39,489 bases of DNA, from the NCBI GenBank assembly GCA_009786685.1, contig WQRQ01000014.1, positions 1-39,489 of the forward strand. Direction: 5' to 3'. Positions 1 through 39,489 of this stretch are shown one piece after another. The DNA is from Defluviitaleaceae bacterium. Lineage in GTDB: Bacteria; Bacillota; Clostridia; Lachnospirales; WQUN01. Numbering within the stretch: the stretch's first letter is position 1; each line of letters opens with the position of its first letter. Position numbers and translations under genes: made by a program. The notes under the pieces are model-generated. The model had not been told where the DNA came from, ran no database searches, and was given only the letters and a program-made list of their open reading frames with translations.

Positions 1-606
1 CTCGTAGTCGGCGCGGGCTATGTCGTAGCTGCGGCGGGTGTTTGTTAGGTTTATCTCGGCGGCTGTAAGGGCTGCTTCCGCGCTTATAATGTGCATGTTT
101 GTGTTGTTTTCTAAGTTTGCGGCGGCCTCGGTGTACATGCGCCTGGTTTGCTCCAGCATGTTTGCGTTGCTTTGGCGGGCTACGTTTAGCTCGGCTCGCT
201 GTTGCCGTGGGGCGAGTACTGCGGTTTGGCGGATTGTTTCAAGCTCTGCTTGGCGTTGCGGGGGTAGTATTTCTGCCATTTGGCGGATTAGCTCCAGTTC
301 TACTTTTTGCTGCGCTATCATTAGGGTTAGGTCTTCGGTGTCGAGGGTGGCAAGGGTTTGGCCTGCTGTGACGACGTCACCTACCTCTACGTATACGCGC
401 TCGGTTAGAAAGCCGAGGGTGGAGTAGATGTTTCGGCTTTCTACGCTTTCTACCACGCCGCGTACGGTTAGGGTGTCGGGGGTTGTGGGGGGTGTTGCGC
501 GGCCTTCCGAGAAGGTGGTGGCTGCCGGTAGGGCATCGTTTGATGAGCAGGCGGCGAGTAGAATTGACAGGCAAATAATGCCAATTATGCAAAATATTTT
601 TTTCAT
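1..606 (-). CDS. HlyD/RND-type efflux adaptor lipoprotein, 3' end cut by window edge
   Basis: The frame is open from an ATG at 606 to the window edge, giving 202 residues without a stop. The protein starts with a lipoprotein signal (MKKIF... with lipobox LLAAC, Cys20), so it should be anchored to the outer face of the membrane. A biotinyl/lipoyl-like half follows, with the adaptor hallmark GVVESVESRNIYSTLGF and VEVGDVVTAGQTLATLDTEDL at about residues 47-85. After it comes a long Gln/Glu/Ala-rich helical stretch, the expected coiled-coil hairpin. The start has a GGAGG site about seven bases upstream. It is the last visible gene of the exporter operon. Known family members link an ABC or RND pump to its substrate path; the partner pump may be off-window or the exporter encoded upstream. 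The family call is firm; the substrate is unknown. Confidence 0.85.
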   Translation of the reverse strand, partial: MKKIFCIIGIICLSILLAACSSNDALPAATTFSEGRATPPTTPDTLTVRGVVESVESRNIYSTLGFLTERVYVEVGDVVTAGQTLATLDTEDLTLMIAQQKVELELIRQMAEILPPQRQAELETIRQTAVLAPRQQRAELNVARQSNANMLEQTRRMYTEAAANLENNTNMHIISAEAALTAAEINLTNTRRSYDIARADYE

Positions 607-657
607 GGGAAATTCCTCCGAATTGTTTGATTTTACCGGCTTTGCCGGGGTTGAGGA

Positions 658-707
658 GCGTTACTTTTCCGCTTTGCGCCAAAACACCACAAGCAGAAAA
701 GTAACGC
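658..707. repeat. Inverted repeat / stem-loop between the two adaptor genes
   Basis: AGCGTTACTTTTC at 657-669 is the exact reverse complement of GAAAAGTAACGCT at 696-708. After one mismatch, GCTT (671-674) pairs with AAGC (691-694). The loop is about 16 bases. There is no T-tract directly after it on the minus strand, so it looks more like an mRNA stability or partial-termination element inside the operon than a classical terminator. Confidence 0.6.
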
Positions 708-722
708 TTTTGGGTCGTTCTG

Positions 723-1349
723 TTATCGTAGCGGAATCCTCACCCGCGCATTAACTCCTATGAAATTATCGAGGATTATGTCGTCGTGTAGGGTAATTTC
801 TATCGGGATGAGGTGCGTGACACGTGTGAATGTCCCGCCTGTGTTAAAAAACATCGCTTGGCCTGTAAGCTCTGCGCCGGTTATGCGGGCGATTTCTGAG
901 ATGTAGCCCGTAAATTGCCGATTGCCGAAGGGGTCTATCGTAACATAAACTCGCTGGCCACGGTGAAGCCGCCCGATGTCGGTTTCTTCGATATTGGCCT
1001 GTATGTGGATGTTGTTTATGTCGCCTATCACGGCGAGGTTATCCATGGGCGATACCTGCTGGTCTTGGCGTGCGTTTGTGTGCAGGACGATTCCGTCGAA
1101 GGGGGCGCGCATTGTTTCGCCGTTTTCTACCCAGCCTATTATTTCGTTTTCGGCTACGTAGCGGCCTTCGTATAATGTAAAGCGTTCCAGCGTGCCGGGG
1201 ATGTTTGGTGCTATTCCTACCAGCGTCGTGGTTACGCGGGCGTTGTCGGTGGTTAGATAGCCCGTGCTTCGCCATATAAAGTATATTCCTGTTGCTGCAC
1301 CCCCTGCAAGTAGCAGGGTGATTACCAAGATAATTATAAATTTTTTCAT
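723..1349 (-). CDS. Short HlyD/EmrA-like membrane fusion protein
   Basis: This 208-residue protein has one N-terminal membrane helix (residues 3-27, IIILVITLLLAGGAATGIYFI). The extracytoplasmic part has the features of membrane fusion proteins: YLTTDNARVTTTLVGIAPNIPG at about 32-53, typical of the EmrA/HlyD barrel-sandwich start, then MRAPFDGIV at about 80 and IQANIEETDIGRLHRGQRV at about 116-134. The coiled-coil hairpin normally inserted between the two lipoyl halves is missing; the halves are joined almost directly, which explains the short length (typical members exceed 330 residues). It sits between the ABC exporter genes and a second adaptor lipoprotein, so it probably serves the same efflux system. 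A compact adaptor is the best reading because no frame break is visible. Confidence 0.8.
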   Translation of the reverse strand: MKKFIIILVITLLLAGGAATGIYFIWRSTGYLTTDNARVTTTLVGIAPNIPGTLERFTLYEGRYVAENEIIGWVENGETMRAPFDGIVLHTNARQDQQVSPMDNLAVIGDINNIHIQANIEETDIGRLHRGQRVYVTIDPFGNRQFTGYISEIARITGAELTGQAMFFNTGGTFTRVTHLIPIEITLHDDIILDNFIGVNARVRIPLR

Positions 1350-1398
1350 GCTGCTTCCTTTCTAAGTAGGAGCTCTGCCCCTACTACCCCGCCGCTAC

Positions 1399-1460
1399 AA
1401 CGGGCAAAGCCCGTTTCCGCTTCCTCGGCTTTGCCTCCGGGGCGCGCTTTGCGCGTTTTT
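1399..1460. repeat. Intergenic palindromes, copy A of a GGGCAAAGCCC repeat
   Basis: The spacer between the exporter and the short adaptor holds AACGGGC-aaa-GCCCGTT (1399-1415) and a second palindrome, GCGCGC-ttt-GCGCG, near 1443-1454. The first, with its flank CGCTAC...TTTCCGCT, recurs almost exactly at 3363-3389. They are small GC-rich hairpins inside an operon. Confidence 0.55.
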
Positions 1461-1461
1461 G

Positions 1462-3312
1462 TTATGCTGCGAACTGCGAGTTGTATAAGTCCGCGTAAAA
1501 GCCTTTTTGCTCTAATAAATTTTGGTGGCTGCCTTGCTCTATTATGTCGCCTTCCTTCATTACAAAGATGACGTCGGCGTCTTTTATTGTGGATAGGCGG
1601 TGTGCGATTACAAAGGATGTGCGGCCTCGCATTAGCTCTTTCATCGCGCCTTGGATTAGCACCTCGGTGCGGGTGTCAATGGAAGACGTCGCCTCGTCGA
1701 GTATAAGAATCGCGGGATTTTTTAGGATTACTCGGGCTATGGTAAATAGCTGCTTTTGCCCCTGCGAAATATTAGACGCTTCCTCATTAAGAATCATATT
1801 GTACCCACCCGGCAACGAGCGTATGAATTTATGGCAGTGGGCGGCTTTTGCTGCTGCGATTACTTCTTCGTCGGTGGCGTTTGGTGAGCCGTAGCGGATG
1901 TTTTCCATTATCGTGGCGTTGTACAGCCATGTGTCTTGTAACACCATGCCGAAGATTTGCCGTAGCTCGGCTCGTGAAAATTCCGTGGAATCTATACCGT
2001 CTATCAAAATTTTGCCACCGTTTAGCTCGTAGAAGCGCATGAGCAGCTTAACAACCGTAGTTTTACCCGCGCCCGTAGGGCCGACGATGGCGATTTTTTG
2101 CCCCGATTTAACTTCCTTTGAGAAGTCGTGCAAAATAATTTTGTCTGGGTTGTAGCCGAAGCGTACGTTTTGGAAGCTTACGCGGCCTTCGTATTTATCT
2201 TTGTGGGCAGAGGTGACGGGGTCGGGGACTTCTTCCTCTTCTTCGAGGAATTCGAACACGCGCTCGGCGGCGGCTACCGTGCCTTGCAGCATATTGCCCG
2301 CCACGCCGATTTCTGCCAAAGGCTGGGTAAAGGTTTGGATGTACTGGATAAACGCCTGTACGTCACCGATGGTGATGGCGCGTTGTACCACGAGCCATCC
2401 GCCCATTACCGTAACCAACACATAGCCAAGGTTGCCCACCAGCCCAAAAATCGGCTCTACTATGTTTTGCATAAACTGCGCCTTCCAACCCGCCGAGCGT
2501 ACGTCCTTGTTTGCGGTTTTAAACTTTGTGAGTGCGTCCTGCTCGCCGTTGTAGGCGCGTACTACATTGTGGGAGCCGTATGTTTCTTCTACTATGCCGT
2601 TAAGCTTGCCCAGGGCTTCTTGTTGCTTGCTGAAAAATACATGGGATTTGTTAAGCACCATCATCATAATCCCCATGGAAATCGGAATTACGACCAATGC
2701 CGCCGCAGTCATTGTAATGCTAATCGAAAGCATCATCACCAGCGTACCGACGATGGTAGTAGCCGCAGAAATCAACTGCGTAAGGTTTGTACTAAGGGTT
2801 TGGCTAATCATATCCACGTCGTTTGTCATGCGGGAAAGGACTTCGCCCTGCGAACGTGTATCGTAGTAGTTAATAGGAAGCTTGTGCATTTTTTCGGAAA
2901 TCTTCTCGCGCAGCTCGTAGGTAACTTTTACGGAAAGCCGCGCCATGATTAGCTCTTGGAAGAAGTTGCAAAGCGCGCTTACGATATACAGTATTATCAA
3001 AATCATCGTGAGGTTGCCCATGCGTCGGAAATCCGTCAGCAAACCCGTACCCATCCAGTGCGCTACGATTCCGTCAACGAGCGTTGTTGTGACGCGCCCC
3101 ATAACACGTGGACCTATTACCGCAAAAACCGTGGATACTATCGCGAGGATTGTTACCACCATGAGGGCTACCCGCTGCGGGGCGAGGTGGGTGATTAGCT
3201 TTCGGATTGTTTTGGAGGGGTCTTTGGCTTTTTCTGCTACGCCTTGGCCGCCAAAGCCCATCATATCCGCGCCGCTATCGTCGCGCTCTTGCTTGTGTTC
3301 GTGTTCGTTCAT
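1462..3312 (-). CDS. ABC exporter half-transporter, catalytic subunit of a heterodimer
   Basis: A 616-residue fused membrane/ATPase subunit. The transmembrane domain spans about residues 40-345 with six helices. In the nucleotide-binding domain I see Walker A GPTGAGKT (411-418), Q-loop Gln459, Walker B ILILDE (535-540) with the catalytic Glu540, and switch His571. The signature is ISQGQ (515-519), not LSGGQ. In heterodimeric exporters such as TM287/TM288 and LmrCD the subunit with intact Walker B and His carries exactly this kind of altered signature, which faces the degenerate ATP site. The neighbour at 3411-5159 supplies the matching defects. The N-terminal 30 residues are a charged, Gly-rich cytoplasmic extension. 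It probably exports drugs, lipids or peptides; the substrate is not readable. Confidence 0.92.
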   Translation of the reverse strand: MNEHEHKQERDDSGADMMGFGGQGVAEKAKDPSKTIRKLITHLAPQRVALMVVTILAIVSTVFAVIGPRVMGRVTTTLVDGIVAHWMGTGLLTDFRRMGNLTMILIILYIVSALCNFFQELIMARLSVKVTYELREKISEKMHKLPINYYDTRSQGEVLSRMTNDVDMISQTLSTNLTQLISAATTIVGTLVMMLSISITMTAAALVVIPISMGIMMMVLNKSHVFFSKQQEALGKLNGIVEETYGSHNVVRAYNGEQDALTKFKTANKDVRSAGWKAQFMQNIVEPIFGLVGNLGYVLVTVMGGWLVVQRAITIGDVQAFIQYIQTFTQPLAEIGVAGNMLQGTVAAAERVFEFLEEEEEVPDPVTSAHKDKYEGRVSFQNVRFGYNPDKIILHDFSKEVKSGQKIAIVGPTGAGKTTVVKLLMRFYELNGGKILIDGIDSTEFSRAELRQIFGMVLQDTWLYNATIMENIRYGSPNATDEEVIAAAKAAHCHKFIRSLPGGYNMILNEEASNISQGQKQLFTIARVILKNPAILILDEATSSIDTRTEVLIQGAMKELMRGRTSFVIAHRLSTIKDADVIFVMKEGDIIEQGSHQNLLEQKGFYADLYNSQFAA

Positions 3313-3338
3313 GCCTTCGCCACCTCCTCATTATTAAT

Positions 3339-3410
3339 GGGGGCTACGCCCCCAAGCCCCCTCGCTACACGGGCAAAGCCCGTTTCGCTCCCGCTCCCGC
3401 GGCATCGCGC
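3339..3410. repeat. Intergenic palindromes, copy B of the GGGCAAAGCCC repeat
   Basis: The gap between the two ABC genes contains three hairpins: GGGGGC-tac-GCCCCC (3339-3353), ACGGGC-aaa-GCCCGT (3369-3383) and ATCGCGC-tta-GCGCGAT near 3394-3411. The middle one shares its flanks with copy A at 1393-1421 (CGCTAC before, TTTCGCT after). This is a short dispersed-repeat pattern rather than a single terminator. Confidence 0.55.
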
Positions 3411-5159
3411 TTAGCGCGATGGGTTGATTTCATCTTCCGATAGTTGGGAAGCCGCTATTTCTTTGTATATGTCGCAGGTTTTCATTAGGTTGCGATGATT
3501 GCCTATACCTGCGATTTTGCCATGGTCGAGGACTAAAATTTGGTCTGCGTCCATGATGGAAGAAACTCGCTGCGCTATCACAATCGTAGTTTTATCGCCC
3601 ATTTTTTCCTTGAGCGCGGCGCGAAGAAGCGCGTCGGTTTTAACGTCCAATGCAGAAAAGCTATCATCAAACAAATTAATCGGCGCGTCCTTGACCAATG
3701 CCCGCGCAATAGAAAGCCGCTGCCGTTGCCCTCCCGAGAAGTTAGACCCGCCCTGCGCTACGTTTGCGTCGTAGCCCTCGGGCTTGGAGGCGATAAATGC
3801 CTCGGACTGCGAGATTTCTACGGCGGTTTTTATTTTTTCTTCCGTTGCGTCTTTGTCTGCGTATAGAAGATTGGAGTGGATTGTGCCTGTAAAAAGCGAG
3901 GCTTTTTGTGCTACATAGCCGATTTTGTGGTGGAGTTCTTCCTTGTGGGCGTCGCGAATGTCTACGCCGCCGACGTAAATGCCGCCGCTTGTTACGTCAA
4001 AGAATCGGAGCAGTAATTTGAAAATCGTGGTTTTTCCTTCGCCCGTCGCGCCTATGATGGCGGTGGTTTCGCCCGGGCGGGCGGTGAATGAGATGTTTTC
4101 CAGCACGTTTTCGTCGTCTTCTTGCGCGTCGGGGTATTTGAAGGTCACGTCCCTAAATTCCACCGTGCCGACAAAATTATCGGGGAAGGGGGTTGGGTCT
4201 TTTTTGTAAGCGATACAGCCCTCGGTTTGCAAAACTTCATTAATACGTCCCATGCTAACCACGGCGCGTGGCACAAAAATAAACATCATGGAAATCATAA
4301 GAAAGGAAAATATAATCAACATGCCGTATTGCAAAAATGCAAAAATATCACCGACATCGGCGCGGAAAGCCGACACCTGCTGCGCACCCACCCAAACAAT
4401 AAGCGCGGTAGTCAAATTTAAAACCAGCGAAATTATCGGTGTCATAAACGCAAAGGTTTGGTTAACAAAACGCTCGGTATGGGCGAGGTCTTGGTTGGCT
4501 TTCGCAAACCGCCCCTTTTCAAAGCCCTGTGTGGAAAACGCCCGTACTACCAAAATCCCGCTCAAATTCTCTCGAGAAACCTGGTTTACACGGTCTATCA
4601 AATCCTGCCACTTTTTATACTTAGGCAGCGCGACAAAAAACAAAACCCCCATAAGCGCGAGCATAATTATCGTGGCCGCCAAAACAATCCAGGCCAAATC
4701 TGTGCTGCGCTCCAGCCCGCGTATAATGCCGCCGACAGCAATAATCGGAGAATAAATTAGCAGCCTAATCGCCATCATAAGCGTATTTTGCACCTGCATA
4801 ATATCGTTTGTAGTCCGCGTAATCAGCGACGATGTATTAAAACGGCTAATCTCCGCCTCAGAAAAACTAAGCACCTTTTCATAAACTGCTTCACGCAGGT
4901 CGTTAGACACGCCTATGGCCGTACGCGCCGTAAAAAAGCCTGTAATAATCGCAAAAAACACGCTAAGAAAAGTAAGCCCAAGCATAATCAACCCATTGCG
5001 CCAAATCACAGGCAAATGCCCCGGCAAAACGCCGTCATTGACGATATCCGCCATAAAACCCGGCAATATCAGCGCGATATAGGCCTCCACGGCAAGGAAA
5101 ATCAACACCGCAAACAACATACCGCTGTACGGCTTTAGGTACTCCAAAAATTTATTCAT
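3411..5159 (-). CDS. ABC exporter half-transporter, degenerate-site subunit of a heterodimer
   Basis: A 582-residue fused membrane/ATPase subunit with six helices in residues 12-300 and an ATPase domain from about 330. Walker A GATGEGKT (370-377) and signature FSGGQ (474-478) are intact. The Walker B Glu is replaced by Asp499 (NLFDD) and the switch His by Gln530 (IAQRVSS). These are the known marks of the non-hydrolysing site in heterodimeric exporters, and they pair with the altered ISQGQ of the 616-residue neighbour. The gene starts four bases after the tetR stop and precedes its partner in the operon, so the two should form one pump. The start ATG at 5159 follows a GAGGTAGAG site overlapping the tetR end. 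Confidence 0.92.
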   Translation of the reverse strand: MNKFLEYLKPYSGMLFAVLIFLAVEAYIALILPGFMADIVNDGVLPGHLPVIWRNGLIMLGLTFLSVFFAIITGFFTARTAIGVSNDLREAVYEKVLSFSEAEISRFNTSSLITRTTNDIMQVQNTLMMAIRLLIYSPIIAVGGIIRGLERSTDLAWIVLAATIIMLALMGVLFFVALPKYKKWQDLIDRVNQVSRENLSGILVVRAFSTQGFEKGRFAKANQDLAHTERFVNQTFAFMTPIISLVLNLTTALIVWVGAQQVSAFRADVGDIFAFLQYGMLIIFSFLMISMMFIFVPRAVVSMGRINEVLQTEGCIAYKKDPTPFPDNFVGTVEFRDVTFKYPDAQEDDENVLENISFTARPGETTAIIGATGEGKTTIFKLLLRFFDVTSGGIYVGGVDIRDAHKEELHHKIGYVAQKASLFTGTIHSNLLYADKDATEEKIKTAVEISQSEAFIASKPEGYDANVAQGGSNFSGGQRQRLSIARALVKDAPINLFDDSFSALDVKTDALLRAALKEKMGDKTTIVIAQRVSSIMDADQILVLDHGKIAGIGNHRNLMKTCDIYKEIAASQLSEDEINPSR

Positions 5160-5163
5160 ATCT

Positions 5164-5736
5164 CTACCTCTTTTTTATCATGTCCAAGCAGTCGTAAAAG
5201 GATGTTGCAAGCTCGTCAATTTGTGATTCTTCGCCATTTGTGGCGTAGAGTTCTTCTGTAAAGCCGCTTGATGCCCAAAAGACAAATTTGTACAGCGGGT
5301 TTGTTCCTATTTCAGAAAATACAATTTCGTTTAAACGATTGTAGTCTTCTATAAAGCTTTGCTCTATTTCTGTGGCTATGTCGGGGTCTCTTTCGCTTGT
5401 CATGCTATTTACAAAGCTGATAAGCCCGGGATGTTTTTTTATGGCTTCCACCTGAATTTCCACCGCGATTTTAATTTTTTCAAAAAAATCAGTGATATCG
5501 GGCGGGAGTTTTTCATTTATTTCTTTGGTAAGCTTCTCATGTATTACACTAAGCAAATAAAGGTAAAGATTTTTTTTGCTGCCGAAATAATAAGTAATCA
5601 TGCCCTTTGTAATGCCTGCGCTCTGCGCGATATCGGATAGCGAAGCCTTACGATACCCCTGCTTGCCAAATACAGAAAGCGCGGCATTGATAATATGGCT
5701 TTGTTTTTCTGCACGTATGTTAAAGAAGTTTTCCAT
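5164..5736 (-). CDS. TetR/AcrR family regulator of the exporter operon
   Basis: A 190-residue protein. The N-terminal 55 residues form the TetR DNA-binding fold: IINAALSVFGKQGY, then SLSDIAQSAGITKGMITYYF at about 36-55, then GSKKNLYLYLL. The C-terminal helical part is the ligand/dimer domain and is not recognisable by itself. It is the first gene of the minus-strand efflux operon, four bases before the first ABC gene, so autoregulation of the pump is the natural inference. The start has an AAGGGGGT site (complement of 5744-5751). Confidence 0.9.
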   Translation of the reverse strand: MENFFNIRAEKQSHIINAALSVFGKQGYRKASLSDIAQSAGITKGMITYYFGSKKNLYLYLLSVIHEKLTKEINEKLPPDITDFFEKIKIAVEIQVEAIKKHPGLISFVNSMTSERDPDIATEIEQSFIEDYNRLNEIVFSEIGTNPLYKFVFWASSGFTEELYATNGEESQIDELATSFYDCLDMIKKR

Positions 5737-5786
5737 TAGCGTAACCCCCTTGTCCGTGATGTCTTAGCCGATTCGTATTGACCGCT

Positions 5787-5837
5787 CTTGACAATGGCGA
5801 TTATAATGTATACCATAATGGGAGAGTCAAGGGGGTT
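5787..5837. promoter_or_regulatory. Divergent tetR/merR promoter region with long spacers
   Basis: On the minus strand TTGACT (5825-5830) and TATAAT (complement of 5800-5805) are 19 bp apart. On the plus strand TTGACA (5788-5793) and CATAAT (5814-5819) are 20 bp apart. Spacers of 19-20 bp are the hallmark of promoters twisted open by MerR regulators, and a MerR gene starts at 5841. Both divergent genes also use the same ribosome-site sequence, AACCCCCTTG (5743-5752) mirrored by CAAGGGGGTT (5828-5837). Confidence 0.55.
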
Positions 5838-5840
5838 TTT

Positions 5841-6623
5841 ATGAAAAATAAAAAAAAGTTGCTTTCCATCGGTGAGCTGTCAAAATTAACGGGCGTGGGG
5901 ATAAAATCACTGCGCTACTACGAGCGGATTAACGTGCTAAAACCCGCCCATGTATCGCCCGAGACAGGCTACAGATACTACACACTCGACCAAACACGCC
6001 TCGTAGAAATGATAATGTTTTGCATAGCAATGGACTTGCCACTGTCGGAGATGGCAAAATTTACAGACGCCGACGGCATAATGGATATCAGAGAATTTTT
6101 CAAAAAATGCCGCTTTGCAGCGGAGGTAAAATTAAAATTACTGCAAAAAGGATTAAGTTTGCTTGACATAGTAGAGCATGAGATGGATTTGGCAGAGCAG
6201 CACAAAATCGGCCAAATATACACCCGCGACCTGCCCGCGCAAATTTTTCACACAATGCCCTGCGGGGATTCTTTGCAAGAGGCAAATTTCTTCGAAATGC
6301 TGACATCCTCATGGGACAACATCCCATACGCAGAAGACGACTACGGCATGTACGAGTACGGCACACTGTGGCAAGACAATATGTACAGTATCTTCATAGA
6401 AGTCCCCGAAAAAACAGAAAACACAATAATCACCCCGGCGGGAAGATACCACTGCATTCAAAACGAAGAAAGCCAAATAGAAAACGCCGCCGAAATATTC
6501 AAAGAACATATCAGCGGCAAATTTTTGGCAATAGAAACGGAAATATTCACAAGCAGACAAAACGTAACAAAACCTATAAATGAGCTGCGGGTTATTCCTT
6601 CTACCGCTGGTTTACTTCCTTAA
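5841..6623 (+). CDS. MerR family regulator with C-terminal effector-binding domain (BmrR-like)
   Basis: 260 residues from the ATG at 5841, which follows an AAGGGGG site; an in-frame TTG at 5778 lies inside the promoter and is rejected. Residues about 7-75 are the MerR helix-turn-helix and wing: LLSIGELSKLTGVGIKSLRY, then YYERINVLKP and GYRYYTLDQ. A linker helix follows, and the last 150 residues resemble the GyrI/BmrR drug-binding module (IFIEVPEKTENTIITPAGRY region). Multidrug-sensing MerR proteins activate efflux genes from long-spacer promoters. The divergent tetR-ABC operon has exactly such a promoter, so it is the likely target. Confidence 0.88.
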   Translation: MKNKKKLLSIGELSKLTGVGIKSLRYYERINVLKPAHVSPETGYRYYTLDQTRLVEMIMFCIAMDLPLSEMAKFTDADGIMDIREFFKKCRFAAEVKLKLLQKGLSLLDIVEHEMDLAEQHKIGQIYTRDLPAQIFHTMPCGDSLQEANFFEMLTSSWDNIPYAEDDYGMYEYGTLWQDNMYSIFIEVPEKTENTIITPAGRYHCIQNEESQIENAAEIFKEHISGKFLAIETEIFTSRQNVTKPINELRVIPSTAGLLP

Positions 6624-6702
6624 ATCTACCACCAGCTTCTTGTTTATTATAATGTTGGACTATAAAATGATGATATATTTAATCAGTCGGAAGGGGTTTA
6701 TA

Positions 6703-7521
6703 ATGGATATTGAAAAAATGGGGAAATTTATTTCGGAATTGCGGAAATCAAATCAGATGACACAAAAAGATTTGGCTGCAAAGCTAAATATTAGCGACAA
6801 GGCGGTATCGAAATGGGAACGTGGCTTGAGTTGTCCGGACATTTCACTTTTATCACCCATAGCAGATATTTTCAGCATTACGACAAACGAGTTATTAAAC
6901 GGTGAGAGAATAGGTACAGAAGCAGTAAGTGTCGAAGTAGGTGTTGTCAACGCTCTAAAGTATGCCGACAAAGCCGCAGGGTTTAAAACCCAATCATTTC
7001 AAAACATCTTTGCAATAGCTTTCTCAATAATGCTTCTGCTCGGTATTATTGTGTGTTCAATCGTTGATTTGGCAATATCAAATTCATTCACATGGTCGTT
7101 GATACCAATAAGCGCGATAGTATTTGCATGGTGTTCATTTTTCCCTGTCATTAAGTACGGCGTAAAAGGAATCACCGGCTCATTGATAGTGTTAAGTGCT
7201 TTGATTATACCTTATTTAATTGTTCAAAATTCCTTAATAGATGCTCAGATTTTACCCATTGGCATCAGGATGTCTGTGGTTGCCATTGTTTTTATGTGGA
7301 CTGTATTCGTAGTGTTTAAGGTGCTTAAATCGAAAAAACTGATAGCGTCTGCCGTTTCGCTATTGTTGGCTATACCGGTGTCTTTGCTGATAAACCTAAT
7401 ACTTTCGAGGATAACCGGAGAGCCGATGTTTGATGTCTGGGATGCAATGTCTTTTTCGATAATAGTTGTAGTTGCAGGTGTACTCTTGTTTATAGATTAT
7501 TGCAAGAGAAATCGAGCGTGA
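6703..7521 (+). CDS. XRE-type helix-turn-helix protein with C-terminal membrane domain
   Basis: 272 residues from the ATG at 6703, preceded by GGAAGGGG. The frame is open further upstream, but that part overlaps the end of the merR gene and has no start signal. Residues 4-60 are a Cro/C1-type helix-turn-helix (FISELRKSNQMTQKDLAAKL, ISDKAVSKWERGLSCPD). From about residue 100 the protein is almost entirely hydrophobic, with about six to seven predicted helices and short charged loops. Such DNA-binding membrane proteins are common in Bacillota; the signal is unknown. Its AT content is higher than that of its neighbours. It converges on murA with a five-base gap and no visible terminator. Confidence 0.82.
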   Translation: MDIEKMGKFISELRKSNQMTQKDLAAKLNISDKAVSKWERGLSCPDISLLSPIADIFSITTNELLNGERIGTEAVSVEVGVVNALKYADKAAGFKTQSFQNIFAIAFSIMLLLGIIVCSIVDLAISNSFTWSLIPISAIVFAWCSFFPVIKYGVKGITGSLIVLSALIIPYLIVQNSLIDAQILPIGIRMSVVAIVFMWTVFVVFKVLKSKKLIASAVSLLLAIPVSLLINLILSRITGEPMFDVWDAMSFSIIVVVAGVLLFIDYCKRNRA

Positions 7522-7526
7522 ACGAA

Positions 7527-8795
7527 TTATTCTATTATCCGCTTAATATCAGCACCCAGTTGGTTTAGCTGTAGGTCTAGGCGGTCGTAGCCGCGGTCTA
7601 TGTGGTGGATACCCGTGATTTCTGTGATACCCTCTGCGCGCAGGGCGGCGAGGACTAATGCCGCACCTGCACGCAGGTCGCTGGCGGCTACCTGTGTGCC
7701 TGTTAGGTTTTTTACGCCTTCGATTATTGCGCTGCGGCTTTCTATTTTAATTTCCGCGCCCATACGTTTTAATTCTCCCACCTGCATAAAGCGGTTTTCG
7801 AATACCGTCTCGGTGATTACGCTTGTGCCGCCGGCAGTGGCGAGCAAGCTCATAAACTGCGCCTGCATATCCGTCGGAAAGCCGGGGTAGGGGAGCGTCT
7901 TTAGGTCGGCGGCTTTTGTGTCGGTATCGCAAAATACACGTATGCCGTCGTCGCTTTCTTCTACGGAAACATTTACTTCTTTTAGCTTGGCCGTCACGGG
8001 CTTTACGTGGTCGGCAAGGACGTTTGTGAGCGTCACGTCGCCGCGTGTGATGGCCGCCGCCACCATAAATGTACCCGCCTCTATACGGTCGGGGATTATG
8101 CTGTGCTTGATATTTTGAGAATGAAGGCGGGGGACGCCTTCTATTTTTATGGTGTCCGTTCCCGCGCCGCGGATTTTGCCGCCTATGCTGTTTAGGAAGT
8201 TGGCGAGGTCTACGATTTCCGGCTCGATTGCGCAGTTTTCCAAGACGGTCTGTCCTTCTGCGAGGACGGCAGCCATCATAATGTTTTCCGTCGCACCCAC
8301 GCTTGGGAAGTCGAGATATATTTTCGCGCCCTTTAGCGTATTTGCCGTGGCCGTCACAAATCCATGAGAATGGTCAATATCCGCACCCAACGCCGCAAAG
8401 CCCTTGAGGTGAAGGTCAACAGGCCGCGAGCCGATAGCACACCCACCGGGAAGCGGAACCTTAGCCTGCCCAAACCGCGCAAGCAGCGGCCCCATAACCA
8501 AAAAAGACGCACGCAGCTTACCCACCAGCTCATAAGAAGCCTCCAATGAGGTAACGTCGCTCGCGTCGATGGTTATTGAGCCTTTTTCGCCTGCGGCGCG
8601 GGTTTTCGCGCCCAGCGATTCTATGAGAACGCGCATGGATTCCACATCGCTAAGCGACGGCACGTTTTGCAACGTACACGGCTGCTCCGTCAAAAGCGCG
8701 GCCGCCAACACGGGTAGCACCGCATTTTTAGCCCCACCGATTTCTATGCTCCCGCGCAACGCGCCGCATGGGGTTACGATAAATTTTTCTGCCAT
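7527..8795 (-). CDS. murA: UDP-N-acetylglucosamine 1-carboxyvinyltransferase
   Basis: The first committed step of peptidoglycan synthesis, adding enolpyruvate from PEP to UDP-GlcNAc in the cytoplasm. The 422-residue length fits the family (E. coli MurA has 419). Lys23 in GGAKNAVLP and Cys119 in [15 protein letters not shown] match the catalytic Lys22 and Cys115 of E. coli; the Cys is the residue alkylated by fosfomycin, so sensitivity is expected. The C-terminal [13 protein letters not shown] and GYDRLD segments are also typical. I chose the ATG at 8795 (MAEKFIV): an AAGGAT site lies eight bases before it, while the upstream ATG at 8804 overlaps that site and has none of its own. Bacillota often have two MurA paralogs; which one this is cannot be told. 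Confidence 0.96.
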
Positions 8796-8819
8796 AGCAA
8801 TCATCCTTGTGCATGTTTG

Positions 8820-10058
8820 CTATATTATTCCCATAAATTTATTGTATATATTCACAATTTGCGTTTCACTCATTCCCGAGTACCGCAGACAAAATTTCAT
8901 TACACCGTTTACCGTGATAAGCCCTACGGTTAAAAAATTTTGCGGAAATGCGGGGTTAACAAACCAAACATCACTAACATCAAATGAAAAACCATTAAAA
9001 TCCTGTACCCCAAGGTTAGAAACTCCAAAGGATTTTCCATGCTGCTCGTGGAGCATTGCGGCTAATTTCTTGGAAACAGGGTTGTCATAGTCCCCGTACC
9101 CCGCATACATAACCGATTCTATGAGTGATTTTTCCATCCTGTCTAGGAAGTTTATTACCAGATATCGCTTTTTAGGGTCGTTAAATTTTTCGCGAAGCTT
9201 GGAGGGGATATCGTCGGCATTTTCGACGTCTATGGAAATCCCCGTTACATAGTTTCCCATATGATTTGGCGTGGGGATTTCAAACTCGTCTCTTATGCTC
9301 GCGGCACAACCTACGCGGAGCATTTTATCCTCGTTACGCGCTTGTACTGCGTGTGCAAACGCTGTGATGACAGCTTCGTTTACAGTCACCCCACGCGTTT
9401 TGCAATCTGCCTTTAGCCGTGGCAAAAAATCCTTTTCTGTTTCGGCAAGATAAATCCCCGACGGGTTTTGCTCACGATATTTTGCAAAAAAATCTACATA
9501 TTCCTGATGTGTAAAAATCTTTTTGCTCTTATTCCACTGCCTGTTAAAATGCGCGGCAAAAAGCTTTAGCAAAAATCCGCCGCCCTTCTTTTTTAAATTA
9601 TTTTTCGCAGGAAGCTCCAAAACCTTGTCGTCCAATTTGCCATCCAACGCGCAAAAAAAATCGCGCATTAAATTTAGATACCCGATACCGTCACCCAAAA
9701 TATGATGCCCCAGAAAAACAATATCCGAATAACCCTCACCCCTAATTACGGCAATTTTGATGAAGGATTCACTCTCGAAATTAAACGGGGTATTGTCTGC
9801 TTTTGCATACCATGCTTGCCAATCCGTTTCTTCTGCCGTGTAAAATTGGAGTGATATTCCGCCGCCGTATTCATAATATCGTTGGCCTTCCGCGTCGGTT
9901 TTTACGACGCTTTTTAATATCGGATGTCTATGCTCCACCGCATTTGCTGCGTTTTCAAAATCCGTGTTTGAAAAATTGCAGCCGATTCTCGCCTTAAAAC
10001 ACACGTTAATGTTAGGAGAATGCAAATATACGATTTCGTTGCCTATGAGTTTTTTCAT
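8820..10058 (-). CDS. Condensation-domain-fold acyltransferase
   Basis: 412 residues. The motif HHILGDG at 118-124 matches the HHxxxDG active site of the condensation / chloramphenicol-acetyltransferase superfamily, in which the second His (His119) is catalytic. Surrounding features fit the alcohol-acetyltransferase/PapA-like branch: a start of the form 'HRHPILKS' near residue 43, and MGNYVTGISIDVEN near 265 like the floor-loop side of the second half-domain. No carrier-protein or adenylation domain is present, so it is a stand-alone acyltransferase, not an NRPS module. It lies 18 bases downstream of a tetR gene in the same direction, suggesting a two-gene regulated unit. Acyl donor and acceptor are unknown. 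Confidence 0.78.
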   Translation of the reverse strand: MKKLIGNEIVYLHSPNINVCFKARIGCNFSNTDFENAANAVEHRHPILKSVVKTDAEGQRYYEYGGGISLQFYTAEETDWQAWYAKADNTPFNFESESFIKIAVIRGEGYSDIVFLGHHILGDGIGYLNLMRDFFCALDGKLDDKVLELPAKNNLKKKGGGFLLKLFAAHFNRQWNKSKKIFTHQEYVDFFAKYREQNPSGIYLAETEKDFLPRLKADCKTRGVTVNEAVITAFAHAVQARNEDKMLRVGCAASIRDEFEIPTPNHMGNYVTGISIDVENADDIPSKLREKFNDPKKRYLVINFLDRMEKSLIESVMYAGYGDYDNPVSKKLAAMLHEQHGKSFGVSNLGVQDFNGFSFDVSDVWFVNPAFPQNFLTVGLITVNGVMKFCLRYSGMSETQIVNIYNKFMGII

Positions 10059-10076
10059 GTGAATTATAACCCCTCG

Positions 10077-10652
10077 CTAAGAATATATTCCGTGCATAAA
10101 CCGATGTACAAATTCTTTCTCGTCGCTTTCAGTGTTATAAGCGATATATGTATTTATCGCTCCGATTAACAACCATGCCAAATGCTTGTCCTTTCCTATC
10201 AGATTGCCGTGATAATTTGCCATTTCTCTAAACATCTTGCCCAAGATTTCGTATTGCTCAAAGTGGTATTTCTGTGCCACCTCAAACATCGCAGACGAAG
10301 GCGGCATGTACAAATTTGCCATTGTTAAGCGGTAAAACGCCGCGTTTTCGCGGGCGAAGGAAAAATACGCCTGTACCACATTGCATAGGGTTTTATGGAT
10401 GTCCTCGTGATAATTTTCCGGGTTGGGGTGGTATACGGAGTTTTTTGCGGCAACATTATTAAGCCGTTCGTAATTTTCCTTACAAACAGCGTCAAAAAGC
10501 CCCTCCTTGCTACCAAAGTGATAGTACAGAGTGGGCTTGGTGATTTCGGCGGCGGCGGTGAGTTCGCTTACTCCCACGCCTTCGTAGCCCTTGGCAGAAA
10601 ACAGTCCAAGGGCTACGTCCAATATTATTTGCTTTGTATTTTTTTCATCCAT
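10077..10652 (-). CDS. TetR/AcrR family regulator
   Basis: 191 residues. The N-terminal domain has the standard TetR layout: IILDVALGLFSAKGYEGVGV, then SELTAAAEITKPTLYYHFG and SKEGLFDAV. The remainder is the helical ligand-binding domain, with several aromatic residues (FRLTMANLY). The gene precedes the condensation-fold acyltransferase by 18 bases. A perfect 20-bp palindrome sits nine bases upstream of its ATG, so the protein probably represses its own two-gene operon. Confidence 0.9.
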   Translation of the reverse strand: MDEKNTKQIILDVALGLFSAKGYEGVGVSELTAAAEITKPTLYYHFGSKEGLFDAVCKENYERLNNVAAKNSVYHPNPENYHEDIHKTLCNVVQAYFSFARENAAFYRLTMANLYMPPSSAMFEVAQKYHFEQYEILGKMFREMANYHGNLIGKDKHLAWLLIGAINTYIAYNTESDEKEFVHRFMHGIYS

Positions 10653-10660
10653 GGCGCAAT

Positions 10661-10680
10661 TATATACCGAACGGTATATA
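10661..10680. promoter_or_regulatory. Perfect palindrome, probable TetR operator
   Basis: TATATACCGAACGGTATATA has two exact 9-base arms around a central AA. It lies in the 31-base gap between the GDSL-lipoprotein stop and the tetR start. The 'ACCGxxCGGT' core with AT-rich ends is a common TetR-family operator design. Any promoter for tetR must overlap it or the end of the upstream gene, which fits repression by promoter occlusion. Confidence 0.7.
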
Positions 10681-10683
10681 AAG

Positions 10684-11829
10684 TCAATACCGCATAAAAT
10701 CCGAAAAATTAATCTTGGCGATTTCGTAATGTCCCTGCGGGTTTGGGTGGATTATATCAAAGTTTGCATTCATCATATCGGGTCTGTTGGAAAGGCTGCC
10801 GTAGATATCGGAGACGATAAAACCGCGTGATTGGCTTTCCATTAATATGACACGGTTTAGGCTTTGGATAAACCGCTCGGACTCGTCCGAAAGACCAAAC
10901 GACATGCCCAGCAAATCCGATGGCAGCGGATTATAAACTGTATTTACGATAACAGTGGCATACGGCGCGTTATCCTCCAGCCATTCTAAAATTTCGATAA
11001 ACTCTCTCGTAAAAATACGCACACCCGCATGTAAATCCCTTTCCATCGAAGGCGGAAGCTCCCCTGAAAACAACGCGAAAAGGCCGAGTATCTCCAACTC
11101 GGACGTACGACCAAGCATCTCGGTAACGGTGGCTTCCATAGCGTCAACTTCCGCAAAAACTTCCATTGCGCCATCAATCACAGGCGGCGCGGCGGCTATC
11201 ATATCATTAAGCCTAAAGATATCGCGTACACCAAAATTCTCCGCAAAGTAGATAACCTCGTTTGCGAAATCCAAAATATTTGCTATCGGCTCCCGTGATT
11301 CGCTCACAAAGTCCATTATTTCCCCCATAAGCCCAAAGGCCTCTCTTATAAAGTCGGTTGTCTCGCTTATAATCCCCTGCAACGAGTCGGCGTCGGGCAA
11401 ATGCTCCCAAAGCGGCGCGAGGATGTTATTGCCACCGATATTAAGCGTGATAACGCGGGCATATTGGAAATTACTAAGCTCACCGGGGCTAAGCGAATTT
11501 AAAAGCGAAAGCAAATCTGCGGTAGTATATCCGTTCACCGCCAAATTTACATACTCATTAGCAAAACCCTGCTCCCGCAACATTTCGAAAAAAACGGAAG
11601 TATGCCTATCCGCCAAAGACCAAATCCCAAACCCCTCCGATACAGAATCACCCAGCGCGATATAAACCTTACGCTCGATTATCGGGTCGGGGGCAGGTGT
11701 TTCTTCAAATACAATTTCAATATCGTTAGGCTCGTGCTCGCGTACGTCCTGCACATCCCGATTATCCCGCCGCGACCCGCATGATGTAAAAATCACAATA
11801 GCACATAGCAAAACAAAAAACTTAACCAC
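10684..11829 (-). CDS. SGNH/GDSL-type esterase lipoprotein
   Basis: 381 residues with a GTG start at 11829, eight bases after a GAGGTGA site. A lipoprotein signal (lipobox FTSC, Cys17) anchors it outside the membrane. The catalytic blocks are all visible: block I IALGDSVSEG with Ser62, block III NIGGNN near residue 130, and block V FDIIHPN with Asp358 and His361. Between blocks III and V is a roughly 100-residue helical, acidic insertion (about 150-255) not needed for the core fold. Members act on lipids, acylated sugars or peptidoglycan O-acetyl groups; the substrate is not readable. Confidence 0.88.
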   Translation of the reverse strand: MVKFFVLLCAIVIFTSCGSRRDNRDVQDVREHEPNDIEIVFEETPAPDPIIERKVYIALGDSVSEGFGIWSLADRHTSVFFEMLREQGFANEYVNLAVNGYTTADLLSLLNSLSPGELSNFQYARVITLNIGGNNILAPLWEHLPDADSLQGIISETTDFIREAFGLMGEIMDFVSESREPIANILDFANEVIYFAENFGVRDIFRLNDMIAAAPPVIDGAMEVFAEVDAMEATVTEMLGRTSELEILGLFALFSGELPPSMERDLHAGVRIFTREFIEILEWLEDNAPYATVIVNTVYNPLPSDLLGMSFGLSDESERFIQSLNRVILMESQSRGFIVSDIYGSLSNRPDMMNANFDIIHPNPQGHYEIAKINFSDFMRY

Positions 11830-11911
11830 TATAAATCACCTCATATATCACCATGATACCATACCTTGGCAAAAATTTTGACACTCGTGACAATAGAAGG
11901 AATTGTGGATT

Positions 11912-12193
11912 TTAAACTGAGTTTTTCTTGTCCATAAATACTTCCATTGTCATCAACACACCAAGGCGATAGCCATGGATAAATGTTTCTACATCTAAAA
12001 TAGCATTAGCCTCAAACCGGGCTTCCGAATACTTTATCATAAGCTCCTTTTGCTCACCTTCAAGCATGGATAGTAATTTTTCTTCACAGTCGCGGATGGT
12101 TTTTATTGTACTCTCATAGTTTAACTTTTTTTCGGTAAAGTTTAAACCGTGGTCTATGTTTTCGTTGGCAAATTTCTCTAAAATGCTTTTCAT
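11912..12193 (-). CDS. Small DUF6809-like protein
   Basis: 93 residues, mostly helical and charged. The C-terminal segment FIHGYRLGVLMTMEVFM and the N-terminal MKSILEKFANENI resemble a small family widespread in Clostridia (DUF6809, from memory); function unknown. The ATG has a strong AAGGAG site nine bases upstream. No obvious promoter lies between the start and a strong minus-strand terminator hairpin ending 28 bases upstream, so the gene is either read through an attenuator or driven by a weak promoter in that short stretch. Confidence 0.65.
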   Translation of the reverse strand: MKSILEKFANENIDHGLNFTEKKLNYESTIKTIRDCEEKLLSMLEGEQKELMIKYSEARFEANAILDVETFIHGYRLGVLMTMEVFMDKKNSV

Positions 12194-12220
12194 AATGTCG
12201 CTCCTTAGTTTTAATAGTAC

Positions 12221-12273
12221 AAAAAAAGCGCGTAGGGACGACGGTTAATAAGACACCGTCACCACCTACACGC
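12221..12273 (-). terminator. Rho-independent terminator or attenuator before the DUF6809-like gene
   Basis: Read on the minus strand, an imperfect stem of about 16 pairs (12273-12256 with 12245-12228, loop of nine) is followed at once by seven T residues (12227-12221). It lies 28 bases upstream of the start at 12193, an unusual place for a simple terminator. Confidence 0.6.
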
Positions 12274-12336
12274 AAAATTTAACGTATTAAAACAAAGGAG
12301 TATCCCAACATAAACAACACCACACCTTGCCCATGC

Positions 12337-12469
12337 TTGCGGCAAAAAGCTAAAATGTGTATAATGCCTGTTGCAATGGCAGGTTTTCCTGTGTTTGTAG
12401 GTGATGTGTGTAATCCCTACACTCGCCGTTTAGTGTCTGTCAACACTAAACGGTCGTTGCGCTTTTTTT
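12337..12469 (+). ncRNA. Candidate small RNA of about 100 nt with its promoter
   Basis: TTGCGG (12337-12342) and TATAAT (12360-12365) are 17 bases apart, a good vegetative promoter with a predicted start near 12372. The following 100 bases contain no reading frame, pair locally (GTAGG near 12397 with CCTAC near 12415; the 11-pair stem at 12426-12453) and end in seven T residues at 12463-12469. The nine-base gap between stem and T-tract is longer than usual, which lowers confidence. It does not match SRP, 6S, tmRNA or RNase P sequences that I know. Confidence 0.35.
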
Positions 12470-12578
12470 GTTGATAAAAAGTTTAGCATGATTGTAAGTT
12501 TTATGCAAGTGCCTTCCGCACTCGGTGTGCGGTTTAAATTCCCCAAAAAAGTGAAATACTACTAGCGAGGTGAAGCAA

Positions 12579-12734
12579 ATGAATGATAAAATGAAGCTGG
12601 AAATAGCCGAGGAGCTGGGTCTGCTGGAAAAAGTAAATGCCACCGGCTGGAAAAGCCTAACGGCAAAAGAAAGCGGCAGAATAGGCGGCATATTAGCCCG
12701 CCGCAAAAAGAAGATGGAAAAGGCGGTAACATAA
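12579..12734 (+). CDS. Small acid-soluble spore protein, alpha/beta type (SspF-like)
   Basis: A 51-residue protein, too short for most gene callers. The core IAEELGLLEKV, then TGWKSLTAKESGRIGG and a basic tail (ARRKKKMEKA) match the two conserved halves of minor alpha/beta-type SASPs: the ELGL segment and the E-S/A-G-R/N-I/M-G segment cut or bound in spore DNA coating. These proteins bind DNA in the forespore and protect it from damage. The ATG at 12579 follows GAGGTGA (12566-12572). Its TAA overlaps the next gene's ATG as TAATG, indicating translational coupling. Sigma-G control is expected from the family, but I see no clear promoter. Confidence 0.85.
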   Translation: MNDKMKLEIAEELGLLEKVNATGWKSLTAKESGRIGGILARRKKKMEKAVT

Positions 12735-13468
12735 TGTACCAAGGCTTTGCAAGCATGTACGACGCACTAATGCACGACGCGCCCTACGAGGTATGGGCAG
12801 CGTACATAGACGGGTTTTTGGCGGAGTGGTTTAAAAAGCCCCGTGCAGAAATCCTTGTCCTCGACCTGGCCTGCGGTACGGGCAATATAACTCTGCTCCT
12901 CGCAGACATGGGCTACGACCTCATAGGCGTAGACGTCTCGGAGGACATGCTTGCCGAGGCAAACCGCAAGGCCTACGAACAAAACGCAAAAATCCTATTT
13001 TTAGCGCAGGATATGCAGGAGCTTAACCTATACGGCACGGTGGACGCGGCTATCAGCGTATGCGACGGCTTTAGCTATATATTGGAAGAAGACGACCTGC
13101 TCACGGCATTTAAGCGTGTGCGGCTTTTTTTAAACCCCGACGGAGTTTTCATTTTTGACATGAACACTGAATATAAATTTAAGGAGCTGTTTAGCAATAA
13201 AATTTTAGAAGGAAGCGGCATTGACGGCGAAGGCTACGAATGGCAAAATGACTTCGACGAAAAAACAGGCATAAACGAATACCGCATAACATTTTTCTCC
13301 GAGAAAGAAGAGCCTTTTGAAGAGCTGCACCGCCAGCGCGCCTATTCACCCACAGTCATCACAAACCTGCTAATAGAAGCGGGCTTTTCGTCGGTAAAAA
13401 TTCGCGACGGCTACAGCAACGACCCGCTAACGCCCGAGAGCGCGAGGGTGGTGTTTATAGCTGATTAG
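12734..13468 (+). CDS. Class I SAM-dependent methyltransferase
   Basis: 244 residues. Motif I VLDLACGTGNITLLL at about 42-56, motif II acidic residue in LIGVDVSEDML at about 62-72, then AQDMQEL and the post-motif region AAISVCDGFSYI are typical of class I Rossmann methyltransferases. The N-terminal YQGFASMYDALM is the signature of the YqeM-like group in Bacillota. The substrate is not known for that group. The start overlaps the stop of the spore-protein gene (TAATG), so the two are co-translated. The usual YqeM neighbours (YqeK, RsfS) are absent here. Confidence 0.88.
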   Translation: MYQGFASMYDALMHDAPYEVWAAYIDGFLAEWFKKPRAEILVLDLACGTGNITLLLADMGYDLIGVDVSEDMLAEANRKAYEQNAKILFLAQDMQELNLYGTVDAAISVCDGFSYILEEDDLLTAFKRVRLFLNPDGVFIFDMNTEYKFKELFSNKILEGSGIDGEGYEWQNDFDEKTGINEYRITFFSEKEEPFEELHRQRAYSPTVITNLLIEAGFSSVKIRDGYSNDPLTPESARVVFIAD

Positions 13469-13480
13469 GAGAGGATATAT

Positions 13481-14623
13481 ATGAAAAAAGCATTTTTTCT
13501 CGCGTTGCTAATCTTTGCGACGCTCGCGCCAACCATAGCCTATGCAGAGGAGCTAATCCCGATAGATGCGGTACTCGTACTCGACGTAAGCCGCAGTATG
13601 CGAACGGCCGACCCGCAAAGGACATCCCGCGACGCTATGAATTTATTCATAGAAAAGCTGGAAGAAAACCGCGACAGGGTAGGGGTAATTGCCTACGCCG
13701 GAAACGTAGAAGCATACATAGAACTCTCGGAAATAAACCGCGAGCAAAAGAAAAACTTCATAAACGGACTGCCCTATGCCTCTTGGACAGACCACGGCGT
13801 AGGCCTAACAAAAGCGGTAGAAATGCTGCTCTCCCAAGCCGACCAAGCCCGTCAGGGCATAATAATCTTTCTAACAGACGGCAACATGAACGTAAACCCC
13901 GCAAGCACACGCACAAACGAAACCGCCCAGCAAGAAGTCTACGCCGCAAAGCAAGCCGCCTATGAAAACAACATCCCAATCCACACGATAGGACTAAACT
14001 TTGACGGAAACCTTGCGCTTGAATACATAAACCGCATAGCCCAAGCTACAAACGGCCTATCCTTCGAGACAGCCAACGCCGCCGACATCCCTCAAATAAT
14101 AGAAGCCTTCTTCCACGAGATGATAGCCGCCCCGCAAGCTATAGCCGAAGAAAACCCAATCCCACACATCTATGTACAAAAACCGCAAATTCAAATCCTA
14201 CCAACCGACAAAAACGCCCACTTCGAAAGAAGCACAAACATACCCGCAATAGGCACGGCGGTAATCCTCGCAATCCTAACCGTAATTTTAATAAAAACCC
14301 TAACCACACCAAAGCGTGTATTTACAGGCAAAATAATCCTCGACAAAACCACAAAAAATCTAATAGAGTACGGCAACCGCGTAACCCTCGCAAAGCTGCT
14401 GGGCGTAAACACTGCCACTCCGTTTAGCTCGGTTATCCTTGCCCCGTCGCCCACAGCACCGTCACACCTGCCGCAGCTTTTAATAAAATGCAAAAACCCC
14501 CGTGTAAAATTTACGAAGGGCTTTATCGAGCAGGATTTGCTTAAAGGTGTGTCAATCAGCCTCGGCACAGAAGCCGTTATCGAAACGGATGTCGAGCAAA
14601 TCCGCTTTAAGTATTCAGTGTAA
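13481..14623 (+). CDS. Membrane-anchored VWA-domain protein
   Basis: 380 residues with a cleavable-type signal (MKKAFFLALLIFATLAPTIAYA). A von Willebrand A domain covers about residues 28-195, with a complete metal site: DVSRS (Asp35, Ser37, Ser39), the Thr of SWTDHG and the Asp of FLTDGN. A single membrane helix lies at about 252-271 (IGTAVILAILTVILIKTL). The C-terminal 100 residues form a cytoplasmic domain of beta character that I do not recognise with certainty; an FHA-like fold is possible. The VWA part would sit outside the cell. The gene starts 12 bases after the methyltransferase with an AGGAGAGG site and overlaps the convergent glycosylase gene by 17 bases. Its role is unknown. Confidence 0.8.
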   Translation: MKKAFFLALLIFATLAPTIAYAEELIPIDAVLVLDVSRSMRTADPQRTSRDAMNLFIEKLEENRDRVGVIAYAGNVEAYIELSEINREQKKNFINGLPYASWTDHGVGLTKAVEMLLSQADQARQGIIIFLTDGNMNVNPASTRTNETAQQEVYAAKQAAYENNIPIHTIGLNFDGNLALEYINRIAQATNGLSFETANAADIPQIIEAFFHEMIAAPQAIAEENPIPHIYVQKPQIQILPTDKNAHFERSTNIPAIGTAVILAILTVILIKTLTTPKRVFTGKIILDKTTKNLIEYGNRVTLAKLLGVNTATPFSSVILAPSPTAPSHLPQLLIKCKNPRVKFTKGFIEQDLLKGVSISLGTEAVIETDVEQIRFKYSV

Positions 14624-15686
14624 AATCAAGCGTGCCGCGTTCCGCGCCGTTTACGATAAGCGTGAGTGAATGCAAGCCGGGGTAATGCTTACGCGTGCTT
14701 AAATCCGCAAAGCTGTGCTTTTTTTCGTAGGATTTCTTGCCTTTAAACACACTCTCGGAAATCTGAAAAATCTTGCGGTTACGTTTGCCGTTTGCTTTCA
14801 CAAAATCTATCGCATACTCCAAGCGTACCTTAGTCTCTGCCTTCACCGCTACGGTAAAATTAAAGCTCATCTCGCCGCCAATCCTAACAGCGTCCGCCCC
14901 AAGCGAAAAGCCCGATACATCCACACCATCAGCATCGCCAAAACCAAATATCGCAAGCACCTCACGGTTGGCTTTTTTCAAAAGCGTGCGACAGCCGTGC
15001 TTTACTATCCAGTCGGTTAACTCGTTTTTGCCATGCCATTCCTTAGCGATTTTCGTCACCAAATCGGGATGGGTTTTTGAGATGTCGTTTAGGTTATTTG
15101 CAACACTTTTTCGTACATACATCGACGGGTCTTGCTTTAGCCGCTCCAAAATCGGGAGAATAGGGGAGGGGTCCAGCTTGTATTTTTTTAATGCCACACC
15201 CCACGGCAAAGCAGGGCGGCAGCCCTCGCTGGAAAGCCTGCGCAAATGCTCGTTTTCGTTTTTCGACCACTCGTTCATTTGTGCCATCATGCGGTCTTCG
15301 TGGTTTATGATAAACGGGCGCACGGCAAACTCCGCAGAGGCATACTGCGTAAAAAGCTCCATCGCCCCGACGGAAACATCCCAATGTGCAACATCCTGCC
15401 CATAAACCTCCACAAAATCCGGCAGACAAAAAATTACATTACCGTCATAACGTGTTACTATTTGTTTTAGAATTTCAATCGCCGCTGGGTAATCTTGTGG
15501 CAAAAACTGCCCCAGCACGGTAACGATTTTTCGTCCGCGTGCCTTTAATTCCAGCTCCCGCCAGGTTTCAGCCAAAACATCTACGACAAATTCTTCTGCC
15601 AAAAAAGGCGGGTGTATTGCCTTTACAATCAGTGCAAATTCCGTAAGCGTATCGCGGTTATACCAATCCTTCAATAATTCTGACAT
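14607..15686 (-). CDS. DNA alkylation repair glycosylase, AlkC-like, with C-terminal Ig-like domain
   Basis: 359 residues. Residues about 1-245 are HEAT-like helical repeats of the AlkC/AlkD superfamily: the segment SSEGCRPALPWGVAL (about 150-165) corresponds to the 'RPWLPWG' region of AlkC, and DPSMYVRKSVANNLNDISK followed by HPDLV is a clear HEAT repeat with the family's DNA-facing residues. Residues about 255-359 form a beta-sandwich-like domain (GGEMSFNFTVAVKAETKV, HYPGLHSLTLIVNG), matching the Ig-like domain that some AlkC proteins carry. AlkC enzymes remove 3-methyladenine and 3-methylcytosine without base flipping. The start has a GGAGGGG site. It is convergent with the VWA gene and downstream of mgtE. 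Confidence 0.8.
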   Translation of the reverse strand: MSELLKDWYNRDTLTEFALIVKAIHPPFLAEEFVVDVLAETWRELELKARGRKIVTVLGQFLPQDYPAAIEILKQIVTRYDGNVIFCLPDFVEVYGQDVAHWDVSVGAMELFTQYASAEFAVRPFIINHEDRMMAQMNEWSKNENEHLRRLSSEGCRPALPWGVALKKYKLDPSPILPILERLKQDPSMYVRKSVANNLNDISKTHPDLVTKIAKEWHGKNELTDWIVKHGCRTLLKKANREVLAIFGFGDADGVDVSGFSLGADAVRIGGEMSFNFTVAVKAETKVRLEYAIDFVKANGKRNRKIFQISESVFKGKKSYEKKHSFADLSTRKHYPGLHSLTLIVNGAERGTLDFTLNT

Positions 15687-15695
15687 AAGCCCCTC

Positions 15696-17033
15696 CTATA
15701 GTCCAAACGCCATGCTTGCAATCATAAAAAACACAACAAGTGCGGTACAGTCCACAATCGTCGTAATCAACGGCGCGGCCATAACAGCCGGGTCCATTTT
15801 TACCATCTTGGCCAAAATCGGTAACATACAGCCGATAGCATTGGAAACCACCAGCGTAATCACCAAGCTAAGTGTTACGACCCATGCCAAAGTAAAATTG
15901 TTGTGCATAATTACAATTCTTGCAAAATTAACCACACCAAGTACGATACTGCAAAGCAGCGCGATTCTTGTTTCGCGCCATATTAGCTTCCATATATCGG
16001 ATTTTACGATTTCGCCCAAGGCCATACCGCGGATTACCACGGTGGACGCCTGTGCGCCCGCGTTGCCGCCCGTACCCATTAGCATTGGCGTAAACGCCAC
16101 CAAAATAGCCATCTGCGCCAGCGAATCCTCGAAAACGGAAAAAACAATCCCCGCCACCGCCGCCGTAAGCATAAGTGCCAACAGCCAAATTATACGGCTT
16201 TTTGCATGGCCAAAAACACCCGTTTTCATATACGGCACGTCGGTGGGGTTTACACCCGAGAGCTTTGCAAAGTCCTCGGTGTCTTCTTCTGTGATAACGC
16301 GGATGATATCGTCTACGGTTACGATACCCGCCAGTTGGCCGCTTCTGTTTACCACGGGCATGGCAAGCAAATCATATTTGGAAAAGCTCGCCGCCAGCAC
16401 CTCGCGGTCGTCGCTCGCCGCCGCAGAAATCACATTTGTATCCATCAACTCACCGACCTTTTCGGAAAGCCGCGAGTAAAGCAATGTGTCCGCCGTAACC
16501 ACACCGATTAGCTTTCGCTCCTCGTCCACCACATAGCAGGTGTAAATAGTCTCCTTGTCTACCCCCGCCGTTCGAATGGTATGCAGCGCGTCCTTTACCG
16601 TGGCATCCGCCGACAACTCTACGATTTCCGTCGTCATAATACTGCCCGCAGAATCCTCGGGATAGTCCAAAATACGGTCTACGATTTCGCTTTTTTCTGT
16701 GCTTACGTTTTCCAAAACGCGCTTTCCTACGTCGTCAGGGACGTCTTCGATAAAGTCTACGATATCATCTACCGAGAGGTCTTCCATGATTTCCTCGACC
16801 TCTATGTCGGTTAGCTCTTCCACAAAAAGACGTTGCCGCTCCAGCGAAAGATACGAGAAAACATCGGCCGATAACTTCTCGTCATCATCCAAAAGACGGA
16901 ATACCTCGATTGCCTGTTCCTCTTCCACATGCTCCAGCGCGTCAGCGATATCCACGGCATTCATGTGCGCAAAAAGGATTAGCAAATCATCGTACTGCTT
17001 CTCGTTAATAATCTCGATTATGTTTTTATCCAT
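15696..17033 (-). CDS. mgtE: Magnesium transporter MgtE, paralog 1
   Basis: 445 residues with the full MgtE layout: an N-terminal superhelical domain (about 1-125), two CBS domains (about 130-255, VVDEERKLIGVVTADTLL and VVNRSGQLAGIVTVDDII), the plug helix, and five membrane helices from about 280. The channel signature PMLMGTGGNAGAQAST is intact, and the end DPAVMAAPLITTIVDC carries the conserved Asp and Pro of the pore. The cytoplasmic domains sense Mg2+ and close the channel. It lies six bases after a second mgtE gene, with its AGGTAG site inside that gene's end. Confidence 0.95.
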   Translation of the reverse strand: MDKNIIEIINEKQYDDLLILFAHMNAVDIADALEHVEEEQAIEVFRLLDDDEKLSADVFSYLSLERQRLFVEELTDIEVEEIMEDLSVDDIVDFIEDVPDDVGKRVLENVSTEKSEIVDRILDYPEDSAGSIMTTEIVELSADATVKDALHTIRTAGVDKETIYTCYVVDEERKLIGVVTADTLLYSRLSEKVGELMDTNVISAAASDDREVLAASFSKYDLLAMPVVNRSGQLAGIVTVDDIIRVITEEDTEDFAKLSGVNPTDVPYMKTGVFGHAKSRIIWLLALMLTAAVAGIVFSVFEDSLAQMAILVAFTPMLMGTGGNAGAQASTVVIRGMALGEIVKSDIWKLIWRETRIALLCSIVLGVVNFARIVIMHNNFTLAWVVTLSLVITLVVSNAIGCMLPILAKMVKMDPAVMAAPLITTIVDCTALVVFFMIASMAFGL

Positions 17034-17039
17034 GGATTT

Positions 17040-18380
17040 CTACCTCAATTCCGGCAACAACGCGGCGGCTATTGCAAAGTATAAAAGCAATGCAACAACG
17101 TCTGCGAGTGTTTTAATAATCGGCATAGCAAGCACGGCAGGGTCGAGCTTTAGCCTTTTTGCAATCATCGGCAGCAGGCAGCCTAAGCTCTTGGACAGCA
17201 GCACCACCGCAAGCAGCGTAAGCGTAACCACAAGGGTAAGCAAAGCCTGGTCGGGATTAAACACAAGCACCCGCACGGCATTTACAACCCCAAGCGCAAG
17301 CCCGCACAAAACCGCAACCCGTATCTCGCTCCACCAAACCTTTAAAATATCGCTAAAATGAATTTCATCCAAAGCCATGCTGCGTATAATCAGCGTAGAA
17401 GTCTGCGACCCTGCATTACCCGCAGTACCCATAAGCATAGGAATAAATGGCGAAAGCGCGGGCAAGATAGCCAGCACATCCTCCACACCGGAAATAATAA
17501 GCTCCGTCAAAATTGCCGCAAGCATAAGAATAAGAAGCCACCCCACACGCCTAAACGCGTGTCCAAAAACCCCCGTTTTAAGGTAAGGGTCTTCCGACGG
17601 CAAAATCGCCGCCATTTTTTCGAAGTCCTCCGTTGTTTCTTCTTCTACGATTTCTACGGCGTCGTCTACGGTGATAATGCCTACCATTCGGCCTTCCTTG
17701 TCCACCACGGGCAGGGAAAGAAGGTCGTATTTGCGGAATAAACGGGCGGCGTTTTCTTGGTCGTCCAGGGTGCGCGCACTTATTACATTAGGGTGCATTA
17801 TGTCGCCTACGCGCTCATGCTCCTTTGCCAAAAGCAGCATTTTTAGTGAGACTGTCCCCACAAGCAGCTTGTCCCTTCGCAGAACATAGCAGGTGTGCAG
17901 GCCTTTGATTTTTTTGTTTCGGATTTCCGCAAAGGCTTCTATCAGGTTAAAATCCTCGCGCAGCGTCATGTACTCCGTCGTCATTATGCTGCCCACGCTG
18001 TCGTCGGGATATTGCAGCAGACGGTTGATGGTTGCACGTTTTTCTGCCGTGACGCTCTTTAACACGCGGTTTACCACGTTGGCGGGCATTTCTTCTATAA
18101 AATCTACCGCATCATCGGCAAAAAGCCCTCCGACAATTTTTCCTACTTCATTGTCCGTAAGGGCTTCTACAATTATCTGTTGCTTTTCCGACTCAATATA
18201 CGCAAATACATTTGCCGCAATATCCTTAGGCAACAAACGAAAAAGCTGTATCGTCTGCTCCTTTGTCAAATCCTCAAAAATCTCACCGATATCCACCATA
18301 TTCATATTAGAAAGTTCTTTTCGCAGTTGGCCGGCATTTATCGGGTGCGTATTTATGATTTCTAAAATATTTTCATTCAT
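17040..18380 (-). CDS. mgtE: Magnesium transporter MgtE, paralog 2
   Basis: 446 residues from the ATG at 18380 (MNENILEI), which follows TAGGTG; the 15-residue upward extension has no start site. It has the same architecture as its neighbour: N-domain, CBS pair (YVLRRDKLLVGTVSLKMLL, VVDKEGRMVGIITVDDAV), plug and five helices. The pore motif is PMLMGTAGNAGSQTST. The two proteins align over their whole length but differ at many positions, so this is an old tandem duplication. I looked for an M-box Mg2+ riboswitch in the 100-base leader and did not see one. MgtE functions as a homodimer; whether these two mix is unknown. Confidence 0.94.
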   Translation of the reverse strand: MNENILEIINTHPINAGQLRKELSNMNMVDIGEIFEDLTKEQTIQLFRLLPKDIAANVFAYIESEKQQIIVEALTDNEVGKIVGGLFADDAVDFIEEMPANVVNRVLKSVTAEKRATINRLLQYPDDSVGSIMTTEYMTLREDFNLIEAFAEIRNKKIKGLHTCYVLRRDKLLVGTVSLKMLLLAKEHERVGDIMHPNVISARTLDDQENAARLFRKYDLLSLPVVDKEGRMVGIITVDDAVEIVEEETTEDFEKMAAILPSEDPYLKTGVFGHAFRRVGWLLILMLAAILTELIISGVEDVLAILPALSPFIPMLMGTAGNAGSQTSTLIIRSMALDEIHFSDILKVWWSEIRVAVLCGLALGVVNAVRVLVFNPDQALLTLVVTLTLLAVVLLSKSLGCLLPMIAKRLKLDPAVLAMPIIKTLADVVALLLYFAIAAALLPELR

Positions 18381-18433
18381 GTCTACACCTACTTTTAAAT
18401 AAGTATGCCACAAAAAAGTCTGCAAGACCAGCC

Positions 18434-18462
18434 TTGAAATGAGTTTTGCAAAATGTTATATT
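18434..18462 (+). promoter_or_regulatory. Vegetative promoter for the lipid kinase gene
   Basis: TTGAAA (18434-18439) and TATATT (18457-18462) are separated by 17 bases. The predicted transcript start near 18469 gives a short leader ending in a weak AGGTG ribosome site before the ATG at 18484. Confidence 0.6.
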
Positions 18463-18483
18463 AAGAAAAAAACAGGTGCAAAT

Positions 18484-19383
18484 ATGAAAACAATCCGTTT
18501 GCTGTATAATCCGTACTCCGGTGACAGACGTTTTAAGGACGTCTTAGACCAGTGTGCGGAAATTTTTTTTGATGCGGGATATTTAACAAGCATAATCCGC
18601 GTAACCACAGAACGCGCAATGGAAGAAGCAATAAAATCCCTAACCGACGAACACGCCCTTGTAATATCCGGCGGCGACGGAACAATAAACATGGCAATAA
18701 ACACAATGAAGCACCACAAAAAAGAAACCCCGCTTGGCATAATCCCCGCAGGCACGGCAAACGACTTTGCCACATTTTTAGAAATCCCAAAAGACCCCCG
18801 CGCCGCCGCCGAGGTAATTGCCAACGGCAAAATAATCTCCGCCGACCTGGGCTGCGCAAACGGGCAATATTTTAACAATGTATGCGGCGGCGGGCTTTTT
18901 ATAAATGTGTCGCATTCCATAGACAATTTGACAAAAAGCATCTTTGGCAAGCTCGCATACTATGTAAAAGGGCTTGGGCAACTGCCAAATGTAATGCCGC
19001 TAAAACTAAAAATATTAACGCCCCAAGCAGAGTACGAAGACGAATTTTCGTTATTTTTAGTACTAAACAGCGGCTGCTGCGGCGGGTTTAACAATATATC
19101 CCCGATAGCCTCTATCAACGACGGCCTGCTCGACTTCCTGGCCTTTCGCTCAATGTCAATCCCGGATATCGTAGGAATCCTAATAAAAATCCTGGCCGGC
19201 GAACACCTCGACGACCCAAGGGTACTATTCCTCCACGAGTCCTCCATAGAAATAAACTACCTGGGCAACGACCCCGTAGACACAGACGTAGACGGAGAAC
19301 CCGGCCCAAAAATGCCCCTGAAAATCACATGCGAAAAAGGCGCGATTAATCTAATCGTCCCGCGATACAAAAAAATCAACTGA
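18484..19383 (+). CDS. Diacylglycerol/lipid kinase, DgkB/YegS family
   Basis: 299 residues starting MKTIRLLYNPYSG. The catalytic core is visible: phosphate loop ISGGDGTIN (Gly63-Thr67), then GIIPAGTANDFA at about 94-105, which is the family's PxGTxNDFA motif. A second beta-sandwich domain follows, and the C-terminal DTDVDGEPG segment (about 271-279) carries the conserved Asp-Gly-Glu. The enzyme phosphorylates diacylglycerol or a related lipid with ATP, returning it to phospholipid synthesis. The start at 18484 is chosen because the ATG directly follows a promoter and AGGTG. Exact lipid preference is uncertain. Confidence 0.9.
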   Translation: MKTIRLLYNPYSGDRRFKDVLDQCAEIFFDAGYLTSIIRVTTERAMEEAIKSLTDEHALVISGGDGTINMAINTMKHHKKETPLGIIPAGTANDFATFLEIPKDPRAAAEVIANGKIISADLGCANGQYFNNVCGGGLFINVSHSIDNLTKSIFGKLAYYVKGLGQLPNVMPLKLKILTPQAEYEDEFSLFLVLNSGCCGGFNNISPIASINDGLLDFLAFRSMSIPDIVGILIKILAGEHLDDPRVLFLHESSIEINYLGNDPVDTDVDGEPGPKMPLKITCEKGAINLIVPRYKKIN

Positions 19384-19403
19384 TGGTAATTTACCACCAG
19401 TTG
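19377..19403. terminator. Hairpin between the convergent lipid kinase and sigK fragment
   Basis: CAACTG (19377-19382) pairs with CAGTTG (19398-19403) and TGGT (19384-19387) with ACCA (19393-19396). The kinase stop codon lies inside the stem. There is no long T-tract on either side, so it is a plausible but weak bidirectional terminator. Confidence 0.45.
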
Positions 19404-19409
19404 AAGATT

Positions 19410-19787
19410 TCATACGCCCTCGGCCATCTCCTTTCGGAGCTTGCCAAGGGCTTTTTTTTCTATGCGGGATACATAGCTACGACTGATATCCAGCACTCCT
19501 GCGATTTCTCGCTGGGTCATTTCTTCCATTTCCGGGCCTAGGCCATAGCGCATTGTTATTACTGTTTTTTCTCGCCCGTATAGTATTTTGTATACTGACT
19601 CGCGTAATTTTTTTAGTTGTATTTTTACACTTACTTGGTCGGAGATGTCTTCTTTTTCGTCGGCAAGTTTGTCTTCTACTCGTACTTCGTTGCCTTCACG
19701 GTCTACGCCTACTATGTCTTGCAGGTAAATGTCTCCCGTGGTTTTTTTTATGGCTCTTATGTGCATTAGGATTTCATTTGCTATCAC
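19410..19787 (-). pseudogene. sigK: 3' half of split sigma-K gene (sigK C-terminal fragment)
   Basis: 125 codons. From its third codon on, the protein matches the C-terminal half of sporulation sigma-K: ANEILMHIRAIKKT, a DIVGVDREGNEV segment, then region 4 with REKTVITMRYGLG and the helix-turn-helix MTQREIAGVLDISRSYVSRI. Regions 2 and the N-terminus are absent; full sigma-K is about 235-240 residues. The homology starts exactly at an AATGA motif (19774-19778, minus strand), the core reported for the skin crossover in Bacillus subtilis, 14 bases after the stop of a large serine recombinase. This is therefore the sigK 3' part left by an intervening element, restorable by excision in the mother cell, rather than simple decay. 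The nominal GTG start at 19787 is probably never used. Confidence 0.88.
19774..19778 (-). other. Putative crossover core of the sigK-intervening element (attachment site half)
   Basis: AATGA on the minus strand, in the codons AAT GAA of ...ANEIL. Sigma-K similarity starts immediately on its downstream side, while upstream bases belong to the recombinase flank. The same five bases are the recombination core in the B. subtilis skin element (from memory). Confidence 0.6.
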
Positions 19788-19801
19788 CGATAAAAGGTAA
19801 C

Positions 19802-23265
<3,464 letters not shown>

Positions 23266-23269
<4 letters not shown>

Positions 23270-24501
23270 TTTTCCACCACCCTTATTGTTATGCTTTTGG
23301 TGTTTTCCAAGAAGGCTTTTGTAATGCTTACCCGCTCCATTTCTCCCGGGGTCATGTGTCCTCGTTTTAATTCTATGATTTTTTCGTCATTATCTATTTC
23401 TATGACGGCACTTTCGTACTTTGAACGGATTCTGAAAAAAACATCGCATTTTTCTATATTTGACGGTCTTATTTTTTGCGGAACGGTATAGGAAACACCG
23501 TCGCCTGCTGTTACATCCACCGTTTTTAATGCTTCCGATTTATTAAACATTGCCGCCGCACGTCCTGCGATTAATGCCTCGGCAGAAGCAAAATCCACAA
23601 GGTCGTGTACATGGACAACATTGCCCGCAGCGAATATCCCCGGGATACTCGTTTCGCGGTTTTCGTAAACAATCGGCCCGCCTGTGCGTTGGTCGATTTC
23701 GGCGTTGGCTTCTCGGGAGAGTTCGTTTTCGGGGATAAGCCCTACGGAAAGCAATAATGCGTCGCATTCCCAGAGCTTTTCCGTCCCCGCAATCGGCTTT
23801 AGGTCTGCCCCTACCTGCGATACCCAAACACCCTCTACGCGGTCGCGCCCCTTTACTGCCGTTACGGTGTGGCTCAAGTGCAGCGGTATTCCGTAATCAT
23901 CAAGGCATTGCGCAATATTTCGCTTTAACCCGCCGGAATAGGGCATTAGCTCAAACACGGCTGGCACTGTCCCGCCCTCGAGGGCGATACGCCGCGCCAT
24001 TATCAGCCCGATATCACCCGAGCCTAATATGCAAATTTTACGCCCCACCATATATCCGTCTACATTAATAAGCCGCTGTGCCGCGCCCGCCGTAAAAACC
24101 CCTGCGGGACGGTCGCCCGCAAGCCCGATTGCACCTGCGGTACGTTCTCGGCAGCCCATGCAAAGGACGATTGCGTTTGCTTTTAGTTCCATGTAGCCGT
24201 CCCGAGGATTCATTGCAGTAACTACTTTGTCCGAGTTTATCGACAAAACCATTGTATCGGTTTTTATTTCAATCCCTGTGTTGGTGAGCATTTCCAAGGC
24301 GCGCTCTGCGTACTCGGGTCCTGTTAGTTCTTCCTTAAACATATGCAGCCCAAACCCGCTGTGAATGCATTGATTTAAAATGCCGCCCGTTACCTTGTCG
24401 CGCTCCAGCACAAGAACACTTTTTGCACCCGCGCCCTTAGCCGCCGCCGCCGAAAATAATCCCGCAGGGCCACCGCCTATTACGATTACATCGTAGGTCA
24501 T
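23266..24501 (-). CDS. NAD(P)/FAD-dependent oxidoreductase, GlpB-like partner
   Basis: 411 residues. The N-terminal FAD-binding Rossmann motif VIVIGGGPAGLFSAAAA is at 5-21. A second nucleotide-binding motif, ICILGSGDIGLIMARRIALEGG, lies near 155-176, and the ATG-type motif TSIPGIFAAGNVVHVHD is near 295-311. CMGCRERTAGA near 114-124 is characteristic of the pyridine nucleotide-disulfide-type flavoproteins in GlpA/DUF1667 clusters. The last 90 residues are an extra beta-rich domain. It overlaps both neighbours by ATGA junctions, so it is made in step with them. It probably passes electrons from glycerol-3-phosphate oxidation to an unknown acceptor. Confidence 0.88.
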
Positions 24502-25928
24502 TTCGTCACCCCTTTTATTCCCGTTATGATATAGGAGCCTTCGCGGTCTTTTAAAACCTCCTGCGGGGTTTTGTTAAAGTGATTGGCGATAAGCTCTATA
24601 ATCCGAGGCGAACAAAATCCACCCTGACACCGCCCCATCCCCGCATGACATCTGCGCTTTACGCCGTCAACGGTAGTCGGTGGTATTGGCGAGTTAAAGG
24701 CTTCGAGGATTTCGCCCTCTGTTATGCTTTCGCAGCGGCATACTATGCGCCCGTAGGTGGGGTTTTTGCGTATGATTTCTGCACGTTTTTCTGCGTCGCA
24801 ATATCTGAAGCGTATAACGCGACGCTTATCAATAAAATTTTCTTTTAACGAAAGCTTATGTCCCGAAGCCTCCATCATGCGAATTAATTCTTCGGCTATT
24901 GCAGGGGCGGCCGATAGCCCCGGGGATTTTATCCCTGCAAGGTCGTAAAAATCTTTTTTTGCTTCGCGGATTATAAAGTCGTCAATATCTGTTATGGCGC
25001 GGATTCCCGCAAAATTGCGTATGTTTTCTCGTTTGTTTAGTCCCGTTACGGATTTTTCGGCCACCCTCCATACATGCTCCAGCGTTTGAAAATCCGTGGC
25101 CGCGTCGTCGGGATTGTTAGCGTTTTTACTGCTTGGCCCTATGAGAAGGTTTCCATGAACAGTTGGCGTTACCATAATGCCCTTGCCAAATTTATTTGGG
25201 CATTGAAAAATAGTACGCGAAACAGCTTTGCCCGCTGTTTTATCCAATAAATAATACTGCCCCCTGCTCGGTGTAATTTTAAAATCGGGCTTTTGCAAAT
25301 AGCCATGCACCTCGTCGGCATAAAGCCCTGCGGCATTTACGATAGCCTTTGTTTGAATTTCGCCGTCAGATGTTGTGACAGAGTAGCCGCCGTCGATTGC
25401 TTTGATTTGTGTAACGTCTTTGCCCAGGCTGAAATTAACTCCGTTTCGTGCCGCTGTTTCTGCCAGCGCGACGGCAAAATCCCACGGAGATATAATCGCC
25501 GCAGTCGGTACGTTAAGCGCGTAGGTTACGTCTTGCGACAGACGAGGCTCCATTTCGCGGGCTTTGTCGCCCGAGATTATTTCCAAGCCTTGGACTTTAT
25601 TTTCCACTCCGTTGCGATATAGTTTTTCGAGTATAGCTTTGTCGTTTTGGTCGAAGCTTACGACAAAAGCCCCGTTTTGTTTATAGTGTATATCCAGTTT
25701 TTCACACAGTCCGCGTGTAAGCTCGCTCCCGCGAACATTTAGCCTTGCCATAAGCGTACCCGGCTCGGGGTCAAAGCCTGCATGGATTAGCCCACTGTTT
25801 GCGCGGGTAGTTTCTCCTGCGATGTCGTTTAGTCGGTCAACTGCCGTTACCTTGAGGTTGTAGCGCGAAAGCTCGTATGCCGCCGCTACCCCTACAATCC
25901 CGCACCCGATTATGAGAACATCAAGCAT
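24498..25928 (-). CDS. GlpA-like FAD-dependent glycerol-3-phosphate dehydrogenase with BFD-type iron-sulfur domain
   Basis: 476 residues. The DAO-fold N-terminus has the FAD motif VLIIGCGIVGVAAAYELSR at 4-22, followed by GETTRANSGLIHAGFDPEPG, which is typical of GlpA/LhgO enzymes. The C-terminus carries a BFD-like [2Fe-2S] domain with CRCESITEGEI and RRCHAGMGRCQGGFC, giving the four-Cys pattern. The protein likely oxidises glycerol-3-phosphate to dihydroxyacetone phosphate, given glpK downstream; 2-hydroxyacid oxidation is the alternative. It overlaps the preceding hydrogenase-like gene by eight bases. Confidence 0.88.
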   Translation of the reverse strand: MLDVLIIGCGIVGVAAAYELSRYNLKVTAVDRLNDIAGETTRANSGLIHAGFDPEPGTLMARLNVRGSELTRGLCEKLDIHYKQNGAFVVSFDQNDKAILEKLYRNGVENKVQGLEIISGDKAREMEPRLSQDVTYALNVPTAAIISPWDFAVALAETAARNGVNFSLGKDVTQIKAIDGGYSVTTSDGEIQTKAIVNAAGLYADEVHGYLQKPDFKITPSRGQYYLLDKTAGKAVSRTIFQCPNKFGKGIMVTPTVHGNLLIGPSSKNANNPDDAATDFQTLEHVWRVAEKSVTGLNKRENIRNFAGIRAITDIDDFIIREAKKDFYDLAGIKSPGLSAAPAIAEELIRMMEASGHKLSLKENFIDKRRVIRFRYCDAEKRAEIIRKNPTYGRIVCRCESITEGEILEAFNSPIPPTTVDGVKRRCHAGMGRCQGGFCSPRIIELIANHFNKTPQEVLKDREGSYIITGIKGVTK

Positions 25929-27156
25929 AGGATTTTACCCCCTTTTTTACACAGTTTTCGGCATGGTTAATTCCCTTGGCGACGGCTACCGCCATTTCTT
26001 GGCAGGTCTTGTAGCCACATGCGCGGCAATCCGTGACACGATACTCATGCGATGGCTTATCCAATGCCGCAAATGCATTTTCAACCTCGTGGCGGTCTAC
26101 AAAGATTTCCATGATTTTTTTAGGGGTGTATTTTCTGAGAAAATCATCTAATTTTAATTCCTTGTCAAACATAGAAAAGTCCGTTGCTTCCTTTGGAAGC
26201 TTATGCATGAATTTATCAATGGCATATTCCTCCGACGGGCAAGCCCCCGGCCCGGAGTTGCAACCGCCGCAGCAGCTTAAAATATCCACAAGCAAAGGGC
26301 TGTCGCTTCTTTCATTTACATATTTATGCAAAAAGGAAGAGGCGCGTGGTTGTCCTTCTATTTTAAAAATCCACTGCCCCTTTATATGCTGCTCGATATT
26401 TGCTTTAAGGCCTCCCGGCATAGGAAAAACCGCACCCAAGCCATGGGGTGGGTTATCATACTCGGCGGGTGCTGATTTACGGTAATCCACATTTAATTCT
26501 TCCAATACCTCCAACAGCTTCTTGAATGTAATGTTGTACTCAATCAGTCCGTTTGTATTGGGGTCATCAAACTCGTCGCCCTTTGCAATGCATGGGGAAA
26601 GTAGCGCGTATGAGCCGCCTATATTTTTGTATTTTTTCATATACATGGCGGCGCATATTGCGGGACTGTGTATAGGTGCTAAACGACTTAGCAATTCGGG
26701 GACATAATGTTCAATGTAATTTACAATAGAAGGGCAGGGCTGAGCGATAAGCCCCTCCGCGCCTTTTGACTCTATGTAGCGCAAATATCCCCATGTGCAA
26801 ATATCCGCCCCGTACGACGCGTCATAAACCCTGTTTACCCCAATGGATTTTAGATAACCTAATAATCGCTGCCACTCCGTAACATTACAGCGCAGGGCAG
26901 GCGCAACAATTAAAGAAATATCCTTGCCCGCCTTGATATCTTCCAAAAAGCGGCTTGTGTCGTCTTTATAATCCCTTGCGTCATGGGTGCAGACACGCAG
27001 GCATTCTCCGCATGTAATGCATTTTGTGCCGTCTACATATACTTTGTTTATTCCGTTTTTTATTTGTGCGATATTTGCTTCATTGCAAGGGCAGCTTTGA
27101 ATACAGAGATTGCAGCCTACACAGCCTTCTTTTGTGAAAACTTTTCCGTTGTTCAC
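25921..27156 (-). CDS. FeFe-hydrogenase-like iron-sulfur protein (sensory/group D-like)
   Basis: 411 residues. Two [4Fe-4S] ferredoxin motifs lead (CVGCNLCIQSCPC at 12-24, CITCGECLRVC at 46-56). The hydrogenase H-cluster domain follows: loop 1 QPCPSIVNYIE (Cys141), loop 2 SPCIAKGDEF (Cys189), loop 3 LSCCGGCNSGPG (Cys295, Cys299). These four Cys align with the [4Fe-4S] ligands of active FeFe-hydrogenases. The adjacent proton-relay Cys of the TSCCP motif is Pro140 here. The C-terminus has an extra cysteine cluster (DCRACGYKTC). The protein lacks the PAS and phosphatase or kinase parts of known sensory hydrogenases. It lies 17 bases after galK and overlaps the GlpA-like gene, suggesting redox sensing or electron transfer for glycerol oxidation. 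Confidence 0.8.
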   Translation of the reverse strand: MNNGKVFTKEGCVGCNLCIQSCPCNEANIAQIKNGINKVYVDGTKCITCGECLRVCTHDARDYKDDTSRFLEDIKAGKDISLIVAPALRCNVTEWQRLLGYLKSIGVNRVYDASYGADICTWGYLRYIESKGAEGLIAQPCPSIVNYIEHYVPELLSRLAPIHSPAICAAMYMKKYKNIGGSYALLSPCIAKGDEFDDPNTNGLIEYNITFKKLLEVLEELNVDYRKSAPAEYDNPPHGLGAVFPMPGGLKANIEQHIKGQWIFKIEGQPRASSFLHKYVNERSDSPLLVDILSCCGGCNSGPGACPSEEYAIDKFMHKLPKEATDFSMFDKELKLDDFLRKYTPKKIMEIFVDRHEVENAFAALDKPSHEYRVTDCRACGYKTCQEMAVAVAKGINHAENCVKKGVKSYA

Positions 27157-27173
27157 TAAAATCCCATCCTTTT

Positions 27174-28313
27174 TTACAGGTTAACTTCTACGGCTCCCTC
27201 TCCGCTTTCTTGTACGTACATGCCGGGAGAATATCCTATTCCGTTTGTATAGGCATCGCTTACGGCGTTTATAAAATCAGGTATATCAGTCTCTTTTACA
27301 AGGGCTATTGCACAGCCGCCAAAGCCTGCGCCTGTCATTCGCGCACCTACGCAGCAGGCATGTTTGATTGCTTCTTCTACAATGGTATCAAGCTCAACAC
27401 AGGAAACCTCGTAATCGTCACGCAGAGAAATATGCGAAGCCGTAAGCAACTCCCCAAGCTTGGATATATCGCCGTCTTTTAAAGCTTCTTCTGCTTGGTT
27501 TACTCTATGGTTTTCGTGGATAACATGCCTTGCGCGTTTTTGTAGAGTATTGTCTAATTTATTTTCTTGCAAAGCGAAGTCTTGCGGGTTTAGCTTTGTT
27601 AGATACTCCACGTTTAAAAGCTTTGCTGCTTGCTCGCATTCTGCCCTGCGTTCGTTATATTTTGATTCGTTAAGCTTGCGCTTTTTATTTGTATCCATGA
27701 TAACAAATTTGTAATCTCCAAGGCTTAAAGGCACATATCTGTATTGCAGGCTGTCACAGTGAAGATGAATTGCCATGCCTTTTTTGCCCATACCTATAGC
27801 AAACTGGTCCATAATGCCACAGTTTACGTCACAAAATTGGTTTTCGGCACGCTGGGCAAGCTTTACAAGGCTTATCATGTCGTAGCCCAAAGAAAATGCG
27901 CTGTTAAGCGCGACAGCCGTGGCAAGCTCAAGGGAAGCGGAAGAAGATAAGCCCGCACCGCTTATATTGCCGGAAAACAGCACATCAAAGCCGCCTAACG
28001 TATGGCCGTCTTTTTGCATAAAATGCACAATGCCTTTGGGATAGTTTGCCCAGTCATGTTGGGGGTTGTAGGTTATTTCGTTTAAGGGCAATTGAATAAC
28101 ACCGTTTACATTTGTGCTGGCAAAGCGGGCAATATTATCCGGTCGTTTTCTGATTACGGCATATGTTCCGATGGTTAGGGCAAAGGGCATAACATATCCG
28201 CCGTTATAATCTATATGCTCACCAATAATATTTGCACGCGCCGGCGCATGAAAATATCTTATCGCCTCGTCCGAATCACCAAAATTTTTTATAAAAGTTT
28301 GTTTTAAGTTCAT
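27174..28313 (-). CDS. galK: Galactokinase
   Basis: 379 residues, the usual length for bacterial GalK. GHMP-kinase motifs are in place: substrate motif ARANIIGEHIDYNGG at 25-39, ATP loop GAGLSSSASLELATA at 119-133, and motif 3 GARMTGAGFGGCAIAL near 340. The catalytic Asp is in NCGIMDQFAIG. It phosphorylates galactose released by the beta- and alpha-galactosidases encoded just upstream. The remaining Leloir genes galT and galE are not in the window. It begins 24 bases after the melA stop. Confidence 0.96.
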   Translation of the reverse strand: MNLKQTFIKNFGDSDEAIRYFHAPARANIIGEHIDYNGGYVMPFALTIGTYAVIRKRPDNIARFASTNVNGVIQLPLNEITYNPQHDWANYPKGIVHFMQKDGHTLGGFDVLFSGNISGAGLSSSASLELATAVALNSAFSLGYDMISLVKLAQRAENQFCDVNCGIMDQFAIGMGKKGMAIHLHCDSLQYRYVPLSLGDYKFVIMDTNKKRKLNESKYNERRAECEQAAKLLNVEYLTKLNPQDFALQENKLDNTLQKRARHVIHENHRVNQAEEALKDGDISKLGELLTASHISLRDDYEVSCVELDTIVEEAIKHACCVGARMTGAGFGGCAIALVKETDIPDFINAVSDAYTNGIGYSPGMYVQESGEGAVEVNL

Positions 28314-28337
28314 GTTTTTTTCCTCCCAAAAGCTCCT

Positions 28338-29636
28338 TTAGGTGTACTTTGGAAGCCAGTCCCCGTGAGCCTCTATCATCTCGTCACACATGGCCTTGAT
28401 GTCGTCTATTGATAACACGGCAGATGTTAGGGGGTCAAGTAATGCGGCGTAATAAATGTTTTCCTTTTTTAAGGTGACTGCCGCTTCTATGGTTAGTAGC
28501 TGAGGGTTTATGTTTGTGCGGTTTAGGGCTGCAAGCTGCTCAGGCAAATAGCCTACATAGCAGGGCTTTATCCCCGTTTTGTCTACAAAGCAGGGGACTT
28601 CTACACAGGCTTCGCGGGGTAGGTTTTCTATCAAACCCGTGTTTAAAACATTGCCGCCGATTTTATATGGCTTATCCGTTACCATTGCTTCCATGATACG
28701 GGAGGCGTATTCTATGGTACGCTCATGGGTTAATTTTGGATTGTTTACCAGTTCTTCTTTCAGAATATCCCATCTTTCAATATGCTCCACACAGCGGCGG
28801 AGGTATTCGTCTAAGGGGATATTAAAGCGTTCTATAAGCTCGGGGTATCTGTCCTTAATCCAGTAGGGGGTGTATTCCGCGCTATGCTCGGAGCTTTCTG
28901 TCACATAGTAGCCGAATGTATGCATTAGCTCATGGCGTATCATATCGTGGTGCTTTTCTTTTATTAATTTAGAACGCCTTTTTATTTCGGGATAAAGGTC
29001 TTCACCGTTTCTGCTGATTTTTAATAGCCAGGCCATGTGGTTTATTCCTGCGATTTCGTAGTGTATGTCTTCGCAGCTCATATCTACGCTTTTTAACAGG
29101 GTTTCGGCGCATACCTGTACGCTGTGGCATAGACCTACGGTTTTTACCCCTGTATGCAACTGCATTGCCCCTGTCAGCGAAGACATGGGGTTGGTATAGT
29201 TAAGAAACCATGCGTCGGGGCAAACATCCTCCATATCCCTTGCGAAGTCAAACATAACAGGCATAGTGCGGAGGGCTCTGAAAATCCCTCCTATGCCTAT
29301 GGTGTCCGCAATAGTTTGGCGCAGGCCATATTTTTTGGGGATTTCAAAGTCCGTCACTGTGCAAGGCTCATAGCCGCCGACCTGTATGGCGTTAATTACA
29401 AAATCTGCTTTGGTTAAGGCCTTTTTGCGGTCTGTATAGGCGGTGATACGGGCTTTGCCGTTGTTGCAGTTATTGTTTATCGCAGAAAGCACCGTTTCCG
29501 ACTCCACAAGCCTTTTGAGGTCAATGTCATATAATGCGATTTCCGAATCGTGTAATGCCTCGGTTAGCATGGTGTCGCCCAAAAGATTTTTTGCAAACTC
29601 GGTACTGCCTGCACCTAAAAAAGTTATTTTTGGCAT
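28338..29636 (-). CDS. melA: Alpha-galactosidase, glycoside hydrolase family 4
   Basis: 432 residues, the same length as B. subtilis MelA, which it resembles closely from memory throughout. NAD-binding FLGAGSTEFAKNLLG is at 6-20. The metal and catalytic motif GLCHSVQV gives Cys170 and His171, and GINHMAW gives Asn199 and His200. GH4 enzymes use NAD+ and Mn2+ in an oxidation-elimination mechanism and act in the cytoplasm on imported alpha-galactosides such as melibiose. It starts two bases after the lacZ stop. The related galacturonidase LplD is less likely in this context. Confidence 0.93.
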   Translation of the reverse strand: MPKITFLGAGSTEFAKNLLGDTMLTEALHDSEIALYDIDLKRLVESETVLSAINNNCNNGKARITAYTDRKKALTKADFVINAIQVGGYEPCTVTDFEIPKKYGLRQTIADTIGIGGIFRALRTMPVMFDFARDMEDVCPDAWFLNYTNPMSSLTGAMQLHTGVKTVGLCHSVQVCAETLLKSVDMSCEDIHYEIAGINHMAWLLKISRNGEDLYPEIKRRSKLIKEKHHDMIRHELMHTFGYYVTESSEHSAEYTPYWIKDRYPELIERFNIPLDEYLRRCVEHIERWDILKEELVNNPKLTHERTIEYASRIMEAMVTDKPYKIGGNVLNTGLIENLPREACVEVPCFVDKTGIKPCYVGYLPEQLAALNRTNINPQLLTIEAAVTLKKENIYYAALLDPLTSAVLSIDDIKAMCDEMIEAHGDWLPKYT

Positions 29637-29638
29637 GT

Positions 29639-32600
29639 TTACACTCCTTTAAATGTGAAGGAAAGCTCCAGTTTTTTATCGGTCGGGAGAATATACTCGT
29701 CGTGAGTACGCGCACCCCAGCTTTGGTCGCCTGCTATGCCCATTTGCTTCATATTGACGCGGACTACCGTGTAGTGAATTTCCGGAAGCTCGTAGTCGTG
29801 CATAGCATTTTCAAGCTCGTGGGGAGTGTATGGCAATGCAGAAAACTCCATGTTATCTCCTGTAAACATTATGCCTCTGCCACCGAAATCCGTTAGCTTT
29901 GCATATCTTACGCCAACCTTGTTACCGCACTCTTGAGGCACAAGATATTTTGCCATGTTGTCCACTACTTTATTTTTGTAAATGCCAAGCTTCGCGCCTG
30001 TTTCGCGGTCTACATATGTTTCTTCCGGTCCCATGCCATACCATTCAAGGTTTTCGTAGTCGGCGTCAAGCTTAAACATCATTCCAAACTCGGGCATTGG
30101 CGGTAGTCCCTTAGGCTCGCATACCAGATTTACGCCTATAGTTCCGTCGCGTGCTATTGTATAAGCTACTTCGCATTTGGCGGCAGGTGTTGTGGGGAGG
30201 TAGTAACAATAAGTCACCACAGCGTTGCCCTTATCCATAACCACGGATGGGTCGGCAGCGGGCAGATATGTTTGGTCTTGCAAATCGGGCGGAACATGAC
30301 TTGCGTAAAGACTAGCTATTTTCCACTGCGCGGAGCGAACATGGTTTATATTTCCGATATCGTTATCAACAGGTGCGCGCCAAAAATTGGGCATGGGAAT
30401 CTTTTTTATAAGCTCGCGCCCTGCGTATTTGTATGAATACAGACCGCCTCGCACCTTGGAGAACAAAACACTAAAATGCTCGCCGTGTACGCCCAGCGAT
30501 TGCGCACCGTTTACAACCCTAAGCGGCGTTGCAACATCCACGCATTCGCAGGGTGGCTCCTCCACCTTATCAACGTGCTGCCCAAAGGCAATTTCATGCC
30601 CGCGCTTTTCCCAAGACGTATCATCCTTTAAGCAGAACGAAACGGTTACGGCATATTCTCCCGCTTCGTCGGGTATGCCGAAAGGTAGCGGGTACTCGGC
30701 TTCGGATAACGGTGCTACATCTGTTTTTAACGCAGAGAAAGCAATTTTTTTACCGTTTTTCTCAAGCAAAACCGAGCAGTTATACTCCGATGTTGAGGTA
30801 AAGAGGTTTTTGTTTTTCACAACGACTTTACCTTTGCTAACATTAACAACCACGGGCTGATAGTTAAATTTTACCGTTTGCAACTTAGGCGAAAGGCCTC
30901 TGTCGCCGTACAAGATACCATTTCCGCAGAAATTAGAATCGTTTGGCCTGTCGTCAAAATCGCCGCCATATGCTTGGAATGTCTTGCCGTATCTGTTCTT
31001 TTTCAAAATACTTTGGTCAACAAAATCCCAGATAAACCCGCCTTGATAATGCCTGTGCTTATCCATCAGGTTAATGTATTTATGCATTGCGCCTCCCGAG
31101 TTGCCCATCGTATGGACATACTCGCAAAGTATCATAGGCTTATCATGGTTTTCCAACAGAAATTTATCCAAGTCTACGGCGTTTGTATACATTTTACTGT
31201 ACATATCTGTGCTGTCGGGATAGCGTGGGTCCCAGTCCACGCCTTCGTAGTGAATAAGCCTCGACTTGTCAAGGGAGCGGAAACGCTCTGCCATCTTTAA
31301 AATATTTATTCCGCCGAAGGATTCGTTACCAAGCGACCAGATTATGATACTCGGGTGGTTTTTGTCGCGCTCATAAAGGCTGTCTACCCTGTCGATAACA
31401 ATATCAAGCCACTGCGGATTGTCGCCGGGAAGCGCGGCGTCCACGCCACGGTCTCCCACTAAAAACCATCTGCCATGGGTTTCCAAATTTACTTCGTCTA
31501 TTACATATAATCCGTAGCGGTCACAAAGCTGATAAATATACGGATGATTAGGGTAATGGGATGTGCGCAGAGCGTTTATATTAAAGCGTTTCATGGTAAT
31601 AATATCGCTCTCCATCTGCTCCTTTGAAATTACCCTGCCTGTGCAGCAAGAAAACTCATGCCTGTTTACACCATAAAACTCAATGCGTTTGCCATTGATA
31701 TGCATTACATTGTCTATCAGTTCAAATTTTCTAAAGCCCACGTCTTGAGATATAAATTCGCAAAGCTTGCCTGTGCCATCTTTTACATATACTTTAAGGC
31801 TGTAGAGATTTGGTTTTTCCGCACTCCATAGCCTTGGCGATTTTACATGAATATCCAGTTTTGTTTTTTTGGTTAAAACCGCTCCAGCCCTTGCTATCTC
31901 TACGTTTTCGTCAAATAAAACGGCTTCGACTTCTCCCGCGCTGTCGCCTTCCGACTGCAAGCTAATCGACAACTCCGCCGAGCCAAAATCATCACTAAGC
32001 TCGGTATCCACCTTCATATCCCTAATATGCACCTCGGGTACGGAATAAAGCTGCACATCCCTAAAAATCCCCGAAAATCTGAAAAAATCCTGGTCCTCTA
32101 TCCAACTGCCTGCGGTAAACTTAAACACCTGCACGGCAAGTTTATTTTCGCCTTCTTTTATATAAGGGGTAAGCTCAAAATCCGACGGTGTAAAGCCGTC
32201 CAGCGCGTAGCCTACATAGCTTCCGTTTAGCCAAAGCGCAAAGCCGCTTTCTACGCCTGCAAAGGTGATAAACACTTTTTTCATTTTCTCGGGGAGTGTA
32301 AAGTGCTTTACATAGCTTGCCGTCGGGTTAAAGTCCTCGGGTATTTCGCCCGGCTCAATGTCATAAACTCCGTCCCACGGATATTGTACATTTACATACT
32401 GCGGTGCGTCGTACCCCTGCATTTGTATATGCCCCGGCACGATAATATCATCCCAGCATTTGCAATCAAACTCCGGGCTTTCAAAGCCCTTTGGCGCAAG
32501 TGAATAGTTTTTTGCATAGCTAAACTTCCAAGCTCCGTTAAGAAGCTGATAAAAGCTGCTCTCACCCATTTCCGCCTCACGCTCGCTGCGATAATGGATA

Positions 32601-32674
32601 TGGCTTGAATACGCATTAAGTCGGTTTTCCCTAAAATAGCTTGGGTCTTTAATTTTTGAAAAGTCGAATTTCAT
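29639..32674 (-). CDS. lacZ: Beta-galactosidase, glycoside hydrolase family 2 (LacZ type)
   Basis: 1011 residues in five LacZ-like domains: sugar-binding beta sandwich (about 45-210), Ig-like domain, TIM barrel (about 320-620), second Ig-like and the small-chain domain. The acid/base Glu451 is in IIWSLGNESFGG and the nucleophile Glu518 in MILCEYVHTMGNS. TSHYPNHP near 371 is the family's substrate/metal segment. There is no signal peptide, so it acts in the cytoplasm on imported lactose or beta-galactosides. The start has an AGGAGGT site. It follows the second permease gene by 68 bases and leads the sugar-degrading half of the operon. Confidence 0.97.
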   Translation of the reverse strand: MKFDFSKIKDPSYFRENRLNAYSSHIHYRSEREAEMGESSFYQLLNGAWKFSYAKNYSLAPKGFESPEFDCKCWDDIIVPGHIQMQGYDAPQYVNVQYPWDGVYDIEPGEIPEDFNPTASYVKHFTLPEKMKKVFITFAGVESGFALWLNGSYVGYALDGFTPSDFELTPYIKEGENKLAVQVFKFTAGSWIEDQDFFRFSGIFRDVQLYSVPEVHIRDMKVDTELSDDFGSAELSISLQSEGDSAGEVEAVLFDENVEIARAGAVLTKKTKLDIHVKSPRLWSAEKPNLYSLKVYVKDGTGKLCEFISQDVGFRKFELIDNVMHINGKRIEFYGVNRHEFSCCTGRVISKEQMESDIITMKRFNINALRTSHYPNHPYIYQLCDRYGLYVIDEVNLETHGRWFLVGDRGVDAALPGDNPQWLDIVIDRVDSLYERDKNHPSIIIWSLGNESFGGINILKMAERFRSLDKSRLIHYEGVDWDPRYPDSTDMYSKMYTNAVDLDKFLLENHDKPMILCEYVHTMGNSGGAMHKYINLMDKHRHYQGGFIWDFVDQSILKKNRYGKTFQAYGGDFDDRPNDSNFCGNGILYGDRGLSPKLQTVKFNYQPVVVNVSKGKVVVKNKNLFTSTSEYNCSVLLEKNGKKIAFSALKTDVAPLSEAEYPLPFGIPDEAGEYAVTVSFCLKDDTSWEKRGHEIAFGQHVDKVEEPPCECVDVATPLRVVNGAQSLGVHGEHFSVLFSKVRGGLYSYKYAGRELIKKIPMPNFWRAPVDNDIGNINHVRSAQWKIASLYASHVPPDLQDQTYLPAADPSVVMDKGNAVVTYCYYLPTTPAAKCEVAYTIARDGTIGVNLVCEPKGLPPMPEFGMMFKLDADYENLEWYGMGPEETYVDRETGAKLGIYKNKVVDNMAKYLVPQECGNKVGVRYAKLTDFGGRGIMFTGDNMEFSALPYTPHELENAMHDYELPEIHYTVVRVNMKQMGIAGDQSWGARTHDEYILPTDKKLELSFTFKGV

Positions 32675-32742
32675 TCCGAGTTACCTCCTGAAGCGTGCGC
32701 TCTTTGCGCGCCACGTAATTTTTATACGACACTTTATGCTGC

Positions 32743-33552
32743 CTATTTTATTGTTCCTGTCATACCTTCTGCAAAGTAGCGTTGCAAGAAAAAGAAAAGC
32801 AGTATCGGCGGAAGCGTAGCGATTGTAACGGCAAGCATAATCACACCAAAGTCTGCAACGTAGCCCGCCATCAGATTTGAGATAAGCAAGGGCATTGTGA
32901 TAGAATCGGGTGAAATCATAATAATCCTCGGCCAAAGAAATACATTCCACGTAGCCATAAAAGTTATTGTAATTGCAGCGGCGTATGTGGACTTCATAGT
33001 TGGTACATATATGCGTAAAAATATGCTGAGCTCGTTAAGCCCGTCTATCCGTGCCGCCTCAATCATTTCCAGCGGAAACGAGCGGGTATTTTGCCTAAAC
33101 AGCATGATAAGAAACGCCGTAGAAAGCGTCGGCAGCATAAAGCCGATTGTTGTGTTAAGCAAATTCATGTTAGCCGTCAACTGAAACAGCGGAATCATAA
33201 CAGCCGCAAAAGGAATCATCATCGACAGCAACAAAATGCTCATCAATCTATCCTTAGCTTTGCTGTGATAAATTTCAAAGCCATAGCCCGCAAGTGAGCA
33301 AATCACTATAGAAATAAACGTAGCAACCACCGCATTGCGGGTAGAGTTCCAAAACGCCCTGCCTATGTCGGTAAGCTCGGTTAATCTTATAAAGTTTTGC
33401 ACCAAATGCGTCCCCGGCAGCATAGTGCCGCGCAGTATATCCGCATTGGAATTAGTAGCGGAAATAAGCGTCCAAACAAGCGGAAAAAGAGAAAGCGCGG
33501 CAGCGATGGAAAGGAACACATACATGCATATCCTCGAAAATTTTATTTTCAT
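32743..33552 (-). CDS. Carbohydrate ABC transporter permease, MalG family
   Basis: 269 residues with six membrane helices. The ATPase-contact EAA loop EAARIDGLNELSIFLRIYVP lies near residues 164-183, with the expected Gly. The start overlaps the stop of the MalF-like gene (ATGA), indicating a fixed pair. The transported sugar is inferred from the lacZ/melA/galK genes downstream. No ATPase gene is in the operon, so a shared MsmK/UgpC-type ATPase encoded elsewhere probably powers it, as is common in Bacillota. Confidence 0.93.
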   Translation of the reverse strand: MKIKFSRICMYVFLSIAAALSLFPLVWTLISATNSNADILRGTMLPGTHLVQNFIRLTELTDIGRAFWNSTRNAVVATFISIVICSLAGYGFEIYHSKAKDRLMSILLLSMMIPFAAVMIPLFQLTANMNLLNTTIGFMLPTLSTAFLIMLFRQNTRSFPLEMIEAARIDGLNELSIFLRIYVPTMKSTYAAAITITFMATWNVFLWPRIIMISPDSITMPLLISNLMAGYVADFGVIMLAVTIATLPPILLFFFLQRYFAEGMTGTIK

Positions 33553-34442
33553 CGTTTATCACCAATCTTTATCTGAATAAAAGCAAGCGTAGCCACAAAT
33601 ATAAGAATCACAAATGACATGGCGGACGCATACCCAATCTGCGGAATCCCCTGGAAAGCCGCGGTAAAAATATGATGAGACATGCTTCGCGAGGTAATTC
33701 CCGGTCCGCCGCCCGTTAGGTTAAATGATTCATCAAAGAGCTGCAAAGTGCCGTTTGTGGACATTATTGCAGTAAGCAAAATGATGGGCTTTAGAACGGG
33801 GATTGTAATTTTCCAAAATTGCTGAAACGCATTTGCGCCGTCTATGCGAGCGGCTTCGTAAAGGGCGCGGTCAACATTTTGCAGCCCCGCCAAATAAAAT
33901 ATCATGTTAAAGCCCGTCCAACGCCACAATAGCCCCAGAATGATAATAAGCCTTGCCGACCATGCGTTGCCAAACCAATTAAAGGGGGTTTCCATTATGC
34001 CAATGCCCATTGCGATTGTATTTACAATGCCGCTGACGGCAAACATTTGGCGAAACACAAGAGAATACGCCACAAGCCCTACAGCGCAAGGCAAAAATAT
34101 CGCCGTACGAAAAAAGCCCCTAAATTTAAGTGATTTATCGTTAAGCATTGTCGCGAGGATAAGTGCTAAAATTATCATTACAGGCACTTGTATCACTAAG
34201 TACAAAAAGGTATTGCCTATAGTCTGTCTAAACTGGGGGTCCTCCATCAAACGGCTATAGTTGAATAAGCCTGCAAACTGCATTTGCGCACCAACGCCTG
34301 ATTGCAGTGAAAACCAAAAACCTCTAGCCATCGGATAAAAATTCATCCATATTATCAGCGCGGCAGCTACAGATAAAAATGCCCAACCAATTAGGCTCTG
34401 TTTTTGGGTTAGGCCAAGTTTAAAAAATTTTCTATGTCCCAT
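33549..34442 (-). CDS. Carbohydrate ABC transporter permease, MalF family
   Basis: 297 residues from the ATG at 34442 (MGHRKFFKLGL), chosen because an AAAGGAGGT site lies about 11 bases upstream; the longer frame from 34529 would run through a stem-loop and the preceding stop region. Six membrane helices are present, and the EAA loop EAARIDGANAFQQFWKITIP is near residues 191-210. It forms the channel with the MalG-like partner that follows and receives sugar from the binding lipoprotein encoded before it. Confidence 0.92.
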   Translation of the reverse strand: MGHRKFFKLGLTQKQSLIGWAFLSVAAALIIWMNFYPMARGFWFSLQSGVGAQMQFAGLFNYSRLMEDPQFRQTIGNTFLYLVIQVPVMIILALILATMLNDKSLKFRGFFRTAIFLPCAVGLVAYSLVFRQMFAVSGIVNTIAMGIGIMETPFNWFGNAWSARLIIILGLLWRWTGFNMIFYLAGLQNVDRALYEAARIDGANAFQQFWKITIPVLKPIILLTAIMSTNGTLQLFDESFNLTGGGPGITSRSMSHHIFTAAFQGIPQIGYASAMSFVILIFVATLAFIQIKIGDKR

Positions 34443-34473
34443 TAAGCCCGGAAACCTCCTTTTGCAAATAATA

Positions 34474-34503
34474 AGTGGGAGTTGTTTTTCAACAACTCCC
34501 ACT
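34474..34503 (-). promoter_or_regulatory. Intra-operon stem-loop after the solute-binding protein gene
   Basis: AGTGGGAGTTGTT (34474-34486) is the exact reverse complement of AACAACTCCCACT (34491-34503), a 13-pair stem with a four-base loop. It falls between the binding-protein stop and the permease ribosome site. On the minus strand it is followed by an AT-rich stretch (TATTATTT) rather than a pure T-tract. Such hairpins usually raise the binding-protein level over the permeases by partial termination or by protecting the upstream mRNA. Confidence 0.75.
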
Positions 34504-34512
34504 GTGCAATTT

Positions 34513-35817
34513 TTAGTGTCCCATTTCAAATCTAACGGCGGTTTCTGCTTCTGCTAAGGCGTCTTCTATGCTCATGCCAAGGTTAATAATATTACCCAAG
34601 GCAATGTCAATTTGGTCCATAGCTGTGTAGTGGTGAATACCACCTACAAAATCGGGAATATTTTGTGCAAAGCCAATGATGTCGGCAAAAACCGTTTGCC
34701 CGCCAAAGAATGGCTGCGGCTCTTGATATATTGTGCTTGCAGCGGCAGGAGCCCATGTGGAAAGTGCGCCGGCAGCGGGAAGGATTATATCAAACAGCTC
34801 TGTGCTTCCTGCAAAGGTGTAGTTTAGGAATCTAACAGCAAGGTCAACATTTGCGTTAGATGATACAACCCAGCTTGAGCCGCCCCATGAGGAGTAGTTT
34901 GTTCCGCCCGGGATGTTTAATCTCGGAATATTTGTAACCGCCCAAACACCTTCGGGGCCTACATCTTGAATCGTTCCCAAAATCCAGCAGCCTGCAAGTG
35001 TTCCAACAACATCATGCGCCGCAAGCGTTCCAATGTAGTCGGACCAATCGCCCGGCAAAAGCATTACGCCTGCGTCAACCATCTCGATAAATCTGTCAAC
35101 AGCCTCACGGAATGCGGGGTTGTTAACAAAGTTAGGCTGTCCGTTTGCGTCAAAAAGGCTTGTGCCTGCGGATTTTACCATTACGTCCATAAAGGACGCA
35201 CCAACACCGTATGTGCTGAATAATGGCATACCTGTTACTTCCAATACTTGCCTACCGAGTGCAATAGCTTGGTCCCATGTGATATCTGTAAAATCATCAA
35301 CCGTTAATCCCGCTTCTGCAAGAAGGTCAACGCGGTAGGCTGTGATGGTTACACCATTATCAAACGGTACAGCAAAGTTTCTGCCGCCCACTACAGAAAA
35401 GTCTGTTTTGCCCGGTGCAAATTCGGCAAAATTAATGCCCGAGCCTGTAAGGTCGGTGAAAAGATTTGGGAACATTAAAACATTTACTTCAATAGCTTGG
35501 TCTTGTATAAGCATGATATCGGGGAGCAGGTGATATTCACCGGATATACCAATCGTGGTGATGAGCCTGTCGATATCATCCCATGGCATTTCTACATTGT
35601 TAAGTACAAAGCCCGGGTTGCTGCGTGCAAAAATTTCTGCCGCTACGTCCATAGCAAACATGTTAAATGCAGGGTCCCAACTCCAAACAGTTAGCTCGTT
35701 GGCTTGTGCAACAGCATCGCCGCCTGCGGCCGGAGCCGGGTCGTCAGAGCCGCCACATGCGGATAATAACAATCCCGCCATTGCAATTGTAAAAATAAGT
35801 GCTAATAACTTTTTCAT
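34513..35817 (-). CDS. Extracellular sugar-binding lipoprotein of an ABC importer
   Basis: 434 residues with a lipoprotein signal (lipobox LLSAC, Cys21) and a Gly/Ser/Pro-rich tether (GGSDDPAPAAGGDA). The mature part has the family 1 extracellular solute-binding fold: ELTVWSWDPAFNMFA at about 41-55, FDNGVTITAYRVDLLAEAGL in the middle, and aromatic-rich segments near the C-terminus. It delivers sugar to the two permeases encoded next. As first gene of the operon and divergent from an AraC regulator it should be inducible by galactosides; ligand identity is inferred from context. Confidence 0.93.
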   Translation of the reverse strand: MKKLLALIFTIAMAGLLLSACGGSDDPAPAAGGDAVAQANELTVWSWDPAFNMFAMDVAAEIFARSNPGFVLNNVEMPWDDIDRLITTIGISGEYHLLPDIMLIQDQAIEVNVLMFPNLFTDLTGSGINFAEFAPGKTDFSVVGGRNFAVPFDNGVTITAYRVDLLAEAGLTVDDFTDITWDQAIALGRQVLEVTGMPLFSTYGVGASFMDVMVKSAGTSLFDANGQPNFVNNPAFREAVDRFIEMVDAGVMLLPGDWSDYIGTLAAHDVVGTLAGCWILGTIQDVGPEGVWAVTNIPRLNIPGGTNYSSWGGSSWVVSSNANVDLAVRFLNYTFAGSTELFDIILPAAGALSTWAPAAASTIYQEPQPFFGGQTVFADIIGFAQNIPDFVGGIHHYTAMDQIDIALGNIINLGMSIEDALAEAETAVRFEMGH

Positions 35818-35955
35818 TCTTGTACCATTCCTCTCATTTTTTAAAATTTGTTTAAATTTACATAAAAGTCTATGTCGCCACTACAATAATTACTACAATT
35901 TCCTTCACCACGCTCCTTTTGATGGTTAATATGCACATGTAATTTTTGTACCAAC

Positions 35956-35983
35956 AGTATATACCGTTTAAAATCCTGTGCAA
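35956..35983 (-). promoter_or_regulatory. Probable promoter of the lactose/galactose operon
   Basis: On the minus strand TTGCAC (35978-35983) and TATACT (35956-35961) are 16 bases apart, giving a leader of about 130 bases before the binding-protein start at 35817. I did not find a match to the catabolite-control (cre) consensus in the region. Confidence 0.5.
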
Positions 35984-36033
35984 ATATGCTAAAAAGTGTT
36001 TAATATTTCAAAACGATTACAAAAACAAAATAA

Positions 36034-36063
36034 TTGCAAAAACATAACCCAAAATGATATAAT
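36034..36063 (+). promoter_or_regulatory. Probable promoter of the AraC-family regulator gene
   Basis: TTGCAA (36034-36039) and TATAAT (36058-36063) are 18 bases apart, with a predicted start near 36070 and an AAAGGAGG ribosome site at 36083-36090. Confidence 0.55.
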
Positions 36064-36101
36064 GAAATCGGTTGAGTACATAAAAGGAGGCGAGCCTTCG
36101 C

Positions 36102-36944
36102 ATGGCAAATCCAGTTGGGTTAATTTTTCCGGAAAACAACTTTGTAGATTTGTGCATATATCAGTTTGGGCATCAGCATTGCGACCCTTTGCACGGCTTT
36201 GGCCCTGCACGTCGCAATAATTTTTTGTTCCATTACGTTCTGTCGGGCAAGGGCGAGCTTGATTCTAAGGATGAAGCAGGGCAAAACCACATATACCAAC
36301 TCGAAGCAGGGCAGGGCTTTATGATATGGCCTAAGCAAGAAAACACATACCGCGCCAACAAAGACAACCCATGGGAATACTGCTGGATAGAATTTGGCGG
36401 TTTAAAATCGCAAGAATTTGTAACACAGGCAGGGCTGTCTTTTAATAACCCTGTCTACAATCCAAAAAATGAAAATGAAGCACAAAAAATGAAAGAGGCC
36501 CTAGTGTATATGTTTAACAACATGAACGCCCCGCCTCTTGAATTGATTGGCCAATGCTATTTATTTTTAAGCGGCTTGGTAGAATCCAGCGCGTCTCGCA
36601 AAGAAGCAACCGGGGGCAGCCTTAAAAATTTTTATACCCGAGAAATACTTAATTATATAGAGCAAAACTACCGCAGTGATATTAATGTAGAAGATATATC
36701 AGCATTTTTAAACCTGGACAGAAGCCATGTAAGCAAGATATTTAAAAGCAACATGGGTACAAGCTTGCGAGATTTTTTGGTAAAATACCGTATTAATAAA
36801 GCCTGCGATTTAATGAGAACTACCCACCAGACAATAGGGGAAATAAGTCTTACGGTAGGTTATTCCAATACATTTAATTTTTCACGTGCGTTTAAAGCCG
36901 TGATGGGTTTGTCACCAAGACAATGGAGGATGAATAGTAAGTAA
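36102..36944 (+). CDS. AraC family regulator of the galactoside operon
   Basis: 280 residues from the ATG at 36102 after AAAGGAGG. The N-terminal 150 residues form a cupin-type sensing domain (FHYVLSGKGELDSKDEAG, then EAGQGFMIWPKQENTYRANK and WEYCWIEFGGL). The C-terminal 100 residues contain the two AraC helix-turn-helix motifs: DINVEDISAFLNLDRSHVSK and TIGEISLTVGYSNTFNFSRA, ending in FKAVMGLSPRQWR. It is divergent from the sugar-binding protein gene, and proteins of this layout activate neighbouring sugar operons when ligand binds. The ligand is probably a galactoside or its product. Confidence 0.92.
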   Translation: MANPVGLIFPENNFVDLCIYQFGHQHCDPLHGFGPARRNNFLFHYVLSGKGELDSKDEAGQNHIYQLEAGQGFMIWPKQENTYRANKDNPWEYCWIEFGGLKSQEFVTQAGLSFNNPVYNPKNENEAQKMKEALVYMFNNMNAPPLELIGQCYLFLSGLVESSASRKEATGGSLKNFYTREILNYIEQNYRSDINVEDISAFLNLDRSHVSKIFKSNMGTSLRDFLVKYRINKACDLMRTTHQTIGEISLTVGYSNTFNFSRAFKAVMGLSPRQWRMNSK

Positions 36945-36977
36945 TATCAAAGCCCTATAATGTTTACATAATTTTTG

Positions 36978-37002
36978 GCTCCCGTATCATAGGGAGCTTT
37001 TT
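36978..37002 (+). terminator. Rho-independent terminator of the AraC gene
   Basis: GCTCCC (36978-36983) pairs with GGGAGC (36992-36997), with an extra G before the stem and an eight-base loop. Five T residues follow at 36998-37002, 34 bases past the araC-type stop. Confidence 0.8.
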
Positions 37003-37004
37003 GT

Positions 37005-37253
37005 ATGAATAGAATTTATTTATTTGCGAAAGGAGAAGTTCTTATAGGGCGACAGAAAAAGGAAATAAAGTCAACCCTGCACCTACCAAAGAGCGAGAAC
37101 GCCATACGCCGTTTTGAAGAAACACTAATCGATTTCTATGCTGCGCAGGTGGAGAAAGGACTCCAATCCTTTCCAAAAGAAAAAAAGCTGGAGATTCTTG
37201 ATATTATGATTGAATCAATCCAGTACAAGGTACTACACAAAATAAACCAATAA
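37005..37253 (+). CDS. Small orphan ORF, function unknown
   Basis: 82 residues, not recognised. The protein is basic at its N-terminus (GRQKKEIKSTLHLPKS) and helical and mixed-charge after (ENAIRRFEETLIDFYAAQVE, then SFPKEKKLEILDIMIESIQY). The nominal ATG at 37005 lies immediately after the T-tract of the upstream terminator and has no ribosome site, while a good AAAGGAG sits inside the frame near 37030 with no suitable start after it. It ends just before a strong terminator. It may be a real small gene with an unclear start or the remnant of a longer one. Confidence 0.35.
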   Translation: MNRIYLFAKGEVLIGRQKKEIKSTLHLPKSENAIRRFEETLIDFYAAQVEKGLQSFPKEKKLEILDIMIESIQYKVLHKINQ

Positions 37254-37275
37254 CCGAGCTAACCTACACATAAAT

Positions 37276-37310
37276 GCCGTTTCTTTGACTCAAAAGAAGC
37301 GGCGTTTTTT
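37276..37310 (+). terminator. Rho-independent terminator
   Basis: GCCGTTTCTTT (37276-37286) pairs with AAAGAAGCGGC (37293-37303) with one G-T pair and a six-base loop. A G and then six T residues follow (37305-37310). It isolates the orphan ORF from the tetR gene. Confidence 0.8.
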
Positions 37311-37336
37311 ATTGGGATTGTTATTTTTATTATTGA

Positions 37337-37389
37337 TTGACAGTTAGATTGTATTATTTTATAGTGACCATATTGAACAATAAAGGTCA
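37337..37389 (+). promoter_or_regulatory. Promoter and dyad operator of the tetR-hydrolase unit
   Basis: TTGACA (37337-37342) and TATAGT (37360-37365) are separated by 17 bases. A dyad TGACC (37365-37369) ... GGTCA (37385-37389), with inner ATTG/CAAT pairs, overlaps the -10 box and transcript start. This is a classic autorepression layout for the TetR encoded at 37409. Confidence 0.7.
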
Positions 37390-37408
37390 TCATGAAAAGG
37401 AGTAAGGT

Positions 37409-38008
37409 ATGCCAAAGGCTATTAGTAACGATGAACGCGAAACAACTAAAAATGCTTTTCGCCAAGCAAGTATTACACTAATTAAAAACAAAGGACTGCG
37501 ACGTTTAACTGTTGATGACCTTACAAAATCAGTTGGAATAGCGAAAGGCTCGTTTTATTTTTACTTTCAATCAAAGGAGGAGCTTCTTTACGAAACGATA
37601 AGTCAATCTGAACGTAAAACATTTGAAACTATGATGAATCTTTCTTATAGTGCGGAAAATTTCAGAGAAAATGTTGAACGAATGCTTTTTGACGTTTATC
37701 TTGCTCCCGATAGCATTGCTTTGTACTTGAAATCCGAAGATATGCACTATCTTATGCGTAAACTGCCCGCCAAAACAAGGGAGCAGGAAAAATTAAAGTC
37801 ACATAATAATCTCGCACAAGTAGGGGAATTATTTGGGCTTTCAGAGGAAGATGGGGGAACGCTTGCCTATCTCACAGATTCGCTTAGGGAACTCGCAACA
37901 AGTGAACAAGATTATGGCAATAAAAGTCGGCAACAAGGGTTAAAAATTCTTGTCCGTGGAATTGCAGATTTTTTGAACGAAAAATCGACAACAAGAGGCA
38001 AAGGATGA
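37409..38008 (+). CDS. TetR/AcrR family regulator
   Basis: 199 residues from the ATG at 37409 after AAAGGAG. The DNA-binding domain is clear: RQASITLIKNKGLRRLTVDD then LTKSVGIAKGSFYFYFQSKEELL. The C-terminal domain is helical and unassigned. It is followed after seven bases by an alpha/beta hydrolase gene and preceded by a promoter with a dyad. The DNA here is clearly richer in A+T than the left two thirds of the window, which suggests separate origin. Confidence 0.9.
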   Translation: MPKAISNDERETTKNAFRQASITLIKNKGLRRLTVDDLTKSVGIAKGSFYFYFQSKEELLYETISQSERKTFETMMNLSYSAENFRENVERMLFDVYLAPDSIALYLKSEDMHYLMRKLPAKTREQEKLKSHNNLAQVGELFGLSEEDGGTLAYLTDSLRELATSEQDYGNKSRQQGLKILVRGIADFLNEKSTTRGKG

Positions 38009-38015
38009 TAGCTGT

Positions 38016-38978
38016 ATGAAAAAAACTTTTAAAAAAATTGGAATGGGTATAGGTGTTATTATTGCACTTCTTATAGCATTTCTACTTGGCGTAACGATTT
38101 TTCACAGAATAAATTTACGCATAGAGCGTGACCAACTTGTGCCTATTGGCTACATGGTTGAAGTAAATGGTAGGCAAATGCACGTCTATATTGCAGGGGA
38201 TAATATCGAAGCCCCGCTTCTTGTTTTTCTTTCGGGACACGGAACATTTGCGCCTGCATATGATTTTAGACCTCTTTATTCATTGCTGACAGACGATTAT
38301 CGTATTGCGGTAATCGAAAAATTTGGATATGGCTATTCTGATTTTACAGATGCGCCAAGAGATGTAGACACCATTGTATCGGAAATGAGAGCCGCATTAT
38401 TTGAACTTGGTGAAACAGGTTCGTTTGTTTTGTTGCCTGCTTCGATGGGTGGGATAGAAGCGTTGCGTTGGGCGCAACTTTATCCGGAAGAAGTTATTGG
38501 AATAATAGGGATTGACATGGCACACCCTGCCGTTTATTTAGGCGGTCATATTGACGGTAGGGTTTTTGAAGCGCAAATATTCCGTATGCTTTCATGGATG
38601 GGCTTGCAACGCTTTTCTTTCATTCGCACTCAAATCTATCCATACGGACAACTGCTTACGCCAGACGAATATGACAGAGCAAGACTTTTATTATACCGTA
38701 ACGCCATGAATAGAACTGCATTTGCAGAAACGAGATATGCCATTACAAATGCACAGATGGTAATGGATAACGGTATTCCCCATTTGCCTATTTTACTTTT
38801 AACATCAAGAGAGTTTGCTTATGAAATTGGGGCATTTTGGATTCCATATCAAGAAGAATTTGCACGGGCTACCGACGCTCAAATTGAATTTTTTGATAGC
38901 GGTCACTTTTTACATCAATACGAGCCCGAAAGAATTGCCAACTTAATTCGTGCATTTCTTATGGATTTTAACCAATGA
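38016..38978 (+). CDS. Membrane-anchored alpha/beta hydrolase
   Basis: 320 residues. One N-terminal membrane helix (about 9-29, GMGIGVIIALLIAFLLGVTIF) with a positive N-terminus puts the enzyme outside the cell. In the hydrolase fold, FLSGHGTFAPAYDF near 71-84 is the oxyanion region, the nucleophile is Ser143 in PASMGG (an A-S-M form of GxSxG), the acid is probably in the LLLTSREF region, and the His is His297 in DSGHFLH. It resembles the group of hydrolases usually found with TetR genes. The substrate is unknown. The start ATG follows the tetR stop by seven bases, with a weak AAAGGATGA site. Confidence 0.85.
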   Translation: MKKTFKKIGMGIGVIIALLIAFLLGVTIFHRINLRIERDQLVPIGYMVEVNGRQMHVYIAGDNIEAPLLVFLSGHGTFAPAYDFRPLYSLLTDDYRIAVIEKFGYGYSDFTDAPRDVDTIVSEMRAALFELGETGSFVLLPASMGGIEALRWAQLYPEEVIGIIGIDMAHPAVYLGGHIDGRVFEAQIFRMLSWMGLQRFSFIRTQIYPYGQLLTPDEYDRARLLLYRNAMNRTAFAETRYAITNAQMVMDNGIPHLPILLLTSREFAYEIGAFWIPYQEEFARATDAQIEFFDSGHFLHQYEPERIANLIRAFLMDFNQ

Positions 38979-39004
38979 AAAATGAAATTAAGGAGTGGTA
39001 AACC

Positions 39005-39023
39005 TCGGGTCAACTTGACCCGA
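39005..39023. repeat. Perfect palindrome after the hydrolase gene
   Basis: TCGGGTCAA-c-TTGACCCGA has exact 9-base arms around one base. It lies 27 bases after the hydrolase stop without a T-tract. It could be a weak terminator or a protein-binding site. Confidence 0.5.
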
Positions 39024-39135
39024 AGTCAAATAAATAAAACACCACAAGATATCACTGTTACCTTTGTATAGGTATGGTATTTTCTATGCAGCGGATTGCG
39101 TACGTTGAGAGCCTCACGCCTCTCTCCGGCTTGAA

Positions 39136-39171
39136 GGACGCTACGCCTTTTATTAGGCCTATCGTTGTAGC
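39136..39171. repeat. Nested hairpin in non-coding DNA
   Basis: ACGCTAC (39136-39142) pairs with GTAGCGT (39165-39171), and inside it GCCT (39143-39146) pairs with AGGC (39153-39156), leaving an eight-base bulge on one side. The shape is like the structured ends of small repeat elements, but only one copy is seen here. Confidence 0.4.
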
Positions 39172-39489
39172 GTATGTAATTAACCAAAAAATAAGCAAAC
39201 CGCCTGTTTGTCCTTATTTTAAGCCATTTTGACAATATTCGCAAGGTAAAATTTCGACAACAAAAAACGAGCTTGCATTTTGAAAATTATTTTTCAAAAT
39301 TTTTAACGCATTAACTTTGACGAGAGCATAAAAAATTAACAGAAAAGAGAAATAGACAGAATTAACCATTTACTTGTCGAAAAATAGATTGACGCTCAAT
39401 GCCAACAACTTAAGCAAAAGTATGTTAAAGTAGAACAAGAAAGGATGAAGATAATGAAAAAAAGTTAATAGAAAAAACGCTAATGGGTT

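Follow-up and report, generated by a model that had tools for sequence, protein, structure and literature searches.

A predicted antisense-RNA transcription attenuator present in many copies on Defluviitaleaceae chromosomes

In the window, by which we mean the whole 39,489-bp stretch of DNA analysed here, the intergenic region ahead of a small DUF6809 gene is probably a chromosomal antisense-RNA transcription attenuator and one copy of a dispersed family, and it most likely represents a previously undescribed chromosomal form of antisense attenuation. We propose that a minus-strand promoter drives the leader of the DUF6809 gene, while a plus-strand promoter drives a structured, ~98-nt antisense RNA (Table 1). 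In the leader, segment 2 would capture segment 3, the 5′ arm of a terminator, and transcription would read through into the gene. The antisense RNA would bind the 5′ domain of the leader, with the variable P3 and P4 loops making the first contact; with segment 2 occupied in this way, the terminator (3:4) would form and the gene would be turned off.

Architecture of the window copy

The initial annotation described a 253-bp element with 13-bp terminal repeats, inner hairpins and an inner promoter-like site, lying between a spore-protein gene and a small gene. All of these were found in place: the arms ACAAAAAAAGCGC (12219-12231) and GCGCTTTTTTTGT (12459-12471) each enclose a strong hairpin, and the neighbours are an SASP alpha/beta gene and the DUF6809 gene. 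Among exact 13-base inverted repeats whose arms are 150-350 apart, this is the only one in the window, and five mono-nucleotide shuffles of the window gave 0, 0, 0, 0 and 1 such repeats; the fold of 12219-12475 has a z of -5.05 against dinucleotide shuffles. Once both strands are read, two promoters and two terminators are predicted, and the 13-base arms turn out to be the A-run/U-run of two outward-facing terminators together with a common GCGC. The promoter inside the element is the plus-strand site TTGCGG/17-base spacer/TATAAT, and the unit itself is larger than had been thought, with a second promoter and the regulated gene lying outside 12219-12471. A small-RNA locus and a structured leader, both suggested at that stage, would each be correct, on opposite strands.

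Table 1. Predicted features of the cassette and its neighbours in window coordinates
Feature	Position	Strand	Details
Regulated gene, 93-aa DUF6809 protein	11912-12193	-	Pfam PF20648, E 6e-18
mRNA leader, ~280 nt, with attenuator	12194-12473	-	start inferred from -10 box; extent from promoter and start codon
Ribosome-binding site	12201-12206	-	AAGGAG
Leader intrinsic terminator (attenuator)	12221-12273	-	hairpin 12228-12273, U-run 12227-12221; -28.5 kcal/mol
Leader segment 4	12228-12244	-	CCGTCGTCCCTACGCGC; terminator 3′ arm
Leader segment 3	12256-12273	-	GCGTGTAGGTGGTGACGG; terminator 5′ arm
Antisense-RNA promoter	12337-12365	+	-35 TTGCGG 12337-12342, 17-base spacer, -10 TATAAT 12360-12365
Antisense RNA, ~98 nt, start inferred	12372-12469	+	outer helix around three hairpins, closed by U-run 12463-12469
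Leader segment 2	12391-12406	-	CATCACCTACAAACAC; proposed pre-emptor/antiterminator
P3 loop	12407-12412	+	TGTGTA; hypervariable, proposed address loop
Leader segment 1	12413-12422	-	GTGTAGGGAT; able to pair with segment 2
P4 loop	12437-12442	+	CTGTCA; hypervariable, second proposed address loop
Leader (mRNA) promoter	12480-12508	-	-35 TTGCAT 12508-12503, 17-base spacer, -10 TAAACT 12485-12480
SASP alpha/beta gene	12579-12734	+	Pfam PF00269, E 2e-7; directly right of leader promoter

The antisense RNA is fully complementary to the first ~100 nt of the leader, its 5′ domain, because both are read from the same DNA, and it is predicted to be a structured RNA counter-transcribed to the leader from a promoter of its own. 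Part of the leader that it covers, segment 2, is complementary to the terminator 5′ arm. Segment 2 is a possible pairing partner for the antisense RNA as well as for the leader terminator, which explains the sequence relationship of the two terminators and the presence of a common word in segment 3 and the antisense RNA, TGTAGGTGNTG in the window copy. The leader terminator stands just ahead of the ribosome-binding site, and the start codon of the DUF6809 gene lies 34 nt past the start of the U-run. This leader architecture is kept across the copies aligned. Attenuation by a leader peptide was rejected: a ribosome-binding site with an ORF was found in 24 of 140 leaders, fewer than in shuffles (38-56), the window leader having one of 8 codons.

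The family of copies, its RNA and its genes

A search of the genome for further copies, which the initial annotation had suggested, showed the element to be multi-copy. By blastn, the right part of the element was found in eight more places of its own genome (E at most 0.001), and in an eight-copy alignment the entire unit was conserved. A covariance model of the plus-strand RNA, R1, matched the window at 12365-12468 (88.1 bits) and gave 14 matches in the same genome and 209 in 24 of the 38 family genomes, with 1-38 per genome; in an order-wide sample, 23 of 295 genomes were positive, all of them from the same family. Because the element is multi-copy, the case foreseen at the outset, in which one conserved copy would amount to no more than a pair of ordinary terminators, does not arise. 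An exact pattern searched against named contigs hit 43 stretches, 38 of them Defluviitaleaceae MAGs, which the named matches place in the termite gut; the five others were dismissed as chance, the best R1 E there being 0.17. Defluviitaleaceae have been reported with 67 MAGs from higher termites (PMC7024585, in the part available). A broader model, R2, was positive in 12 of 391 genomes of the class and 3 of 398 of the phylum, the own genome counted in, and R3, built solely from 18 distant Clostridia copies, detected the window copy at E 2.8e-10. In the 26 distant copies examined, the order promoter, antisense RNA, terminator, gene is preserved. A plasmid search with three cassettes gave no match, nor did a phage search and a viral-contig search.

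From the 209 family matches, 159 copies were carried forward; the terminator-based tests used 140 of them, the ORF test the 131 with enough flank and the loop-pair tests 96. The antisense promoter scores at least 13 of 18 in 151 of 157 family copies, at a near-fixed position and with a spacer of 17 in 145 of the 157. The leader promoter is conserved less than this, reaching at least 13 of 18 in the matching stretch of 113 of 158 copies, against 7 of 158 shuffled means. An intrinsic terminator comparable to that of the window, upstream of the start codon, was called in 140 of 159 leaders, a set that retains some picks that are other hairpins (L030, L065, L165 and similar); none was called in the remaining 19, or in 3 of the 26 distant copies.

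Several further observations concern the cassettes themselves. Many copies in genomes G018, G015 and G044 lie ~50-500 nt from contig ends, as if the cassette or a neighbour were a repeat that breaks assembly. At L064:1455-1557 (+), the model matches a second time (51.9 bits) on the other strand, in an overlapping position that includes the leader promoter and 5′ domain. Eight other family cassettes show weaker matches of this kind (21-32 bits), and L073 and L207 show matches with full overlap (26 bits), which may reflect a partly palindromic origin of the unit. An extra hairpin of the CCACGGGG...CCCCGTGG type is found between the leader U-run and the ribosome-binding site in L002-L007, L010, L016 and L020; many copies of the genus carry such a hairpin, and the window copy has none.

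The plus-strand RNA folds into an outer helix and three hairpins, with 97.0% of cells paired in an alignment of 63 rows (60 distinct) that is fitted to the model and so leans toward the structure. Within it, 30 of 31 pairs have changed on both sides, a result equalled by none of 500 shuffles, and shifting the partners abolishes pairing. When the 18 distant copies were aligned without the model, 94.4% of cells were paired and double changes were seen in 17 of 27 pairs. G-U cells number 222 against 9 A-C cells, the latter being those that read G-U on the leader strand, and in 158 of the 159 copies it is the plus-strand RNA that has the lower folding energy (mean -45.8 vs -34.9 kcal/mol for its complement). 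Both the G-U bias and the lower energy therefore point to a selected fold on the antisense strand.

Downstream genes were assessed by requiring a ribosome-binding site and an ORF of at least 30 aa, 8-190 nt after the start of the U-run. Of the 131 copies, 80 had such a pair on the leader strand, against 21 with one on the opposite strand, and 51 had none within 190 nt. By a stricter gene finder (n=142), the nearest gene within 500 nt was on the same strand in 58 copies and on the opposite strand in 29, with the gene far off in 33 and no gene in 22. Pfam assigned the family downstream genes to a Cu-amine-oxidase N domain, HTH_3, MazE/AbrB-like, YpsA and flagellin, others being unnamed, and in some genomes the putative targets include XRE proteins. 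At the 40 distant loci examined, small DUF6809-like proteins are frequent; the distant 98-aa proteins match the window DUF6809 protein at a profile E of 0.016 in 391 sequences, and a G309 protein matches DUF6809 in Pfam at 1e-4, below the cut-off, values that make a link between the 98-aa proteins and that of the window suggestive only. SymE is the first gene in 3 of 3 G486 copies (PF08845, E 5e-11 for one), and serine recombinases follow cassettes in G486, G352, G545 and G527 (by Pfam Resolvase for G527 and by motif for the rest). Small DUF6809-like genes together with SymE/serine-recombinase operons may be the ancestral home of the cassette. In distant Clostridia, the cassettes at L300-L302, L295, L308 and L310 precede genes for SymE, a large serine recombinase or both, which may form a mobile operon controlled by antisense RNA. 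The cassettes at L320 and L322 (G467) stand upstream of what, judged by eye, are putative phage structural genes and fragments.

The leader switch and the loops

Over the 140 copies, mean predicted energies are -9.5 kcal/mol for 1:2, -21.1 for 2:3 and -25.7 for 3:4, the 2:3 duplex value omitting loop closure. The predicted 2:3 pairing is stronger than 1:2 in 136 of the 140 and 3:4 is stronger than 2:3 in 117. The word common to segment 3 and the antisense RNA changes together in both places, to TAGGTGATG in much of the genus, CGCAGGTGATG in G004, GAAGGYGATG in G044/G045, GTGAGTGAT in G018, TGTATGG in G661 and TGTGGG in G400. Within genomes, the similarity of the terminator 5′ arm to its cognate antisense RNA is 9.40, compared with 8.86 for permuted pairs (0/5000, n=140) and 4.9-5.4 for control slices; across 13 genera, cognate similarity is 7.16 vs 5.96 for other genera (0/20,000 permutations), in a test restricted to distant copies with a called terminator (3 lacked one) and to family genomes listed in the genus table. 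These permutation numbers are not clean probabilities, because copies that descend together have common arms, and the appearance of the same new word in both arms is the stronger point. Mean duplex energy scarcely separates cognate from non-cognate pairs (-20.6 vs -19.2) and was set aside as a specificity test too blunt for the purpose; arm similarity and the permutations were used instead.

Folding of the full leaders at equilibrium gave the terminator a mean probability of 0.73 (median 0.93, 140 copies), and in just 20 of the 140 did pairing of the terminator 5′ arm with the 5′ domain exceed 0.5. With the 5′ domain masked, the mean terminator probability was 0.92; in the first 60 copies, it was 0.96 with a shuffled 5′ domain and 0.75 with the real one. 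In transcripts cut before the 3′ arm, pairing of the 5′ arm with the 5′ domain (2:3) averaged 0.60, against 0.40 for shuffled domains, a weak margin. Equilibrium folding of the leaders thus gave no clean ON state and does not by itself prove a two-state switch. Since the terminator dominates at equilibrium, the ON state must, if the model is right, be kinetic and set by the order of folding during transcription, and in these predictions it is the weakest link of the attenuation model.

The P3 loops differ almost throughout, in 13 of 13 scored copies of the own genome and 117 of 119 overall, a count made over the 13 genomes in which at least four copies were scored. Because random 6-mers would differ as well, the comparison of pairs is the better test of the loops. 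In 160 within-genome pairs with stem identity of at least 90%, loop identity was 79% for P2, 42% for P3 and 48% for P4, and in some pairs identical stems carry unrelated P3 and P4 loops. Differing loops would be expected if each antisense RNA had to find its own leader only.

Competing explanations and known systems

A MITE-like mobile element, with its ends as its sole property, was also put forward in the initial annotation. The cassette is multi-copy and dispersed, with 253 bp and terminal repeats in the window copy, and it is missing from the syntenic site of the closest syntenic relative, G005. However, no terminal repeat is common to the copies: when the two ends were compared in each of the 140 family copies whose leader terminator was called, the longest exact match measured 13 bases in the window copy alone and 4-11 in the other 139. 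Nor is the G005 site a clean empty one, as the interval between the GDSL gene and the SASP gene holds a different gene, which we read as a putative aldose epimerase. The MITE-like element was rejected on these two grounds and, with a selected RNA fold and a conserved gene orientation also against it, is scarcely credible. In G005 the upstream region of the SASP gene (12579-12734) is conserved and the interval to its left is replaced. The selected fold and the better conserved promoter on the antisense strand, with an RNA of about 100 nt ending in a terminator, would fit a stand-alone small RNA acting in trans on distant mRNAs or a protein, the minus-strand leader and its terminator being incidental. 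We consider this unlikely, given that the loops are least conserved between near-identical copies, the opposite of what a common trans target would impose, that the leader terminator and gene direction are conserved, and that the terminator arm changes along with the antisense RNA.

The SymE genes after some distant copies bring to mind SymR, which pairs with the symE 5′ UTR (PMC8167048, available part), and an antisense RNA acting on translation or mRNA decay, as in type I toxin-antitoxin systems, with the terminator as insulation. This too seems quite unlikely: the downstream genes are mostly not toxins, the region covered by the antisense RNA is the far 5′ end, not the ribosome-binding site, and the changing word common to terminator and RNA would be left unexplained. 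Assignment to type I toxin-antitoxin systems, which calls for a small toxic peptide, was dropped, the window gene being DUF6809, the genes diverse and SymE confined to some distant copies. Dominance of the terminator at equilibrium would suit an activating antisense RNA that invades the terminator hairpin or otherwise promotes read-through, and the RNA, having the word of the terminator 5′ arm, could pair with the 3′ arm too; but pairing with the cognate leader 5′ domain, to which it is perfectly complementary over ~100 nt, should dominate, and we regard activation as improbable. To our knowledge, there is no natural precedent for activation of this kind. A ligand- or protein-sensing leader of the riboswitch type, with the plus-strand RNA as a by-product, would account for a structured leader with an attenuator ahead of varied genes, yet no Rfam match was found, the fold energy and G-U bias point to the other strand and the loops are hypervariable, all of which makes it very improbable.

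At the gathering threshold, Rfam gave no match in the window; over 11000-13500 the hits were at chance level only, the trpB motif (E 8.3) being a terminator resemblance. Nine family loci gave none, and in nine distant loci the sole hit was a skipping-rope RNA with no relation to the cassette (RF02924 at L269:4019-4102 (+), 65.4 bits, ~0.9 kb from a cassette). Plasmid copy-number control RNAs (Rfam ctRNA families) were rejected as an assignment, with no Rfam match, no rep gene and no plasmid match for three cassettes. No description of the cassette was found in the open-access subset of the literature, which was searched.

Shigella icsA/RnaG is a single locus and is not known as a dispersed family. 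It resembles the attenuator proposed here in that transcription of a protein gene is attenuated by an antisense RNA (PMC5394118, available part). Antisense attenuation is known chiefly from plasmid copy control, usually with one system per replicon (PMC5703833, available part). In the pT181 repC attenuator (RNAI, pre-emptor, stem-loop IV), as here, a short counter-transcribed RNA faces an untranslated leader, the pre-emptor is complementary to the terminator 5′ arm and the terminator lies just ahead of the start codon (same source). Unlike pT181, the cassette is chromosomal, with many copies per genome ahead of varied non-replication genes, and its antisense RNA has three enclosed hairpins, hypervariable loops and no Rfam ctRNA match. 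pIP501/Inc18 repR RNAIII is likewise comparable in its leader (~320 nt), an antisense promoter midway and a terminator before the gene (PMC5703833, available part, on related staphylococcal plasmids), but it involves the CopR repressor, an XRE-type protein, and plasmid replication control. If it works as predicted, the cassette would act like a pT181/pIP501 attenuator while not belonging to those plasmid families. SymE/SymR has in common with it an antisense RNA complementary to a 5′ UTR, and SymE genes after some distant copies; SymR blocks translation, however, with no terminator switch described in the available part of PMC8167048, and most genes here are not SymE. Engineered pT181-type attenuators have been made orthogonal, in a 7 x 7 set, through altered RNA-binding regions (PMC3753616, available part), whereas here a natural series of copies has differing loops.

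We tentatively put forward, as a possibility that we hold less firmly than attenuation itself, that the family is a growing natural collection of antisense attenuators insulated from one another, an off-switch copied ahead of unrelated chromosomal genes of Clostridia, in which two loops diversify fast in each copy so that the RNA silences its own gene only. A chromosomal family of up to 38 copies per genome, with varied targets and private loops, would reveal how near-identical RNA switches avoid cross-talk, a question that synthetic biologists have addressed by engineering (PMC3753616, available part), and it would supply many natural variants for direct tests of loop specificity.
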